NCBI RefSeq assembly: GCF_022637455.1
Contig: NZ_CP093341.1
Coordinates: 2,046,001 to 2,110,000 of the forward strand
Length of the DNA: 64,000 nt
Direction: 5' to 3'
DNA from: Lysobacter sp. S4-A87
Lineage (GTDB): Bacteria; Pseudomonadota; Gammaproteobacteria; Xanthomonadales; Xanthomonadaceae
In this document: one piece after another, positions 1 to 64,000 of the stretch
Numbering within the stretch: the stretch's first letter is position 1
Layout: every line of letters starts with the position of its first letter
Translations under genes and position numbers: made by a program
Notes under the pieces: model-generated
Told to the model about the DNA's origin: nothing
Databases searched by the model: none
Seen by the model: the letters and a program-made list of their open reading frames with translations, nothing else

Positions 1-618
1 GGCACGGCCGGCCAATGTCGCCGGAAGCTGTTCCACCAGCAGCCGCGAGGCGGGGTCGATGCGGTCCCAGGCGAACAGGCCGGGCCGGCTGAGGAAGCGG
101 CCCTCGGCGATCGCGCGCGGCGCGTCGGCCTGCAGCCATTGCCTGGCCAGCTCCGGATCGGCCGGACCCTCCATGGGCGCGGTCCAGAACACCCGGCACT
201 TGTGCTTGGACAGGTTCCCGACGGGACCGGCGATGCGCGCCAGATCCGCTTCGCCCGATTTGGCACCTTCGTTGTTGCCCAGGCAGGCCACGACGCGACC
301 GCCCGGTGCGCAACGCGCCAGTGCGCGTGCGAACAATGCCCGCGCCTCGTCACGCTGGCGCGGCGGCAGGACCAGCACCAGCGGGTAAAGCGTCTCGTCG
401 CTGGCATCGACCCGGGTGAGGCCAGAGTGTTCGAGCGCGTCGGCCTCGGGCTTGAAGCTCTGTTCACAGACCAGGCCGGGAAGCGCGCGCTGGTGCAGCG
501 GCCAGCCGTCGCGTGCGCGCAGGAACAGCGCGCCACCTGACGCCGGCCAGGCCAGTACGCCGTCCACGAACGGCAGAAGCAGGGCCTGCAGGGCCGCGTC
601 GTCGCCTTCAGCACGCAT
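1..618 (-). CDS. RsmC-like rRNA (guanine-N2) methyltransferase, N-terminal part
   Basis: This gene runs off the left edge of the window. Translating leftward from an ATG at 618 gives an unbroken frame of 206 codons beginning MRAEGDDAALQALLLPF. It ends in a segment (DPASRLLVEQLPA) that resembles the entry to the SAM-binding domain of the RsmC/RlmG family, which N2-methylates guanines in 16S or 23S rRNA. The visible part matches the non-catalytic N-terminal domain of such two-domain enzymes; the stretch with LGNNEGAKS and KHKCRVFW is typical of it. The catalytic NPP(F/Y) motif lies outside the window. The family call is good; RsmC versus RlmG cannot be decided here. The gene is divergent from the small ORF at 765. 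Confidence 0.72.
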   Translation of the reverse strand, partial: MRAEGDDAALQALLLPFVDGVLAWPASGGALFLRARDGWPLHQRALPGLVCEQSFKPEADALEHSGLTRVDASDETLYPLVLVLPPRQRDEARALFARALARCAPGGRVVACLGNNEGAKSGEADLARIAGPVGNLSKHKCRVFWTAPMEGPADPELARQWLQADAPRAIAEGRFLSRPGLFAWDRIDPASRLLVEQLPATLAGRA

Positions 619-764
619 GCCGGGCACTCTTGGGGGATTGTGCTGGTGTCATTTCACAATTCTACGCGGCCGCGCGCCGCACTACCGCCAACGTGCAGCA
701 GCTTCATGCCGATTCAACGCTTTGCGCGGCACCATGGAGCCAGATTCAGGCAAGGAGAATGGCG

Positions 765-1025
765 ATGCGCGCGCTTTTCGTAGGTGGACTGGTCGATAAC
801 AGCGAGCTCGACCTGGACGGCGCCGAACCGCCCCTGCATTACCCGGAGAACACCGGCGCGGGGCAATCACGTTATCGGCTGCACCAGATCGGCATGCGCG
901 AAGGCGAGATCGCCTACGCGGTATACGGGGCCCCGGACCTGCCCACCGACGAGGTCGATCGCGTTGCCAGCGAGCGCGGCTACCCGCGACGGTTCAGCGC
1001 CAAGCCGCAGCAGGTGTTCCAGTAG
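765..1025 (+). CDS. small conserved hypothetical protein (86 aa)
   Basis: I do not recognise a named family. The protein begins MRALFVGGLVDNSELDLDG, has no signal peptide or membrane segment, and is rich in charged and polar residues. A purine-rich site (AAGGAGA, 752-758) sits about 7 bases before the ATG at 765. It is too close to the in-frame ATG at 759, so 765 is chosen. The C-terminus (KPQQVFQ) is encoded by the first unit of a 15-bp tandem repeat, and that unit supplies the stop codon. It stands alone between two divergent or convergent neighbours. Confidence 0.6.
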   Translation: MRALFVGGLVDNSELDLDGAEPPLHYPENTGAGQSRYRLHQIGMREGEIAYAVYGAPDLPTDEVDRVASERGYPRRFSAKPQQVFQ

Positions 1026-1055
1026 CAGGTGCTCCAGTAGCAGGTGCACCAGTAG
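1011..1055 (+). repeat. three 15-bp tandem repeats spanning a stop codon
   Basis: Three consecutive copies of CAGGTGNNCCAGTAG occupy 1011-1025, 1026-1040 and 1041-1055, differing only at the two N positions (TT, CT, CA). The TAG of the first unit is the stop codon of the small ORF at 765-1025, and each later unit carries another in-frame TAG. Unit gain or loss would therefore leave the protein unchanged. Confidence 0.85.
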
Positions 1056-1103
1056 CCGGGCTTCGAACCTGGCTGCTCCCGCCTCAGCGGGAGCAGCCGC
1101 GCT

Positions 1104-3602
1104 TCAATCCTGCAACTCCCGCAGCGTCACCGACGGTGGCGCGTCGAGCACGCGCCGCGTGGCGAACATGCCCGCCAGCAAGGCCGCCAGCACGCCGATG
1201 GCGGCGCCGGCCGCGGCCAGGCGCCAGTCGGTCTTCCACGGCAGGTCGAACACGCGCGTGGCGATCACGCCGGCGAGCACCGATGCGGCGATGGCGGCGG
1301 TCAGGCCCGACAGCAGCCCGATCGCGGCGAACTCCGACGCCTGTGCCAGGCGCAGCTGGCGACGGCTGCCGCCGATGGCGCGCATCACGCCACCCTCCAG
1401 CAAGCGTTCGTCCTGGCTGGCACTGACCGCGGCCATCAGCACCAGCAGGCCCGCCGCCAGCGAGAACACGAACACCACCTCGACCACGGTCGACACCTGG
1501 TCGGCAGTGCTGCGCACCTGCTTGAGCACGGCATCGATGTCGATCACCGACAGGTTCGGGAAACGCTCGACCAGGTCCGCGGTGAAACGCGTGCGTGCCG
1601 GTGGCACGCTCACGGCAGTGATGTGGCTGGCCGGGAAACCATCGAGCGACCCCGGTGAGGCAACCACGAAGAAGTTGGGGCGGAAGCTTTCCCAGTCGAC
1701 GCTGCGCAGGCTGGTGATCTTCGCCTCGAACGGTTGTCCGGCGATGTCGAACGCGATGCGGTCGCCGATCTTCCAGCCCAGTCGCTCGGCGAAGTCTTCC
1801 TCGACCGACACTTCCGGATTGGCGGGCCTGCGCTTGCCCCAGAAGGTGCCGGACGTGATCCGGTTGTCCTCGCGCAGCTGATCGCTGACCGACAGGTTGA
1901 ACTCGCGTTCGGCCAGTCGCTGCGCGCGCTCGCCCTGCGCCTCGTAATCGGCGCCGGTGACCGCCTTGCCGTTGTGCGAGACCAGGCGGCCGCGGATCAT
2001 CGGGTACAGCACGGGTTCGGCGATGCCCTGCCTGGCGATGAAGGCGCGTACATCGGCGACCTGGTCGTCCTGCACGTTGATGATGAAACGATTTGGCGCA
2101 TCGGCCGACAGCGACAGCTGCCAGCGATCGAGCAGGTCGGTGCGCACGAAGGTCAGCAGCAGCAGTGCCATCAGGCCCAGGCCCAGCGCCGACACCTGGG
2201 CGATGCTGGCGCCGGCACGCCGGCTGACGTTGGCCAGGCCGTAGCGCAGGCTTCCACGCAGGCGCGAGCGGACGCGGCGGACGACCAGGATCAGCAGCCA
2301 CGCCAGCAGCGCGAGCACGACCAGCGTCGCCGCGATGCCGAGCAGCATCGACAGTCCGAGCGCAGCCGAGCCGGCCTTCCACCACAGCAATGCGGCCAGT
2401 CCGGCGAAGCCGGCGACGGTCACCAGCCACGCGCTCGGCTCGGTCGGGTCGAGGTCGCGCCGCAGCACGCGCAGTGCCGGCACGCGCCGCAGCGCCAGTA
2501 CGGGCGGTGCGCCGAAAGCGAGCAGCACGATCAGGCCGACGCCATACCCTTGCAATGCCGGCAGCAGGCCCGCCGGCGGAATCGACAGTTTCAGCGCCTG
2601 CTCCAGCCAGCCGCCGATCAGCCATTGCAGGCCGAAGGCGAGCAGGACACCCACCGTGCTGGCGATCAGGCCCAGCATCACCAGCTCGCCGACTTGGATG
2701 GCGACCAGCGTGCGCTGGCTCGCGCCGAGGCAGCGCATCACCGCCGTGCCGGACAGATGACGCTCGCTGTGCCGGCGCGCCGCCATCGCCACCGCGACCG
2801 CCGCCAGCACCACCGATACCAGCGCGGCCAGGCCCAGGAACCGGCCGGCGCGATCGAGCGCGGAGCGGATCTCCGGACGCGCATCGGCAATGGTTTCCAG
2901 GCGCTGGCCACGGCCGAGCGCCGGGCGCGCACGCGCAACGAAGCGCTCGACTGCAGCCGCGGGTCCGGCGACGACGAGGCGGTAGCGGATGCGGCTGCCT
3001 TCCTGCACCAGACCGGTCGACGGCACATCGCCCAGGTTGAGGAACACCTTGGGTGCGACGTTGAAATAGTCCAGTGCCGCGTCCGGTTCCTGCATCACCA
3101 GTGCGGCCAGCTTGAAGCGGGTATCACCGATGGCGATGTCGTCGCCGAGCCGGGCACCGAGCGTGTCGGCACCGGCGCGACTCATCCAGACGGTGCCCTT
3201 GGCAGGCACCGCACCGGCATCGCGCTCGACGCCACTGGCGTCGGCGATGCGGAAGCTGCCACGCAGCGGGAATCCTTCGCCGAGACCGCGCAGGTCACCC
3301 AGCTGCAGGCGCTCGCCGACGCGGATCATGGTCTGCAGCTCCTGCGTCTGCGTGCGCTGCAGTTGCGGGTCGTCGGCCGCCTCGCGCACCACGCCGGTGA
3401 TCGGCGTGTCCGCGCGCACCACGGCGTCGCCGCCCAGCAGCCGGTTGGCTTCGATCGCCAGCGCGCGTTCGGCGCGGTCGGTGACGAAACCGACCGCGGT
3501 CACGGCCAGCACCGCCAGCACCAGCGCCGCGATCAGGATGCGGACGTCGCCGGCGGCGAGGTCACGCCGCAGTTGCCGCCAGGCCAGTCCAATCTGCCTC
3601 AT
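1104..3602 (-). CDS. ybbP: FtsX-like ABC transporter permease, YbbP type (832 aa)
   Basis: This is the membrane subunit of a predicted MacB/LolC-superfamily ABC transporter. These transporters move lipids or hydrophobic compounds out of the inner membrane or act mechanically in the periplasm. One N-terminal transmembrane helix (about residues 20-40, LIAALVLAVLAVTAVGFV) is followed by a large periplasmic domain. Helix clusters around residues 255-470 and 700-820 follow the duplicated FtsX fold seen in YbbP. Length matches E. coli YbbP (about 804 aa). The start overlaps the end of the ATPase gene by 4 bases (ATGA), so the two are co-transcribed. The substrate is unknown. Confidence 0.88.
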   Translation of the reverse strand: MRQIGLAWRQLRRDLAAGDVRILIAALVLAVLAVTAVGFVTDRAERALAIEANRLLGGDAVVRADTPITGVVREAADDPQLQRTQTQELQTMIRVGERLQLGDLRGLGEGFPLRGSFRIADASGVERDAGAVPAKGTVWMSRAGADTLGARLGDDIAIGDTRFKLAALVMQEPDAALDYFNVAPKVFLNLGDVPSTGLVQEGSRIRYRLVVAGPAAAVERFVARARPALGRGQRLETIADARPEIRSALDRAGRFLGLAALVSVVLAAVAVAMAARRHSERHLSGTAVMRCLGASQRTLVAIQVGELVMLGLIASTVGVLLAFGLQWLIGGWLEQALKLSIPPAGLLPALQGYGVGLIVLLAFGAPPVLALRRVPALRVLRRDLDPTEPSAWLVTVAGFAGLAALLWWKAGSAALGLSMLLGIAATLVVLALLAWLLILVVRRVRSRLRGSLRYGLANVSRRAGASIAQVSALGLGLMALLLLTFVRTDLLDRWQLSLSADAPNRFIINVQDDQVADVRAFIARQGIAEPVLYPMIRGRLVSHNGKAVTGADYEAQGERAQRLAEREFNLSVSDQLREDNRITSGTFWGKRRPANPEVSVEEDFAERLGWKIGDRIAFDIAGQPFEAKITSLRSVDWESFRPNFFVVASPGSLDGFPASHITAVSVPPARTRFTADLVERFPNLSVIDIDAVLKQVRSTADQVSTVVEVVFVFSLAAGLLVLMAAVSASQDERLLEGGVMRAIGGSRRQLRLAQASEFAAIGLLSGLTAAIAASVLAGVIATRVFDLPWKTDWRLAAAGAAIGVLAALLAGMFATRRVLDAPPSVTLRELQD

Positions 3603-4312
3603 GACGCCACCAGCCGGCCGCTGTCCAGGCGCAGCATGCGGCTGCAGCGCGAGGCCAGGTGCTCGTCGTGGGTGACCAGCACCAGCGTCGTGCCGGCGTC
3701 GGCATTGAGTTCGAACAGCAACTCGATGATGGCCTGCCCGGTATGGGTGTCGAGGTTGCCGGTGGGCTCATCGGCGAACAGCAATGCCGGCCGGGTGACG
3801 AACGCGCGCGCCAGTGCAACGCGCTGCTGCTCACCGCCGGAGAGCTGGCGCGGGTAGTGGCCCAGGCGCTGCGCCAGGCCGACCTTTTCCAGGATCGTGC
3901 GCGCGGCCGATTCGACCTCGCGATCACCGCGCAATTCCAGCGGCAGCATCACGTTCTCGATGGCGGTGAGCGAGGGCAGCAGCTGGAAGTTCTGGAAGAC
4001 GAAGCCGACCTTCTCGCCGCGCACGCGGGCGCGACCGTCCTCGTCGAGCGTGGAAAGCACTTCGCCGTCGAGGCTCACGCGTCCGCTGCTCGGCGTGTCG
4101 AGGCCGGCCAGCAGCGACAGGAGCGTGCTCTTGCCGGAACCGGACGCTCCCACTATCGCCACCGTGTCGCCGCGGCCGATCTCGAAGCCGACATCGTCGA
4201 GGATGACCAGCTCGCCCGAGGACAGCATCACGCGCTTGCCCAGGCCTTCGACCTGAAGCGTGGCCGAAGCCGTGGCCGGTGGAGTGGCGCGCAGTTCACG
4301 TGAATCGGCCAT
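3599..4312 (-). CDS. ybbA: ABC transporter ATP-binding protein, YbbA/LolD-like (237 aa)
   Basis: This is the ATPase partner of the downstream permease. Walker A (GASGSGKS, residues 55-62), the Q-loop (FQNFQ, near 107), the signature LSGGEQQ (157-163) and Walker B (LLFADEP, 177-183) are all intact. The sequence belongs to the MacB/LolD subfamily. The ATG at 4312 gives the family's normal length; the frame is open further upstream to 4378, but that would add an unusual leader and run into the divergent tesA start. The order ybbP-ybbA divergent from tesA is the same as in E. coli, which supports all three names. Confidence 0.92.
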   Translation of the reverse strand: MADSRELRATPPATASATLQVEGLGKRVMLSSGELVILDDVGFEIGRGDTVAIVGASGSGKSTLLSLLAGLDTPSSGRVSLDGEVLSTLDEDGRARVRGEKVGFVFQNFQLLPSLTAIENVMLPLELRGDREVESAARTILEKVGLAQRLGHYPRQLSGGEQQRVALARAFVTRPALLFADEPTGNLDTHTGQAIIELLFELNADAGTTLVLVTHDEHLASRCSRMLRLDSGRLVAS

Positions 4313-4367
4313 GATCGTCTCTATGCTTGAAGGGGAAATCACTTTTTCAGCCGGAGCCCGGGTCACG

Positions 4368-5075
4368 ATGTTCACCAAGACATTCGCTGCGATGAAACAA
4401 GGATATGCGGCATCGTATCGGCGCGTTCAATGTGCCATCGGATGGGGTGCCGCCCTGGCGCTGGCGCTGGCCCTTGCGACGCCAGCATTGGCACAGTCCA
4501 CGGCGCGCGCGACGCCGGCGGAGCCGTCGCGCACGGTGCTGGTAATGGGCGATTCACTCTCGGCCGGCTATGGCCTGGCCGCATCGCAGGGCTGGGTGGC
4601 GCTGACGGCCGACCGGATCGCAAAGGACCGGCCGCGCTGGCGCGTCGTCAATGCCAGCATCAGCGGCGAGACCACGGCCGGCGGGGCGGCGCGCATTGCC
4701 GGCGAGATCAAGCGCACGAAGCCGGCAGTGGTGGTGATCGAGCTGGGCGCCAATGATGGTTTGCGCGGCCTGCCACTGGCGCAGTCGCGCGCGAACCTGG
4801 AACGCATGGTTCGCGCATCGAAGGACGCAGGCGCGAAGGTGCTGCTGATCGGCATGCGCATGCCGCCCAACCTCGGCCGCGAATACACGCAGGGCTTCGC
4901 TGACAACTACAGTGCGCTGGCCAGGCAGTACAGCGTCGCGCTGCTGCCGTTCCTGCTGGAACCGATCGCACTGGACCGCAATGCATTCCAGGCCGACAAC
5001 CTGCATCCGGTGGCGAGCGCGCAGCCGAAGCTGCGTGACCACGTGTGGACGCAGCTGGGACCGTTGTTGAAGTAG
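4368..5075 (+). CDS. tesA: periplasmic SGNH-hydrolase esterase TesA (arylesterase/thioesterase I/lysophospholipase L1)
   Basis: This is a secreted multifunctional esterase of about 235 aa. A signal peptide is clear (hydrophobic core ALALALALATPALA, ending ALAQ near residue 43). The SGNH blocks are present: GDSLSAGYG with the nucleophile Ser near 63, Gly in block II, ELGANDGLRG carrying the Asn of block III, and DNLHP carrying the Asp-His pair near the C-terminus. Starts at 4368 or 4392 are both possible; 4368 is preferred for a GGAG upstream, though the spacing is long. It is divergent from ybbA-ybbP across a gap of 55 bp that must hold both promoters. Confidence 0.9.
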   Translation: MFTKTFAAMKQGYAASYRRVQCAIGWGAALALALALATPALAQSTARATPAEPSRTVLVMGDSLSAGYGLAASQGWVALTADRIAKDRPRWRVVNASISGETTAGGAARIAGEIKRTKPAVVVIELGANDGLRGLPLAQSRANLERMVRASKDAGAKVLLIGMRMPPNLGREYTQGFADNYSALARQYSVALLPFLLEPIALDRNAFQADNLHPVASAQPKLRDHVWTQLGPLLK

Positions 5076-5089
5076 AGGGGTTTGCTCAT

Positions 5090-5113
5090 CCCGGCGCCCG
5101 CCGGGGTTGTGTT
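5090..5113. terminator. possible bidirectional terminator between convergent genes
   Basis: A short GC-rich hairpin (CCCGGCG, 2-base loop, CGCCGGG) at 5090-5105 is followed by GTTGTGTT. It lies in the 37-bp gap between tesA and the convergent M29-like gene. The T-tract is weak, so this is a modest call. Confidence 0.4.
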
Positions 5114-6390
5114 CAGAGCTTCAGCACGCCCTTCTCGATGATGGCCTTGCCATCCAGCGTGACCGTGCTGCCGGGCAGGAACGCGATGACGCCATAGGGC
5201 ACCGAGTTGTCGCCGCCGGCCCAGGTGTTGCTGCCGGTGCCCACGGTGACTGCGCCTGCAGGCACCCAGGTGCCGACCGTGCTGCTGGCAGGCAGCGTGA
5301 CATTCGGATTGATGCCGAAGTCGACGAAGGCGAACTGGTCCTTGCGTGGGTCTTCGACCGCGTCGTATTCGGCCTTGAAGTCGCCATAGCCCGGGCCGTC
5401 GCCGGTCATCGACGTGATCTTGCCGCCGTCGATGGTCAGGGTCAGGTTGTCGATGGGCTTGCCGCGGAAGTAGGTGCGCGTGTGCACCACCTTGCCCTGG
5501 GCCGAACCGGGTACCGGCGTGGTGTACACCTCGCCGGCCGGCAGGAACGCCGCCAGCGAGGGGCCGCCCGCCTTCTGGTCGTCAGGCGAAATGATGCCGT
5601 CGCTGACCAGCACGCGGCGATCCTTCACCTGCAGCTTCAGGTCGGTGCCGTTGGGGTTGGTGATGTGGAGCTCGTTGCCCGCCGAGATCGCCGCCTTGAT
5701 CTGCTCGCCCCGGGTCTGCAGCTGCGCATAGTCGATGTTGAGTCCCTTCCAGAACGCATCGGCCAATTGCGCCTCGGTCATGCCGTAGCGTTCGGCGCGC
5801 CACGGTGTCGGATACAGGTTGTTGCCGACTTCCACGATCCGCACGCCTTCGTTGAGGAAGGCCTGGCTGACCGCCTCGTCGGCCTTGCCGCGCGCGGCCA
5901 TGCGCTTGGGGTCGGCGCCTTCGAACAGGTTTTCACTGGTGCCGTTGTTGAGGCCGATCGCGACGTCGGCGATGTCGGCCAGCTCCAGGCCGAGCTTGTC
6001 GGTCTGCGAGTCGTACTTGTCCGACACGTCGAAGAACATCCGTCGCGACATGCGGTCGCTGCCATAGGTCACCAGCGGGAAGGCGCCGAGCTTGCGCACC
6101 TGCACGGCGATGTTCTCGATCAGTTCGGCGTCCTGCGGGCGACCGCTCACCAGCACGACCTCGCCTTCCTTGACCGCGGCAGATTGCGTCACCAGGCGTT
6201 CGGCAAGTTGCTCGAGCTCGGTGGCCGAAGGCCTGGGCACGGCCGTCGCCGTGGCGGCGGCAGGCGCGGTAGCGGTACCCGCTGCAGCGGCCGGCGCATT
6301 GGCGGCCTCGTTGCCGGACTGTTTCTGGCAGGCGGCGAGCGCGGTGCAGACGGCGACCGCGAGCGCGGCCGTGACGAGGGAACGGTTCAT
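5113..6390 (-). CDS. M29-family aminopeptidase-like lipoprotein, probably degenerate
   Basis: This is an exported lipoprotein of 425 aa: signal MNRSLVTAALAVAVCTALAAC with lipobox LAAC (Cys21), then a low-complexity Ala/Thr linker to about residue 55. The rest follows the M29 (AmpS/AmpT) fold, with segments such as EGEVVLVSGR, RMFFDVSDKYD and LPAGEVYTTP. Glu287 in the last is an expected metal ligand. The other expected ligands look replaced: Asp357 where the family has Glu, Thr382 at the GTVH histidine, and PYG near 398-400 where the family has HxD. Cytosolic M29 enzymes lack a lipoprotein signal, so the location is also unusual. A GAGG lies 7 bases before the ATG. Catalysis is doubtful. Confidence 0.75.
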   Translation of the reverse strand: MNRSLVTAALAVAVCTALAACQKQSGNEAANAPAAAAGTATAPAAATATAVPRPSATELEQLAERLVTQSAAVKEGEVVLVSGRPQDAELIENIAVQVRKLGAFPLVTYGSDRMSRRMFFDVSDKYDSQTDKLGLELADIADVAIGLNNGTSENLFEGADPKRMAARGKADEAVSQAFLNEGVRIVEVGNNLYPTPWRAERYGMTEAQLADAFWKGLNIDYAQLQTRGEQIKAAISAGNELHITNPNGTDLKLQVKDRRVLVSDGIISPDDQKAGGPSLAAFLPAGEVYTTPVPGSAQGKVVHTRTYFRGKPIDNLTLTIDGGKITSMTGDGPGYGDFKAEYDAVEDPRKDQFAFVDFGINPNVTLPASSTVGTWVPAGAVTVGTGSNTWAGGDNSVPYGVIAFLPGSTVTLDGKAIIEKGVLKL

Positions 6391-6495
6391 GGCGGGCCTC
6401 GCATGCCCCGGGTGGAGGCCGGGCTGGGAAAGCCAACGCCAACCGCCGGGGTCAACGGTCACCGTACGTCGGCAACCGTCCGTCGGCAACGGCCG

Positions 6496-6987
6496 TCAGG
6501 CAGGGTGTCCTTGGTCGTGGTGCAGCATGCGTCCGCCCCATTGCCATGCCAGCGACAGGCCCAGGCAGACCAGCAGCAGGCCGCCCCACCCGGCCGCCTG
6601 CGGCGACGGTTGCGGCCACAGGGCGGCGAAGGCCGACGCCCAGCCGGCGCCGTAGATCGCCACCGCACCGACCGCGGCCATGGCCAGCACCGCGATCAGG
6701 ATCCGCAGCAGCCAGCCTTCGACCCGCTCGCCGAGGGTCTGCGCAGCCTCGACCCGACGCACGATCTGGGCGGCCAGGTCGTACGGCACCGGCTCCATCG
6801 CCGGGGCCCGCAGCGCGCGGGCAATCAGCCGGTACTCGCCAATTCGCGGATCGGCGGGATCGAGCGGAACGCCGCGTCGCTCCTGTTCCATGGCGCGCTC
6901 CTGTGCCTGCCACTCGCGCTCCAGGCGCTGGGACTCGGCGGGGAGGCGGTGGTTGCCCAGGGGCTTGCGGTCGTCGGGGGTGTTCAT
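6496..6987 (-). CDS. putative anti-sigma factor, membrane protein (163 aa)
   Basis: The N-terminal half is cytoplasmic, charged and helix-prone (RLEREWQAQERAMEQERR). Two hydrophobic segments follow at about residues 92-114 and 133-148. The gene starts within the stop codon of the ECF sigma gene (ATGA overlap at 6984-6987). A one- or two-helix membrane protein directly co-translated with an ECF sigma factor is the usual arrangement for its anti-sigma factor. No zinc-binding HxxxCxxC motif is visible, so it is not of the ZAS type. Function is inferred from context. Confidence 0.6.
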   Translation of the reverse strand: MNTPDDRKPLGNHRLPAESQRLEREWQAQERAMEQERRGVPLDPADPRIGEYRLIARALRAPAMEPVPYDLAAQIVRRVEAAQTLGERVEGWLLRILIAVLAMAAVGAVAIYGAGWASAFAALWPQPSPQAAGWGGLLLVCLGLSLAWQWGGRMLHHDQGHPA

Positions 6988-7553
6988 GCGATGGCTCCCA
7001 TCCGGGCCTGCAGGCGTTCGCGCAGGCGCGCCCGGCTCCGGAACAGATGGCTCTTGATCGTGCCTTCGGCGAGACCGGTGATCCGGGCGATCTCGACGAT
7101 GGGCACTTCATCCAGGTGATACAGCGTCAGCAGGGTTCGCTGCAAGGGCGGCAGCGCCTCGATTTCCTCGTGCAGGCCGGCGGCGATCTCGGCGTCGGCG
7201 CAGGCGCCCTCGAGGTCGAAACCGTCGCTGACCTGATCCAGCAGCGAGAGGCCGTCGTCGTCATCGCCGCTGTCGGCAATGGCGATCCGGCGCTTCTCCA
7301 GGTGCCGCTTGGCCACCGAATAGGCGACCTGGCCGATCCACGACTTCAGCGCGCTCTCGCCGCGGTACTGGTGCAGGCACTGGTGCACGCGCAGGAAGGC
7401 TTCCTGGCACAGCTCGCGGGTGTCCTCGGGCTGGCGGACCATGCGCTGGATGATGTGCCAGCACAGGCCCTGGTACTCGCGCACGAGCCGTTCGAACGCG
7501 CCGGGCACGTTGCCCAGCACGTCCTCGACCAGCTTGCGGTCGTCCGGTGTCAC
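6984..7553 (-). CDS. ECF-type RNA polymerase sigma factor (189 aa)
   Basis: Region 2 is clear (AFERLVREYQGLCWHIIQRM, then ELCQEAFLRVHQCLHQYRGESALKSWIGQVAYSVAKRHLEKRR), a linker with an Asp stretch follows, and region 4 closes the protein (LPPLQRTLLTLYHLDEV, EIARITGLAEGTIKSHLFRSRARLRERL). The chosen start is a GTG at 7553 preceded by GGTGGA at a good distance. The frame stays open upstream to 7691 but that part does not look like sigma sequence. It is co-transcribed with the putative anti-sigma gene. The target promoters and stimulus are unknown; autoregulation from the divergent region 7554-7720 is plausible. Confidence 0.88.
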   Translation of the reverse strand: MTPDDRKLVEDVLGNVPGAFERLVREYQGLCWHIIQRMVRQPEDTRELCQEAFLRVHQCLHQYRGESALKSWIGQVAYSVAKRHLEKRRIAIADSGDDDDGLSLLDQVSDGFDLEGACADAEIAAGLHEEIEALPPLQRTLLTLYHLDEVPIVEIARITGLAEGTIKSHLFRSRARLRERLQARMGAIA

Positions 7554-7720
7554 AGCAATCCACCCGTCATGGCTATGTGGATACGCGCAGGGCCGGGATG
7601 GTTGCAATCGATTTGCGCCCGGGCAGGTGCAACCGGTCCCGGCCTGGCCGTATCTGATGGCCTGAACCCGGAGCCTTTCCTGGTCAACCACGTCCCGACC
7701 ACCGAGCCAAGAGAGCCGCC

Positions 7721-8047
7721 ATGAATTTCGAGCTGCTGATCCCGATCACCCTGTTCATCTGCGTCACCTACGCCATCAAGGTCGTGGTCGATGCCCGCAC
7801 CCGCGCCAAACTCATCGCCGGCAACGGCTCGGAAGAGCTGATCCGCACGATGGTCCAGGCCGAAGCGCAGCAGCGCCGCCACACCTCGCTGCGCTGGGGC
7901 ATCCTGTTCGTCGCTCTGGGCCTGGGCTTCGCCCTGATCGAAGCCTTCGGCTGGCGCGAGATCACCCCCGGCGTGGTCGCCGTGCTGCTGGGCATGACCG
8001 GCCTGGGCAACCTGCTGTCGTACGCGGCAGCGCGCAAGCTGGGTTGA
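7721..8047 (+). CDS. small inner-membrane protein (108 aa), unknown function
   Basis: Three hydrophobic segments are visible: residues 3-18 (FELLIPITLFICVTYAI), 57-75 (RWGILFVALGLGFALIEAF) and 81-100 (TPGVVAVLLGMTGLGNLLSYA). A charged loop (residues 26-54) joins the first two. I do not recognise a firm family name. It is transcribed divergently from the ECF sigma/anti-sigma pair, so it is a reasonable candidate target of that sigma factor, but nothing in the sequence proves it. Confidence 0.65.
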   Translation: MNFELLIPITLFICVTYAIKVVVDARTRAKLIAGNGSEELIRTMVQAEAQQRRHTSLRWGILFVALGLGFALIEAFGWREITPGVVAVLLGMTGLGNLLSYAAARKLG

Positions 8048-8100
8048 TCGGCGGCAGCGTGACCGCGCAGTGCGGGACGTGGCTGCCTGATCGCTGAAAA

Positions 8101-8131
8101 GCAAAAGGCGAAGCATCGCTTCGCCCTTTGC
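8101..8131. terminator. strong hairpin terminator between convergent genes
   Basis: GCAAAAGGCGAAGC (8101-8114) pairs with GCTTCGCCCTTTGC (8118-8131) with one mismatch and a 3-base loop. Its A-rich left and T-rich right arms suit termination in both directions. The small membrane protein gene ends at 8047 on the plus strand and the M28 peptidase gene ends at 8192 on the minus strand. Confidence 0.75.
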
Positions 8132-8157
8132 TCACCTCACCCATGCCCTCACCCCGG

Positions 8158-8182
8158 CCCTCTCCCGCCCTGCGGGAGAGGG
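8158..8182. repeat. intergenic palindrome of the CCCTCTCCC family
   Basis: CCCTCTCCCG, a 5-base loop and CGGGAGAGGG form a perfect 10-bp inverted repeat just downstream of the M28 peptidase gene. Related CCCTC..GAGGG palindromes occur at 17734-17756 and 21356-21382, each also right after a gene end. They look like a dispersed intergenic repeat rather than a single-gene terminator. Confidence 0.7.
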
Positions 8183-8191
8183 AGCAAGGTG

Positions 8192-9859
8192 TTACTTGCG
8201 GTCGCCCGCGGTCGCGTCACGCGCCGCGCGGAACTCCGATGCGGAATCCCAGTTCGGCCAGCGGTCCGAATCGGCCAGGTCGTGGCCGACCGTGTACAGC
8301 AGCTGCAGGTCGCGCGCCATGCCGGCGAAGGTCCAGCTCGCTTCCCACTGGTCGGCCGGCTGGTGGTAGCGGTCGGCGACGTATTCGTCTTCGATCTTCT
8401 TGCCCGCTGCCAGGCCGCCGTGGACCAGGTCGTTGCCGGAACCGAACGAGATCGCCGGTACGCCGCGCTTGGCAAACGGGAAGTGATCGGAGCGGAAGAA
8501 GTGGCCGGCTTCCGGCTTCGGATCAGTCACGTAGCTCAGGTTCCACTGCTGGGCCGTGGTCACCAGCTGGTCGAGCAGCTCCTGCTTGGCGCTGCCGGAG
8601 GTGGTGAAGTTGCGCGCCAGGCCGTGCGGGTCGAGTGCGTCCATGTTGATCACGGCCACGGTCTTGCCCAGCGGGTACAGCGGCTTGGAGGCGTAGTACT
8701 CCGAACCGAGCAGGCCCTTCTCTTCGGCGGTCACGGCCAGGAACACGATCGAGCGATCCGGTGCCGGGGCCTTGGCGAAGCCGCGCGCCAGTTCGAGCAT
8801 CGCTGCGATGCCGGTGGCGTTGTCGACGGCGCCGTTGTAGATGGTGTCGCCCTTGGCATCGGGCTGGCCGACGCCGAGGTGGTCCCAGTGGCCGCTGTAG
8901 ATCACCGTCTCGTCCGGACGCTTGGCACCGTCGATGCGGCCGACGATGTTGTGCGAGGTGATGACTTCGCGGTTGACGTCGTACTTGGCCGACAGCGTCG
9001 CGCCCTTGAGCTCGACCGGCTTGAAGTCGCGCGTGGCGGCCTGCTTCTTCAGCGCGTCGAAGTCCTGGCCGGCGCCCTTGAACAGCGCAGCGGCGAAGTC
9101 GCGCTGGATCCAGCCTTCCATGGTCGGATGGACCGAGGCCGGGTCGTCGCGGACGACGTCGAACATGGTGTTGGTGTTGGAGTTCTTCACCGTCGCCCAG
9201 CCGTAGGAGGCCGGCGCGGTCTCATGGACGATCAGCAGTCCGAGGGCACCCTGGCGCGCGGCTTCCTCGTACTTGTAGGTCCAGCGGCCGTAGTAGGTCA
9301 TGGCCTTGCCGCCGAAGTCACCCTGGCCGCTCTCGAAGTCCGGATCGTTGATCAGGACGACGGCGATCTTGCCCTTGAGGTCGACGCCCCTGAAGTCGTC
9401 CCAGTTGCGCTCCGGCGCCTTGACGCCGTAGCCGACGAACACCAGTGGTGCGTTGGCGATGTCGATGGCGGTGGTGCCGTTCTGCGCGGCGCGCACGGCG
9501 ATCTGCTCGCCCTGGGTCAGCGCCTGCGACTTGCCTGCGACCTTCACCGACACCTGCGGCGTGCCCTTGATCTCGGCGCGTGCCAGCGGCACGGCCTGGG
9601 TCCACTCGCGCTGGCCGTCCTTGAGGTCGCCACCGGGCTTGAGGCCGGCGGCCTTCATCTGCGCAATCACATAATCGACGGTCTTGACCTCGCCCTCGGT
9701 GGCGGGGCCGCGGCCTTCGAACGCGTCGGAGGACAGCACCTTCACGTCGTTGGACAGGCGCTTGGGATCGAAGGTCGGGGCGGTCGGCTTGGCCGCCGAG
9801 GCTGGCTGGACTGCCAGCGCGATCGACAGCGCCAGCAGGGAAACGGCAGGAAACTTCAT
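8192..9859 (-). CDS. secreted M28-family zinc aminopeptidase with PA domain (555 aa)
   Basis: This is an exported di-zinc peptidase that would act in the periplasm or medium on peptide N-termini. The signal peptide is residues 1-22 (cleavage near ASA-A). A protease-associated insert (about residues 130-260, with APLVFVGYGV and GVDLKGKIAVVLIN) precedes the catalytic M28 domain. Metal and catalytic residues are all visible: H324 and D326 in SGHWDHLG, D346 in GAVDNATG, E379/E380 in TAEEKGLLG, D407 in INMDALD, and the last His in DRYHQPADQWE. Length fits the subfamily with a PA insert. It has its own promoter region and shares no operon. Confidence 0.93.
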   Translation of the reverse strand: MKFPAVSLLALSIALAVQPASAAKPTAPTFDPKRLSNDVKVLSSDAFEGRGPATEGEVKTVDYVIAQMKAAGLKPGGDLKDGQREWTQAVPLARAEIKGTPQVSVKVAGKSQALTQGEQIAVRAAQNGTTAIDIANAPLVFVGYGVKAPERNWDDFRGVDLKGKIAVVLINDPDFESGQGDFGGKAMTYYGRWTYKYEEAARQGALGLLIVHETAPASYGWATVKNSNTNTMFDVVRDDPASVHPTMEGWIQRDFAAALFKGAGQDFDALKKQAATRDFKPVELKGATLSAKYDVNREVITSHNIVGRIDGAKRPDETVIYSGHWDHLGVGQPDAKGDTIYNGAVDNATGIAAMLELARGFAKAPAPDRSIVFLAVTAEEKGLLGSEYYASKPLYPLGKTVAVINMDALDPHGLARNFTTSGSAKQELLDQLVTTAQQWNLSYVTDPKPEAGHFFRSDHFPFAKRGVPAISFGSGNDLVHGGLAAGKKIEDEYVADRYHQPADQWEASWTFAGMARDLQLLYTVGHDLADSDRWPNWDSASEFRAARDATAGDRK

Positions 9860-10212
9860 GGACGCTCTACCAGTTGGAGTCCGCCGATCTTAGGCAGGGC
9901 GGGCGGCCAGGGCCAGCATGACCAACGGCCCGGGCGCCGGGCCGCCCCTCCGGCACGGGGCGGAGCTGAACGTAGACGCGAGCTTCACGGGTGCAACGTT
10001 GCCGGATGTGTCGGGATGCTTCGCTGCGTCGGTGTCGCCGCCAGGTCGCGATTACCATGGAACCCAGCGTTGCCCGATCGCGGCTGGTTTCGCCTGCATG
10101 CGGCGCGCACACTTTCGGCTCGCACAGTTTTCTTTCCCACGGCTGACCTTTCGCCCTGCGGACCTCGCTTTGCTCCCCCGCCTGTCGTCGCAGGCACGAA
10201 CCGGTATTCCAC
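9860..10212. other. 353-bp intergenic region with divergent promoters
   Basis: The region separates the M28 peptidase gene (minus) from the MFS gene (plus) and should hold both promoters. A GC-rich imperfect inverted segment is near 9926-9963. I see no credible small gene, terminator or operator in it. Confidence 0.5.
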
Positions 10213-11484
10213 GTGACAGCTTCCTCCGCCGTATTGCCGATCGCGCGCCCGCTGTGGCGCGACCGCACGCTGGTGCTCGCCGGCATCGTGCTGTCGGCGT
10301 TCAACCTGCGCACGGCGGTGACCTCGCTGACGCCACTGCTCGACAGCCTCGGGCAGACGCTGGGTTTCGGATCGACCATGACCGGTGTGCTCGGCATGGT
10401 GCCGACCGCGGCGTTCGCGGTGTTCGGCGTGGCAACGCCCGGCATCGCCCACCGCCTCGGCCTGGAGCGCACCGCGCTGATGGCGATGGTGCTGGCAACG
10501 GTGGGCCTGTTCGCACGCGCCTTCGTCGGCGATACCGGGATGCTGCTGCTGACCTCGGCCGTGGCGCTGTCGGGCATGGGCATGGGCAACGTGGTGCTGC
10601 CGCCGCTGGTGAAGCGGTATTTCGCCGATCGCGTCGGCACGGTCAGCACCTTCTACATCACGGTGCTGCAGTTGGGCACGATCCTGCCGGCATTGCTGGC
10701 CGTGCCGCTGGCGCAGAGCGTCGGCTGGCGCGCCTCGCTCGGCGGCTGGTCGCTGATCGCGGCGGCGGCGGCGCTGCCGTGGATCGCGGTGCTGTGGATG
10801 GAACGCTTCGGTCATTCGCGCCAGGCGCAGTCATTGGCGCACGCGCACGATTGCGCGGTGAAGGTCGGCGACGAAGCGCCGGAGCTGGCCGAGCCTGTCG
10901 CACCGGGCCGGGTGTCGCGCTCGCCGGTGGCGTGGGGCCTGGCGCTGATGTTCGGCATGACCTCGCTGATCACCTATTCGATGTTCACCTGGTTGCCGAA
11001 GCTGCTGGTCGAAGCCGGCGGGAGCCCTGCCCTGGGCGGCAGCATGGTCGCGCTGTTTTCCACGCTCGGGCTGATCAGCGCGCTGGTGCTGCCGGCCGTG
11101 GCGGTGCGGGTGAGCAATCCCTATCCGATCGTGATCGCATGCGCCGTCGCCTACATCGCCGCGTTTGCCGGCCTGTTGCTGGCACCGATGTCGGCGCCGT
11201 TGCTGTGGGTCGCGCTGCTGGGCCTGGGGCCGAGCACGTTCCCGCTGTCGCTGACGCTGATCAACCTGCGCACGCGTTCGCAGGTCGGCTCGGCCAAGCT
11301 GTCGGGCTTCATGCAGGGCGTGGGCTACAGCCTCAGCTGCCTGGGGCCGTTGCTGTTCGGCCTGCTGCACGAGATGACGCATGGCTGGGCCTGGCCGTTC
11401 GCCTTCCTGCTGGTCTGCCTGGCGGTGTTGCTGGCCGGTGGCTGGCTCGCCTGCCGGCCGCGCATGCTCGAAGACACCTGGTGA
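10213..11484 (+). CDS. CynX/NimT-type MFS transporter (423 aa)
   Basis: This is a 12-helix major facilitator carrier in the inner membrane. The N-terminal motif FNLRTAVTSLTPLLDSL is characteristic of the CynX (cyanate) / NimT group. Twelve hydrophobic helices can be traced, with a hydrophilic central loop at about residues 200-237 (RFGHSRQAQSLAHAHDCAVKVG). No cyanase gene or other enzyme lies beside it, so the substrate cannot be named. The start is a GTG at 10213 without a strong Shine-Dalgarno sequence. The gene is followed by a CCCGGGT-type palindrome. Confidence 0.85.
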   Translation: MTASSAVLPIARPLWRDRTLVLAGIVLSAFNLRTAVTSLTPLLDSLGQTLGFGSTMTGVLGMVPTAAFAVFGVATPGIAHRLGLERTALMAMVLATVGLFARAFVGDTGMLLLTSAVALSGMGMGNVVLPPLVKRYFADRVGTVSTFYITVLQLGTILPALLAVPLAQSVGWRASLGGWSLIAAAAALPWIAVLWMERFGHSRQAQSLAHAHDCAVKVGDEAPELAEPVAPGRVSRSPVAWGLALMFGMTSLITYSMFTWLPKLLVEAGGSPALGGSMVALFSTLGLISALVLPAVAVRVSNPYPIVIACAVAYIAAFAGLLLAPMSAPLLWVALLGLGPSTFPLSLTLINLRTRSQVGSAKLSGFMQGVGYSLSCLGPLLFGLLHEMTHGWAWPFAFLLVCLAVLLAGGWLACRPRMLEDTW

Positions 11485-11487
11485 TCA

Positions 11488-11517
11488 CCCCGGGTGCGCT
11501 GCGCTTACCCGGGCTAC
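11488..11517. repeat. CCCGGGT-type palindromic repeat, copy 1
   Basis: A 30-bp element begins CCCCGGGTGCGCT and ends ACCCGGGCTAC, immediately after the MFS gene. A near-identical copy (about three differences) lies at 19816-19845, and a larger related element is at 60347-60423. It is REP-like by position and structure. Confidence 0.75.
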
Positions 11518-11560
11518 AGGCTTGCGGGTAACCTGTCGCAGCTTTTCATCGGCTGCGCCC

Positions 11561-12334
11561 ATGTCCCTGCGTTCGATCACTGCCGCCCGCTACGTCACTC
11601 CGCTGCGCGAAGGCGGATCGCTGCCTGCCGTCATCGAGGGCGATGACGACGGCCTGTATGTCCTGAAGTTCCGCGGCGCCGGGCAGGGCCCCAAGGCGCT
11701 GGTGGCCGAACTCGTCGCCGGCGAGATCGCCCGCTCGCTGGGCCTGCCGATGCCGGAACTGGTGTTCGTCGATCTCGACCCGGAGCTGGCGCGCACCGAG
11801 CCCGACCCCGAGATCCAGCAGCTGATCCGCGACAGCGCCGGGCTCAACCTGGCGCTCGACTACCTGCCCGGCTCGATCAACTTCGACCCGGTCGCCGAGC
11901 AGGTCGATGGCGCACTGGCCTCGGACGTGGTCTGGTTCGACGCGTTCGTCAGCAACGTCGACCGCAGCTTCCGCAATCCCAACCTGCTGATCTGGCACCG
12001 CAAACCGTGGCTGATCGATCACGGCGCGGCGCTGTACTTCCATCACGGCTGGGACGGCTCGCCGAGCCACGCCGGCAGCGCATTCCCGATGATCCGCGAG
12101 CACGTCCTGCTGGCGCGCGCCGACGACATCGCCGGCGCCGATGCGCGACTGGCGCCGAAGCTGGCGCGCGAGGACTTCGCCGCGATCATGGCGATCGTGC
12201 CCGATGCCTGGCTGGTCGGCGCCGACACGCCCGCCGACCCGGCCGAACACCGTGCCGCCTACGTCGAACACTTCATGCAACGGCTGGCGCAGCGCCAGCG
12301 TTTCGTCGAGGAGGCCGTCAATGCACGCGCCTGA
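11561..12334 (+). CDS. HipA-family kinase-like protein (257 aa)
   Basis: This is a compact protein-kinase-like domain related to the C-terminal kinase part of HipA, without HipA's N-terminal subdomain. Visible features are LYVLKFRGAGQG with the probable ATP-binding Lys36, the E50 helix, the catalytic-loop equivalent FVSNVDRSFRNPN (Asp134, Asn139/141) and the metal-binding LIDHGAALYF (Asp153). The following DUF3037 gene overlaps its last 14 bases. This kinase-DUF3037 pairing recurs in bacteria as far as I know. No HipB-like antitoxin gene is present, so a toxin role should not be assumed. Confidence 0.8.
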   Translation: MSLRSITAARYVTPLREGGSLPAVIEGDDDGLYVLKFRGAGQGPKALVAELVAGEIARSLGLPMPELVFVDLDPELARTEPDPEIQQLIRDSAGLNLALDYLPGSINFDPVAEQVDGALASDVVWFDAFVSNVDRSFRNPNLLIWHRKPWLIDHGAALYFHHGWDGSPSHAGSAFPMIREHVLLARADDIAGADARLAPKLAREDFAAIMAIVPDAWLVGADTPADPAEHRAAYVEHFMQRLAQRQRFVEEAVNARA

Positions 12335-12731
12335 CCCGCAACGCCACGACACCTACGACTACGCGGTGATCCGCGTCGTCCCGCGCGTGGAGCGCGAGGA
12401 GTTCGTCAACGTCGGCATCATCCTGTCGTGCGCCGGCGCGAAGTTCCTGGAAGCACGGATCGAGCTGGACGAAGCGCGGCTGCTCGCAGTCGATCCGCAG
12501 GTCGACCTGGAAACCGTGCGTCGCCACCTGGCGGCGATCGAAGTGATCTGCGCCGGCGGCCCCGGCAGCGGCCCGATCGGCCAGCTGCCGCAGCGCGCGC
12601 GCTTCCACTGGCTGACCGCCAAGCGCAGCTCGATCATCCAGACCTCGCCGGTGCACATGGGCCGCTGCCCCGCGGTCGGCTCGGCGATCGACCATCTGAT
12701 GGCGAAGATGGTGCGGGTTACCCGGGCCTGA
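12321..12731 (+). CDS. DUF3037 protein (136 aa)
   Basis: The opening YDYAVIRVVPRVEREEFVNVGIIL is the hallmark of DUF3037, and the C-terminal RSSIIQTSPVHMGRC also fits. Function is unknown. The start lies inside the HipA-like gene and overlaps it by 14 bases in another frame, so the two are translationally coupled. There is no signal peptide or membrane segment. The partner kinase suggests it may be its substrate, regulator or adaptor, which is inference only. Confidence 0.85.
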   Translation: MHAPDPQRHDTYDYAVIRVVPRVEREEFVNVGIILSCAGAKFLEARIELDEARLLAVDPQVDLETVRRHLAAIEVICAGGPGSGPIGQLPQRARFHWLTAKRSSIIQTSPVHMGRCPAVGSAIDHLMAKMVRVTRA

Positions 12732-12808
12732 GGTCGCGCATGGCCTGGGCCGCATGCAAGGTCGCAGCGGCAAGCCCAAACACTCAGACGCCCCGACAAA
12801 TGGGCAAA

Positions 12809-12836
12809 AAAAAACCCGGCCGAAGCCGGGTTTTTC
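12809..12836. terminator. strong bidirectional intrinsic terminator
   Basis: An 11-bp perfect stem (AAAAACCCGGC / GCCGGGTTTTT) with loop CGAA spans 12810-12835, flanked by A-tract and T-tract. It terminates the HipA-like/DUF3037 operon on the plus strand and the cold-shock gene on the minus strand. Confidence 0.92.
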
Positions 12837-12872
12837 CTTCGTCAGCGCGTTAGCGCCGCGACGATGTCAGAC

Positions 12873-13082
12873 TCAGACCGCCTGCACGGCGTCGGCCTGA
12901 AGGCCCTTCTGGCCCTGGACGACGGTGAAGGTGACCTTCTGGCCTTCCTGCAGGGACTTGAAGCCCGAGCCCTGGATCGAACGGAAGTGGACGAACACGT
13001 CCTCGCCGTTCTCGCGGCTGATGAAGCCGAAGCCCTTGGCATCGTTGAACCACTTGACGGTACCGGTTTCACGGTTCGACAT
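12873..13082 (-). CDS. CspA-family cold-shock protein (69 aa)
   Basis: This is a single OB-fold RNA/DNA-binding protein. RNP1 (KGFGFI) and RNP2 (VFVHF) are intact in a sequence of normal length beginning [17 protein letters not shown]. It would act as an RNA chaperone in the cytoplasm. The start at 13082 is set by AAGGAG 8 bases upstream; an in-frame ATG at 13103 lacks one. The long untranslated leader is typical of temperature-responsive csp genes. Confidence 0.96.
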
Positions 13083-13256
13083 TTTGTTAACTCCTTGGAA
13101 CATGGTGAATTACCGCTTTCGCGGCGTGAGGCTGGTTGCAAGGAGAAAACGAGGTGCAACGATGGAGTGAAACATGATCTACATCGGGCCACATTCACGG
13201 TGACCCTTGGCTAACTCAGCGCGAGAAACGTTAGTCGCTATTGCCTCGCAAAGCAA
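13083..13256 (-). promoter_or_regulatory. csp promoter candidate and long 5' leader
   Basis: On the minus strand a TTGCTT box (13251-13256) and a TAACGT box (13228-13233) are separated by 17 bases. That would start the transcript near 13221 and give a leader of about 140 nt, a length usual for cspA-type thermosensing leaders. The leader includes a small GCCGCGAAAGCGG hairpin near the start codon. The boxes are read by eye and unproven. Confidence 0.35.
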
Positions 13257-13364
13257 TGGCGAGGATGCAATTCTGTTCAGAGAGCGTCCGTTTGACCCCT
13301 CCAGACGCCCTCCAGCCCTCCTCCACGACCTCCGGGAGCCCCCGATGACAGGCCCCAGCCCGCC

Positions 13365-13649
13365 ATGACCGTGTATGTCGACGACGCCGTTCATCTCTGG
13401 CGCGGCCAGCGCTGGGCGCACCTGATGGCCGACACGCTGGACGAACTGCACGCCATGGCCGGCCAGCTCGGGATCCCGCGCCGGGCCTTCCAGGACAAGA
13501 CCTCCGGAGCCCATTACGACGTCCCCGCCGAGCTGCGCGAGCGCGCCATCGCCCTCGGAGCGGTGCCGATTTCTCGCCACACCGACCGCGAACGGGTCCG
13601 CGCCGTCATCCACGTGGCCAAGCTGCAGGGGCGCGGCGAACACCCCTGA
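13365..13649 (+). CDS. DUF4031 protein (94 aa)
   Basis: The sequence begins MTVYVDDAVHLWRGQRWAHLMADTLDELH and has the HYDVPAELRERAIALGA segment that defines DUF4031. It is a small cytoplasmic protein of unknown function, close to the usual family length. It is divergent from the cold-shock gene and stands alone. Confidence 0.85.
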   Translation: MTVYVDDAVHLWRGQRWAHLMADTLDELHAMAGQLGIPRRAFQDKTSGAHYDVPAELRERAIALGAVPISRHTDRERVRAVIHVAKLQGRGEHP

Positions 13650-13744
13650 TCGCCTCCCGCGTGCTTCACGGCGCCTCGGCATCGGCTGCGCATACTCAGC
13701 CGACCCTTGCCCCCGCCTGGCCTGCCCCGCCTGGAGACCCGCCG

Positions 13745-14197
13745 ATGAACCCCTCCCGGAAGATGACCGCCGCGCTCCTGCTGGCCCTGTCTGCCGCCTT
13801 CGCCCCGGCCGTGGCCCAGCAGCAGGCCGCGGCAGCGCGCGACATCGACCCCAACAGCCTGGCCACGGCGGCGATGCAGGCGGCGCGGCTGATCGATGCC
13901 GGCCGCGCCGGCGAAGTCTGGGACGGCTCCTCGGCCGTGGCAAAGCGCAGTGTCGACCGCAAGAAGTTCACCGACTCCATCGCCGCCCAGCGCAAGCCGC
14001 TGGGGGCGACCACGGCACGGCGCTGGACCGTGGTGAGCCGGCACTCGACACCCGGCACCGAGCAGCTTCCGGCCGGCACCTACGCCAATGTCGAGTTCGA
14101 CACCCAGTTCGCGGGCAATCGCGTCGGCCACGAGCTGATCTCGTTCCGCCAGGACGAGGACGGCACCTGGCGGCTGGCCGGCTACGTCCTCAAGTGA
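13745..14197 (+). CDS. exported DUF4019 protein (150 aa)
   Basis: A signal peptide (MNPSRKMTAALLLALSAAFAPAVAQQ) precedes a DUF4019 domain: ATAAMQAARLIDAGRAGEVWDGSSAVAKRSV, then RKKFTDSIAAQRKPLG and the C-terminal TYANVEFDTQFAGN, which ends in the WRLAGYVLK strand. It probably acts in the periplasm; function is unknown. The ATG at 13745 gives the signal peptide; longer starts would add a non-signal leader. It precedes DUF3297 and DUF3016 genes in the same direction, but the gaps exceed 100 bp. Confidence 0.82.
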   Translation: MNPSRKMTAALLLALSAAFAPAVAQQQAAAARDIDPNSLATAAMQAARLIDAGRAGEVWDGSSAVAKRSVDRKKFTDSIAAQRKPLGATTARRWTVVSRHSTPGTEQLPAGTYANVEFDTQFAGNRVGHELISFRQDEDGTWRLAGYVLK

Positions 14198-14303
14198 GTT
14201 CAAGCCGGTGAATTGAAGCCGGACACGGTCCGGGGCCAAGTATCCTTATGGCCCCGCGCGGTCCACGCCGTCGCGGCAGCAGCCACCACGGACCACGACG
14301 ACC

Positions 14304-14543
14304 ATGACCGACACCGCCCCGCCCGACCGCCTCTCCAACAACCCGCGCAGCCCCCACTACAACGAAGCGATGCTCGAGCGCGGCATCGGCATCCGCGTCA
14401 ACGGCGTCGAGCGCACCAATGTCGAGGAGTACTGCATCAGCGAAGGCTGGGTCCGCCTTCCGGTCGGCAAGGCGCTCGATCGCCACGGCAATCCGATGAC
14501 GATGAAGATGCAGGGCACCATCGAAGCCTGGTTCCTGACCTGA
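14304..14543 (+). CDS. DUF3297 protein (79 aa)
   Basis: This is a short cytoplasmic protein with the family-defining RLSNNPRSPHYNEAMLERGIGIRVNGVERTNVEEYCISEGW stretch (shown here as residues 9-50) and C-terminal GTIEAWF. Function is unknown. Length is as expected. It sits alone between the DUF4019 and DUF3016 genes on the same strand. Confidence 0.85.
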   Translation: MTDTAPPDRLSNNPRSPHYNEAMLERGIGIRVNGVERTNVEEYCISEGWVRLPVGKALDRHGNPMTMKMQGTIEAWFLT

Positions 14544-14649
14544 CTTTCAGAAACCGCCGCTGTACGGCCGCCGCGTCGCCCATGGCGGTGGCGCGGAGGC
14601 AGGCAGACAATCGGTGTGTACCAAGTCCGGTACCTCTCCGGAGCCTGCC

Positions 14650-15210
14650 ATGAACCTGCGGCCCGCCCTCATTGCCCTCGCGCTGGCGATCGTCAGCGCC
14701 GGCCTGCCCGCCGATGCGCGCACACGCAACGTCACCGATCCCGATGCGCCACGCGCCCTGCCCATGGAGGGCCCGGTGAACGTGCGCTGGGAAGACCCGG
14801 CCAAGTTCACCGACATCCGCTACAGCCGCAATCGCTGGGAAGCCGTGCGCGGCAACTGGGTCGAGCAGCTCGCCGAGCACATGCGCAAGAGCGCCGAGAA
14901 GCGCCTGCCGCCGGGCCAGCGCCTGGACGTGGACATCGTCGACATCCGCCGCGCCGGTTCCTATGAGCCCTGGCACGGCCCGGACCTCGACGACACGCGC
15001 ATCATCCGCGACATCTATCCGCCGCGCATGACCCTCACCTTCCGCCACACCGATGCCAACGGAGCGGTCCTGGGCGAAGGCGAGCGCAAGCTCAGCGATA
15101 CCGGCTTCATGATCGGCGCGAGCCCGGTGTCGAACAACGACATCCTGCGCTACGAGAAAAGCATGATCGACAGCTGGCTGCAGCGCGAGATCGGTTCGCC
15201 GCAGACCTGA
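14650..15210 (+). CDS. exported DUF3016 protein (186 aa)
   Basis: A signal peptide (MNLRPALIALALAIVSAGLPADA) is followed by VNVRWEDPAKFTDIRYSRNRWE and later GERKLSDTGFM, both typical of DUF3016. It is a predicted periplasmic protein of unknown function. It is convergent with the yadH-like gene, whose end is only 37 bp away. Confidence 0.83.
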   Translation: MNLRPALIALALAIVSAGLPADARTRNVTDPDAPRALPMEGPVNVRWEDPAKFTDIRYSRNRWEAVRGNWVEQLAEHMRKSAEKRLPPGQRLDVDIVDIRRAGSYEPWHGPDLDDTRIIRDIYPPRMTLTFRHTDANGAVLGEGERKLSDTGFMIGASPVSNNDILRYEKSMIDSWLQREIGSPQT

Positions 15211-15246
15211 CCAGTCAGGTCGTCGGCTGCCTGGTTCTCCAGCTGC

Positions 15247-16004
15247 CTAGTTCTTCAACTTCCAGCCGGTGCGGAAGATCCACCACACGATCGCCAGGCA
15301 CAGCACCAGGAAACCCAGGATCGCCGCCGCGCTGACGCCGACGTTGACGTCGGAGATGCCGTAGAAGCTCCAGCGGAAACCGCTGATCAGGTACACGACC
15401 GGGTTGAACAGCGCGATCTTCTGCCACAGCGGCGGCAGCATGTTGATGGAATAGAACGCGCCGCCGAGGAAGGTCAGCGGGGTGATGATCATCAGCGGCA
15501 CGATCTGCAGGCGCTGGAAGCTGTCCGCCCACAGGCCGATGATGAAACCGAACAGGCTGAAGGTCACCGCGGTCAGCACCAGGAAGCACAGCATCCAGAA
15601 CGGATGCGCGATCTCGTAAGGCACGAAGAAGCGCGCCGTGACCAGTATCAGCGTGCCCAGCATCAGCGACTTGGTCGCCGCCGCGCCGACGTAGCCGATC
15701 ACGATCTCGAACGCCGACACCGGCGCCGACAGCAGCTCGTAGATGGTGCCGGCCCACTTGGGCATGTAGATGCCGAAGGACGCATTGGAGATGCTCTCGC
15801 TGAGCAGGGACAGCATGATCAGGCCCGGGATGATGAAGGCGCCGTAGCTGACCCCGCCGACTTCGCCCATGCGCGCGCCAATCGCCGCGCCGAACACGAC
15901 GAAGTACAGCGAGGTCGACAGCACCGGCGAGACGATGCTCTCCATCAGCGTGCGGAAGGTGCGGGCCATCTCGAAGCGGTAGATGGCGCGGATCGCGTGG
16001 AAGT

Positions 16005-16008
<4 letters not shown>
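15247..16008 (-). CDS. yadH: ABC-2 type exporter permease, YadH-like (253 aa)
   Basis: This is the six-helix membrane subunit of an ABC exporter. The segments [20 protein letters not shown]-like (here [11 protein letters not shown]), [39 protein letters not shown] and [15 protein letters not shown] closely follow E. coli YadH, including the LTPLTYLGGVFYS region. Its start overlaps the ATPase stop by 4 bases, so the two form one operon and transporter. The substrate is not known. Confidence 0.88.
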
Positions 16009-16940
<932 letters not shown>

Positions 16941-17029
16941 GCGTGGATCCTCTTGCACGGATGGCAGCGCCGCATCGTACCCGAGGGCGCTGCCGGCCAT
17001 GCCGGCCGCGGTGGTGCGATCGGCCCGGT

Positions 17030-17164
17030 TCAGCCCATCGCTCCGAAGCTGCGCACGGACGGGGTTGCCAGCGCGCGGATCAGGCCGAGCAGGTGGAGGA
17101 GGCGCGAAACGATCGGGGACAGGAACGAGGCGAATGCGGGACGGGCGTGGGCGGACGTCGACAT
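17030..17164 (-). CDS. possible small protein (44 aa)
   Basis: An ATG at 17164 preceded by GGAG at 6 bases opens a 44-codon frame. It contains one amphipathic or hydrophobic helix ([20 protein letters not shown]) and basic residues. It lies upstream of yadG on the same strand. It may be a real small membrane-associated protein or a chance ORF; no family is recognised. The rest of the 410-bp gap from 16941 to 17350 contains no other gene that I can see. Confidence 0.3.
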
Positions 17165-17350
17165 GGGGGCGCTCCATCGGGGGTACGGACAGAGTAGGCA
17201 GCGACGGTGTCCGCGATAAGTCGCTGATCCGGGGAAGAATCATCCCGTGAGCGGGCGAATCGCGCGTCTGTCGCCTTTGGCACATGAGCCCGTGCCGCGA
17301 TCGGCCACAATGGCGGTTCCAACGATCCAGCACCCTGCCAGGAGGCCCCA

Positions 17351-17725
17351 GTGAAGTTTTTGTTGATGGTGTACACCGACCCCAAGCTGATGGATGCACT
17401 GCCCGAGGGCGAGTTCGACCGCATGATGCGGGGCTGCCTGCAGAAGGCCGACGAACTGCGCGCCTGCGGCACCCTGCTCGATGCACAGCAGCTGGAGGCT
17501 CCGGTCACCGCCAAGTCGCTGCGCGCGCGCAACGGCAGCACCACCATTTTCGACGGCCCGTTTGCCGAGGCCAAGGAAGTGTTCGCCGGCTTCAACCTGA
17601 TCGAGGCGGCCAACATCGAGGAAGCGCTGCAGATCGCCCACTCGTTCCCGTGGATCCGCGTCGGCTCGATCGAAGTGCGGCCGGTGCGCGACATGGACGC
17701 GGTCCGCGAACGCGTAGGCGCATGA
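17351..17725 (+). CDS. YciI-family protein (124 aa)
   Basis: This is a YCII-related alpha+beta domain with [23 protein letters not shown] at the start and [30 protein letters not shown] in the middle, typical of the sigma-associated YciI subgroup. It starts at a GTG (17351) with a strong AGGAGG-like site. No sigma factor gene is adjacent here. Function is unknown. Confidence 0.87.
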
Positions 17726-17733
17726 CACCAGCT

Positions 17734-17756
17734 CCCTCCCCCTTCGCGGGGGAGGG
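17734..17756. repeat. intergenic palindrome of the CCCTC..GAGGG family
   Basis: CCCTCCCCC, a 5-base loop and GGGGGAGGG form a perfect 9-bp inverted repeat between the convergent YciI and amidohydrolase genes. It may also serve as a terminator. Confidence 0.6.
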
Positions 17757-17790
17757 TCGGGCGCCATGGACGCCAGCGCGAGGGGAAGCT

Positions 17791-19119
17791 TTACTCCCCG
17801 CCGCGAAACACCTTGCCCTGCTTCATCACCAGCACTGGCCGCTCGGTCGCGCGGATGTTCTCGAGCACATTGCCGGACACGGCCACCACGTCGGCAAACT
17901 TGCCGACTTCCAGCGTGCCGGTCTCGCCGTCGACGCCGAGCAGCTTGGCCGAGCCCTGGCTGCTGGTCAGCAGCGCGGTCGCCGGGCTCATGCCCAGGTC
18001 GACCATGTCGCCGAATTCCTGGGCGTTCATGCCGTGCGGGTAGACCGCGGCATCGGTGCCCAGCGCGATCGGCACGCCGATCCTCAAGGCTTCCTTGAAC
18101 ATCTTCGTATGCGCCTCGCCGGCCGCGCGCGCCTTGGCACCGATCTTCGGCGGATACGAGCTGGCCTTGTCGACCACCCACACCTGGGTCATGCGCGTGG
18201 GCACCAGGTAGGTGCCCTTCTGCTTCATCAGCTGCAGGGTCGAAGCGGTCAGGAAGCTGCCGTGCTCGATCGAATCGACGCCGGCCTCGACCGCCTGCCG
18301 CGCGGCCAGGTCGCCGTGGCTGTGCGCGGCCACCTTGCGGCCCCAGGTGTGGGCCTCGCCGATGATGGCTGCCAGCTCGTCCGGGGTCAGCTGCGGCACG
18401 TCGACCGGGTCGGCCTCGGACAGCACGCCGCCGGAGGCGCAGATCTTGATCAGGTCCGCGCCGAACTTCATCTGCTCGCGCACGGCCAGGCGGCATTGCT
18501 CGGCGCCATTGCAGACGCCTTCCAGGGTGCCGGCCGGCTTGACCCGCTCCGGCGGAAAGGGTGACGCGTCGCAATGGCCGCCGGTCGAGCCGATCGCGTG
18601 GCCGGCCACGAGCATGCGCGGACCTTCGGCCAGGCCACCGTTGATGGCATTGCGCAGGGCCACGTCGACAAAGTCCGGGGCACCCACCTCGCGCACCGTG
18701 GTGAAGCCCGCTTCGAGCGTCAGCTTGGCGTTGCGCGCGGCGTGGAACGACTGCTCCACCGGGAAGCGCAGCATGTTCTCGTAGAAACCCTGCGCCCAGT
18801 TGTCGTCATGGTCGGAGGCAATGTGGGTGTGGGCGTCGATGAAGCCCGGCAGCAGGGTTGCTTCGCCCAGATCGATCACGCGCGCATTGGCGGGCAGCGG
18901 CGCCGAGGGGCCGATACCGACGATGCGGTCGCCCTGCACCACCACCAGGCCCGGTGACGTCATCCGCCCGCTGCGGCCGTCGAACAGGTGCGCGGCCCTG
19001 AGGACCACCGGTTGCGCGGCAGGTGCCGCGGTGCCCGCGGGCGCCTGGGCGTGGGCGATCAGTGCGGCGGACAGGGCCAGCGACAAGCCCGTCAGGGCAG
19101 CGGCGACGTGCAGCTTCAT
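17791..19119 (-). CDS. exported metal-dependent amidohydrolase (442 aa)
   Basis: A signal peptide (MKLHVAAALTGLSLALSAALIAHA) precedes an amidohydrolase-superfamily TIM barrel. Metal ligands are visible: HTH in GFIDAHTHIASD, the probable carbamylated Lys in LIKICASGG, His in KVAAHSHG and GVDSIEHG, and Asp in ALGTDAAVYPHG. The subgroup includes periplasmic prolidase- or imidazolonepropionase-like enzymes acting on Xaa-Pro or aryl substrates. The C-terminal small beta domain ends GKFADVVAVSGNVL. The substrate is not determinable. It stands alone. Confidence 0.88.
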   Translation of the reverse strand: MKLHVAAALTGLSLALSAALIAHAQAPAGTAAPAAQPVVLRAAHLFDGRSGRMTSPGLVVVQGDRIVGIGPSAPLPANARVIDLGEATLLPGFIDAHTHIASDHDDNWAQGFYENMLRFPVEQSFHAARNAKLTLEAGFTTVREVGAPDFVDVALRNAINGGLAEGPRMLVAGHAIGSTGGHCDASPFPPERVKPAGTLEGVCNGAEQCRLAVREQMKFGADLIKICASGGVLSEADPVDVPQLTPDELAAIIGEAHTWGRKVAAHSHGDLAARQAVEAGVDSIEHGSFLTASTLQLMKQKGTYLVPTRMTQVWVVDKASSYPPKIGAKARAAGEAHTKMFKEALRIGVPIALGTDAAVYPHGMNAQEFGDMVDLGMSPATALLTSSQGSAKLLGVDGETGTLEVGKFADVVAVSGNVLENIRATERPVLVMKQGKVFRGGE

Positions 19120-19457
19120 TCGATTCCCCTTGGCGACGATGCGGATGTTGACGATGCGGATGGTGGTGATGCGTCCCGGCCCGAGTGTAGGTCAGCCGTC
19201 TCGCCTGGTGCGACCGCCGGCGCCGACACTGGCCGCCTCCTCGTCAGGGAGACAGCGGGGCGACGCGCGGACTGGGCCCGCGCGCCGCCCCGGCTTTTTT
19301 CGGCCGCTGAAATCGCTTACCTAAAGGCTGAATGAAGGGCGTCATCCGCGAACAGAGACGGCCGTCATGGTTTGCAAAGGGCGACCCTTGCCTTTGCCGG
19401 CGGCGACGTAGGATCGCAGCGCACATGCCAACTGCACTGCAATCCACAGGGGAATCC
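19120..19457. other. 338-bp intergenic region
   Basis: The region separates the divergent amidohydrolase and RcnB-like genes and must contain both promoters. Near 19138-19170 the motif GATG-CGGATG recurs in several imperfect direct copies (GATGCGGATGTTGACGATGCGGATGGTGGTGATGCG), which could be a slipped repeat. No gene is visible. Confidence 0.4.
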
Positions 19458-19808
19458 ATGAAGCGCCTGCTCTGCGTACTACTGATCGGTTTCGTGTTCC
19501 TGGCGCCAGCTGCGGCTTTTGCCAACGGCAAGAACAAGCGCGGCGACGACCATCACCACCATGACGATCACGACCGCGATCGCTACGACGACCACGACCA
19601 TCATCCTGGCAAGCACAAGGGCCACCACAAGCAGGAATATCGCCGTGGCGTGGTCTACGTCGAGCGCCGGGTCTATGTCGACGACTACCCGCGCTACCAC
19701 CTGCACGAGCCGCCGCGCGGCCACCGCTGGGTGCGCAGCGACGACGGCAAGTACGTGCTGATCGCTGTGGCCACGGGCATCATCGCCGACGTGCTGCTGC
19801 ATCATTGA
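19458..19808 (+). CDS. RcnB-like periplasmic protein with His/Asp-rich metal-binding stretch (116 aa)
   Basis: The signal peptide is MKRLLCVLLIGFVFLAPAAAFA. Residues 29-55 are a His/Asp-rich run (GDDHHHHDDHDRDRYDDHDHH, shown only in part) likely to bind divalent metal. The C-terminal part (RGHRWVRSDDGKYVLIAVATGIIADVLL) is the RcnB fold, which in E. coli RcnB supports Ni/Co homeostasis in the periplasm. AGGGGA lies 5 bases upstream of the ATG at 19458. No rcnA efflux gene is adjacent, so the metal is uncertain. Confidence 0.82.
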   Translation: MKRLLCVLLIGFVFLAPAAAFANGKNKRGDDHHHHDDHDRDRYDDHDHHPGKHKGHHKQEYRRGVVYVERRVYVDDYPRYHLHEPPRGHRWVRSDDGKYVLIAVATGIIADVLLHH

Positions 19809-19815
19809 GGTCCCG

Positions 19816-19845
19816 CCCCGGGTGCGCTTTGCTTGCCCGGGCTAC
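19816..19845. repeat. CCCGGGT-type palindromic repeat, copy 2
   Basis: A 30-bp element differing from 11488-11517 at about three positions. Like copy 1 it follows directly after a gene on the plus strand, here the RcnB-like gene. Confidence 0.75.
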
Positions 19846-19859
19846 GCAGGACTGCTTGG

Positions 19860-19883
19860 AGCCCCGCTTTGGCGGGGCTTTTT
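19860..19883 (+). terminator. intrinsic terminator of the RcnB-like gene
   Basis: GCCCCGC, loop TTTG and GCGGGGC form a stem at 19861-19878, followed by TTTTTGTTT. It is a textbook rho-independent terminator on the plus strand. Confidence 0.9.
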
Positions 19884-20095
19884 GTTTGCCGGTGTGCGGG
19901 CATGAACCCGGCCTTCACTTGCCCTTGCGCAGACTGAATCGGGGCGCCCTGCTGCACGGCACATCGCCGACCGGACCCGTCCGGTCGCCGCCATGCCACG
20001 GCCGTCCACCCCCGCTGTCCGGCGGCGTCCTTCCGGGTCGCATGCCTGCGTGCGGGCTGCGGATCGCACCTTCCAAGCAATCAATGGAGACCGTA

Positions 20096-20695
20096 GTGAA
20101 GACATCCTCACTGTCGCGCGCCCTTCCCCCAGTCCTGGCGCTGGGCCTGACCCTTGCGCTGGCCACGGCCTGCTCGACCAATGCCCCGGCCGACACCGGC
20201 CCGCGGGAAACGGTGGCGATGAACGTGCAAGCCACGGGCAAGATCGTGGACATCGACACGCCCTCGCGCCTGATCACCATCGAGAACGAAGCCGGCAAGC
20301 AAACGCAGGTGCACGCCGACGAGACCGTGCGCAATTTCGACAAGATCCGCGTCGGCGACGTCGTCCAGATCGACTACATCAACGCGGTGACCGTCGACAT
20401 CCAGCCTGCCGGCAGCGCCGAGCCGGGGGCCTACATCAAGGAAGACCAGGACGTCGCCAAGACCGGCGACAAGCCGCGCTACGGCGAATCACAGGTGGTT
20501 ACGGTGCTGGCCCCGATCGAGGCGATCGACACGGTCAACAACACCATCACCGTCAAGGGTCCGCGCGGCAACGTGGTCACCCTGGACGTAAAGAAGCCCG
20601 AACACCAGGCACGGCTGAAGAACCTCAAGGTCGGCGACATGCTGCGCATTGCCTTCACCGAAGCCGCCGCGGTGTCGATCAATCCGACGAAGTAA
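20096..20695 (+). CDS. lipoprotein with duplicated beta-rich domain (199 aa)
   Basis: The lipoprotein signal (PPVLALGLTLALATAC, lipobox ATAC) is followed by two related halves. Each has the pattern beta-hairpin, then 'ID(T)..I-T(I/V)', then a 'VGD..(Q/R)I' ending: GKIVDIDTPSRLITIENEAG..RVGDVVQIDY, and APIEAIDTVNNTITVKGPRG..KVGDMLRIAF. This suggests internal duplication of an OB-like or DUF5666-like module. The chosen start is the GTG at 20096, with GGAG 7 bases upstream; an ATG at 20084 lacks a site. Function is unknown; it should sit on a membrane facing the periplasm. Confidence 0.75.
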   Translation: MKTSSLSRALPPVLALGLTLALATACSTNAPADTGPRETVAMNVQATGKIVDIDTPSRLITIENEAGKQTQVHADETVRNFDKIRVGDVVQIDYINAVTVDIQPAGSAEPGAYIKEDQDVAKTGDKPRYGESQVVTVLAPIEAIDTVNNTITVKGPRGNVVTLDVKKPEHQARLKNLKVGDMLRIAFTEAAAVSINPTK

Positions 20696-20713
20696 GCATC
20701 CCGCGGATGCAGG

Positions 20714-20739
20714 AAGGGCGGCCATGCGCCGCCCTTTTT
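20714..20739 (+). terminator. intrinsic terminator of the lipoprotein gene
   Basis: AAGGGCGGC, loop CATGC and GCCGCCCTT form a perfect 9-bp stem followed by a T-tract (20735-20739). Confidence 0.9.
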
Positions 20740-20883
20740 CATGCCCCCAGCACAGTCCGCAGCACGCGCTGCTTCACGCGGCCAGCACCTCCACGACCGG
20801 CAGCTGAAGGCTTCCGGCACGGGTTCCTTCGCGTTCAGTCGCGCAGTGGAAACTCGAAGCGGGTATTCCCACGGAGGTACTGC

Positions 20884-21345
20884 ATGAGCATCAAGCCAGT
20901 AGCAGCACTGACCGCCGTCGCCTGCGCGATGGCCATCGGCATGTTGGCGCCGGTGCCGGCGCGCGCCGCCGACATCGACTGCAAGCTTTCCTACAAGCTC
21001 GACGGCTGGTCGTTCATCTACAAGCAGACGTCCGGCAACGGCACCGTGACCTGCGACAACGGCCAGTCGATGCCGGTGCACGTCAGCGCCAAGGCAGTCG
21101 GCCTGACCGCAGGCAAGTGGCAGATCGACAACGGCAAGGGCCGCTTCACCGACGTGCACACCATCAACGACGTGCTGGGTCATTACGCCCAGGCCAGCGC
21201 CAATGCCGGCATCGTCAAGTCCGGCGAAGCACAGGTACTGACCAAGGGCCCGGTGTCGCTGGCGTTGGCCGGCGGCGGCGAGGGCATCAACCTGGGCGTG
21301 GACGTCGGCGCGTTCAACATCGAGCGCATCGGCGGCAAGCGCTGA
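20884..21345 (+). CDS. conserved periplasmic protein of unknown function (153 aa)
   Basis: The signal peptide MSIKPVAALTAVACAMAIGMLAPVPARAA is followed by a compact domain beginning DIDCKLSYKLDGWSFIYKQTSGNGTVTC. Its two cysteines (near residues 33 and 58) could form a disulfide. The C-terminal part (KGPVSLALAGGGEGINLGVDVGAF) is glycine- and beta-rich. GGAGG lies 6 bases before the ATG. I know similar proteins only as hypothetical exported proteins and do not propose a function. Confidence 0.72.
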   Translation: MSIKPVAALTAVACAMAIGMLAPVPARAADIDCKLSYKLDGWSFIYKQTSGNGTVTCDNGQSMPVHVSAKAVGLTAGKWQIDNGKGRFTDVHTINDVLGHYAQASANAGIVKSGEAQVLTKGPVSLALAGGGEGINLGVDVGAFNIERIGGKR

Positions 21346-21355
21346 TCGTGCAGGG

Positions 21356-21382
21356 CCCCTCTCCTTCTTTGGGGGAGAGGGG
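21356..21382. repeat. intergenic palindrome of the CCCTCTCC family
   Basis: CCCCTCTCC (21356-21364), a 9-base loop and GGAGAGGGG (21374-21382) form an inverted repeat between the convergent periplasmic-protein and epimerase genes. Confidence 0.6.
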
Positions 21383-21399
21383 CTCGGGCGGGAGCGGCC

Positions 21400-22386
21400 T
21401 CAGCCGCTGACCGGATAGGGACCGTCGGCAAACACCTGGTCGTGATACCCCTTGCTGCCCACCGCTTCGGCGAGCGCGCTGCGGAATTCGCCGCCGCTGG
21501 CCATCGCGGCCAGCACGCCGCGGTAGTCATGACGCGGTTCCCAGCCCAGCTCTGACCGGGCCAGCGAGTTGACGTAGACACGATCGAGCTGCGGGAACAT
21601 CCGCCAGCCGCGCGCGGCATACAGCGATGCCGCCTCGGGGAAGAGCCGGTTGACCACGCCGGGCGCGTCGCGTCGAAGCTCGGCCAGGTCGGACTCGCTG
21701 AAGGGTGTCGTGGCCGAGACGATATAGCGACCAAATCCGATATCGGGCGCACGCTCGACCGCAAGCAGGTGCGCATCTACCGCGTCTTCGATGTCGAGCC
21801 GGCGGTAGAGCAGTTCGTTGGCCTGCGCGTTGGCGGTGACATAGCCGCTGCGCATGTCGATGCTGTCGTCCGGCTCCGGGAAGAAGCGCGAAGTGCGCAG
21901 CACCACCACCGGCAAACGGCGCTTGCGGAAGAACAGCTGGCACAGGTGCTCGGCCGACAGCTTGGTGACGCCGTAGATGTTCTTGGGGATCGGCGCGACG
22001 TCTTCGGTGATCCATGCCGCCGGCAAGCCCGGTGCCGGCGTCAGCGCGGCGCCGAACGTACTGGTGGTGCTGGTGAACACGAACGACGCGACTCCGGCGG
22101 CGACGGCCTCTTCCAGCAGCACCAGCGTGCCGCTGATGTTGGTGTCGATGAAGTCCTGGTGCGGGTGCGTGGCCACGTGCGGCTTGTGCAGCGTCGCGGT
22201 GTGGATGACCGCGTGCACATGCGGCATGCGACGGCGGATGAAATCGCGATCGGTGATCGAGCCGACGTGGTCGGTGAAGGGCGAGGGCTTGATGTCGATG
22301 CCGACCGCTTCCCGGCCTGCCGCCCGAAGTTTGCGCATCAGGGCTTCGCCGAGATGGCCGGCGCTCCCGGTCACGAGAATCGTCAT
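21400..22386 (-). CDS. NAD(P)-dependent epimerase/dehydratase, extended SDR (328 aa)
   Basis: The Rossmann motif is TGSAGHLG near the N-terminus (MTILVTGSAGHLGEAL). The active-site Tyr/Lys pair is YGVTK (about residues 140-144), preceded by the Ser/Thr-rich SFVFTSTTSTFG strand. It belongs to the extended SDR class that acts on nucleotide sugars or related carbonyls. No sugar-synthesis genes are adjacent, so the substrate is unknown. It is divergent from the SnoaL-like gene across about 200 bp. Confidence 0.86.
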   Translation of the reverse strand: MTILVTGSAGHLGEALMRKLRAAGREAVGIDIKPSPFTDHVGSITDRDFIRRRMPHVHAVIHTATLHKPHVATHPHQDFIDTNISGTLVLLEEAVAAGVASFVFTSTTSTFGAALTPAPGLPAAWITEDVAPIPKNIYGVTKLSAEHLCQLFFRKRRLPVVVLRTSRFFPEPDDSIDMRSGYVTANAQANELLYRRLDIEDAVDAHLLAVERAPDIGFGRYIVSATTPFSESDLAELRRDAPGVVNRLFPEAASLYAARGWRMFPQLDRVYVNSLARSELGWEPRHDYRGVLAAMASGGEFRSALAEAVGSKGYHDQVFADGPYPVSG

Positions 22387-22585
22387 GCGTGCGCTCCTGT
22401 GGCTGGATGCCTTTGTCCAGAGTATCGGGTCCGGAGCCGAGTCCGGGCTCCAATCCGTGCGGGATCCCGGTCATCCCGGGCGATCGATTGGCCCTGCCGA
22501 CAGGGGCAATAGTGGCTCTCGCATGGGTCCGCCTGCGCTCCTATCGTCGACCCCGCTGCCCCCACAACCTATGGAGAGGTCGACG

Positions 22586-23065
22586 ATGAATACCCGTTCC
22601 CACCGTGCCCTGCGCCCCCTGGCATCCGCCGCCCTGGCCCTGGCCGCCCTGTCGCTGGCCCCGGCGGTCCTGGCCGGCGGCCACGGCAATGCCCGCGGCT
22701 GCGCCCGCCAGTTCGAGCTGGCCCAGCGGATGGACATGGAGTCCTTCCGTGACTACGACGAAGAGACCTTCCGCGCCGTCCACGACGACCGCGCGGTCAC
22801 CATTTTCGGCAGTGGCGCGGTGCGCTACGGCATCGACGCGATCATGACCGCGCTGGCCAGCCACTTCACCGGACGCGAGGCGGTGTGGACCTGGACCGAG
22901 AAGTACCGCGTGGTCGATGGCTGCAACTCGGCCTTCATCCTCTACGAGACGGTCTACGAGATCCCGCGCATCGGCTTCCGCCAGCACGCCCTGACCGGCG
23001 TCACCTACAGCCATGACGGCCACCGCTGGCTGGCGATCGCCGACCAGGGCACGCCGCTGCCCTGA
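22586..23065 (+). CDS. exported NTF2/SnoaL-like protein (159 aa)
   Basis: A signal peptide (MNTRSHRALRPLASAALALAALSLAPAVLA) precedes a cone-shaped NTF2-like domain: QRMDMESFRDYDEETFRAVHDDRAVTIFGSGAVRYGIDAI, then VWTWTEKYRVVDGCNSAFILYETVYEIP. Such domains bind small ligands or act as isomerases. Nothing here indicates which. GGAGAGG is placed before the ATG at 22586. Confidence 0.78.
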   Translation: MNTRSHRALRPLASAALALAALSLAPAVLAGGHGNARGCARQFELAQRMDMESFRDYDEETFRAVHDDRAVTIFGSGAVRYGIDAIMTALASHFTGREAVWTWTEKYRVVDGCNSAFILYETVYEIPRIGFRQHALTGVTYSHDGHRWLAIADQGTPLP

Positions 23066-23078
23066 CGGGCGCAACATC

Positions 23079-23114
23079 GCGCAGTGGCGGGATCTGGCAG
23101 ATCCCGCCCTGCGC
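23079..23114. terminator. long hairpin between convergent genes
   Basis: GGCGGGATCTG (23086-23096) pairs perfectly with CAGATCCCGCC (23098-23108). The stem extends by GCGCAG/CTGCGC (23079-23084 / 23109-23114) after one bulged base. It lies between the ends of the SnoaL-like gene and the SDR operon. There is no T-tract, so termination is inferred from position and strength. Confidence 0.55.
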
Positions 23115-23130
23115 GCGCGTTGGCGGTGGG

Positions 23131-23838
23131 CTACTCGCTTCCAGCGGACAGGTACGCCGCCTGCGGCGAGGAAAGGCTGCCCTTGACCTGTCGACTGGTG
23201 TCGTCGGCAAGGACTTCCTCGCTGCCATCGTGCAGCGCGCGCACGATCTGTTCGGCGACATCCTTCGGTGCGATCTTCGGTGCATCGAAACCGGCGGTCA
23301 TGTCGGTGTCCATCAGGCCCAGGTGGACGCCGACCACCTGCGTGCCCTGCCCGCGCAGTTCGTTGCGCAGGCCGTTGGTGAGTGACCAGGCCGCCGCCTT
23401 GGAGACGCAGTAGGTCGCCGTGCCCGGCAGGCTGATCCAGCTCAGCACCGACAGCACGTTGACGAGGGCGCCACCCCCGTTGCGCGCCAGTGTCGGTGCG
23501 AACGCCTGGGTCATCCGCCACGGGCCCCAGAAGTTGGTGTCCATTTCCTCCCGTGCGGTCTGTTCGCCGGTGTCGGAGAGCAATACGCCACCACGGGCGA
23601 TGCCGGCGTTGTTGATCACCACGTTGACGTCGGGGCAGGCCTTGGCGGCCGCGGCGATGCTGGCGGCCGAAGTGACGTCCAGGGCGATCGGGGTGACGCC
23701 TTCGACGTCGATGGAGTCGGGGTTGCGTGCGGCTGCGTAGATCTTCGCCGCGCCGGCCTGCTTGAGCGCGTCGAGCAGGGCCCGACCGAGCCCGCGGTTG
23801 CTGCCGGTGACCAGTACAACGGCCTTGCTGATGTCCAT
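23131..23838 (-). CDS. short-chain dehydrogenase/reductase (235 aa)
   Basis: This is a classical SDR: cofactor motif TGSNRGLG (residues 11-18), NNAGIARGG, catalytic Ser in VLSVLSW and YCVSK (Tyr-x-x-x-Lys). It is a probable NAD(P)-dependent alcohol/ketone oxidoreductase. AGAGGTG lies 6 bases before the ATG. It is the last gene of a TetR-thioesterase-thiolase-SDR run and may supply a 3-hydroxyacyl or side-chain redox step, which is inferred from context. Confidence 0.88.
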   Translation of the reverse strand: MDISKAVVLVTGSNRGLGRALLDALKQAGAAKIYAAARNPDSIDVEGVTPIALDVTSAASIAAAAKACPDVNVVINNAGIARGGVLLSDTGEQTAREEMDTNFWGPWRMTQAFAPTLARNGGGALVNVLSVLSWISLPGTATYCVSKAAAWSLTNGLRNELRGQGTQVVGVHLGLMDTDMTAGFDAPKIAPKDVAEQIVRALHDGSEEVLADDTSRQVKGSLSSPQAAYLSAGSE

Positions 23839-23885
23839 CGTGCACCTCTGTGGGGAGTGTTGCGGGTGGGGATGCGGGTGGTGTG

Positions 23886-25079
<1,194 letters not shown>

Positions 25080-25119
25080 GCGCAACTCGTTGGGGGGATA
25101 GGCAGGAAGCCGGCTCCGG

Positions 25120-25581
25120 CTAGGTCGCAGGGGCCCGGTCGATCACCAGCAGGGTGGAGGTGGCCGTGGCATAGAGGCGGCCGTCGGCGCCGGTCAGCCG
25201 CGCTTCGGCGAACGCGGCGCGGCGACCGATCGAGACGACCTTGCCTTCAGCGCGCAGCAGGCCGGAATCGCGCGTCACTGCCTTGTGATACGCGACCTTG
25301 AGTTCAAGCGTCGTGTAAGCCTGCTGCGCGTTCAGCCGTGAATGCACCGCGCAGCCGCAGGCCGAGTCGAGCAGGGTCGCGGCGTAACCGCCGTGGACCA
25401 TCCCGATGGGGTTGTAGGCATGGTCGCCCGGGGTGCCGGCGAACACCGCACGACCGGGCTCGACTTCGATGAAGTCGAAGTCCAGCGAATGCAGGATGCC
25501 GGGCTTGCGCCCCGAGGCGATCAGCGCCTGCAGTTGCGACAGGCCATCCAGGCCTGCGCCGATTTCATCGACCATGCTCAT
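25120..25581 (-). CDS. PaaI-type hotdog thioesterase (153 aa)
   Basis: This is a single hotdog domain with the PaaI motif NPIGMVHGGYAATLLDSACGCAVHS, including HGG and the catalytic Asp. It probably hydrolyses acyl-CoA (aryl or medium-chain) in the cytoplasm. Its start overlaps the TetR stop (ATGA at 25578-25581), so it is co-translated with the regulator. A second in-frame ATG (25575) could also be used. Confidence 0.88.
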   Translation of the reverse strand: MSMVDEIGAGLDGLSQLQALIASGRKPGILHSLDFDFIEVEPGRAVFAGTPGDHAYNPIGMVHGGYAATLLDSACGCAVHSRLNAQQAYTTLELKVAYHKAVTRDSGLLRAEGKVVSIGRRAAFAEARLTGADGRLYATATSTLLVIDRAPAT

Positions 25582-26171
25582 GCATCGATCACCAGGTTGA
25601 GGCGGCGGCCCAGCTGCCGGCGTGCCGCCGACAGGAGCGCGTCGGAGCGGGCGCGGTTGCTTTCGCAGCGTGCCATCGCCAGCGTGCCGATCAGTTCGGC
25701 CAGCACCGAACTGGCAAGCGCGTGGGCGTCGTCGTGACCCAGGCGCGCCAGCAAACCGGCCAGGCTCTCAGTCAGCTGGCGCGAGCCGCGGGAGTAGGCC
25801 TCGCGGGCGGCGGCATCCAGGCGCGGAAGTTCGGACGCCAGCGCGGCCATCGGACAGCCATTGCCCGGTGCATCGCGATGTTCCGCAGACAGATACACCC
25901 GAAGACAACTGGCCAGGCCGTCCGCGTCGCCCCGACCTTCCAGGGATTGGCGCCACTGCGCCCCGGAGTCCTCGAACATCTGTGTGATGGCGGCGGCGAC
26001 CAGCTCGTCCTTGGACTGGAAGTGGGCGTAGAAGCCGCCGTGGGTCAGGCCTGCCTCGCGCATCACCCCGGCAACGCCGACCCGCGCCGGGCCCTCGCTG
26101 CGGATGGCGCGGGCGGCGACCCGCAGCACGCGCTGGCGGGTCTGGATCTTGTGGTCGGGGTCGTAGCGCAT
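25578..26171 (-). CDS. TetR-family transcriptional regulator (197 aa)
   Basis: The N-terminal helix-turn-helix is RVLRVAARAIRSEGPARVGVAGVMREAGLTHGGFYAHFQSKDELVA (here as residues 14-58). The GGFYAHFQSK recognition region is typical of the AcrR/LmrA-like subgroup. The C-terminal ligand domain includes NGCPMAALASELPRLD. The ATG at 26171 sits 3 bases from a perfect palindrome that should be its operator. It heads the thioesterase-thiolase-SDR operon, suggesting control by an acyl-CoA-type ligand. Confidence 0.93.
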   Translation of the reverse strand: MRYDPDHKIQTRQRVLRVAARAIRSEGPARVGVAGVMREAGLTHGGFYAHFQSKDELVAAAITQMFEDSGAQWRQSLEGRGDADGLASCLRVYLSAEHRDAPGNGCPMAALASELPRLDAAAREAYSRGSRQLTESLAGLLARLGHDDAHALASSVLAELIGTLAMARCESNRARSDALLSAARRQLGRRLNLVIDA

Positions 26172-26174
26172 GCG

Positions 26175-26206
26175 ACTTTATATGATGCCTATCATATAAA
26201 GTTCAA
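26175..26206 (-). promoter_or_regulatory. TetR operator overlapping a promoter
   Basis: ACTTTATATGAT (26175-26186), spacer GCCT and ATCATATAAAGT (26191-26202) form a perfect 12-bp inverted repeat, A+T-rich in an otherwise GC-rich region. On the minus strand a TTGAAC box (26201-26206) and a TATAAA box (26177-26182) are 18 bp apart, so the palindrome covers the promoter. Transcription would begin at or within a few bases of the ATG at 26171, and no Shine-Dalgarno sequence is present. Confidence 0.85.
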
Positions 26207-26259
26207 GGGTGCCTGCCCCAGGGCGCCCGGTCCGGCGGGCGAACTCCGGAGGCGCCCCC

Positions 26260-26967
26260 TTACACCTTCGCGTAGCGCACGAAGGCGTGGATCGCCGGCA
26301 GCGTCTGGTAGTGCAGCTCCGCCAGCAGCGCGCGCTCGCTGCCCGAGAGCGGCTCCAGCGGTTCGGTGTGGAGATCGCTGTAGCTGCGTCGCCATCCGAG
26401 CACCAGGGCGGCATCCATCGGCACGTCCGTGAAGTCGCCGTACGGTCGCCGCGGGGCGATGTAGGGCAGCGGCGAGAACACCTGGCGCGTGCGCCACGAG
26501 GCAGCCTTGAGTAACTTCAGGTGCTCGCCGGTGAAGCGGAAGCAGTCGCCCGCCATTCCCGACCTGGGTACATCGAGGAACTCGGCGATGTCGCGCGGCA
26601 GGTGATAGTCGCCGGGCACGAGGGTGGCCTTCTCGACGAACTCCGGCAGCGCGAACACGGCTTCGAGGAACAGGCGCAGGCGTTGGCCTTCTTCCTGCAG
26701 CGTGGTCATGCGCCGCAGCGACGCGAAGCCGTCTTCATCCAGGTGCAGCGGCGTGATCGGATTGACGCAGGGCGCACCGCTGTCTGTCGGCATCCAGTCG
26801 AATCGGATTTCCCGGATCAGCTCGACATGGGCGTCGATCAATGGCACTGGCGTGAAGCCGATGAAACCGCACAGCGCCTCGTAGAAACGTTCACGCTCAC
26901 CCATCATTCTTTGCAACAACACCGCCACTGGATCAGCAGTTGATCGCGGACGCCAGCGCGGCCCCAT
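26260..26967 (-). CDS. hypothetical protein (about 235 aa)
   Basis: I do not recognise a family. The sequence lacks a signal peptide or membrane segments and is mixed alpha/beta with motifs HLDEDGFASLRRMTTLQEEGQRLRLFLEAVF and WRTRQVFSPLPYIAPRRPYGDF. Good coding character continues to the stop at 26260. Starts at 26967, 26907 or 26904 are possible; none has a clear ribosome site, and the frame is open up to 27057. It is divergent from the outer-membrane protein gene. Confidence 0.6.
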   Translation of the reverse strand: MGPRWRPRSTADPVAVLLQRMMGERERFYEALCGFIGFTPVPLIDAHVELIREIRFDWMPTDSGAPCVNPITPLHLDEDGFASLRRMTTLQEEGQRLRLFLEAVFALPEFVEKATLVPGDYHLPRDIAEFLDVPRSGMAGDCFRFTGEHLKLLKAASWRTRQVFSPLPYIAPRRPYGDFTDVPMDAALVLGWRRSYSDLHTEPLEPLSGSERALLAELHYQTLPAIHAFVRYAKV

Positions 26968-27107
26968 AAGAATTGTCTGAATGTGCGGGGATATCGGCCA
27001 CTCAAGCGCTATCCTTGCCGCTACCGCGTTGCTGTTGCGCAGACCGCATGGCCGCACTCCGATCCATCGGCAGACTGGGTGGGATCAGTTGCCCCACTGC
27101 TCCAGGA

Positions 27108-27962
27108 ATGACACGCCTGGCGCTGTCCGGCGCGGTGCTGCTTGCGTCGGCCAGCGGCACGACGCGCGCGCAGGCGGTGATCGACCTTCACCATGTCTCG
27201 CTGGCCGATGCCGATTTCGGCCCAGCTGCGGAGCTTGGCGGGCGCGAGGATGGCCTGCTGCTGCGCACGCCGAAATTCGATGTCGCCGGTGGCGGGTTCG
27301 ACGTCGCCGCCGACTACACCTACACCCATTACGAGTACAGCGGGCTGGCGACGCGCGACCGCGACCTGCACCGGCTGGAACTGCCACTGACCTGGACCGG
27401 CAACTCACGCACGCATGGGCGGATCGGCGTCGTGCCGACCGTGGCGGCGTCGTCGAACGTGTTCAAGGACCTGTTCTCCCGCGGCGGCGGCGACGACTTC
27501 TCGTTGTATGGCCACGCCAGCATCGAACGACTTCCGAGCCAAGGCTGGGGCTGGCGTGCCGGGGTTGCCTACGATGATGCGTTCGGAGACGAGCGCGCCT
27601 ACCCGCTGCTGGCACTGTTGCACGACAGCGACGCAGTCACGCTGGCGCTTGGGTGGCCGCACACCCGCGTCGACTGGCATGTGCACCCGCAAGTGGACCT
27701 TGGCCTGGACATCGCACCGGCCGGTGGCCGCTGGCATGTGGTCAGCGACGAACGCGACGGCGCCGAATTCTTCTACATCACCAAGGCCTGGCGCGCGCAA
27801 CTGCTGGCGCAGTGGGCGATCACCCCGCACTGGCACCTGGACGCCACCGTCGGCTACGAGTTCGATCGCAGCCACGAATTCGAGGACGACAACGGCGCGC
27901 GCATCGACGAAGACGTCGATTCGACGATCCTGTATGGCGTGAACGTCGCGTACCGGTTCTGA
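27108..27962 (+). CDS. outer-membrane beta-barrel protein, DUF6268-like (284 aa)
   Basis: The signal peptide is TRLALSGAVLLASASGTTRAQA. Alternating hydrophobic/polar strands ending in aromatic residues fill the rest, and the protein ends in Phe (GVNVAYRF), the usual signal for BamA-dependent insertion. The pattern (RDLHRLELPLTW, WRAGVAYDDAFG, WHLDATVGYEFDRSHEF) resembles DUF6268 barrels, an assignment made from memory. The start is uncertain: the ATG at 27108 gives the signal peptide but has an AGGA too close to it. Confidence 0.65.
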   Translation: MTRLALSGAVLLASASGTTRAQAVIDLHHVSLADADFGPAAELGGREDGLLLRTPKFDVAGGGFDVAADYTYTHYEYSGLATRDRDLHRLELPLTWTGNSRTHGRIGVVPTVAASSNVFKDLFSRGGGDDFSLYGHASIERLPSQGWGWRAGVAYDDAFGDERAYPLLALLHDSDAVTLALGWPHTRVDWHVHPQVDLGLDIAPAGGRWHVVSDERDGAEFFYITKAWRAQLLAQWAITPHWHLDATVGYEFDRSHEFEDDNGARIDEDVDSTILYGVNVAYRF

Positions 27963-27967
27963 CGCCC

Positions 27968-28366
27968 CTAGGCGACACCCTCGAGCGTCTGCTTCATCGC
28001 CTCCAGGCCCTGTTCGATCATGCCGCCGATCTGCGCTTCCAGCGTGTCGGGCAGCAGGTCGGCGATCCACACCAGGCGGGTTCCGCCGTCGCCGGACTCG
28101 AAGGCCTGCACCGACGCGTTGTGGTGGGCAAACGGCTCCCCCTGCACCGACCAGACCACCCGCTGCTCGGCGTCGTCGACATCGATGATGCGCTCGCGCA
28201 CGCTCATGCCATTGGCGAAGGTGATCGTGCGCACGTCGCCTTCAAGCTGGCAATCGGTGACGAATCCGCGCACCAGACGCTCATGAATGCGGCCCACGTC
28301 GCGCAGCGCGTCCCAGGCCTGCGCGGGCGGCACCGAGACCTGGATCTCCCTGCGGATCGAGGCCAT
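27968..28366 (-). CDS. SRPBCC/START-like polyketide cyclase-family protein (132 aa)
   Basis: The start MASIRREIQVSVPPAQAWDALRDVGRIHERL and the C-terminal helix DTLEAQIGGMIEQGLEAMKQTLE are typical of the SRPBCC ligand-binding fold. A very strong AGGAGGAAG precedes the ATG at 28366. The ligand is unknown. It stands alone, ending only 6 bp from the convergent barrel gene. Confidence 0.85.
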   Translation of the reverse strand: MASIRREIQVSVPPAQAWDALRDVGRIHERLVRGFVTDCQLEGDVRTITFANGMSVRERIIDVDDAEQRVVWSVQGEPFAHHNASVQAFESGDGGTRLVWIADLLPDTLEAQIGGMIEQGLEAMKQTLEGVA

Positions 28367-28535
28367 GGCACTTCCTCCTGTCGAATGCGTGTGAAGACGG
28401 CCAGCTTCGTGCGCCCTGTGCCGGCAAGATAGTCTGTCGACGCGCAACCCGATGTGAGGCGCCGTCATCACCAATCAGAGCGTCGCGCGTTCGATGGCCG
28501 TATCCTGTCGACTTGGCCAATCGGCGGAGGCCGCC

Positions 28536-29075
28536 ATGAGCACCCATACCGAATACGACCCCGACGACAACTTCGCCCGTTCATTCACCGCCGACGCCGA
28601 CATCGACGAGGAAGCGGCGCTCGAGGCGGTGGCGTGGCAACTCCTGCTGCTGATCAATCCCGGCGACGAAGACGCCGCGATGCAGCAGTTCCAGGCCTGC
28701 CGCGACTCGCTCGACGAGGGCGAGGATCCGGTCGAGCTGATCCGTGACGTGATCGACTGGAAGTCAGGCTTCCACGTCGAGGACAGCGACCCGGCTGGGT
28801 TGATCGAAGTGCTCGACGAACTGGCGTCTCGCTTCAACCTGCGCATCGAGTGGGGCGTGGAGGATCCGACCGACGAGGACTTCCTGTCCGACGCCGAAGT
28901 CCCGTCGCTGATCGGCGTCGCCTACGACCGCCTGCGCGAACATCACTACACACTGTGGACCTGGGAGACCGGGCACGACACGCACGCCGGTTTCATGACC
29001 CTGCAGCGTGACGACGAGGCATTGCGCGCGGTGGCCGGTGCGCTGGGTTTCCACGTCCGGCCCGGCGCGGGTTGA
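28536..29075 (+). CDS. DUF6630-type protein (179 aa)
   Basis: An acidic soluble protein with EEAALEAVAWQLLLLINPGDEDAAMQQFQACRD and the C-terminal YTLWTWETGHDTHAGFMTLQRDDEALRAVAGALG. I match it from memory to DUF6630. Function is unknown. GGAGG is properly spaced before the ATG at 28536. Confidence 0.72.
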   Translation: MSTHTEYDPDDNFARSFTADADIDEEAALEAVAWQLLLLINPGDEDAAMQQFQACRDSLDEGEDPVELIRDVIDWKSGFHVEDSDPAGLIEVLDELASRFNLRIEWGVEDPTDEDFLSDAEVPSLIGVAYDRLREHHYTLWTWETGHDTHAGFMTLQRDDEALRAVAGALGFHVRPGAG

Positions 29076-29190
29076 CGGCTGCTGTCACGCAGGCATTCGC
29101 GCAGGTCATGTGACTTGCACGTGCGCCGGCTCGTCTTCGTTGCCGGCGAACTTGGCTTTGCGCGGCACGGTGGGGGCCGGTTGAGCCTGA

Positions 29191-29706
29191 TCAGATTCCT
29201 TGTGCGGCCATCGCGGCCAGCTTCGCGACGGTGTTCAGGTTGCGTGCGGTGCCGGACTTCGCGGCCGGAATGACCAGCTTCGAGCTGGCCATGCCGTCGC
29301 CGTAGTGCACGTAGATCTCGCACCTGCCCATGGCGATGGCCTCGTCGGTGCGGTGTCGCACGGCCGCCATCGTGTCGGCAGGCGGCGCTGCATCGAGGAA
29401 GATCGCGACGGCGCGGTTGGGCGCGGCATCGGCAAAGGGATTGTCCGCCAGCACCTGTGCCATTTCCGCTGCAGTGCGGATCGCGACACCGACCGGCTTG
29501 CCGGCGTAGCGCTCAAGCACCGCCTCAAGCGATGACTTCGCCTTGGCGGCGGTGCCGGTCGTGTCGAACACGACGTTGCCGCTGGCGATGTAGGTGCGCA
29601 CGTTCGTGAAGCCGAGGGCTTCGCACATGGCGCGCAACTCCGCCATCGGCAGTTTCCCGGTACCGCCGACGTTGACGGCGCGCAGGAGGGCGATGAAGGT
29701 GGCCAT
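29191..29706 (-). CDS. DUF1697 protein (171 aa)
   Basis: The N-terminal MATFIALLRAVNVGGTGKLPMAELRAMCEALGFTNVRTYIASGNVVF is diagnostic of DUF1697 (shown as residues 1-47). The C-terminal ARNLNTVAKLAAMA fits the usual end. It is a soluble cytoplasmic protein of unknown function and normal length. It stands alone. Confidence 0.9.
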   Translation of the reverse strand: MATFIALLRAVNVGGTGKLPMAELRAMCEALGFTNVRTYIASGNVVFDTTGTAAKAKSSLEAVLERYAGKPVGVAIRTAAEMAQVLADNPFADAAPNRAVAIFLDAAPPADTMAAVRHRTDEAIAMGRCEIYVHYGDGMASSKLVIPAAKSGTARNLNTVAKLAAMAAQGI

Positions 29707-29765
29707 CGGCGGAAGGATAGCGTCCCTTCCCGTCCATCATCCCCGATTTCGCGGAGATGACTCGC

Positions 29766-31004
29766 CTACTCCGCCTCGCCCATCGCCAGCGCGACCTCGC
29801 TCTGCGTCGCATCGCGCCGCGCCCACGCATAGATCAGCAAGCCGAACAGCGCCGTGACCGCACCGACCACGCCGGTCGACGTCCAGCCGTAGCCAGCGGT
29901 GATCGCCATGCCGCCCAGCCACGGGCCCAGCGCGTTGGCCATGTTGAAGGCCGAGTGGTTGGAGGCCGCGGCGAGTGTCTGCGCTTCGGCGGCAACGTCC
30001 ATCAGGTGCGCCTGCAGGATCGTCGCCAGCGCGCCCATCGTGCCGACCGCGACCACCACCGGCAGCACCGTCCACACCGAGCGTGCGGCCAGCGGGAACA
30101 GCAGCAGCACCACGATCGACCACACCAGCACCACCGGCGCCGCGCGGAACTGCAGGCGATCGAACAGCCAACCGCCGGCAACCGTGCCGATGATGCCGCC
30201 AATGCCAAAGGCGACCAGGCCAAACGGGATGAAGGTTTCGGCCACGCCGGTGACGTTGACCAGGGTCGGCGCGAGGTAGCTGAAGACGCAGAACATGCCG
30301 GCAAAGCCAATCGCGCCGATGCCCAGCGCCAGCCACACCGGCTTGCGGTTGAAGTCGCGCAGCTCGCGCAGCGCATCCGGGCGCGGTGCGTTCATGCCGC
30401 GCGGCAGCACGCGCATGGTCATCGCCACCGTCATCAGCGCAATCACCGATACCAGCGCGAACGCCCAGCGCCAGCCGAACGCCTGGCCGAGCCAGGTGGC
30501 CAGCGGATTGCCGACCAGCAGGGCGATCGACAGACCCAGCATCACCCGGCCGACCGCCGCGCCGCGTTGCTCCGGTCGGCTGATGCGTGCGGCGACCAGC
30601 GCGGCAATGCCGAAGTAGGCACCGTGCGGCAGGCCGGCGACGAAGCGGGCCAGCATCAGCGTGTGGTAATCCGGCGCCATCGCACTGGCGAGGTTGCCGA
30701 CGGCATAGAAGCCCATCAGCGCCAGCAGCAGGCTGCGGCGGGACATCTTCGAACCCAGGATGGCCAGCACCGGTGCGCCGACCACCACGCCCAGGGCGTA
30801 GGCGCTGATCACGTGGCCGACCTGCGGCTCGCTCACGCCCATGCTGCGGGCGATCTCGTTGATCAGCCCCATGATCACGAACTCGCTGGTACCGATGGCG
30901 AAACCGCCCATCGCCAGGGCGAACAGGATCAGCGCGACCTGGCGCGGGGACAAAACGGGCGTCGACGCCGCGGGGGCCGCAGCGGGGGGGAGATTGGCAG
31001 GCAT
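29766..31004 (-). CDS. AraJ-like MFS efflux transporter (412 aa)
   Basis: Twelve helices are visible with the MFS motif A region AILGSKMSRRSLLLALMG between helices 2 and 3, and GTSEFVIMGLINEIARSMGVSEPQVGHVISAYALG at helix 1-2, which is typical of the AraJ/drug:H+ antiporter group. A proline/alanine-rich N-terminal tail precedes the first helix. It sits in the inner membrane and exports sugars or drugs in known relatives. An ATG at 31022 is an alternative start. It is divergent from the DUF2306 gene. Confidence 0.85.
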   Translation of the reverse strand: MPANLPPAAAPAASTPVLSPRQVALILFALAMGGFAIGTSEFVIMGLINEIARSMGVSEPQVGHVISAYALGVVVGAPVLAILGSKMSRRSLLLALMGFYAVGNLASAMAPDYHTLMLARFVAGLPHGAYFGIAALVAARISRPEQRGAAVGRVMLGLSIALLVGNPLATWLGQAFGWRWAFALVSVIALMTVAMTMRVLPRGMNAPRPDALRELRDFNRKPVWLALGIGAIGFAGMFCVFSYLAPTLVNVTGVAETFIPFGLVAFGIGGIIGTVAGGWLFDRLQFRAAPVVLVWSIVVLLLFPLAARSVWTVLPVVVAVGTMGALATILQAHLMDVAAEAQTLAAASNHSAFNMANALGPWLGGMAITAGYGWTSTGVVGAVTALFGLLIYAWARRDATQSEVALAMGEAE

Positions 31005-31171
31005 GTGGCCATTATGGTGCATTGCAGCATGTGACGGGCGGGTGCTGGCGGCCCACAGCGTTGCGGCAGCGCCCCCATGACACCGGATCTGGCGTACGAC
31101 TCCACCGGTTCGGACGACCAGGACGCTCCGCCAGCTCAGCCTGACCGCCTCCCCACCCTTGGAGGCAGGCG

Positions 31172-31852
31172 ATGAATCGCGGTTGGCAACGTTTCGGATC
31201 CACGGCGCTGCGCTGGACGATGGCACTGGCCTTTGTGGCGCTGTGCCTGGCTGTCTCGGCCTATGCCTTCACCTACGTGTATCTCCCGCACGGACCCGGC
31301 GACCAGATGGCCGCCAAGTTCGCCCTCTCCGGCCTCGACGTACCGGCGCACTTCTTCGGCGCCGGGTTGGCGCTGCTGCTGGCTCCGCTACAGATGAGCA
31401 ACCGCATCCGCCAGGTGGTGCCGCGCCTGCACAGGCTCAGTGGCGGGCTCTACACGGGCGGAGTGCTGTTCGGCGGCCTCGGTGGGCTGTCGCTGTCGAC
31501 CCACGCCACCGGCGGTGCGGCGTCCGGCGTCGGGTTCGCCCTGCTCGCGGTCGCGTGGTTGACCACGACGGGCATCGGGATCGGCTACGCGATCGGCGGC
31601 GACCTCATCCGCCATCGGCGCTGGATGGCGCGCAGCATTGCCCTCACCGCCTCAGCGATCACCCTGCGGCTGACACTCGGCGTCGGCCTTGGCGCGCTGC
31701 ATCTGCCATTCCTGGCCGTCTACATCTTCGCCGCGTGGAGTTGCTGGACGATCAACCTGGCGCTGTGCGAGTTGTGGCTGCACTGGCCGGCCATCCGCGC
31801 GCGGCTGATGGCCACCGGTTCGCTGTCACGAGCCGGCGTCGGCCACGGATGA
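31172..31852 (+). CDS. DUF2306 membrane protein (226 aa)
   Basis: About seven hydrophobic helices are visible, with HRLSGGLYTGGVLFGGLGGLSLSTHATGG and HRRWMARSIALTASAITLR typical of DUF2306. It is a predicted inner-membrane protein with conserved His and Arg residues; function is unknown. A strong GGAGGCAGG-like site lies upstream of the ATG. Its last 27 bases overlap the end of the convergent AraC-type gene. Confidence 0.85.
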   Translation: MNRGWQRFGSTALRWTMALAFVALCLAVSAYAFTYVYLPHGPGDQMAAKFALSGLDVPAHFFGAGLALLLAPLQMSNRIRQVVPRLHRLSGGLYTGGVLFGGLGGLSLSTHATGGAASGVGFALLAVAWLTTTGIGIGYAIGGDLIRHRRWMARSIALTASAITLRLTLGVGLGALHLPFLAVYIFAAWSCWTINLALCELWLHWPAIRARLMATGSLSRAGVGHG

Positions 31853-32950
31853 TGCCTGCGCCTGTGCCTGCCGGTACGCGCTCGGCGTGACCGACAGCTG
31901 CCGCTTGAACGCGGCATTGAAGGTCGACTTGGAGGTGAAGCCGCAGGCGTAGGCGATGTCGAGGATGGTGCGCGTGTCGGCTGCATCGGCCAGGCAGGCC
32001 CGGGCGGCCTCCACGCGCTGGCGGTTGATGTAATCCCAGAAGTTGCCGGCGAAGCGGCGGTTGATGACCGCCGAGACCAGGTACTCGGGATAGCCACTGC
32101 GTCGCGCCAGCTGGCCGATGGTCAGGGCCGGTTCGCTGTAGAGGTGCTCGCCTTCCATCAGCTGCGTCAGCCGCGCTTCGACGGCGGCAAAGCGCGGGTC
32201 GTCCGCGGCGGGAATGGTCTCTGCAGGCGCATCGTTTCCGGGTTCGGCCACCTGCACCACCACTGCTACCTGGCTCAGGCTGAGGTAGCCGATCACGAAC
32301 ACCCAGGCCACCACCGCGCCATAGATCAGCGGGTAATCGATCCACGGGATCCGGAACTGCCATTGCGCCACGGCGATGCACCAGATCACGATCTGCGACA
32401 GCGCCATCGCGTCGATCCAGTGCAGCGACATGCGGTCGGCATCGGAGCGGCGCTGCAGGAGCTCCCCTCTGTAGCGGCGCACGCGCACGAGACCGGCGAA
32501 GACGTAGGACAGGCTGTAGGCGTAGAGGGCCACGTCCAGCCACGGCGAGCCCCACGACCCGCCCGCGGCGATGCGGTCCAGGAATGCCTGCGTCTGCGCG
32601 GGATCCATCAGGAACAGCTTCGCGTGGAGCCCCAGCGCGGCGATGAAGCCAAGCAGGTGCACGCCGTCGCGCACGCCAGGCGCGCGGCCCTGGGTCAACG
32701 CGCGGACATAGAGATAGAACGCGCTGCCATACAGGAACGGAAACAAGCCGACGAACCGGTACAGCTTGAACAGGTCCGCCGATGGTTCACGGAAGTAGAT
32801 CGCCTTCACCGCCAGGTCGAAGCCGATCACCGCGATCCACACCGCCAGCACGCGGTTGGCCTGCGCGTTGACCGGTCGCCGCCACAAGGCAAGCGCCAGC
32901 AGCGCCGCCTGCGCGGCACCGATGAGGAAGACGATGCTCCAGAACTTCAT
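31826..32950 (-). CDS. membrane-anchored AraC-family regulator (374 aa)
   Basis: The N-terminal half contains about seven hydrophobic helices (residues 3-235). A linker follows, then a C-terminal AraC DNA-binding domain (about 270-360: LTIGQLARRSGYPEYLVSAVINRR, and ILDIAYACGFTSKSTFNAAFKRQLSVTPSAYRQ). The layout is that of 7TM-AraC transmembrane regulators that sense a membrane or periplasmic signal. Targets are unknown. Its end overlaps the convergent DUF2306 gene by 27 bp, and the alpha/beta hydrolase gene lies just upstream on the same strand. Confidence 0.88.
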   Translation of the reverse strand: MKFWSIVFLIGAAQAALLALALWRRPVNAQANRVLAVWIAVIGFDLAVKAIYFREPSADLFKLYRFVGLFPFLYGSAFYLYVRALTQGRAPGVRDGVHLLGFIAALGLHAKLFLMDPAQTQAFLDRIAAGGSWGSPWLDVALYAYSLSYVFAGLVRVRRYRGELLQRRSDADRMSLHWIDAMALSQIVIWCIAVAQWQFRIPWIDYPLIYGAVVAWVFVIGYLSLSQVAVVVQVAEPGNDAPAETIPAADDPRFAAVEARLTQLMEGEHLYSEPALTIGQLARRSGYPEYLVSAVINRRFAGNFWDYINRQRVEAARACLADAADTRTILDIAYACGFTSKSTFNAAFKRQLSVTPSAYRQAQAQASSVADAGS

Positions 32951-32960
32951 CGATCGCGCG

Positions 32961-33956
32961 TCATGGTCGGGCCGAAACCACGCTCGTCACGGCATCCACC
33001 ACGACCTGCGGCTGGTCCAGCTGGATCTCATGAGAGGCACCGGGAACGTCGACGCGGCGACCGCGGGTGGAGGCGGCGACCAGGCGTGCGTGGGTCTGGT
33101 TGCGCGCGGCCACGAGGACGCCGCGCACGTCATCCGACACGCCCGTGAAGTCGTTGTCGGCCGACAACACGACGACCGGCATCGCGCCGAAGCTGGCATC
33201 GGGCGGAACGGGCGCGGCAAAGATGGCGGTGTTCTCGTCCAGCTCCGAGTGCAGCGTTGTCCAGTAGCCGGGTTTGAGCTTGTAGGCACGAATGGCTGCG
33301 GCAACCGCGGGGCTCTGCCACGCGGGCGGCTCGCGCAGGCAGGCCTTCAACGGGCCGTCTGCCGCGCCGAGCGTGCCGCCGGCCGCGGCCTGCGCACAGG
33401 CATCGAGGAATGTGTTGCGCTGCTTGCGCATGACCTCGTCATCCTGGCGCCATTGCGCCGGCATCTTTCCTTCGGCGCCCTGCTCCGGCGGATCGACCAG
33501 GACCAGGCCGGTCACGGCGGACGGATACTGCTGCGCATAGCGGCGGACGATGTTGCTTCCGAGCGAATGGCCGACGAGCACCAGTGGCGCCTTCAGCTTC
33601 GCCTTCTCCAGCAGCGCATGCAGGTCATCGACGTCGGCTTGCAGGCTGCGCGGCATCGGGCCAGGGTCGCTGAAGCCATAGCCCGCGCGGTCGTACGAAC
33701 AAACACGCACCTTGTCCGACAGCAGCGACTGCACGCGGAACCACGTGCTCGAGTCCGCATTGCCGCCGGCTTCCAGCACCACGGTGCGCGGCCCCTTGCC
33801 GCTGCAGCGCAGGTTGATCGCGCGGCCGGGGGCGATGCTGACGCGCTCGCCCGCCTGGGCGTAGCTGTCTGGCGTGCGTTGCGGCACGGCCGCGGCGGCG
33901 GGCGTCGCGAGCACGAGCAGGAGCACCGGCGTCATCGTCCAGTACGTCACCTTCAT
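32961..33956 (-). CDS. exported alpha/beta-hydrolase (331 aa)
   Basis: A signal peptide (MKVTYWTMTPVLLLVLATPAAAA) precedes an alpha/beta-hydrolase fold. The nucleophile elbow is GHSLGS, the oxyanion region is LEAGGNADSS, the acid is Asp in LSADNDF and the His is in PGASHEIQLDQP. GGAG lies 6 bases before the ATG at 33956. It is likely a periplasmic esterase or lipase-like enzyme. The gene ends 11 bp before the AraC-type gene starts, so the two may be co-transcribed. Confidence 0.88.
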   Translation of the reverse strand: MKVTYWTMTPVLLLVLATPAAAAVPQRTPDSYAQAGERVSIAPGRAINLRCSGKGPRTVVLEAGGNADSSTWFRVQSLLSDKVRVCSYDRAGYGFSDPGPMPRSLQADVDDLHALLEKAKLKAPLVLVGHSLGSNIVRRYAQQYPSAVTGLVLVDPPEQGAEGKMPAQWRQDDEVMRKQRNTFLDACAQAAAGGTLGAADGPLKACLREPPAWQSPAVAAAIRAYKLKPGYWTTLHSELDENTAIFAAPVPPDASFGAMPVVVLSADNDFTGVSDDVRGVLVAARNQTHARLVAASTRGRRVDVPGASHEIQLDQPQVVVDAVTSVVSARP

Positions 33957-34068
33957 GATCGTCTCCATGGGGGAAGGCAGGCTGGAAGCCTGACAGGCCA
34001 CGGCTGGCGCCCGCAACCGTGCCCGCCACCTTCGCGGATCACCAGCCAGGACCGGTAGAGTCCCGGTC

Positions 34069-34479
34069 ATGGACGCCCTCTCGCCCGCCACGGCCGCTCT
34101 GCTGGCCGACGCCATCCTGTTCGCGCACGTCGGCATCGTCGCCTTCGTCGTGCTCGGCGCGGTGGCGATCCTCATCGGCGGCCTGTGCGGGTGGCGCTGG
34201 GTCCGCGACTTCCGCTGGCGGTTGGCGCACGTGCTGCTGATGGTGTTCATCGCCGCACAGGCGTGGCTGGGCGCGCTGTGCCCGCTGACGATCTGGGAGC
34301 AGGCGCTGCGCGAGCACGCGGGACAGGCGGTCTATCGCGAGTCGTTCATCGCCCACTGGCTGTCGCGGGCGATCTTCTTCGAGGCGCCGTGGTGGGCGTT
34401 CGTGGCGGCGTACTCGTTGTTCGCCGCGATCGTCGTGCTGGAGTGGGTCTTCGTGCGCCCACGGCGACCCGGCAACTAG
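34069..34479 (+). CDS. DUF2784 membrane protein (136 aa)
   Basis: Four hydrophobic helices are visible. The segments LADAILFAHVGIVAFVVLGAVAIL, QAWLGALCPLTIWEQALREHAGQ and SFIAHWLSRAIFFEAPWWAF are the conserved DUF2784 pattern, including the CPLTxWE motif. It is an inner-membrane protein of unknown function and standard length. Confidence 0.9.
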   Translation: MDALSPATAALLADAILFAHVGIVAFVVLGAVAILIGGLCGWRWVRDFRWRLAHVLLMVFIAAQAWLGALCPLTIWEQALREHAGQAVYRESFIAHWLSRAIFFEAPWWAFVAAYSLFAAIVVLEWVFVRPRRPGN

Positions 34480-34558
34480 CGCGGCGCCGGCGCCCCGCGC
34501 TCGAATCGCGTTGCGGCACTATTGGCCGGTGCGATCCGCGAATCGCTTTGATCCGGCC

Positions 34559-34885
34559 CCACATCTCCGACGTGGTCGCGATCTCGCCACCTTCGGTACT
34601 GCGCAGCGTGTAGTGGACGACACCATGGCCGGCCGTGCGGCCGCCGATCTGCGTATCTGTGGCCGGCTCCATCTTCGCATCAGCAAACTGCCGCGCCCTG
34701 GCGGGCACCACCACCTCGATCACGGCCTTGCCCGTGTGCAGAGGCAGCGCGCCGAACGGCTTGTAGAGCACCTTGAGGCTCGGATTCAACCCTTCGTGCG
34801 GCTCCGGATGCTGCGCCAGGACGAGCACAGGCGCGCTCGCCTGCTCGAGCACCCGCCGCTTGAGTTCCCCCAGGCGCACGCTCCT
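34559..34885 (-). pseudogene. remnant of a conserved hypothetical gene
   Basis: In the 484-bp gap between the DUF2784 and MBL genes, the minus strand carries about 109 codons with strong protein character (LAQHPEPHEGLNPSLKVLYKPFGALP, IEVVVPARARQFADAKMEPA, GHGVVHYTLRSTEGGEIATTSEMW). The conserved pattern stops abruptly on both sides: upstream there is no start with a leader, and after EMW the frame runs into unrelated sequence. This looks like the middle of a decayed protein gene whose N- and C-termini are gone. The original family is not named. Confidence 0.55.
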
Positions 34886-34963
34886 GACCCCCCACCCCGG
34901 GTCCTTACGTTGACCCGGAATGTCGGCCCCGCTCCCGCCCGTGGCCGCCCCCCCGGAGCCACC

Positions 34964-35692
34964 ATGACCGTCACCAACTCCCAGTCCGGCACCAACGTCC
35001 ACGAGATCGCCGAGCACATCTACCGGATCAACACGCCGGTGGCGCTGCCGGGCAACACGCCGTTCTCGTTCAACCAGTACCTGGTCGTCGACGACGAGCC
35101 GTTGCTGTTCCACACCGGGTTGCGGGGACTGTTCCCGATGGTGTCCGAAGCGGTCGCCAGCGTGATGCCGCTGGCACGCCTGCGGCATGTGGCGTTCTCG
35201 CATGTCGAGGCGGACGAGTGCGGCTCGATGAACCAGTGGCTGGCAGCAGCGCCGCAAGCAGCGCCGCTATGCGGGACCATCGCGGCGATGGTATCGATGA
35301 ACGACCTCGCCGACCGGCCGCCGCGCGCCCTCGCCGACGGTGAAGTGATATCGCTTGGCCGCCATCGCGTGCGCTGGTTCGACGCGCCGCACCTGCCGCA
35401 TGGCTGGGAGTGCGGCTACCTGATGGAAGAGCACACTTCCACGTTGTTCTGCGGGGATCTGTTCACCCAGCCAGGCACCGGGCATCTGTCGCTCACCGAG
35501 ACTGATGTGCTCGGACCGAGCGAGGCCTTCCGCCATCAGATGGACTACTACGCGCACTCGACCAATAGCGGCGCGATCCTGGAGAAACTGGCGCAGGCCA
35601 GCCCGCACACGCTGGCGTGCATGCATGGGAGCGCGTGGCGTGGGGATGGGGCGGCGCTGTTGCGGGCCCTGGCCGGGGAGTTGGCGCGCTGA
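34964..35692 (+). CDS. metallo-beta-lactamase-fold protein of the flavodiiron (ODP) type (242 aa)
   Basis: This is an MBL fold whose metal motif is FSHVEADECGS (His80, Glu82, Asp84), the H-x-E-x-D arrangement of flavodiiron oxygen/NO reductases, rather than HxHxDH. Further ligands are His143 (APHLPHGWE), Asp165 (FCGDLF) and His221 (CMHGSAW). There is no flavodoxin domain after it, so electrons would have to come from a separate partner. Position 85 is Glu where flavodiiron proteins usually have His. A GGAG site precedes the ATG. It is monocistronic. Confidence 0.83.
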   Translation: MTVTNSQSGTNVHEIAEHIYRINTPVALPGNTPFSFNQYLVVDDEPLLFHTGLRGLFPMVSEAVASVMPLARLRHVAFSHVEADECGSMNQWLAAAPQAAPLCGTIAAMVSMNDLADRPPRALADGEVISLGRHRVRWFDAPHLPHGWECGYLMEEHTSTLFCGDLFTQPGTGHLSLTETDVLGPSEAFRHQMDYYAHSTNSGAILEKLAQASPHTLACMHGSAWRGDGAALLRALAGELAR

Positions 35693-35826
35693 TCTGGCGG
35701 GGCGAGTCGCTTGCTGGCGCGGCGGGGCGTGGGATCTACCAGGCGAGAATGCCTCGCCGAATCCAGTGAACGCTTCGGGACTGGCGTCGTCCATCCGAAC
35801 GACCTCAATCCAGTTGGAGCATCGCC

Positions 35827-36660
35827 TCAGCGAACCGCGAACTCCCCTTGCCCCAGGATGTCGTCCTTGAGGCGCACTTCAATCTGGTAGCGACCCGGCT
35901 TCCAACCGCCGGGCTGCGTGCCGGAAAGGACGAAACGCTTGCGGCCGCCTTCTTCCAGCGGCGACGTCTGCTCGTGGCGGATGACCGGATGGCCGGCATC
36001 GTCCAGGTAGATCCATCGCACGCTCAGTGACTCGCCCACTGCGTCCGGGGACGTCAGCAGGTACTCGACGACCGCGCTCACCTTGTCGCTTGGCGCGAAC
36101 ATCGGAGTGAACATGGCCGCACCGGTATCGCCGCCTTCGACGCCTTCGCCGCCTTCGGCGCCGAGAAGCGTATAGGTCGCCAGCACGCGTACGCCCTGGC
36201 TGCAGTGCGGCCACTCCGCCGGAGCGGCAAAATCGACCGGTACGCGCACCCTCGAGCGCACGGGGATGCCGTACTCGAATGCCGGCCTGAACTTCCATTC
36301 CAGGCTCGCGGCGTAGGCGGCGCTGTCCAGGGAAGGATGTCCGCTGGATTTCTCGACGACCGTTTCGAGCACCGATCCCGTGGGCGAGATCGTCAGCACG
36401 AGCTTGGTCAGTCCCGTCAGCTGGCGGCACAACGCCTCGTCCGGGAACTTGGGCGGCCGGTTGGTCAGCTTGGAAGGCGGAACGTACGAAGGCAGCCGCA
36501 AGGAGTTCGTTGAATCAGAAACGGGCGGAGGTGGCGGAAGCAGCGGAGGTGGCGGCGGCAAGGGCGGCAGCGGTACGGCCGGGTCCGCGGCAAGGCAGCT
36601 TCCGGCCAGCGGAAGGGCAATGGCAAGCGCAATCCACGCGACAGCGTTGCGTGCTCTCAA
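35827..36660 (-). CDS. exported protein with TonB C-terminal domain (277 aa)
   Basis: A cleavable signal (MRARNAVAWIALAIALPLAGSCLAA) replaces the usual TonB membrane anchor. A proline tract (VPLPPLPPPPPLLPPPPP) follows, then a TonB-C domain at about residues 65-145 (FPDEALCRQLTGLTKLVLTISPTGSVLETVVEKSSGHPSLDSAAY, then WKFRPAFEYGIPV). A second C-terminal beta domain follows (about 155-277). Without an anchor it is unlikely to energise receptors; similar proteins are often annotated as TonB-family proteins of unknown role. Confidence 0.8.
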   Translation of the reverse strand: MRARNAVAWIALAIALPLAGSCLAADPAVPLPPLPPPPPLLPPPPPVSDSTNSLRLPSYVPPSKLTNRPPKFPDEALCRQLTGLTKLVLTISPTGSVLETVVEKSSGHPSLDSAAYAASLEWKFRPAFEYGIPVRSRVRVPVDFAAPAEWPHCSQGVRVLATYTLLGAEGGEGVEGGDTGAAMFTPMFAPSDKVSAVVEYLLTSPDAVGESLSVRWIYLDDAGHPVIRHEQTSPLEEGGRKRFVLSGTQPGGWKPGRYQIEVRLKDDILGQGEFAVR

Positions 36661-36801
36661 GAGATCCCCCAGCGGAGCGCGATGGCCCCTCCAGCCAGCT
36701 GCGCAGCCTCCCCAGGCATCGCGTCAGCCCGGCGATGATCGCACGACCGGGCGGCCGCCGGCAGGCGGGCGGAGGCGCGGCGCCTCCGCCCCGCCGAACG
36801 G

Positions 36802-37548
36802 TCAGCGCATGCCGCCGGCCGCGTTCAGCAGCTCACCGCTGAGCCAACCGGAATCGTCCGACGCCAGGAACACCGCGATCGACGCGATGTCGCCCGGCAG
36901 ACCAATGCGACCCAGCGGGGTCTGCGCGACGGCGTGGTGGTTGAAGTCCGAGCCGATGAAGCCGGCGGCATGGGTGCCCTCGGTCTCGACCATGCCGGGG
37001 TTGATCGAGTTGACGCGGATCTTGCGCGGGCCCAGCTCCTGCGACAGCACGCCGGTGATCGCGTCCACGGCGCCCTTGGTGGCGGTGTAGACCGCGCTGC
37101 CGGGCGGGGTGATGCGGGTGACGAGCGAACCGATGTTGATGACGCTGCCACCCTCGCCGAGGTGCTTGGCGGCCGCCTGCGTGGTCAGCAGCATCCCGAG
37201 GACATTGATGTTGAAGTGGCGATGGAAGTCGGCCTCGGTGATCTCTTCGAGCGGGGCGAAGTTGTAGACACCGGAGTTGTTGACCAGGACGTCGAGCCGG
37301 CCGAACTTGGCGACGGCCGCATCCACGATGGCTTCGGCGTCGGATTTGCTGGAGACGTCGCCGCGCACGGCGATGGCCTTGCCGCCGGCTGCGGTGATGC
37401 GTGACACGACCGCGTCGGCCGCCTCCTGGCTGGAGGCGTAGTTGACGACAACCGATGCGCCTTCGGCGGCCAGTGCGGTGGCGATGGCGGCGCCGATACC
37501 CTTTGATGCGCCGGTTACGACGGCGACCTTGCCTGCAAGCTTGCTCAT
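36802..37548 (-). CDS. short-chain dehydrogenase/reductase (248 aa)
   Basis: This is a FabG-like classical SDR: TGASKGIG (residues 12-19), NNSGVYNF, catalytic Ser in NIGSLVTR and YTATK. NPGMVETEG and the C-terminal WLSGELLNAAGG are typical. It probably uses NADP(H), as suggested by VVVNYASS. The substrate is unknown. It is monocistronic. Confidence 0.9.
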   Translation of the reverse strand: MSKLAGKVAVVTGASKGIGAAIATALAAEGASVVVNYASSQEAADAVVSRITAAGGKAIAVRGDVSSKSDAEAIVDAAVAKFGRLDVLVNNSGVYNFAPLEEITEADFHRHFNINVLGMLLTTQAAAKHLGEGGSVINIGSLVTRITPPGSAVYTATKGAVDAITGVLSQELGPRKIRVNSINPGMVETEGTHAAGFIGSDFNHHAVAQTPLGRIGLPGDIASIAVFLASDDSGWLSGELLNAAGGMR

Positions 37549-37781
37549 GATCTTGAATTCCGGAAGTGGGAGATAGGCGAAGGCCAGTGGCCACCGCTCC
37601 CCCCAAGACTTGGCGCCCGCCCGGCCGGAGATAAGGGGGGATTCCAGGGAATGAACATCCCGCGCACGGGATGGCGGGGGCATTTGCTGCCGTTTGGATG
37701 TCTGCCATGTTGGCGAAGAACCACCAGGCACCTCCACGGCCGGAACGGGGCCAGGACCCACCGGGCCCTGACCCCTCGCAG

Positions 37782-38978
37782 CTACACCCCGGGCCTCCCG
37801 CGTAGCTCCTGCCTCACATCAAAGCGAATGTCGTTCGCCTGCGGAGCCAACGAGTGCGCCAGAGGATTGGCGAAGCCCTCGATCAACGAGATCAGCCGCG
37901 GATCGGGCATAGGCACACGCACGATCTTTCCATTGACCAGCGCCACCAGCGTGTTGCCGGGCCCGAGGATATACAGCGGCGTCTCGTGATAGAGCGGCGG
38001 CCTGATGGCCATCACCGACAGACGGAGCTTTGCCACCTTCCGGCGCAGGTCGAATGAAACGATGTGGACGCGCACCCCGCCGGTCTGGCCCAGGAGCTGG
38101 GTGGTGGCGTCATAGGTCTGGCCCGGTTGCCATTCGTTGTTGTTGCTGGCCAGGTTCGAAGCGATCACCGTCGAGTTCGGATTGGCGGGTTCGTGGATCA
38201 ACACCGCAGCCCGCGGTATCGCGCTATCGAATCCTTCCGGGATCCGGAACTCCACGATCACGCCACCCAGTTCCGCTGCAAGGAAGCCTGGCGTGTCCGG
38301 ACTGCTCAGCGCCACCAGGTCGATGTCGTAGATGCCGCTGCTGTTCTTTGATGGCGGATGCCAGACGCGACTGGCCGGCATCCACTCCATGCGCTGCAGG
38401 TTGGCGGCATTGAGCAGTGGGCCGCGTGGAGAGAACCGGTGGCCGGCATCGCTGAGGACATTCATCGCACTCATGATGTCGTGCTGATCGTAGTACTCAC
38501 CCGGCATCGACCAGCTCATCAGCGTTCGTGTGGACTGGTCGAACGAGTGATCAAGGCCCAGCACGTGGCCGATCTCGTGTCCAAGGAATGTCACGTTGGC
38601 GTCCTCGGGGGCGCACAGCACGCCGCCCTGGGCGCCACCATCCCCGAGACCGACGTTGAAGATCGCGACCACGGCCGCGAATTGCGACGTATCGACATCA
38701 CTGAACGCGTCGATGGCGCCCTTGATCTTGTCCCATCGACCCGGATGCGCGGCGATGAAGTCATCCCGGGTGGTATCGATGGTGGTCCATCCGAACACCT
38801 GCGACCCATCGAGGTTGATCGCGCCCAGCGATGCCGCCGTAAAGTAGTCGTTGACGCCGCCGGTGCCGCGGCGGACAAGCAGGTCGTTGTAGAACGAGGT
38901 CGGATTGGGTTCGGTGTGTGCGGTGTCGTTGAACTTGCATAACAGGACTGCGAGTTTCTGGGGTCCTTTGATTGCCAT
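37782..38978 (-). CDS. metzincin-like zinc metalloprotease without signal peptide (398 aa)
   Basis: Zinc motif HEIGHVLGLDH (His134, Glu135, His138, His144) matches HExxHxxGxxH, followed by a Met-turn candidate at Met169 (YDQHDIMSAM). The region before it (TSFYNDLLVRRGTGGVNDYFTAASLGAINL) resembles the pro-catalytic part of M6/reprolysin-like proteins. The C-terminal 200 residues are beta-rich. The N-terminus MAIKGPQKLAVLLCKFND has no export signal, so secretion would need another route or the enzyme is cytoplasmic. It is an isolated gene. Confidence 0.82.
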   Translation of the reverse strand: MAIKGPQKLAVLLCKFNDTAHTEPNPTSFYNDLLVRRGTGGVNDYFTAASLGAINLDGSQVFGWTTIDTTRDDFIAAHPGRWDKIKGAIDAFSDVDTSQFAAVVAIFNVGLGDGGAQGGVLCAPEDANVTFLGHEIGHVLGLDHSFDQSTRTLMSWSMPGEYYDQHDIMSAMNVLSDAGHRFSPRGPLLNAANLQRMEWMPASRVWHPPSKNSSGIYDIDLVALSSPDTPGFLAAELGGVIVEFRIPEGFDSAIPRAAVLIHEPANPNSTVIASNLASNNNEWQPGQTYDATTQLLGQTGGVRVHIVSFDLRRKVAKLRLSVMAIRPPLYHETPLYILGPGNTLVALVNGKIVRVPMPDPRLISLIEGFANPLAHSLAPQANDIRFDVRQELRGRPGV

Positions 38979-39247
38979 GACTGTCCCTCTGCGGTGCGTC
39001 CAAAGACCGCCGTGGAGAGCCCCCGGCGGGTGCAGATGTAGTGACGAAGTCGATCGGGCGAACCGGACAAGCGACGCGTTCGCTGTCGCCGTGGCGGAAT
39101 GCCTGGGCGAGGTACTCGCGGCACGGCCGAGGCCGCCGCGTGCCGTCGGTCGGCTGGTGTCAAAGCCTGTTCGGAAGCATCCCCCACTACCCTCCCCGGC
39201 AGCCCTCGGGCAGACTCATGCCCTGCCGACACAGCAAGGGTATGGGG

Positions 39248-39994
39248 ATGCCGTTTCTGGGGATGGGACTGCACATCATGATTGCAGTCTGTTTTGCCGT
39301 GCATGCCGTGCGAAATGGGCACGACCGCTACTGGCTGATCATTCTTTTCATGTTCCCGCTGCTTGGGAGCCTGGTGTACGCGCTGGCGATCTGGTTGCCG
39401 TCGATGCGCTACACACAGCAGGGCCGTGCCGTCACGCGCGGCGTCGACCGCCTGCTCAATCCCGGGCGCGAGCTGCGCGAAGCGCAGGACGCCTTTGACA
39501 TCGCCGCCACTGTCGACAACCGCCTGCGCCTGGCCGACGCCCTGGTGGGCGACAAGCGCCCGGCCGAGGCGATCGAGCACTACCGCAACGCCCTGCGCGG
39601 CATCCACAGCGACGACCCGGACATCCAGGTGCGACTGGGCCAGGCCCTGCTCGAATCCGGCAGGCCCGCCGAAGCGCGCCAGCTGCTGGACGATCTGATC
39701 AAGCGCAAGCCGGACTTCCGCTCACCGCAAGGGCACCTGGTCTACGCCCGCGCAGTCGCTGCCGAAGGCAACCGAGACAAGGCGAAGGAAGAGTTCGAGA
39801 CGCTGATCGGGTACAGCAGCGGCTTCGAAGCGCAGGCGTACTACGCGCAGGCGCTGGTGGACTGGGGTGAGCGCGAACGCGCGCAAGCCGTGTGCGAAGG
39901 TGCGCTGGCGCAGGCGAAACGGTTGCCTGGGTATTCGCGCAGGATGAACAAGGATGCGTTGGATCGATTGAAGCGGCTTGGCGCGAAACAGTAA
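39248..39994 (+). CDS. membrane-anchored tetratricopeptide-repeat protein (248 aa)
   Basis: Two N-terminal hydrophobic helices (about residues 5-20 and 28-46, YWLIILFMFPLLGSLVYALAIWLP) anchor the protein. Several TPR-like helix pairs follow (TVDNRLRLADALVGDKRPAEAIEHYRNALRG, DIQVRLGQALLESGRPAEARQLLDDLI, EAQAYYAQALVDWGERERAQ). It probably scaffolds other proteins at the inner membrane. AAGGG 7 bases upstream favours the ATG at 39248 over 39242. Confidence 0.78.
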   Translation: MPFLGMGLHIMIAVCFAVHAVRNGHDRYWLIILFMFPLLGSLVYALAIWLPSMRYTQQGRAVTRGVDRLLNPGRELREAQDAFDIAATVDNRLRLADALVGDKRPAEAIEHYRNALRGIHSDDPDIQVRLGQALLESGRPAEARQLLDDLIKRKPDFRSPQGHLVYARAVAAEGNRDKAKEEFETLIGYSSGFEAQAYYAQALVDWGERERAQAVCEGALAQAKRLPGYSRRMNKDALDRLKRLGAKQ

Positions 39995-40023
39995 TCGGGC
40001 AATCTTCCGCGGGGGAGGGAACC

Positions 40024-40152
40024 ATGTTCGTTAGTACGCTCGCAGCTGTAGCGCTGCTGGCTCTCATAGATGTGCACTATGACGCCGCGGTTGCCTGCGG
40101 TCAGTCCCAAAGTATCTCTTCTGGAAGCTTGCTGCTGACCTGGTCTTCGTAA
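40024..40152 (+). CDS. short ORF (42 aa) at the boundary of a lower-GC gene
   Basis: An ATG with a strong GGGAGGG-like site 5 bases upstream opens MFVSTLAAVALLALIDVHYDAAVAC, a plausible hydrophobic N-terminus. The frame then enters the 3' end of the convergent restriction gene (from 40101) and stops at 40152. It could be the truncated start of a native gene cut when the restriction gene arrived, or a chance ORF. Confidence 0.3.
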   Translation: MFVSTLAAVALLALIDVHYDAAVACGQSQSISSGSLLLTWSS

Positions 40153-41528
40153 GTCGAGTCCACGTGCTTCAAGAAGTCCTCAATAGTTGGAAGACCGGCC
40201 GCAAGCTGCAACTTCGTGGTCTCGTCCACAAGATTCGAGCCGTTGATGAGCATCACCGGATACTGGTCCTCATAGATCTCTCGCTGCACGGCGTCGGAGA
40301 AGAATGACGTCGTAACGTATGCCCCTAACCACCCTCTTCGAAGGCGAGCGACCGTTCGAGCAATGTGCACTCCACCCGTTGGAGTGTCGACCTTCTCGCA
40401 CTTGGCCTGGCCAAGCACTACTAGTTTGGTACGTGAGATGCCCTCGCCAACGTCAATGCGGCCCACGAAATCTAGACCTCCGTCGCCCGTCCCTCGCGTC
40501 AGCCATCCGCGGCGATAGCTAGCTCCTGTATCTCGGATCATCGACTCGCAGGCTAGGCTCGCCAGCGCCTCGAATCGATGCTTCCTTCCATCGTAGAACG
40601 AGTAGATCTTGTCTAACGCCTTTCGCTTTGTTGACTCCGTTGGCGCCACCTGCTCCTTCTTGGAGACGATGTGATACCGCGCGACGCGTCGCCTCAATCC
40701 TTCCAACTCAGCGCTTCCATACTGGATCCACTCCCTCCAAGCTTTCGGCGCCAGAGCATTGGCCGCCGTCAAGTCAGCACCCTTCTCTCTTCGACTCGCG
40801 ATCCAAGCCATATCCACACTCTCTTTCTCGTCAGTGAGCGACACGATTGCGAGATCGAATAGGTAGTTGGTGAAGTATCCGCCATTGCGCTCGGAGTACT
40901 GCGTTACACGCTTCGCACCTGTTATGACGGACAGCCCAGCGAATTCCTTGTATCCCTTTCGCGACGACCTGAACAGAAGGATTGGCGCTGCGCGCTCCCT
41001 CTTCTTTCGGTCGGGTGACGTATGGAGATCGAACTGCTGCAACAGCTGCCGATTTCCCTTTGGATAGCCAGGATCGAGATCGGGCGTCTTGTTGTCACCA
41101 AAGTAGCGAGCAAATCCCGCATCTGGCTCGATGGTGTCGTGCCAGGGATTCTCCGCCGACCCCAGCTTGTTCTCATTGCTCGCCAGCAGAATCACACTGA
41201 GTCGTTCACCGTCCCTGGCAAAGGTCGGCGCGGGCGAGTTGATGCCTCGCTCCAGCTGCAGGGTGGGCATACCATCGACCGAGACGATGTGATGGAAGTT
41301 CGGCAGGCCATCCACCGTCTCCTCATCGGGAGCCATGGGTCGCGCGTACCGGTAGAAACATCCCATTCTGAATTTCTTCACAAGCCCCCCAGCTTGTTTA
41401 TTCGCCTCCCCCAAGGCCCCACGGCCACCAGGCAGATGCAGTTCGACGCGGAAACTATTGCTTAGCACGTAATAGGCCGGAAAGATCGGCCGCGACGGCG
41501 GTGTCGCAACCAAAAAAAGAGCGGCCAT
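40101..41528 (-). CDS. probable modification-dependent restriction endonuclease (AspBHI/MspJI-like)
   Basis: The C-terminal nuclease domain has a PD-(D/E)xK-type core: GTGDGGLDFVG with Asp353, then VLGQAKCEK with Gln374 and Lys376. This D...QxK spacing of 21 residues is the same as I recall for MspJI (Asp334, Gln355, Lys357). The N-terminal half (PWHDTIEPDAGFARYFGDNK, GNRQLL, APILLFR) resembles the AspBHI N-terminal SRA-like domain that reads modified cytosine. It would cleave incoming 5-methyl- or hydroxymethyl-cytosine DNA. G+C is visibly lower than in neighbours, suggesting transfer. The ATG at 41528 lies inside the aceE terminator; a GTG at 41468 is an alternative start. No methylase is adjacent, as expected for such enzymes. 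Confidence 0.78.
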   Translation of the reverse strand: MAALFLVATPPSRPIFPAYYVLSNSFRVELHLPGGRGALGEANKQAGGLVKKFRMGCFYRYARPMAPDEETVDGLPNFHHIVSVDGMPTLQLERGINSPAPTFARDGERLSVILLASNENKLGSAENPWHDTIEPDAGFARYFGDNKTPDLDPGYPKGNRQLLQQFDLHTSPDRKKRERAAPILLFRSSRKGYKEFAGLSVITGAKRVTQYSERNGGYFTNYLFDLAIVSLTDEKESVDMAWIASRREKGADLTAANALAPKAWREWIQYGSAELEGLRRRVARYHIVSKKEQVAPTESTKRKALDKIYSFYDGRKHRFEALASLACESMIRDTGASYRRGWLTRGTGDGGLDFVGRIDVGEGISRTKLVVLGQAKCEKVDTPTGGVHIARTVARLRRGWLGAYVTTSFFSDAVQREIYEDQYPVMLINGSNLVDETTKLQLAAGLPTIEDFLKHVDSTYEDQVSSKLPEEILWD

Positions 41529-41538
41529 TAGGCCGCTC
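41512..41538 (-). terminator. intrinsic terminator of aceE
   Basis: On the minus strand GAGCGGCC, loop TAAT and GGCCGCTC are followed by seven T's (plus-strand 41512-41518). It lies 20 bp past the aceE stop. It overlaps the first codons of the longest reading frame of the restriction gene, so that gene must be transcribed from its own promoter or by read-through. Confidence 0.9.
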
Positions 41539-41558
41539 TCTCCGAGTAACGTCTCTGC

Positions 41559-44258
<2,700 letters not shown>

Positions 44259-44698
44259 GCGTATCGCGGCCCCTATTGGCCGCGCCTCGTGTGGGGCGGG
44301 GGTTTAGAGTCCGGATTCTAACAGGGCGACACCGGTGGACTAGCCCGTAACGGTGGGCTGGAGCGTTGCGACCAAAGGGGGATTGAAAGCTTGAAATCCC
44401 TACGGGCGCGAATGGGGCGGCTGTGGCTCGGCCACGCTGCGCTCCGTCATACCGCGAAGGCGGGAACCCGGCGACTTTGCCGCTTCGGTCGTTCGCACCG
44501 TCGGGGGCGTTAGGGCTTCGTTATCCCCAGCCGCCCCGTCATTCCCGCGAAGGCGGGAATCCATGGACGTTGGCTGTCCCGGCGGGACAGGAAAGACGCT
44601 CTGCCGTCATCCCGGCGAATGCCGGGACCATTTGCGCTGCTTCTGCCAGGGCAGGAGCGACGTCCTTGGATCCTCGCCTTCGCGGGGATGACGATCCA
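44259..44698. repeat. repeat-rich intergenic region with four GTCATNCCCGC palindromes
   Basis: This 440-bp gap between aceE and the EF-hand gene has no credible gene. It holds four related short palindromes: 44445-44467 (degenerate), 44538-44563 (GTCATTCCCGC GAAG GCGGGAAT), 44606-44630, and 44667-44692 in the opposite orientation. The same family recurs at 47206-47231, 50144-50169 and 50187-50213. The flank ACGTCCTTGGAT is shared between 44661 and 50182, so a composite of two palindromes has spread. Confidence 0.75.
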
Positions 44699-45019
44699 TT
44701 ACCGGCTCGACGGCGCGATCGGCACGCCCAGGACTTCGCGCTGGAAATTGAGCATCTCCTCGCGGGTCACGCGCTCGTCGTGGTTGGCGTCCATGTGCTC
44801 GAACAGCGAGCGGGCGCCGGCGGCGTGTTCCATCGCGGTGACCACGCCGTCGCCGTCCAGGTCCATCGGCATCGGGTCGCTCGGCGGCGGGGGCGGTGCG
44901 GCGGGGGCCATGGGGGCCGGCGCGGGAGTCGGCGTCGGCGGCGGGGACGACTGCGCCCAGAGCCAGGCGGGTACGGCGACAATGGTCAGCATCAGCGCTA
45001 TCCGGACTGCGGCTTTCAT
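44699..45019 (-). CDS. exported EF-hand protein (106 aa)
   Basis: Signal peptide MKAAVRIALMLTIVAVPAWLWA, then a Pro/Ala-rich linker (residues 24-51) and two EF-hand loops: DLDGDGVVTAMEH and DANHDERVTREEM. Both have acidic residues at positions 1, 3, 5 and 12. It probably binds calcium in the periplasm. GGGAGG lies before the ATG at 45019. The start codons of this gene and the longest frame of the TonB receptor overlap on opposite strands. Confidence 0.85.
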   Translation of the reverse strand: MKAAVRIALMLTIVAVPAWLWAQSSPPPTPTPAPAPMAPAAPPPPPSDPMPMDLDGDGVVTAMEHAAGARSLFEHMDANHDERVTREEMLNFQREVLGVPIAPSSR

Positions 45020-47192
45020 GATCCGACCTCCCAGGGACGACGGCACGGCACAAGGTATCGACCCGCCTGTATGCAGGTCTTCACGCCGCGCCGCCCGGCC
45101 GTCGGCCATCGCCGCGGCCTGCCTGATGGCCCTGTCTCCGGCGATGGCGCAGCAGGCGCCACCATCGGCCACGACCCTCGACACGGTCGAGGTGCTCGGC
45201 GCGCGTCACGCGCTGTCCGACTTCCCCGGTTCGGTCACCGTCATCGACGGCGACGCGCTGCGCGCCGGACAGCGCCAGGTCTCGCTGGCGGAGGCGCTGG
45301 TGCGGGCGCCCGGCATCACCGTGCTCGACCGCCAGAACTACGCGCAGGACCTGCAGGTGCAGAGCCGCGGCTTCGGTGCGCGCTCCACGTTCGGCATTCG
45401 CGGAATCAAGCTGATCGTCGATGGCATCCCCTCGTCCGCGCTCGATGGCCAGGGCCAGGCGGCGAGCTTTCCGCTCAGTGCGCTCGATCGCATCCAGGTC
45501 CTGCGCGGGCCGCTGGCGTTGCAGTACGGCAACGCGGCCGGCGGTGCGATCGTCGGCGAGACGGTGCTCGATGGCGGGCATAGCGTCGATGTCGATGCCT
45601 GGACCGGATCGAATACGAGCGGCCGGCTTGCCACCGGCGTCGAGGGCGCCAGCGACGACGATGTCTGGCGCTGGCAGGCGCTGGGCAGCTATTTCACCAC
45701 CGATGGCGATCGTCCCCATAGTTCGGCCGAGCGCGGGCAGCTCGATGCGATCGCGCAGTGGGTGCCCAGCGAGGGCCAGCGGCTGCGGCTGGTCGCGGGC
45801 GGATTGCATCAGCCCTACACCGACGATCCGCTCGGACTCACCCGCGCGCAATGGCAGCGCGATCCGCATGGGACCGATCCGGTCGCCGAGCTGTTCGACA
45901 CGCGAAAGCGCATCGACAACGGGCAAGCCGGCGCTCGCTGGGAGGATGCGTATGCAAATGGGCGCGAGTACTGGCTGGGCGGCTATGGCGTGGCGCGTGA
46001 TGTCGTGCAGTTCCTGGCGATCCCGATCGCGGCGCAGCGCGCGCCGACCAGCGCCGGCGGCGTCATCGACCTGGGCCGGCAATCGTCCGGTGTCGAAGCC
46101 GGGCACCGCTGGGACGGCCAGCGCGGCGCGCTGACCATCGGCGCCGAAGCCGGCTGGCTGCACGAACAACGGCGCGGTTACGAGAACTTCGTCGGCACGC
46201 AGCTCGGCGTGCGCGGACGCCTGCGTCGCGACGAGGACAACCGCATCCGCAGCAACGAGGCCTACGTGCTGGGCGATCTGCGGCCGGCCGACGACTGGAC
46301 GGTGCTGGGCGCGGTGCGCCATGCCCGCCTGCACTTCTCGTCCGACGACCACTACATCGCGCCGGGCAACGGCGATGACAGCGGCAGCCTGGATTACAGC
46401 GAGACCGCGGCATCGCTGGGCGTGGCGCGTGCATTCGCGCAGGGCGAAGTGTTCGCCAGCATCGGCCGCGGTTTCGAGACTCCGACGGTGACCGAGCTGG
46501 CCTATCGGCCCGACGGCGGCGCCGGTCTGAACTTCGGCCTGCAGCCGGCGCACTTCGACAGCGCCGAAGTCGGTGCGCGCTGGCGCTTCGGTGGCGGCGA
46601 CGCCAGCATCGCGGCCTACCGCATCGACGGCGAGGACGAAATCGTGCCGGCCGACAATCGCGGCGGCCGCGCCAGTTTCGCCAACGCCGGACTGACCCGA
46701 CGCGAAGGCGTGGAGGCCGGCATCGAAGCGCGGCTGCACCCGCGCTGGTCGTACGTGCTGACCGTCAACTGGCTGCGGGCGCGCTTCACCGAACCTTTCA
46801 GCTATCGCGTGGTCAGCGGCGGCGTCGAGCAGGTGCAGGAGGTGGATGCGGGCAATCGCATTCCCGGCATCCCGCAGGCCGATGGTTATGCGGAGCTGGC
46901 CTGGAACGATGCCAGCGGCCGGCTCATCGCGGCGCTGGAGGCGCGCGCCAGCGACCGCATCGCCACCGATGACCGCAATACCGACTACGCGCCGGGCTAT
47001 GCGCAGTTCGCGCTGCGATTGCAGTGGCGTGCAGCGGCGTCGGAGTGGCGGGCGTTCATGCGCGTGGACAACGTGTTCGACCGCGAGTTCGCCGGCTCGG
47101 TGATCGTCAATGAGGGCAATGCGCGGTTCTTCGAGCCGGGGGCGGGGCGCGGGGTGACGGTAGGGATCGGCTGGGGAGACGGCCGGCAATAG
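45018..47192 (+). CDS. TonB-dependent outer-membrane receptor (about 720 aa)
   Basis: The plug domain is clear: TLDTVEVLGARHALSDFPGSVTVIDGDALRAG, SLAEALVRAPGITVLDRQNYAQDLQVQSRGFGARSTFGIRGIKLIVDGIP, and RIQVLRGPLALQYGNAAGGAI. A 22-strand barrel and C-terminal aromatic segment (GVTVGIGWGDGRQ) follow. The 5' end is doubtful: the in-frame ATG at 45018 gives a 47-residue leader before AMAQQ with no ribosome site. A better-looking ATG at 45071 (MQVFTPRRPA) is out of frame by one base. The ligand is unknown; no siderophore genes are nearby. The receptor body itself is certain. Confidence 0.9.
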   Translation: MIRPPRDDGTAQGIDPPVCRSSRRAARPSAIAAACLMALSPAMAQQAPPSATTLDTVEVLGARHALSDFPGSVTVIDGDALRAGQRQVSLAEALVRAPGITVLDRQNYAQDLQVQSRGFGARSTFGIRGIKLIVDGIPSSALDGQGQAASFPLSALDRIQVLRGPLALQYGNAAGGAIVGETVLDGGHSVDVDAWTGSNTSGRLATGVEGASDDDVWRWQALGSYFTTDGDRPHSSAERGQLDAIAQWVPSEGQRLRLVAGGLHQPYTDDPLGLTRAQWQRDPHGTDPVAELFDTRKRIDNGQAGARWEDAYANGREYWLGGYGVARDVVQFLAIPIAAQRAPTSAGGVIDLGRQSSGVEAGHRWDGQRGALTIGAEAGWLHEQRRGYENFVGTQLGVRGRLRRDEDNRIRSNEAYVLGDLRPADDWTVLGAVRHARLHFSSDDHYIAPGNGDDSGSLDYSETAASLGVARAFAQGEVFASIGRGFETPTVTELAYRPDGGAGLNFGLQPAHFDSAEVGARWRFGGGDASIAAYRIDGEDEIVPADNRGGRASFANAGLTRREGVEAGIEARLHPRWSYVLTVNWLRARFTEPFSYRVVSGGVEQVQEVDAGNRIPGIPQADGYAELAWNDASGRLIAALEARASDRIATDDRNTDYAPGYAQFALRLQWRAAASEWRAFMRVDNVFDREFAGSVIVNEGNARFFEPGAGRGVTVGIGWGDGRQ

Positions 47193-47205
47193 CCCCTCAG
47201 TCGCC

Positions 47206-47231
47206 GTCATTCCCGCGAAGGCGTGAATGAC
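47206..47231. repeat. GTCATTCCCGC-type palindrome
   Basis: GTCATTCCCGC, loop GAAG and GCGTGAATGAC form an 11-bp stem with one mismatch, between the TonB receptor and the RsbU-like gene. Confidence 0.75.
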
Positions 47232-47299
47232 GGGGGTTGGCGCCGGCATCACATCCCGGCGCTATGCTGCGGCGAAGGGGCTCCCGATCCGGTACCGCC

Positions 47300-49282
47300 A
47301 TGACCCAGCTCATTGCCGAGTTGCCTGCGTCCGGCCGCGCGGTGCCCTGGTACCGGAGCCTGCGCACGCGGCTGGTGCTGTGGATCTGCCTGGGCTGCGT
47401 GGCCGTGCTCGTGGGGGCGACGCTGGTCGTGCAGGCGCGCTCTGCGCAGTTGCTCACGGCGCAGAGCGAGCGCGAGATCCGCACCCTCGCCGAACAGACC
47501 GCGCTGGGCCTGCACGCGACACTGGAGTCGGTCCAGGTCGGTGCGACCACCCTGGGCGAGGCCGTGCGCGGGGTCGGTCGCGAACCCCGCACGCTCGACG
47601 CCCTGCTCCGCGCCACCGTCGCCGGTGACGACGACATCGAAGGGGCGATGCTGATCCTGGAACCCGGCGCGCTCGATGACGGTGACGCCGGCTACAGCTG
47701 GTACGTGCGTCGCGAAGGCAAGGGCTTCTACACCCAGCCGATGCGATCGCGCGGCTACGACTACCACGACCAGCCGTGGTGGAAGCGCACGATCGGTGAG
47801 GGTCGCGCCTGGTGGTCGGAGCCCTACCGCAACGCGGCCACCGGCGATCAGATGTTCGTCACCTACAACCGGCCGATCCGGCGCAACCCTGAAGACCTGG
47901 CGTCGGCACCGGTCGGCATGGTCAGTCTGGACGTGCCGGTGAGCCGGCTGCGTACGCTGATCGGCCAGCAGTCGATCGACTCGCCGGTGCTGCGGATCGT
48001 GCTGAGCCCGGAGCATCTGTATGTCGTGCATCCGTCGCCCGAGCTGGAACTCAAGGTGCGCCTGGACGATCGCGCCCGCCAGCTCGACGGTCATGTCCTG
48101 CAGCCGTTGCTCGATGCCGTGCGCGAGCGCCGCAGCGCCGATGTCACCTACCTCGACCCGACCACCCACATCCGCCGCATCGGCATGGTGCAACCGGTCC
48201 CCGACAGCGCTTGGACGGTGGCGGTGTCGGTGTCGGAGCAGTACGCACAGGAGCAGCTGCGGCGGACCACGCGTGCGGTGATCGCCGGCGGCCTGCTGGC
48301 AGTGCTGGTGCTGGTGCTGGTGCTGTGGCTGATCGCGCGGCCGATCACGCGGCCGCTGCTGGCGTTGACGTCGTCTGCCGGACACTTCGCCGCCGGTGAG
48401 TTCGACTGGCCATTGCCGCACACCACCCGCCGCGACGAAGTGGGCCTGCTCGCCCGCGCCTACGACCGCGCGCGCAGCTCGATCAAGTCGCAGTTGGCCG
48501 AGATCGAACGCATGGCGCGCAGCCGGCAGAAGCTCGAGAGCGAACTGTCGATCGCGCGCGACATCCAGCTGGCGATGCTGCCGCCGGCACCGACGCTGCA
48601 TGCCGACGGCCATTGCCTGCAGGCACATGCGCTGCTGGAGCCGGCGAAGGCGGTCGGCGGCGACTTCTACACGTTCTTCGTCCGCGACGAGCGCGTGCTG
48701 TGGTTCGTCATCGGTGACGTCTCCGACAAGGGCGTGCCGGCGGCGCTGTTCATGGCGCGGGCGATGACCGTGCTCGAAATCGCCACGGGCCTGGGCGGCA
48801 CGCCCGACCGGGCATTGCGTGCCGCCGCCGCACGCCTGGTCGAAGGCAACGACACCTGCATGTTCGCCACCGTGCTGTGCGGCGCGATCGATTCCGGGAC
48901 CGGTGAGATGGTGCTGGCCAGCGCCGGCCACGAGGCGCCGGTGTTGTTGCGTGCCGGTGGTCGCCGCCAGTACGTCGAAGTGCCGACCGGCCCGCCGCTG
49001 GGCGTCGACATTGCCGACAGCTACCCGCTCTGGCGCGGCCGGCTGCAGCCCGGCGACGCGTTGGTGGCCTACACGGACGGCATCAGCGAGGCGCTCGACG
49101 GCGGACAGAATGCCTTCGGCACAGAGCGCCTGCTGTCCGCGCTGCCCGCCGGCGCCGACGCAAAAGGCCTGTGCGAGGCGCTGGTGGCGGCCGCGCACGG
49201 GTTCGCCGACGGTGCCGCGCAGTCCGACGACATCACCGTGCTGGCGCTAAGCTTCGATCCATCGACAGGGGGGAATGCCTGA
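47300..49282 (+). CDS. RsbU-type PP2C serine phosphatase with membrane sensor domain (660 aa)
   Basis: Helix near residues 25-45, a periplasmic sensor domain (about 46-330, Cache-like, with GYSWYVRREGKGFYTQPMRSRGYDYHDQPWWK), second helix near 335-355, HAMP (about 356-410), then a SpoIIE/PP2C domain. Metal-binding Asp residues are in GGDFY and FVIGDVSDKG, and the last in AQSDDITVLALS. It should dephosphorylate the downstream STAS protein. The stop overlaps the anti-sigma gene start (TGATG). Confidence 0.92.
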   Translation: MTQLIAELPASGRAVPWYRSLRTRLVLWICLGCVAVLVGATLVVQARSAQLLTAQSEREIRTLAEQTALGLHATLESVQVGATTLGEAVRGVGREPRTLDALLRATVAGDDDIEGAMLILEPGALDDGDAGYSWYVRREGKGFYTQPMRSRGYDYHDQPWWKRTIGEGRAWWSEPYRNAATGDQMFVTYNRPIRRNPEDLASAPVGMVSLDVPVSRLRTLIGQQSIDSPVLRIVLSPEHLYVVHPSPELELKVRLDDRARQLDGHVLQPLLDAVRERRSADVTYLDPTTHIRRIGMVQPVPDSAWTVAVSVSEQYAQEQLRRTTRAVIAGGLLAVLVLVLVLWLIARPITRPLLALTSSAGHFAAGEFDWPLPHTTRRDEVGLLARAYDRARSSIKSQLAEIERMARSRQKLESELSIARDIQLAMLPPAPTLHADGHCLQAHALLEPAKAVGGDFYTFFVRDERVLWFVIGDVSDKGVPAALFMARAMTVLEIATGLGGTPDRALRAAAARLVEGNDTCMFATVLCGAIDSGTGEMVLASAGHEAPVLLRAGGRRQYVEVPTGPPLGVDIADSYPLWRGRLQPGDALVAYTDGISEALDGGQNAFGTERLLSALPAGADAKGLCEALVAAAHGFADGAAQSDDITVLALSFDPSTGGNA

Positions 49283-49710
49283 TGCGACTGCGCCTGCAGA
49301 TCCCGTGCGAACGCACGCAGCTGGGCCTGCTGCTCGATTCGATCGAGCAGTCACTGCTCGAACATGGCATCGCCAGGGAACTGCGCGACGACATGCGCCT
49401 GATCGCCGAGGAAGTGGTCAGCAACGCCATCAACCATGGCGATAACGGCGGCGGCGCCGACGGCGAACCCACACCGCGCCGGATCGCGGTCGACATCGCC
49501 CGCGACGATGACGGCCTGCATGTCGAGTTCCGCGACAACGGCAAGCCCTTCGACCCGCTCGACCAGGAACCTCCGGACCTGGACGCCGACATCGTCGACC
49601 GGCCGGTAGGCGGACTGGGCGTGCACCTGGTGCGTGAACTGGCGCGCAGCGTGCGCTATGTCCGCGAGGAGCCCTACAACGTGCTGCACGTGGTCCTGCG
49701 TACCCGCTGA
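49282..49710 (+). CDS. RsbW-like serine kinase/anti-sigma factor (142 aa)
   Basis: HATPase fold of the GHKL type: N box EEVVSNAINHG, G1 box FRDNGKPFDP and G2 box VGGLGVHLV. It is expected to phosphorylate the STAS anti-anti-sigma factor and otherwise bind its target. No sigma factor is linked, so the target may be an RNA polymerase sigma factor elsewhere or another protein, as in many proteobacterial partner-switching modules. It is co-translated with the phosphatase. Confidence 0.92.
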   Translation: MRLRLQIPCERTQLGLLLDSIEQSLLEHGIARELRDDMRLIAEEVVSNAINHGDNGGGADGEPTPRRIAVDIARDDDGLHVEFRDNGKPFDPLDQEPPDLDADIVDRPVGGLGVHLVRELARSVRYVREEPYNVLHVVLRTR

Positions 49711-49742
49711 TTGCAAGGCAAGTCCCCCACACGAGGTCGCCC

Positions 49743-50132
49743 ATGGAACTCCAGATCCACATCGATCCACCCAGCAACGGTTCGCAGCGCGTCGCCCTCG
49801 GCGGACGCCTGGACACCAACAGCTACGCCGAGTTCGACCGCCAGCTCGAGCCGCTGCTGGCCGGCATGCAGTCCCTGCTGCTCGACCTGAGCGAGCTGGT
49901 GTACATCAGTTCGGCCGGGATCCGCTCGATCTTCCGCGTGCGCAAGGCGCTGGCGGGGCATGCGGGCAAGGTGCTGGTGCTCAACCCGCAACCGCAGATA
50001 CAGAAGGTGTTCGACGTGGTGAAGGCGGTGCCGTTGAACGAGATCTTCTCGTCGGCGGCGGAGGCCGACGCGTATCTGGATGCGATGCAGAGCAAGGTGT
50101 TGCGGGGTGGCGATGACGACGAAGGGTACTGA
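49743..50132 (+). CDS. STAS-domain anti-anti-sigma factor (RsbV-like, 129 aa)
   Basis: STAS fold with the phosphorylation loop LVYISSAGIRSIFRV (Ser in ISSAG). N-terminal RVALGGRLDTNSYAEFDRQL and C-terminal KVFDVVKAVPLNEIF are typical. It completes a three-gene RsbU-RsbW-RsbV switch, lying 32 bp downstream. A GAGGT-like site precedes the ATG. Confidence 0.93.
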   Translation: MELQIHIDPPSNGSQRVALGGRLDTNSYAEFDRQLEPLLAGMQSLLLDLSELVYISSAGIRSIFRVRKALAGHAGKVLVLNPQPQIQKVFDVVKAVPLNEIFSSAAEADAYLDAMQSKVLRGGDDDEGY

Positions 50133-50143
50133 GCCGTCGCGCG

Positions 50144-50213
50144 GTCATCCCCGCCTTCGCGGGGATGACGGGCCAGGGCAACGTCCTTGGATTCCCGCCT
50201 TCGCGGGAATGAC
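50144..50213. repeat. pair of palindromes of the GTCATCCCCGC family
   Basis: GTCATCCCCGC, CTTC, GCGGGGATGAC (50144-50169) is perfect over 11 bp, and ATTCCCGC, CTTC, GCGGGAAT (50191-50210) follows. The pair lies between the convergent STAS and maeB genes and could terminate both. Confidence 0.8.
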
Positions 50214-50216
50214 TGA

Positions 50217-52511
<2,295 letters not shown>

Positions 52512-52626
52512 CACAGGGAAACCACAGGCGGGCCGCTGATTCTATCCGCTTAATGCGGACGTCGAGGACGCCACGGTATGGCGCGGTTGCCGGCCATTAC
52601 TCACAATGCGGCCGAAAGGGGGAGAC

Positions 52627-53970
52627 ATGGACACTATGCGCACAGGGAATGGGCCGGCATGGCGACAGTGGCTGGCGGTGCTGGCGGCGGTCCTCGTACT
52701 GCAGGCGCCGCTGGTGTTCAATCCGGGCTATTTCAGCCATGACGAGCTGCAATGGGCCGCCTTTGCGGGCAATGACGCCAACCTGCTCGGGCGCGGCGAC
52801 CTGTGGACCGGCCTCGACAGCTTCCAGTACCGCCCGCTGACCTTCAGCCTGTGGCTGTGGCTGTCGCAGCACCTGTTTGCCCATCCGTTCGCCTTCCATG
52901 GCGTGATGGTCGCCTGGGGCGGCCTCAACTGCGCGATGCTGGCGGCGCTGCTGCGCCGCTTCGGGGTCGCGCCGGCGCCGGCCTTCACTGGCGCGCTGGT
53001 GTTCGCGCTCAGCCCCTTCGCCGTGCAGGCCCATGGCTGGGTCGGCACCATCGGCGACCTGATCTGGGTCGGCTGCGCGCTCGCCACCGGTCTGCTGGCG
53101 CAGCGTCCGCGCGCACCGCTGGCGATCGCCGTGGGTGCCGCGGCGCTGACCGCGATCGGCCTGCTGTCGAAGGAATCGGCCATCGTCATACCGGCCCTGA
53201 CCGCGGTCGCCTGGCTGATGCTGGGCCGCCCCCGCAGCTGGCTCTACGCCACCCTGGGCGCGCTGGTGCCGGTGGCGATCTACCTGGCGCTGCGCCTGGG
53301 CGTGATCCTGTTCGCGCCGCGCCAGTCCAACTACGGCTGGAGCCTGGCCAACCTTCCGCTGCGCTGGCTCGAGTACCAGGTGTTCCCGCCGATCGCGACC
53401 CGCCTGGGCATCACCGGCCTGCTGCCGGATGGATTCTCCGATGCGCGCACGTGGCTCGGCCTGGGCATCTGGCTGGCGCTGGCCTGGGCGTTCTGGCGCG
53501 CCGGCGTGCGCTGGCTGGTGGCATTCGTGCTGCTCGGCGTCGCAGCGCTGGGGCCGGTGCTGATCCTGGCCGAGTCGGCCAACCAGTACGGGTACGGCTA
53601 CGCGGCCGCTGTCGTCGGGCTCGGTGCGGCGGCATGGGCGCGGATGGCGCGGGCTGCCCGCATCGTGCTGGTGCTGGCGGCGCTGCTGAGCTGCTGGCAC
53701 GGCGTCAACGTCATGCGCCGCATGCACCAGATCGGCGAATTGCAGTCGGTCTTCTCGCCGTCGCTGGCACGTGCGGTGGCCGCGTCCGGAGACAACGGCG
53801 TGCGGATTCGCGCGCTGGTTCCCGGCCAGCACTGGATATACCTTCGCCTGTGCCACGAAATCCCCAGCTATGCGGGGGTGCCCATCGGCGACCGCGTAAC
53901 GCTGGTGGCCAGCGACGCCCCGGCCGACTACGTGATCGGCAAGGACGGCGCGCTGTCACCCGCACGCTGA
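52627..53970 (+). CDS. multispanning membrane protein, GT-C glycosyltransferase-like (447 aa)
   Basis: About ten hydrophobic helices are visible. The first periplasmic loop has HDELQWAAFAGN, with acidic residues like those of GT-C (PMT/ArnT/dolichol-mannosyl) enzymes, and FQYRPLTFSLWLWLSQHLF follows. A hydrophilic C-terminal domain (about 380-447) is short. GT-C assignment rests on topology and the acidic loop, so it is tentative. GGGGGAG precedes the ATG at 52627. It ends close to the convergent tctD-like gene. Confidence 0.68.
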   Translation: MDTMRTGNGPAWRQWLAVLAAVLVLQAPLVFNPGYFSHDELQWAAFAGNDANLLGRGDLWTGLDSFQYRPLTFSLWLWLSQHLFAHPFAFHGVMVAWGGLNCAMLAALLRRFGVAPAPAFTGALVFALSPFAVQAHGWVGTIGDLIWVGCALATGLLAQRPRAPLAIAVGAAALTAIGLLSKESAIVIPALTAVAWLMLGRPRSWLYATLGALVPVAIYLALRLGVILFAPRQSNYGWSLANLPLRWLEYQVFPPIATRLGITGLLPDGFSDARTWLGLGIWLALAWAFWRAGVRWLVAFVLLGVAALGPVLILAESANQYGYGYAAAVVGLGAAAWARMARAARIVLVLAALLSCWHGVNVMRRMHQIGELQSVFSPSLARAVAASGDNGVRIRALVPGQHWIYLRLCHEIPSYAGVPIGDRVTLVASDAPADYVIGKDGALSPAR

Positions 53971-54004
53971 ACCTGGGCTCCGTTGCCGGACCCGCCAGGC
54001 GCCC

Positions 54005-54673
54005 TCAGGCGCCCGCTTCGACCCGGTAACCGACCCCGCGCACGGTGACGATGCGCAGCCGCGACGCCGCGATCCTGCGGCGCAGGCGGCTGACGTAGAG
54101 CTCGATTGCGTTGGGCCCGGCGCCGTCGTCGAAGCCGAACAGGCCACTGCCGATTTCCTCGCGGCTGACGACACGGCCGACGCGGCCGATCAGGATTTCG
54201 AGCAGTCGGAACTCGCGGTTGGGCAGGTCGATGACGGCGCCGTCGAGCGTGACCCTGCGCGCAGCGCTGTCGAAATCCAGGCCACCGACCCGCACCAGTT
54301 CCGATGCCCGCCCGCGGCTGCGCCGCAGCAGCACGCGGCAACGCGCGTCGAACTCGCGCAGGTCGAACGGCTTGGCGAGGAAATCGTCGGCGCCGACATC
54401 CAGCGCCTGCACACGGTCTTCGATCCGGTCGCGCGCGGTCACCACCAGCACCGGCGTGGTGTCGCCGCGTTTGCGCAAGCCTGCAAGCAGCTCCAGGCCG
54501 CTCATGCGCGGCAGCCCGATGTCGAGCACGACCAGGTCGAAGCGCTGGTAGCGAAGCACGCGCGACGCCGAGAAACCGTCGGCCTGCCAATCCAGCGCAT
54601 GTCCATCACGACGCAGCTTGAGAACGATTGCATTGGCGAGACAGGCATTGTCCTCGACCAGGAGGATTCGCAT
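54005..54673 (-). CDS. tctD: OmpR-family response regulator, TctD-like (222 aa)
   Basis: Receiver domain with acidic pocket EDN (residues 7-9), phospho-acceptor Asp51 (VVLDIGLPRMSG) and Lys101 (AKPFDL). A winged-helix domain (about 128-220: LDFDSAARRVTLDGAVIDLPNREFRLLEIL, ELYVSRLRRRI, TVRGVGYR) follows. The pairing with an OprP-like porin and tctCBA, divergent, points to citrate/tricarboxylate-responsive TctD. No TctE sensor kinase is found nearby, which is unusual. The name is from context and subfamily likeness. Confidence 0.8.
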   Translation of the reverse strand: MRILLVEDNACLANAIVLKLRRDGHALDWQADGFSASRVLRYQRFDLVVLDIGLPRMSGLELLAGLRKRGDTTPVLVVTARDRIEDRVQALDVGADDFLAKPFDLREFDARCRVLLRRSRGRASELVRVGGLDFDSAARRVTLDGAVIDLPNREFRLLEILIGRVGRVVSREEIGSGLFGFDDGAGPNAIELYVSRLRRRIAASRLRIVTVRGVGYRVEAGA

Positions 54674-54720
54674 CAGCAGTGCTTCCTTGCACGTTTCTCC
54701 TGTCGTCGTTGCGTAATTTG

Positions 54721-54742
54721 CAATGACAGGTCAATGACAGGT
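54721..54742 (+). promoter_or_regulatory. 11-bp tandem direct repeat, likely response-regulator box
   Basis: CAATGACAGGT occurs twice head-to-tail (54721-54731 and 54732-54742) in the 141-bp gap between tctD and the porin gene. A period of 11 bp, one helical turn, is the classical binding pattern of OmpR/PhoB-type dimers. It may control both the regulator and the uptake operon. Confidence 0.8.
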
Positions 54743-54814
54743 TCGCATGCCTAGCCTGAATCACGCCAACGATTCCAACGCGCGGAATCGCAGCAGATCA
54801 GGAGAAAAAGCCGC

Positions 54815-56008
54815 ATGCGAAAGGATCGCAGCCGTCCGTCATCGACCACTCTGTCCACGTTGTTGTTGCTGACCTTGGCCACAACTGTTGCCAATGCAGA
54901 CGAAGGTGATGTCACAGCAACGCTTGGAGGAAGACTGCACTGGGACTTCGGGCAATTCGAGAACGACCGGCGCGGTGCGCCCAACGTCGACGACACCGAG
55001 ATCCGCAGGCTGGCACTGGAAGTGTCGGGCAAGCTGTACGGCCTGGAGTACACGGTGGAGGGCAACTTCGCCGACCTGCAGGACGATTTCAGCGTCGAGG
55101 CGATCGAAGCCTGGGACGTCCTGGTCAGCAAGAAGTTCAGTGCCGGCAAGCTGACCGTCGGCCAGTTCAAGCAGCACTTCACCCTCGACGACCGGATCAG
55201 CTCGAACTACGGCGTGTTCCTCGAGCGGTCGCTGTTCGCACAGACGCTGGCGCCGCTTTACCGCCTCGGCGCGGGCTGGCTCAGTGCCGGCGACGCCTAC
55301 ACCATCGGCGGCAGCGTCTACAGCCTGGAAAGCATCGACGAGTGGCAGATCAAGGGCCGCGCATTCGGTGGCCGCGGCACCTGGGCGCCGATGCACGAGG
55401 CCGGGCGCGTGTTGCATCTGGGCCTGTCGGCGGCACGCGAGTACTACGACCATCCCGGCCGCGACGGCGCGCCGGCGTTGCGCATACGACCGCGCCCGGC
55501 AGGGCATCTGTCCGACGCCAGCCGCTTGACGCTGGTGAGCTTCGGCAGCGGGCGCGACACCGATGTCGACAAGACGTCCATCGAATTCGCCGCCGTGCGC
55601 GGTCCCTTCCATGTCCAGTCCGAAATCGGTGACGCGCGCTTCGACGACGGCGGGCAGAGCGGTCGCGTCGATTCGGCCTATGCCGCCGTCGGCTGGTTCA
55701 TCACCGGCGAATCGCTGCCCTACGATCGCGGGGGCGGGCGCTTTGGCCGGGTCAAGCCCAACCGCAGCAGCGGCGCCTGGCAGCTGGCGTTGCGCTACGA
55801 CACGATCCGCGGCCGGCAGAACCTGTACGGCGTACGCGACTTCAGCGACACCTCGATCGCGGCCACCACTGCCGCCGTCAACTGGCACCTTCGCTCCAAC
55901 CTGCGCTTCCTGCTCGACTGGACCAGCAGCCGCAACTACGACCACCTGCGTGCGCTGACGCTCGACCGCACCCAGGCGCTGACCGGTCGCTTCCAGTACG
56001 ACTTCTGA
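54815..56008 (+). CDS. OprP/OprO-type outer-membrane porin (397 aa)
   Basis: Signal peptide (LSTLLLLTLATTVANA) precedes a 16-strand porin barrel with VDDTEIRRLALEVSGKLYGLEYTVEGNFAD, DAWD-type SKKFSAGKLTVGQFKQHFTLDDRISSNYGVFLERSLF and the terminal aromatic TGRFQYDF. These are features of the OprP/OprO family. Its position before tctC suggests it admits the tricarboxylate used by TctCBA rather than phosphate. AGGAGA is 9 bases before the ATG. Likely first gene of the tctCBA operon. Confidence 0.88.
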   Translation: MRKDRSRPSSTTLSTLLLLTLATTVANADEGDVTATLGGRLHWDFGQFENDRRGAPNVDDTEIRRLALEVSGKLYGLEYTVEGNFADLQDDFSVEAIEAWDVLVSKKFSAGKLTVGQFKQHFTLDDRISSNYGVFLERSLFAQTLAPLYRLGAGWLSAGDAYTIGGSVYSLESIDEWQIKGRAFGGRGTWAPMHEAGRVLHLGLSAAREYYDHPGRDGAPALRIRPRPAGHLSDASRLTLVSFGSGRDTDVDKTSIEFAAVRGPFHVQSEIGDARFDDGGQSGRVDSAYAAVGWFITGESLPYDRGGGRFGRVKPNRSSGAWQLALRYDTIRGRQNLYGVRDFSDTSIAATTAAVNWHLRSNLRFLLDWTSSRNYDHLRALTLDRTQALTGRFQYDF

Positions 56009-56073
56009 CGTCTCCCTGCATCCACCACCGGCGCATGCCGGTCTTTGCCATTGCCGATCCACGAGGCCACTGA

Positions 56074-57057
56074 ATGTCCCTGCTCCGCTTCCTGCTTCCT
56101 GCTGTCGCCGCCTTGTCGCTGCTGTTGCCCGCACACGCCATTGCCGATCCCTCCCGCCCCGAATGCATCGCCCCGGCTTCGCCCGGTGGCGGCTTCGACC
56201 TGACCTGCAAGCTGGCCCAGACCGGACTGGTCGAAGGCAAGGCGCTGTCGCGGCCGATGCGCGTGACCTACATGCCCGGCGGCGTCGGCGCGGTCGCCTA
56301 CAACACCGTCGTCGCGCAGCGCCCGGCCGATGGCAATGTCATCACCGCCTTCTCCAGTGGCTCGCTGCTCAACATCGCCCAGGGCAAGTTCGGCCGTTAC
56401 GACGAGAATGCGGTGCGCTGGCTGGCGGCGGTGGGCACCAGCTACGGCGCGATCGCGGTGCGCAGCGATTCGCCCTTCAAGACGCTTGGCGACCTGATGG
56501 CAGCGCTGAAGAAGAACCCCGGCAAAGTCGTCATCGGTTCCGGCGGGACGGTCGGCAGCCAGGACTGGATGCAGACGGCCATGCTGGCCAAGGCCGCCGG
56601 CATCAGTCCGAAACAGCTGCGCTATGTCGCGCTGGAAGGCGGCGGCGACATCACCACCGCGTTGCTGGGCGGTCATATCCAGGTCGGCAGCACCGACATC
56701 GCCGACTCCATGCCGCAGGTGAAGGCGGGCAAGATGCGCATCCTCGCGGTGCTGGCCGACAAGCGCCTTGCCCGGCCCGGCATGACGTCGATCCCGACCG
56801 CGAAGGAGCAGGGTTACGACGTCGTCTGGCAGGTCGCCCGCGGCTTCTATGTCGGCCCGAAGGTGAGCGCGCAGGACTACGCCTACTGGAAGGCCGCCTT
56901 CGACAAGCTGCTGGCCTCCAGGGATTTCGCCCGCCTGCGCGAAGAGCGCGAGCTGTTCCCGCTGGCGCTGACCGGGCCGCAGCTCGATGCCTACGTGAAG
57001 CGGGAAGTCGCGCGCTACCGCCAACTCGCGCGCGAGTTCGGCCTGGCCAAACGCTGA
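56074..57057 (+). CDS. tctC: tripartite tricarboxylate transporter, substrate-binding protein (327 aa)
   Basis: Signal peptide MSLLRFLLPAVAALSLLLPAHAIA. The binding fold has CIAPASPGGGFDLTCKLAQTGL, MPGGVGAVAYNTVVAQRPADGNVITAFSSGSLLNIAQGKFG and IGSGGTVGSQDWMQT, as in BctC/TctC. It captures citrate-like anions in the periplasm and delivers them to TctAB. It lies 65 bp after the porin and 19 bp before tctB. Confidence 0.93.
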   Translation: MSLLRFLLPAVAALSLLLPAHAIADPSRPECIAPASPGGGFDLTCKLAQTGLVEGKALSRPMRVTYMPGGVGAVAYNTVVAQRPADGNVITAFSSGSLLNIAQGKFGRYDENAVRWLAAVGTSYGAIAVRSDSPFKTLGDLMAALKKNPGKVVIGSGGTVGSQDWMQTAMLAKAAGISPKQLRYVALEGGGDITTALLGGHIQVGSTDIADSMPQVKAGKMRILAVLADKRLARPGMTSIPTAKEQGYDVVWQVARGFYVGPKVSAQDYAYWKAAFDKLLASRDFARLREERELFPLALTGPQLDAYVKREVARYRQLAREFGLAKR

Positions 57058-57076
57058 CCCAGGCCAAGGAATGCCC

Positions 57077-57553
57077 ATGACGACACAACCCGCCGCGCTG
57101 GTGCAGCGGCTGTTTGCCGGGGCCTGGCTGCTGACCTGCATCGTGTTCGCGGTGATCGGCTGGGACTACCAGGCCGAGTTCTCGTACGAGCCGGTCGGCC
57201 CGCGCGCGTATCCGCTGCTGTGCCTGGGCCTGATGGCGATCGGCCTGGCGTGGCTGATCGTGCGACCGCCTGCGCTCAAGCACGAAGAAGACGATGCACC
57301 GATGGACGCGGCGCTGCTGCGCAAGGCGATGCTGTGCATCGCACTGTTGCTGGCCTATGCCGGGCTGTTCGAACCGCTCGGCTTCATCCCCAGCAGCGCG
57401 CTGGTCGGCAGCTTCATTGCCCTGCTCTACGGCGGCCGCCCCCTTCCCGCCGTGACCACCTGCACATTGCTCAGTGCCGGCCTGTACCTGCTGTTCGACT
57501 GCCTGCTTGAAGTGCCGCTGCCGCTTGGCGTGCTCGAGCGACTTCCCTTCTGA
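57077..57553 (+). CDS. tctB: tripartite tricarboxylate transporter, small membrane subunit (158 aa)
   Basis: Four hydrophobic helices, with GPRAYPLLCLGLMAIGLAWLIV and YAGLFEPLGFIPSSALVGSFIALLYGG typical of TctB. The ATG at 57077 is preferred because AAGGA is 6 bases upstream, too close to an ATG at 57071. It forms the inner-membrane permease with TctA. Confidence 0.9.
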   Translation: MTTQPAALVQRLFAGAWLLTCIVFAVIGWDYQAEFSYEPVGPRAYPLLCLGLMAIGLAWLIVRPPALKHEEDDAPMDAALLRKAMLCIALLLAYAGLFEPLGFIPSSALVGSFIALLYGGRPLPAVTTCTLLSAGLYLLFDCLLEVPLPLGVLERLPF

Positions 57554-57566
57554 CGGGCCCCATACG

Positions 57567-59051
57567 ATGGAAACCTTCAACTACCTCGGCCAGGGCTTCG
57601 GCGTTGCCCTGACCCCCTACAACCTGGTCACCGCGCTGCTGGGAACGCTGATCGGCACGGTGGTCGGGTTGCTGCCCGGCATCGGCCCGATCAACGGCGT
57701 CGCCCTGCTGATCCCGGTGGCCTACGCGCTGGGCATGCCGCCGGAATCGGCGCTGATCCTGCTCGCGGCGGTCTACCTGGGCTGCGAGTACGGCGGCCGC
57801 ATCTCCTCGATCCTGCTCAACATCCCCGGTGAGGCATCGACGGTGATGACCACGCTCGACGGCTACCCGATGGCCAGGCAAGGCCTGGCCGGCGTGGCCC
57901 TGTCGCTGTCGGCATGGAGCTCGTTCCTCGGCGCCCTGATCGCCACCTGCGGCATGGTGCTGTTTGCGCCATTGCTGGCGCGGTGGGCGATCGCGTTCGG
58001 GCCGGCGGAGTACTTCGTGCTGATGGTGCTGGCAATCGTCGCGCTCAGCGGCCTGGCCAACGATCGGCCATTGAAGACGCTGCTTGCGGCCTTGCTGGGG
58101 CTGTTCCTGTCGAGTGTCGGCATCGATGCCAACAGCGGCGTGTACCGATTCACGTTCGACAGCCTGCATGTCGCCGACGGCATCCAGTTCGTGGTGCTGG
58201 TGCTGGGGCTGTTCTCGGTCAGCGAGATCCTGTTGCTGCTGGAGAAGACGCACAGTGGCCATCGCATGGTCGAGGCCACCGGTCGGATGCTGTTCAACGC
58301 CCGCGAGGCGGCGTCGGTGTTCTGGATCAACATGCGCTGCGGCGTGCTCGGCTTCTTCATGGGCGTGCTGCCCGGTGCCGGTGCGACGCTGGCCAGCGCG
58401 GTGGCCTACATGTCCGAGAAGCGGCTGGCCGGCGACAGCGGCCGCTTCGGCCAGGGCGACCTGCGCGGACTGGCCGCGCCGGAAACCGCGATCGGCGGCG
58501 CCGCCTGTGGCGCGATGGTGCCGATGCTGACCCTCGGCGTGCCCGGCTCCGGTACGACTGCGGTCATGATCGGCGCGCTCAGCCTGTACAACATCACGCC
58601 CGGGCCGCTGCTGTTCCAGGAACAGCCGCAGGTGGTGTGGGGGCTGATCGCGTCGCTGTTCGTCGCCAACGTGATGCTGCTGATCCTCAACGTACCGATG
58701 GTGCGCGTGTTCACGCGGATCCTGGCGGTGCCGAACTGGGCGCTGGTGCCAGCGATCGCAATCATCACGACGATCGGCGTGTACGCGGTGCACGCGACCA
58801 CGTTCGACCTGGTGCTGATGGTGGCCATCGGCGTGCTGGGCTACCTGTTGCGCAAGCTCGACTTCCCGCTGTCGCCGGTGCTGCTGGGTTTCATCCTGGG
58901 GGGATTGATGGAGCAGAACCTGCGACGGGCCCTGTCGATCTCCGACGGCGAGCTGGGGATCCTTTGGGCGAGTCCGATCTCGCTGGCGACGTGGGGCCTG
59001 GTGGGTCTGATGCTGGTGCTGCCGTTGTGGCGGGCCTGGCGGAAGCGGTGA
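57567..59051 (+). CDS. tctA: tripartite tricarboxylate transporter, large permease (494 aa)
   Basis: TctA family: METFNYLGQGFGVALTPYNLVTALLGTLIGTVVGLLPGIGPINGVALLIP, YGGRISSILLNIPGEASTVMTTLDGYPMARQG and LTLGVPGSGTTAVMIGAL are the conserved blocks (given as fragments). About twelve helices. It imports citrate or related acids using the ion gradient. Last gene of the porin-tctCBA operon. Confidence 0.95.
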   Translation: METFNYLGQGFGVALTPYNLVTALLGTLIGTVVGLLPGIGPINGVALLIPVAYALGMPPESALILLAAVYLGCEYGGRISSILLNIPGEASTVMTTLDGYPMARQGLAGVALSLSAWSSFLGALIATCGMVLFAPLLARWAIAFGPAEYFVLMVLAIVALSGLANDRPLKTLLAALLGLFLSSVGIDANSGVYRFTFDSLHVADGIQFVVLVLGLFSVSEILLLLEKTHSGHRMVEATGRMLFNAREAASVFWINMRCGVLGFFMGVLPGAGATLASAVAYMSEKRLAGDSGRFGQGDLRGLAAPETAIGGAACGAMVPMLTLGVPGSGTTAVMIGALSLYNITPGPLLFQEQPQVVWGLIASLFVANVMLLILNVPMVRVFTRILAVPNWALVPAIAIITTIGVYAVHATTFDLVLMVAIGVLGYLLRKLDFPLSPVLLGFILGGLMEQNLRRALSISDGELGILWASPISLATWGLVGLMLVLPLWRAWRKR

Positions 59052-59072
59052 GGTAGAGGGGGCGCCGCGGGG

Positions 59073-60335
59073 TCAGAGCTCCGGCGCCTTCCCGTCCACC
59101 ACGATCTTGTCCAGCCGGATCCGGTTGGCGAACAGCGAGAACGCCAGCATTCCCGCCAGCCCGTTCGCACGCGCCACCCACTGCGGCAGCCAGCGCGCCG
59201 GCTTGATCACGCCATCGGCGAACAGCGGCTCGAACCGCTGCACGTCGGTCAGCGTCATCTTGCCGGCGAACAGCCAGCGGCACAGCTGCAACTTGCCGTC
59301 GCGCAACGCCCAGCGGAAGAACGTGTGCACGCCGACCAGGCCGCGCAGGTACACGGTGTCCTTGGTGAAAGCATGGCCGCCAGTGGTCGGCACGCCGCGG
59401 AAAACGCGCTGCGCCGAGGCGAAGCTGTCCTCCGGCGTTTGCCCGGAGTCGAGGAAATAGCGGAAAACCTCGATGAAGTCGGCGCCGGCCAGCGCCATCG
59501 CCACCGCCTCGATGCGCAGGCTGATGCGCTTCATGCGGCCGATGTCGATGCTGCCGGTGATCTGTTCGGCGAACGTCGCCAGGCCTTCCTGGGTCGCGGT
59601 GATGCGCGGCGACGACAAGGCCAGGCTCGGCAGTACCGGCTGTTCACGGCCATTGAGGGCAGTGAGCGAGTGCACGAAGGCTTCGTGCTGCAGCAACTGG
59701 TGACGGTCGTAGTCGCTGAAGGCGGCGCCATGGCGCAGGCGGATGCGGGTGGCACCCGCGGCGGCCTTGGCGATCAGGTCCGGATCCAGTTCGACCGAGA
59801 TCACGCGCCCGTCGAAGTAGGTGTCGAGCTCGCGCTGCAACTGCAATTGCAGCGCGGTGGCGGAGATGGTGACGTGCTCGGCCGGCGACATCAGTTCGCG
59901 GTCGAGCTCGTCGGCGATCGAGATGAAGTGCTGCGCCGCTTCACGCGTGGTCGGTCCATCGCCCGGAAGGGCTTCGTCGGGGCGACCAAACAGCTTGATC
60001 GAGTGCTCGCAGACTGCCGGCGTGCCCAGCGATTCGCACAGTGCCGCGGCCTGCGACCAGCTTCGCGCCGAATCGATCAGGTACTGGCCCAGCGGATGGT
60101 GCGGGTCGGCCTGCGTCGCGATCGCCTCCATTTCGGCGCGCGTCTGGCTGAAATCCAGGCTTGGGTATTCGATCTGCGGGAGCTTGACCACACCGCGCGC
60201 GTAGTCAGCCAGGAATGCTGCCTCCTGGCCCGCCGGCCAGCTGACCAGGGCCAGCAACCGCACATCCTTCGCCGCTGCGACCATGCGCGCATCGAGCGCG
60301 GCGTGATGGGCGATCTCGGGCGCGAATCCGGTCAT
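59073..60335 (-). CDS. DUF1704 gluzincin-like protein with QEGLA motif (420 aa)
   Basis: The HEAFVHSL motif (HExxxH) followed by TATQEGLATFAEQ is the signature of DUF1704, often annotated as 'flavohemoglobin expression-modulating QEGLA motif protein'. The same family includes the eukaryotic tyrosine carboxypeptidase MATCAP, so it is likely a zinc carboxypeptidase. The start at 60335 gives the family length. The 5' end lies directly against a 30-bp inverted repeat. The substrate is unknown. Confidence 0.88.
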   Translation of the reverse strand: MTGFAPEIAHHAALDARMVAAAKDVRLLALVSWPAGQEAAFLADYARGVVKLPQIEYPSLDFSQTRAEMEAIATQADPHHPLGQYLIDSARSWSQAAALCESLGTPAVCEHSIKLFGRPDEALPGDGPTTREAAQHFISIADELDRELMSPAEHVTISATALQLQLQRELDTYFDGRVISVELDPDLIAKAAAGATRIRLRHGAAFSDYDRHQLLQHEAFVHSLTALNGREQPVLPSLALSSPRITATQEGLATFAEQITGSIDIGRMKRISLRIEAVAMALAGADFIEVFRYFLDSGQTPEDSFASAQRVFRGVPTTGGHAFTKDTVYLRGLVGVHTFFRWALRDGKLQLCRWLFAGKMTLTDVQRFEPLFADGVIKPARWLPQWVARANGLAGMLAFSLFANRIRLDKIVVDGKAPEL

Positions 60336-60346
60336 GTCATCGAGTA

Positions 60347-60423
60347 GCCCGGGTAAGGCCACAGGCCGCACCCGGGTACCAGGCGCATCCGACCCCGGGT
60401 GCGGCCTGTGGCCTTACCCGGGC
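60347..60423. repeat. 30-bp perfect inverted repeat of the CCCGGGT family
   Basis: The left arm (60347-60376) and right arm (60394-60423) are perfect reverse complements over 30 bp, with a 17-base loop. Each arm begins GCCCGGGTAAGG and ends CGCACCCGGG (read inward). It fills the gap between rsgA (stop 60426) and the DUF1704 gene (start 60335) on the minus strand, so transcription from rsgA must pass this very stable structure. Confidence 0.95.
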
Positions 60424-60425
60424 GA

Positions 60426-61643
60426 CTAGTGCTTCCCATACTTCTCATCGAGGCGCTTGTTGAGCGACTTGCCTGCCACTTTTTCTTCGGCCTTCTGCGC
60501 GCGCCGGTTGGCCAGGCGATTGGCGGCGCCGGCAACCTCATCGCTGAGCTTGAGGTAGTTGGCGAAGCGTTGCGGGTCGAGCTTGCCGGCCTCTATCGCT
60601 TCGCGCACGGCGCAGCCGGGCTCGCGCGCGTGCTTGCAGTCGCGGAACCGGCACTTCTCGGCCAGGGCTTCGACGTCGCTGAAGTTCTCGGCGACGTCTT
60701 CCTCGCCGGTCGGCTTGAGCTCGCGCATGCCCGGGGTGTCGATCAGGCAGGCGCCGGTCGGCAGCGGGATCAGCGCGCGATGGGTGGTGGTGTGGCGGCC
60801 GCGCGAATCGTTCTCGCGCACTTCGCCGGTCTTCATCCGCTCGGTGCCGAGCAGGGTGTTGGTCAGGGTCGACTTGCCGGCGCCGGAACTGCCGACGAAG
60901 ACCGCGGTCGTGCCGGGCTGCAGCCAGGGATCCAGGGCCGCGACGCTGTCGGGGTCGCGGGCGTTGACCGCACGCACCGCCACGCCCTGGGCCGCCAGTT
61001 CCACCAGCGCGGCCATCGCATCAGGCAGCACTTCGGGGTCGGCGGCCTCGGCCTGGTCGGCCTTGGTCAGCACCACCACGGGTTCGACGCCGCCGCCGCG
61101 CACCAGCAGCAGGTAGCGCTCGATGCGACGCGGATTGAAGTCGGCATCCAGGCCGCAGACCACGAATACGGTGTCGACGTTGGCCGCAATCAGCTGCTGC
61201 TGGTAATGCTCGCCGGCGGCGCCGCGCTTGATCGCGCTGCGCCGTGGCAGCAGCGCCACCGCCTTGCGGCCTTCCACCAGCAGCCAGTCGCCGACACCGG
61301 GGCGCTGGTCGATGGTGACCGTGCCCTTGCGGTAGCCCGGCGGACGCTGCCATTCGGGCAGGGACTCGACCGGGAAGCCGTGGTCGGGGCCGTCGGCAAC
61401 GATGTAGCCGCTGCGGTGCTGTTCGATGACCCGCGCCGGCCTTGCACCGGGGTGCTCGGCCATGAGGTCGAGCCAGACCTGGTCGAGCGGCGGGGTCTCA
61501 AGCGACGGGGTCTCAAGCGACGGGCTCTCAGGCAGCGAGCTCTCAGGCGACGTGACCTCAAGCGACGAGCCCGCGACCGGATCTGGCGAACTGGCCTTCA
61601 ACGGCCAACCAATGGCCTGCAGGGCGTCGAAACCGGGGATCAA
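60426..61643 (-). CDS. rsgA: ribosome small-subunit-dependent GTPase RsgA with extended N-terminus (about 405 aa)
   Basis: Circularly permuted GTPase that assists late 30S assembly. Order is G4 (TKAD, 193-196), G1 (GSSGAGKS, 251-258), G2 (GRHTTTHR), G3 (DTPG, 302-305), then zinc ligands CRFRDCKHAREPGC (Cys331, Cys336, His338, Cys344). An OB domain precedes. Residues 27-52 are Ser/Pro/Glu-rich pentapeptide repeats absent from usual RsgA. The longest frame begins at a TTG (61643) without a ribosome site; an internal ATG (61463) is an alternative. Confidence 0.9.
   Translation of the reverse strand: MIPGFDALQAIGWPLKASSPDPVAGSSLEVTSPESSLPESPSLETPSLETPPLDQVWLDLMAEHPGARPARVIEQHRSGYIVADGPDHGFPVESLPEWQRPPGYRKGTVTIDQRPGVGDWLLVEGRKAVALLPRRSAIKRGAAGEHYQQQLIAANVDTVFVVCGLDADFNPRRIERYLLLVRGGGVEPVVVLTKADQAEAADPEVLPDAMAALVELAAQGVAVRAVNARDPDSVAALDPWLQPGTTAVFVGSSGAGKSTLTNTLLGTERMKTGEVRENDSRGRHTTTHRALIPLPTGACLIDTPGMRELKPTGEEDVAENFSDVEALAEKCRFRDCKHAREPGCAVREAIEAGKLDPQRFANYLKLSDEVAGAANRLANRRAQKAEEKVAGKSLNKRLDEKYGKH
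61488..61565 (-). repeat. in-frame 15-bp repeats in rsgA
   Basis: The minus strand encodes SLEVT, SPESS, LPES, PSLETP, SLETP in succession, with units close to CCGTCGCTTGAGACC. Two SLETP units are identical at the DNA level. The array is in frame, so changes in unit number would alter only a linker. Confidence 0.8.
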
Positions 61644-61879
61644 GACTGTGCGGAGGCTGGGGACATGCCCGGATTCTAGCGGTCAACCGGGGGCAGGGAC
61701 GGATCCGTGTTGCCGGGTCGGGTCGCGGTCGCGAGCGGATGCACCGTCCGGCACCCGTAGTGAAGGCGCTGGCGGTTACCGCTCACACCGGCGCAGTTGC
61801 ACGTAATTGCGCCATTTCCGCTGCCGTTCGCGCCGGTTTCGGCTAGTCTGGCTCTCCGACCCCCCATTTGCCTGCAGCA

Positions 61880-63133
61880 ATGTCCCAGTCCCCCGTGAAG
61901 ACCCGCGAACGCCTGTCCGAAGTCCGCTACGAAATCCGCGGTGAACTGGCCCGGCGAGCCCGCGAGCTGGAGGGCCAGGGGCGCAAGCTGATCAAGCTCA
62001 ACATCGGCAATCCCGGCGCGTTCGGTTTCCGCGCCCCCGAGCACCTGCAGCGCGCGATCGCCGACCACATCAGCGACACCGACCCCTACACCCACCAGCA
62101 GGGCCTGCCGGCCGCGCGCGAGGCCATCGCCAGCTTCCACAAGCAGCGCGGCACGCCCAATGCGAGCCCGGAGCGCGTGTTCGTCGGCAATGGCGTCAGC
62201 GAGCTGATCGACCTGTCGCTGCGCGCCCTGCTGAACCCGGGCGACGAGGTGCTGCTGCCCTCGCCCGACTATCCGCTGTGGTCGGCGGCGACCATCCTCA
62301 ACGACGGCCGCCCGGTCTATTACCGCTGCCTGCCGGAGAACGGCTTCCTGCCCGACCCGGACGAGATCGCCTCGCTGGTGTCCAGCCGCACCCGCGCGAT
62401 CGTGCTGATCAACCCCAACAACCCGACCGGCGCCGCCTACCCGCGCGAGCTGATCGAGAAGATCGTCGCCATCGCCGCACGCCACAAGCTGCTGCTGATG
62501 TGCGACGAGATCTACGACTCCATCCTCTATGACGGCAACCAGTTCACCCCGATCGCACCGATCGCCGGTGACCTGCCGTGCCTGTCGTTCGGCGGCCTGA
62601 GCAAGGTCCACCGTGCCTGCGGCTGGCGCGTGGGCTGGGCGGTGCTGTCGGGCGACCCGGTCGCCAGCGGCAACCTGCACCACGCCATGGACCTGCTCGG
62701 CGCGCTGCGCCTGTGCGCCAACGTGCCCGGTCAGTTCGCGATCGAGGCGGCGCTGCATGGCGAGGACACCATCGCGCCACTGTGCGCGCCCGGTGGCCGC
62801 CTGTTCGAGGCACGACGCGCGGTCATCGACAGCGTCGCCGCCAGTCGCCACTTGCAACTGGTTGAACCGGCGGGCGCGCTGTATGCCTTCCCGGCCGTCA
62901 CCGGTGCGGCGGCGCAGGGCTTCGACGACCATCGCTTCGCGCTCGAACTGCTGGAGACCGAAGACGTGCTGGTGGTGCCGGGCTCGAGCTTCAACGTGCC
63001 CTACCGCAACCATTTCCGCGTCACCCTGCTGCCGCAGCCCGACGACCTGCGCGAAGTGTTCCGCCGCATCGAGCGCCTGCTCGACCGCTACGCGGGCAGC
63101 GAAGCCGGACAGGCGCAGGCGGCCGTGGCCTGA
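61880..63133 (+). CDS. alaA: alanine-synthesizing aminotransferase AlaA-like (417 aa)
   Basis: Fold-type I PLP aminotransferase: NPNNPTGAAYP, MCDEIYDSILYDG (Asp209) and Schiff-base Lys242 in FGGLSKVHRACGWRVGW. The N-terminal KTRERLSEVRYEIRGELARRARELE matches E. coli AlaA, which transfers from glutamate to pyruvate to form alanine. It lies 5 bp from the SGNH hydrolase gene and probably starts a three-gene operon. Confidence 0.9.
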   Translation: MSQSPVKTRERLSEVRYEIRGELARRARELEGQGRKLIKLNIGNPGAFGFRAPEHLQRAIADHISDTDPYTHQQGLPAAREAIASFHKQRGTPNASPERVFVGNGVSELIDLSLRALLNPGDEVLLPSPDYPLWSAATILNDGRPVYYRCLPENGFLPDPDEIASLVSSRTRAIVLINPNNPTGAAYPRELIEKIVAIAARHKLLLMCDEIYDSILYDGNQFTPIAPIAGDLPCLSFGGLSKVHRACGWRVGWAVLSGDPVASGNLHHAMDLLGALRLCANVPGQFAIEAALHGEDTIAPLCAPGGRLFEARRAVIDSVAASRHLQLVEPAGALYAFPAVTGAAAQGFDDHRFALELLETEDVLVVPGSSFNVPYRNHFRVTLLPQPDDLREVFRRIERLLDRYAGSEAGQAQAAVA

Positions 63134-63138
63134 TCGTG

Positions 63139-63768
63139 ATGGACAGCGTTCCCGCCACCGCTCTGTCGTACCTGGCGCTCGGCGACAGCTACACCATCGG
63201 TGAAGGCGTGGCCGCCGATGGCCGCTGGCCGCACCAGCTGGCGCATGCGCTGCGCGGGGAAGGTATCGCCCTCGCCGACCCGCGCATCATCGCCACCACC
63301 GGCTGGACCACCGACGAGCTCACCTGGGGCATCGATGGCGCCGAACCGCTGGGCGAATGGGATTTCGTCAGCCTGCTGATCGGCGTCAACAACCAGTACC
63401 GCGGCCGCAGCGCGGTCGAATACCGCAGCGAGTTCGAGACCCTGCTCAGGCGCGCTATCGCCTTCGCCCGCGGCCGCGCCGACCGCGTGCTGGTGCTGTC
63501 GATCCCAGACTGGGGCGCGACCCCGTTCGTGAAGACCACCCAGGCCACACCGGCCACCATTGCCGCCGAGCTCGACACCTTCAACGCTGCCGCGCAGGTG
63601 GTGTGCGAGGCGCACGGCGTGGCGTTCGTCGACATCACGCCGGTGTCGCGCGAGCGCGGCGGCGAGAAGGAGATGCTCGCCGACGACGGCCTGCACCCCT
63701 CCGCGGCGATGTACACGCAGTGGACCACGCTGGCCTTGCCGGCCGCGCGCGGGCTGCTGGCACGATGA
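63139..63768 (+). CDS. SGNH/GDSL hydrolase (209 aa)
   Basis: The block I motif is LGDSYTIGEG with the nucleophile Ser; LLIGVNNQYRG carries the block III Asn, and DDGLHPSAAMY carries the Asp-His dyad. There is no signal peptide, so it is cytoplasmic, unlike TesA. The ATG at 63139 follows a GTG at 63136. It overlaps the next gene by 4 bases (ATGA). Substrate unknown; a short-chain esterase is likely. Confidence 0.9.
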   Translation: MDSVPATALSYLALGDSYTIGEGVAADGRWPHQLAHALRGEGIALADPRIIATTGWTTDELTWGIDGAEPLGEWDFVSLLIGVNNQYRGRSAVEYRSEFETLLRRAIAFARGRADRVLVLSIPDWGATPFVKTTQATPATIAAELDTFNAAAQVVCEAHGVAFVDITPVSRERGGEKEMLADDGLHPSAAMYTQWTTLALPAARGLLAR

Positions 63769-64000
63769 GCGATTCCTGCGGCGCGACGACGCACGCTGCC
63801 ACGGCACCGTTGCCGGGCAAGCAGGCACGCGCGCTGGCATCGGCGTTCCTGCCGCGCGAACACTGGTACGGGCGCCGCGACTACTACTATGCGTGGAGCA
63901 AGTTCGGCACCGATCCGCTGTATCCCGGTGTCTGCGAGGCCCTGCGCGGAACCCGCGCACCTCTGCTCGACATGGGCTGCGGGCTGGGCCTGCTCGCGCA
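63765..64000 (+). CDS. class I SAM-dependent methyltransferase, N-terminal part
   Basis: The gene runs off the right edge after 78 codons. It begins MSDSCGATTHAATAPLPGKQA and reaches a SAM-binding motif I (LLDMGCGLGLLA) at residues 67-78. It overlaps the hydrolase stop by ATGA, so it belongs to the same operon. The substrate is unknown. Confidence 0.85.
   Translation, partial: MSDSCGATTHAATAPLPGKQARALASAFLPREHWYGRRDYYYAWSKFGTDPLYPGVCEALRGTRAPLLDMGCGLGLLA

Follow-up and report, generated by a model that had tools for sequence, protein, structure and literature searches.

A predicted MspJI-type restriction endonuclease of Lysobacter sp. S4-A87 and a probable family-wide defense hotspot on the 3′ side of aceE

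The closest described relative of the protein considered here is MspJI, for which the residues involved in recognition of modified cytosine have been described: the flipped 5-methylcytosine (m5C) is held in a pocket formed by W101, D103, Y114, F115, G116, and D117, E65 contacts the orphan guanine, and K173 is the proposed reader of the purine at +3 (PMC4499157). The MspJI gene lies immediately next to a cytosine methyltransferase gene that is now considered inactive (PMC3874153).

A related gene lies on the minus strand of a 64,000-nucleotide stretch of the Lysobacter sp. S4-A87 chromosome (herein the window). An initial annotation had described an open reading frame (ORF) placed against the terminator of aceE; the ORF listing confirms the frame (40101-41528, 475 aa), and the gene does sit at that position. 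The features of the locus are:

40101..41381, minus strand: predicted MspJI-type m5C-dependent restriction endonuclease, 426 aa, GTG start (phmmer, Pfam, PADLOC, Foldseek; start from relatives)
40716..41207, minus strand: RE_AspBHI_N, predicted SRA-like modified-cytosine recognition domain (Pfam match 108-271; PF18062 genome coordinates; residue mapping)
40224..40550, minus strand: predicted Mrr-type PD-(D/E)xK nuclease domain, D353..Q374-x-K376 (Pfam Mrr_cat 327-435; MspJI alignment)
41382..41510, minus strand: intergenic leader from the aceE terminator to the nuclease start (sequence reading; sigma-70 scan)
about 41511..41540, minus strand: aceE terminator hairpin, GAGCGGCC TAAT GGCCGCTC, followed by a T run (read from sequence)
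41559..44258, minus strand: aceE, pyruvate dehydrogenase E1, a core gene and the fixed border of a variable site (family-wide strong match)

In relatives from six family genomes the protein starts MKRFRMG or VKRFRMG, so the most likely start is GTG 41381, with GGGGGG immediately upstream, which would give a protein of 426 aa. The longest frame begins inside the aceE terminator, where the annotation had placed the start; this is rejected because the relatives begin about 49 residues later, and GTG 41381 lies about 130 bp past the terminator end. The short ORF at 40024 had been read as a native gene cut short, which is unsupported since its 42 codons gave no significant match in the related loci compared. 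Elsewhere in the window, an ORF at 37782-38978 carries a metzincin-type zinc motif (GHEIGHVLGLDH) and is probably a secreted metalloprotease; upstream of aceE (44423-44700), the recurrence of REGGNP in ORF translations suggests GGNP-type short interspersed repeats.

The earlier assignment of the protein to the MspJI/AspBHI type holds in two of the checks proposed with it, a profile search for both domains and a comparison of the predicted structure with MspJI and AspBHI. Pfam RE_AspBHI_N is matched past the cut-off by the N-terminal half (E = 1.6e-25), Mrr_cat by the C-terminal half (E = 6.9e-7); the PADLOC model mREase_II (methyl-directed type II) is matched at E = 2.2e-140, and an NCBIfam search with the nuclease gave no match. 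The best phmmer match among PDB sequences is MspJI (4f0p; E = 1.5e-90, nuclease residues 55-473 on 25-454; 41.8% identity over 416 aligned residues), followed by AspBHI (1.6e-21) and LpnPI (0.019). D353, Q374, and K376, already singled out in the annotation, align exactly with the catalytic D334, Q355, and K357 of MspJI, and all six pocket residues (W129, D131, Y142, F143, G144, and D145) are identical to those of MspJI (Lysobacter residues are numbered in the 475-aa frame). By residue mapping, the equivalents of E65 and K173 are identical as well. MspJI Q33 is replaced by R63 and S90 by N118, asparagine standing at the latter position in AspBHI and LpnPI too, and loop 78 is short of its MspJI counterpart by nine residues; because of this shortening, K191, the putative counterpart of K173, is less certainly placed than the other residues.

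An AlphaFold monomer model was built from 12 sequences (pLDDT 76), an earlier one from six close relatives (pLDDT 44) having been set aside. Foldseek again returns 4f0p as the best match (E = 3.5e-41, TM 0.60) and AspBHI next (8.8e-21), and it also matches the N domains of 4oc8 and 4rzl; the TM of 0.60 goes with a loose placement of domains in the model, which counts against the explanation we prefer. Sequence and model together indicate a full-length MspJI-type m5C-dependent restriction endonuclease, nearer to MspJI than to AspBHI because of the E values (1.5e-90 versus 1.6e-21) and the catalytic QxK, as opposed to the ExK of AspBHI. The predicted protein combines the PF18062 SRA-like domain, the Mrr-type D..(Q/E)xK nuclease, and the 5mC pocket that characterize the MspJI family (type IIM), to which it is an addition. 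It has neither the ExK pair of the AspBHI subgroup, present in 4oc8 and at loci L028, L158, and L159, nor AspBHI-like length and sequence. It also differs from a type II restriction-modification system, as a search confined to the C5 type (PF00145), as distinct from N4- and N6-methyltransferases, found no cognate methyltransferase in the genome (G000).

The low base composition of the gene relative to its neighbors, part of the initial annotation, is borne out: GC is 56.8% (window, 67.7%) and GC3 67%, against a GC3 of 91% for aceE and 82% for the adjacent TPR gene, and a GC this low is reached by just 0.3% of the sequence's 1281-bp stretches. The chromosome (3.89 Mb, one contig) holds one copy. 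None of the 11 congeneric genomes carries the gene, and MspJI/AspBHI-type genes occur in 8 of the 297 family genomes and in 2 of 397 other genomes spread across the phylum; a class-wide search (369 genomes) gave no further close relative, and a related-locus search of genome contigs led to only two loci. Close relatives, at 61-73% identity, come from other Lysobacteraceae genera and include those of Cognatilysobacter (Lysobacter) tabacisoli and Arenimonas daejeonensis. The unusual composition and the absence from 11 congeners make it probable that the gene was gained by transfer, as had been proposed. Signs of a transposon or integron are lacking: neither flanking direct repeats nor terminal inverted repeats were found around 40101-41540. 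Phage origin was rejected (viral contigs contain no relative, and phage records one 27% match), as was plasmid origin (plasmid relatives are distant only, with <40% identity). The TPR gene beside the nuclease (39041-39994) has its best congener homologs (60-63% identity) 31-39 kb off on the 5′ side of aceE, implying that this neighbor either is a separate paralog or has itself moved.

The bordering gene, aceE, is present in nearly the whole family: 287 of 297 genomes give a strong match (E ≤ 1e-200). We compared the positions of aceE in 150 genomes with those of the 66 C5-methyltransferases in the same genomes, among the matches listed. Within this set 26 of the 66 lie within 12.5 kb 3′ of aceE, against about 0.3 expected under uniform scatter (binomial probability about 2e-44), and the 50 kb 5′ of the gene contain none. 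The comparison was then extended to about 15 kb of 3′ sequence from 80 genomes (L058-L137) and to the 5′ side in 20. On the 3′ side even the commonest gene family, Vsr, reaches no more than 13 of the 80 genomes. Among ORFs of at least 150 aa within 10 kb of aceE in 20 matched genomes, those common to at least five genomes number 0 of 162 on the 3′ side versus 34 of 124 on the 5′ side, and mean GC is 59.3% versus 68.7%. At E ≤ 1e-10, 239 PADLOC models were matched with 132 proteins of the 3′ side (a figure with heavy overlap between models, and not a gene count) and none with 95 proteins of the 5′ side, the longest ORFs (one on the 3′ side, five on the 5′ side) being left out of this comparison. 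Pfam matches on the 3′ side comprise C5-methylases, RE_AspBHI_N, AIPR, Z1, DUF4420, TdeIII, ResIII, AbiH, a Schlafen-type helicase, and GHKL ATPases, together with ordinary genes. This side also holds five of the family's eight MspJI/AspBHI-type genes (G000, G035, G001, G279, and G123); those of G087 and G164 lie elsewhere.

In congeners some genes recur 3′ of aceE at differing distances, which points to core sequence further out, and a single distal border was not found; the site in G181 may be near-empty. The conserved border gene, the variable content, and the enrichment in defense genes indicate that the Lysobacteraceae (Xanthomonadaceae) have a family-wide defense hotspot 3′ of aceE. A search of open-licence main texts found no literature naming aceE as a defense hotspot, and its novelty is provisional because of that scope. 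If the hotspot is real, the 3′ end of aceE would provide a simple address for unknown defense systems in hundreds of genomes; many uncharacterized genes lie there next to known restriction genes.

A search of the whole chromosome with PF00145 found zero C5-methyltransferases; of 14 control genomes, 10 were positive in the same search, as were 147 of the 297 family genomes. This absence fits an enzyme that would harm a host with m5C in its target context. It is very probable, by homology, that the protein is a stand-alone MspJI-type restriction endonuclease. The SRA-like domain at its N terminus would flip a modified cytosine (5-methyl- or 5-hydroxymethyl-) out of the duplex and hold it in the conserved pocket; the nuclease at its C terminus, of the Mrr type with D..QxK, would make a double-strand cut a fixed distance to the 3′ side. 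Retention of the equivalent of K173, the proposed purine reader, makes a target near mCNNR probable; this specificity may not hold, given the differences at the Q33 and S90 equivalents and the shorter loop 78. Incoming phage or plasmid DNA carrying m5C from a previous host would be restricted, and the cell's own chromosome, with no detectable C5-methyltransferase, should offer few or no targets and so be safe. The gene would have entered on a short segment immediately following the aceE terminator, a site of repeated defense-gene acquisition, probably by recombination within flanking core genes since flanking repeats were not found. An enzyme of this type, 42% identical to MspJI and with a shorter specificity loop, could be of use in m5C mapping.

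The lack of a partner methylase had been described as usual for such enzymes. This is correct for the present chromosome and fails as a general rule: a C5-methyltransferase gene adjoins the MspJI/AspBHI-type gene in five of the eight family genomes (G087, G239, G001, G279, and G123), and Vsr also stands beside the pair in G087 and G123 (by Pfam) and in G001 and G279 (by homology). Four of the five adjoining methyltransferases (G087, G239, G001, and G279) retain the FxGxG, PCQ, and ENV motifs. At L159 a proteobacterial AspBHI-like gene overlaps its methyltransferase gene (1384 versus 1387), a Thalassospira plasmid carries an adjacent nuclease and methyltransferase after the Z1, PD-(D/E)xK, and AIPR genes of an MZA-like locus, and MspJI itself has such a neighbor (PMC3874153). 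These arrangements would be expected if the Lysobacter nuclease were the surviving half of a linked C5-methyltransferase/MspJI-like/Vsr module, in which the nuclease of relatives works with, or is checked by, the methyltransferase. Orientation, spacing, and methyltransferase type are, however, inconsistent across the loci (mostly 30-37% mutual identity), so common attraction to defense islands may account for part of the adjacency; G035 and G164 have the nuclease with PF00145 absent among the matches listed; and the window holds no methyltransferase remnant. We therefore consider descent from such a module unlikely. The broader proposal, that an m5C nuclease and an active C5-methyltransferase, often with Vsr, commonly form a unit attacking methylation other than the partner's, with the nuclease of the window alone in an m5C-free genome, appears equally doubtful. 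Why nucleases that cut at m5C should recurrently pair with enzymes that make it is a puzzle that can be tested in the relatives named above.

Across the loci compared, MspJI/AspBHI-type genes recurrently adjoin C5-methyltransferase (and Vsr) genes (L024, L025, L023, L027, L028, L159, and L162), and AspBHI-like nucleases pair with a methyltransferase whose motif IV is SPEC, not PCQ. In two genera, overlapping genes for a Methyltransf_35 protein and a GHKL ATPase lie between aceE and the methyltransferase/MspJI-like genes (L025:10313-12681 and L027:9631-12002); this pair has no PADLOC match and is possibly an unrecognized part of the defense locus.

A further reading is that the acquired gene is in decay and either silent or without activity. 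A sigma-70 consensus scan of both strands of the leader found no site, which is weak evidence in such a genome and is nevertheless counted against the stand-alone functional enzyme we favor; decay does occur in the group, as the G279 homolog is broken into two frames. Here, by contrast, the frame is full-length and uninterrupted, all catalytic and pocket residues are kept, and the gene is 61-73% identical to full-length relatives with intact motifs, so that decay seems quite improbable. A conventional nuclease for unmodified DNA, or a reader of another modification such as 5hmC or phosphorothioate, is the least probable reading: SRA-like pockets can take 5hmC, as is known for this family (PMC3874153), but the pocket corresponds nearly one-for-one to that of m5C-reading MspJI, and a cutter of unmodified DNA would need a protecting methyltransferase that the genome lacks.

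The predicted stand-alone endonuclease is thus best compared with MspJI of Mycobacterium sp. JLS (PDB: 4f0p, 4f0q, 4r28), with which it shares the full-length domain order at 41.8% identity, the W/D/Y/F/G/D pocket, the E65 and K173 equivalents, and the catalytic D..QxK. It differs in the nine-residue shortening of loop 78 and in the changes of Q33 to R and S90 to N, and its gene stands without the C5-methyltransferase neighbor of the MspJI gene. AspBHI and LpnPI (PDB: 4oc8, 4rzl) belong to the same family and share the SRA-like N domain, Mrr_cat, and the asparagine at the S90 position; they are more distant in sequence (E only 1.6e-21 and 0.019), and AspBHI has ExK where the Lysobacter protein has QxK. 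The aceE site resembles the core defense hotspots of Pseudomonas aeruginosa and the defense islands of Escherichia coli and Stenotrophomonas in having a fixed core border and unrelated defense genes in different strains (PMC11680222 and the literature it cites); unlike them, its distal border is not fixed, and it is bordered, family-wide, by the 3′ end of aceE.

Follow-up and report, generated by a model that had tools for sequence, protein, structure and literature searches.

A doubled 11-bp word between tctD and the porin gene

Which protein, if any, reads the exact 11-bp tandem repeat that lies between the response regulator gene tctD and the divergent porin-tctCBA genes of Lysobacter sp. 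S4-A87? We analyzed this question in a window of 64,000 nucleotides, i.e. the whole stretch of genomic DNA under study, and in related loci of other bacteria. The word CAATGACAGGT occurs twice in tandem on the plus strand (54721–54731 and 54732–54742), with both copies exact and a spacing of 11 bp, inside the 141-bp gap separating tctD (54005–54673, minus strand) from the porin gene (54815–56008, plus strand). The preliminary description of this DNA, which had reported an exactly doubled word with a period of 11 bp in the divergent promoter region, was thus borne out at 54721–54742.

No other exact period-11 tandem 11-mer is present in the 64-kb window, and such a repeat arose in 1/100 dinucleotide shuffles of the window. 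Shuffling of the 141-bp gap itself yielded 0/20000 (1/4000 if any period from 9 to 14 was allowed). Taken singly, the 11-mer (≤2 mismatches) was not enriched in the window, with 12 observed vs 9.7 expected matches. Since the single word is unenriched and the doubled one rare, the signal resides in the doubling and its location, not in the word alone.

The repeat contains two equal half-sites, which form the core TGACAG-GTCAA-TGACAG (54724–54740, plus strand), an 11-bp direct repeat that reads toward the porin gene and has the period required of an OmpR/PhoB-type direct-repeat box. Throughout the 3.89-Mb genome, TGACAGNNNNNTGACAG, representing the core TGACAG-N5-TGACAG, has one exact match, which is the site described here, and the reversed control pattern has none. 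At up to two mismatches, 114 matches were found vs 118 for the reversed control, so that no second target in the genome stands out; the genome search suggested in the preliminary description therefore recovered this site but no further targets. Based on the sequence evidence presented below, we predict with high confidence that the neighboring TctD-type regulator binds to the tandem repeat, which is placed like a class-II activator site.

Genes and predicted promoter architecture

The regulator is an OmpR/PhoB-family response regulator with Receiver and Trans_reg_C domains, and its sequence contains E7, D8, D51, T79 and K101, which we take to be the phosphorylation residues of TctD. The best of 92 families for this protein was the NCBIfam TctD equivalog (NF012023) with 216 bits; as the cut-off of 337 is not reached, it represents a TctD-like relative outside the curated TctD equivalog. 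It adjoins a tricarboxylate transporter operon, in which the outer-membrane porin (Pfam Porin_O_P, PF07396; OprO/OprP family) is followed on the plus strand by tctC, encoding the periplasmic tricarboxylate-binding protein (56074–57057), tctB (57071–57553) and tctA (57567–59051; the ORF is listed from a GTG at 57474, but the translation indicates the ATG at 57567 as the likely start). Two further features were noted around these genes: beside tctD, in the interval 52606–54005, there is no tctE but a membrane-protein gene with no Pfam match, which converges on tctD and stops 34 bases short of its stop codon, and GCCATTGCCGATCC occurs twice (56047–56060 and 56137–56150), once ahead of tctC and once just within it, close to the point at which tctCBA replaces CitMHS (see below).

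The core of the box ends 11 bp before a TANNNT element (TAGCCT, 54752–54757, plus strand), which would serve as −10 and is presumed to be that of the porin-tctCBA promoter. With a transcription start about 7 bp after TAGCCT, the core would occupy about −40 to −24, in place of a −35 hexamer; class-II activators of the OmpR/PhoB family sit around −40 to −24. A consensus sigma-70 scan of 54640–54840 found no promoter, which would fit an activator-dependent promoter. By comparison with the OmpR/PhoB family, a TctD dimer would occupy the two TGACAG half-sites in a head-to-tail arrangement, separated by one turn of DNA. Phosphorylated TctD may then recruit RNA polymerase in a class-II-type manner and switch on the porin and tctCBA, with the uptake of citrate or other tricarboxylates as the probable output. 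Seen from tctD, the box precedes the start codon by 50 bp, which might allow autoregulation.

Conservation of the box among xanthomonads

Named genomes were scanned for relatives, and the best 80 of 530 confirmed relatives were kept; locus counts refer to these best 80 unless stated otherwise. In the stretch from tctD to the divergent gene, TGACAG-N5-TGACAG is present in each of the 31 named xanthomonad loci among the best 80 of 530 (L031–L060 and L092); 15 of the boxes are exact, and the other 16 deviate at a single base. The divergent gene encodes a porin except in L057, where it encodes CitMHS and no porin is present. Three of the boxes lie more than 300 bp away because the gap is longer there. 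The box was also found in 30/30 further loci from family genomes, at least some of which are from the same strains as the named loci, and a TctD match at E 1e-75 was obtained in 111/395 sampled family genomes.

The full order tctD / porin-tctCBA was found in 0/31 xanthomonad loci within the fetched flanks, and conservation was therefore tested on the tctD / porin order. On this order, the phylogenetic footprint anticipated in the preliminary description was recovered at all 31 named xanthomonad loci, which supports its proposal that the repeat is a putative site of an OmpR-family regulator. In an alignment of 11 representatives on the box, the information content is 1.93 of 2 bits over the 12 core positions and 0.39 in either flank, with 1.23 bits in the linker, 0.86 in the next ten positions and 1.62 over the seven positions from +11 to +17, TANNNT included. 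TGACAG is the only part of the 11-bp word that is conserved in relatives. Some Stenotrophomonas loci show CAGACT at the TANNNT position.

The box at transport promoters beyond the xanthomonads

In Marinomonas and Maribrevibacterium, tctCBA and tctD share one strand, with tctCBA first, and the box is located 113–133 bp before tctC in 12/12 loci, about 3 kb from tctD and not adjoining it. Alphaproteobacteria with a divergent tctC have the box before tctC in 10/10 loci. Throughout these 53 loci (31 + 12 + 10), it is oriented toward the transport gene. Judged by its position, the box follows the transport promoter and not tctD.

Among the best 80 of 530 loci, 67/80 contain a TGACAG or TGAAAG box (≤1 mismatch) in gene sense 15–420 bp before the porin or tctC start, a count that includes Variovorax tctC matches, some of them weak. 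A linker of 5 was the only one enriched: within 300 bp upstream of tctD, it was present in 38/80 loci (best 80 of 530), while every other length between 0 and 15 (15 lengths in all) occurred in 0 or 1 locus, and shuffles gave a mean of 0.1 and a maximum of 1. The window and the 80 loci together contain 62 boxes, irrespective of position; TANNNT followed at offset 10 or 11 in 44/62, and once elsewhere in offsets 0–29.

The variant half-site TGAAAG precedes tctC at the same 11-bp period in nine loci (seven exact, two with one mismatch) of Burkholderiales, Rhizobium and relatives, and Aureimonas, and the regulators there are 42–46% identical to that of the window. TGAAAG boxes also occur beside a minus-strand tctD-like gene in two genomes of the same class (L157, L158), five Variovorax loci show TGACAG/CGACAG, and L104 has a mixture. 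Recognition-helix residues (window positions 188, 193 and 195) separating TGACAG from TGAAAG regulators were suggestive, but they were rejected as confounded by descent and with exceptions in L158 and Variovorax. In L193 (2155–2174), a TctD-like regulator is separated from a divergent gene, which resembles tctC by eye, by two copies of a further half-site variant, GGTGTCAGG (TGTCAG), with a period of 11 bp.

No such box was found before a recognised porin or tctC in 13/80 loci (best 80 of 530). In L057 and L066, the box is present, but no recognised porin or tctC follows; a box with two mismatches adjoins tctD in L061, TGAAAG boxes occur at other places in L095 and L101, and L080, L081, L083, L085, L088, L091, L099 and L102 have no box within one mismatch, with a weak tctC-like gene divergent from tctD in L102. 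Plasmid regulators of Vibrio, Burkholderia, Azospirillum and Maritalea (L195–L198), which are 52–60% identical to the L066 TctD, have no box at one mismatch, and Novosphingobium L199 has one at one mismatch. The regulator of L195 (Vibrio alginolyticus plasmid NZ_CP119336.1) is 60% identical to the Marinobacterium TctD and lies beside glycerol genes; neither a TGACAG nor a TGAAAG box was found there within one mismatch. A class-wide scan toward the tctD of Pseudomonas or Salmonella gave 0/274 genomes over the TctD cut-off, and a close L066-type match was found in 6/369 genomes. Within the wider TctD-like family, some regulators thus have this box and others do not.

For comparison, 26 loci with different OmpR-family regulators served as controls, and the exact box was present in 0/26. 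A one-mismatch match was present somewhere within ~3.6 kb in 11/26, nine of which are one palindrome in one genus; in control L005, a mixed TGAAAG/TGACAG box precedes the regulator by 14 bases. In nine genomes of the genus (L009, L013, L014, L016–L021), the palindrome, TGACAGGGTCCTGTCAG, is conserved ~1.4 kb from another OmpR-family regulator.

If the predicted function is correct, TGACAG-N5-TGACAG, often with TANNNT 10–11 bp further on, would represent a sharp box for TctD-like regulators, ranging from Xanthomonas, Lysobacter and Stenotrophomonas to Marinomonas and alphaproteobacteria, with TGAAAG as the sister box of some more distant regulators. Tricarboxylate-uptake promoters would thereby become readable from sequence.

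Relation to known tricarboxylate uptake systems

A TctD motif as such is already known; our analysis adds the wide distribution of the box and a kinase-less version of the locus with a swapped transporter. In P. aeruginosa, opdH promoter activity is reported to be reduced in a tctD mutant, and TctD motifs, with no other motif type described there, are located at tctD and opdH-tctCBA (PMC4513871). Citrate induction of the opdH promoter is stated to require tctD (PMC10865840), and the opdH effect has been described as derepression, not activation, in another report (PMC6403454). For X. c. pv. vesicatoria, citH is cited as being under positive TctDE control (Tamir-Ariel et al. 2011). In Bordetella, bctDE is described as a citrate-responsive two-component system that activates, and is required by, the tripartite tricarboxylate transporter operon bctCBA, with citrate-bound BctC acting via the kinase BctE (PMC5812351). 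By analogy with this reported positive control of citH, opdH and bctCBA, TctD would act as an activator at the present locus.

As described, P. aeruginosa TctD resembles the regulator of the window in belonging to the OmpR/PhoB family, in adjoining a porin and tctCBA and in having its motif at the tctD and porin-operon promoters. The porins differ (OpdH vs Porin_O_P in the window), and the likeness of the motif concerns its location. A TctE partner is described for P. aeruginosa, whereas none was found in the genome of the window; similarly, the Bordetella bctDE-bctCBA circuit, as outlined there, includes the kinase BctE, and no such kinase was found here. The Xanthomonas TctDE-citH system shares with the window a TctD that is 72–75% identical and the box before a divergent porin. 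However, Xanthomonas has TctE and, downstream, CitMHS, whereas the window has tctCBA and no TctE; the CitMHS of the fetched Xanthomonas loci is presumably citH. Among the 10 of 54 papers listed by a text search on response regulators and citrate, none contained TGACAG, although the box may still have been published.

A regulator apparently without its kinase and with another transporter

A TctE-like match adjoins tctD in 80/80 relatives (best 80 of 530), starting 580–947 bp after the tctD start, and many of these matches are just 27–40% identical to the Lysobacter query. In the window, no TctE was detected at E 1e-4 within 47001–62000. The whole genome likewise revealed no TctE ortholog, with a best match to Lysobacter TctE of 33% identity and 118 bits, and no 2CSK_N domain, for which the same search was positive in E. 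coli. As far as can be judged from the genome sequence, the window TctD appears to be an orphan whose usual sensor partner was lost. As no TctE was found, the phosphate of TctD may come from a different kinase or from a small phosphodonor, or TctD may be active unphosphorylated.

The transporter differs as well: a CitMHS gene follows the porin in 29/31 xanthomonad loci, vs tctCBA in the window. In L057, CitMHS follows tctD itself, in L046 it is a 41-residue stub at the contig end, and the two loci without it are short contigs. A CitMHS search of the window's own genome, run without a positive control, was empty. Within the genus, tctA is present in 1/12 genomes, namely the source genome alone, and the 11 other members gave no TctD match at E 1e-75. 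The window tctA is 63–66% identical to Burkholderiales tctA in L093, L096, L103, L105 and L106. This similarity hints at acquisition.

Receiver helix alpha-1 is the usual kinase docking place. Of 91 near-constant receiver positions (the same in ≥29/30 relatives; L092, whose frame reads 326 residues, was left out), the window departs from the relatives at 13. TctD residues 10–22, i.e. helix alpha-1, contain 11 of the 91 positions and 5 of the 13 differences (hypergeometric P 0.008). Identity in residues 10–22 amounts to 58% in the window vs 76% for the whole receiver, with 87–97% in six other loci tested. As the alpha-1 test was post hoc and the set lacks a close relative of the window, this clustering is a lead only.

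One speculative scenario, which we consider possible but rather doubtful, is a two-component circuit in the middle of rewiring: the regulator and box would have been kept, the kinase lost, the docking surface drifted and tctCBA installed instead of CitMHS, with a new input. The promoter would then answer to another kinase, to a metabolic phosphodonor (acetyl phosphate), or to PhoB via the doubled site. The kinase-less locus represents a natural experiment on a response regulator after sensor loss.

Loss of TctE could also have left a mere relic, in which TctD and its site have ceased to regulate and some other mechanism drives the operon. The absence of a TctE ortholog and of a 2CSK_N match, together with the diverged alpha-1, would agree with such decay. 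However, the tctD frame is intact and includes the phosphorylation residues, and the half-sites and TAGCCT are intact too, features that would not be preserved for long under decay, which makes this reading unlikely.

Comparison with the PHO box

Like the box of the window, the PHO box is a direct repeat with an 11-bp period, and the window core on the other strand reads CTGTCA. The classical PHO box has the opposite orientation relative to the gene it regulates. The repeat might nevertheless be a PHO box bound by PhoB, not TctD, and control the phosphate-selective-type porin or tctD, which we regard as quite improbable. On the minus strand, positions 54723–54739 read TGTCAT-N5-TGTCAT, in line with the two (T)GTCAT boxes and 5-nt spacer reported for the P. 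aeruginosa PhoB motif (PMC4513871). The same study lists common targets of PhoB and TctD, including oprO (PMC4513871), and the window porin belongs to the OprO/OprP Pfam family. Furthermore, the exact doubled word gave 26 matches in 20 genomes of 59 relatives vs 9 for the reversed control, and two of the 26 are at tctD (the G000 and G012 copies). As the matches are mostly away from tctD, further proteins, with PhoB as one possibility, may use the doubled word.

However, the base completing TGTCAT is not conserved in relatives, and the box points opposite to the classical PHO box relative to the transport gene. It tracks tctDE-linked transport genes, including the tctC promoters of the Marinomonas-type and alphaproteobacterial loci, and its half-site turns into TGAAAG beside more distant TctD-like regulators. 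At P. aeruginosa tctD and opdH-tctCBA, the TctD motif alone is reported (PMC4513871). Binding by TctD therefore remains our preferred reading. That the repeat is a functionless product of chance or slippage is scarcely credible in view of its conservation at all 31 named xanthomonad loci, the contrast between core and flank information and the gap shuffles, even though the aligned relatives, which mainly have the hexamers in common, show less identity over the full 11 bp than the window does.

A separate pair of PHO-box-like 11-bp repeats, ~30 bp apart, was observed at L160 (G000:C1:1388561–1388609), upstream of a gene whose N-terminus resembles a TonB-dependent receptor by eye; a phosphate-regulon promoter is possible there.
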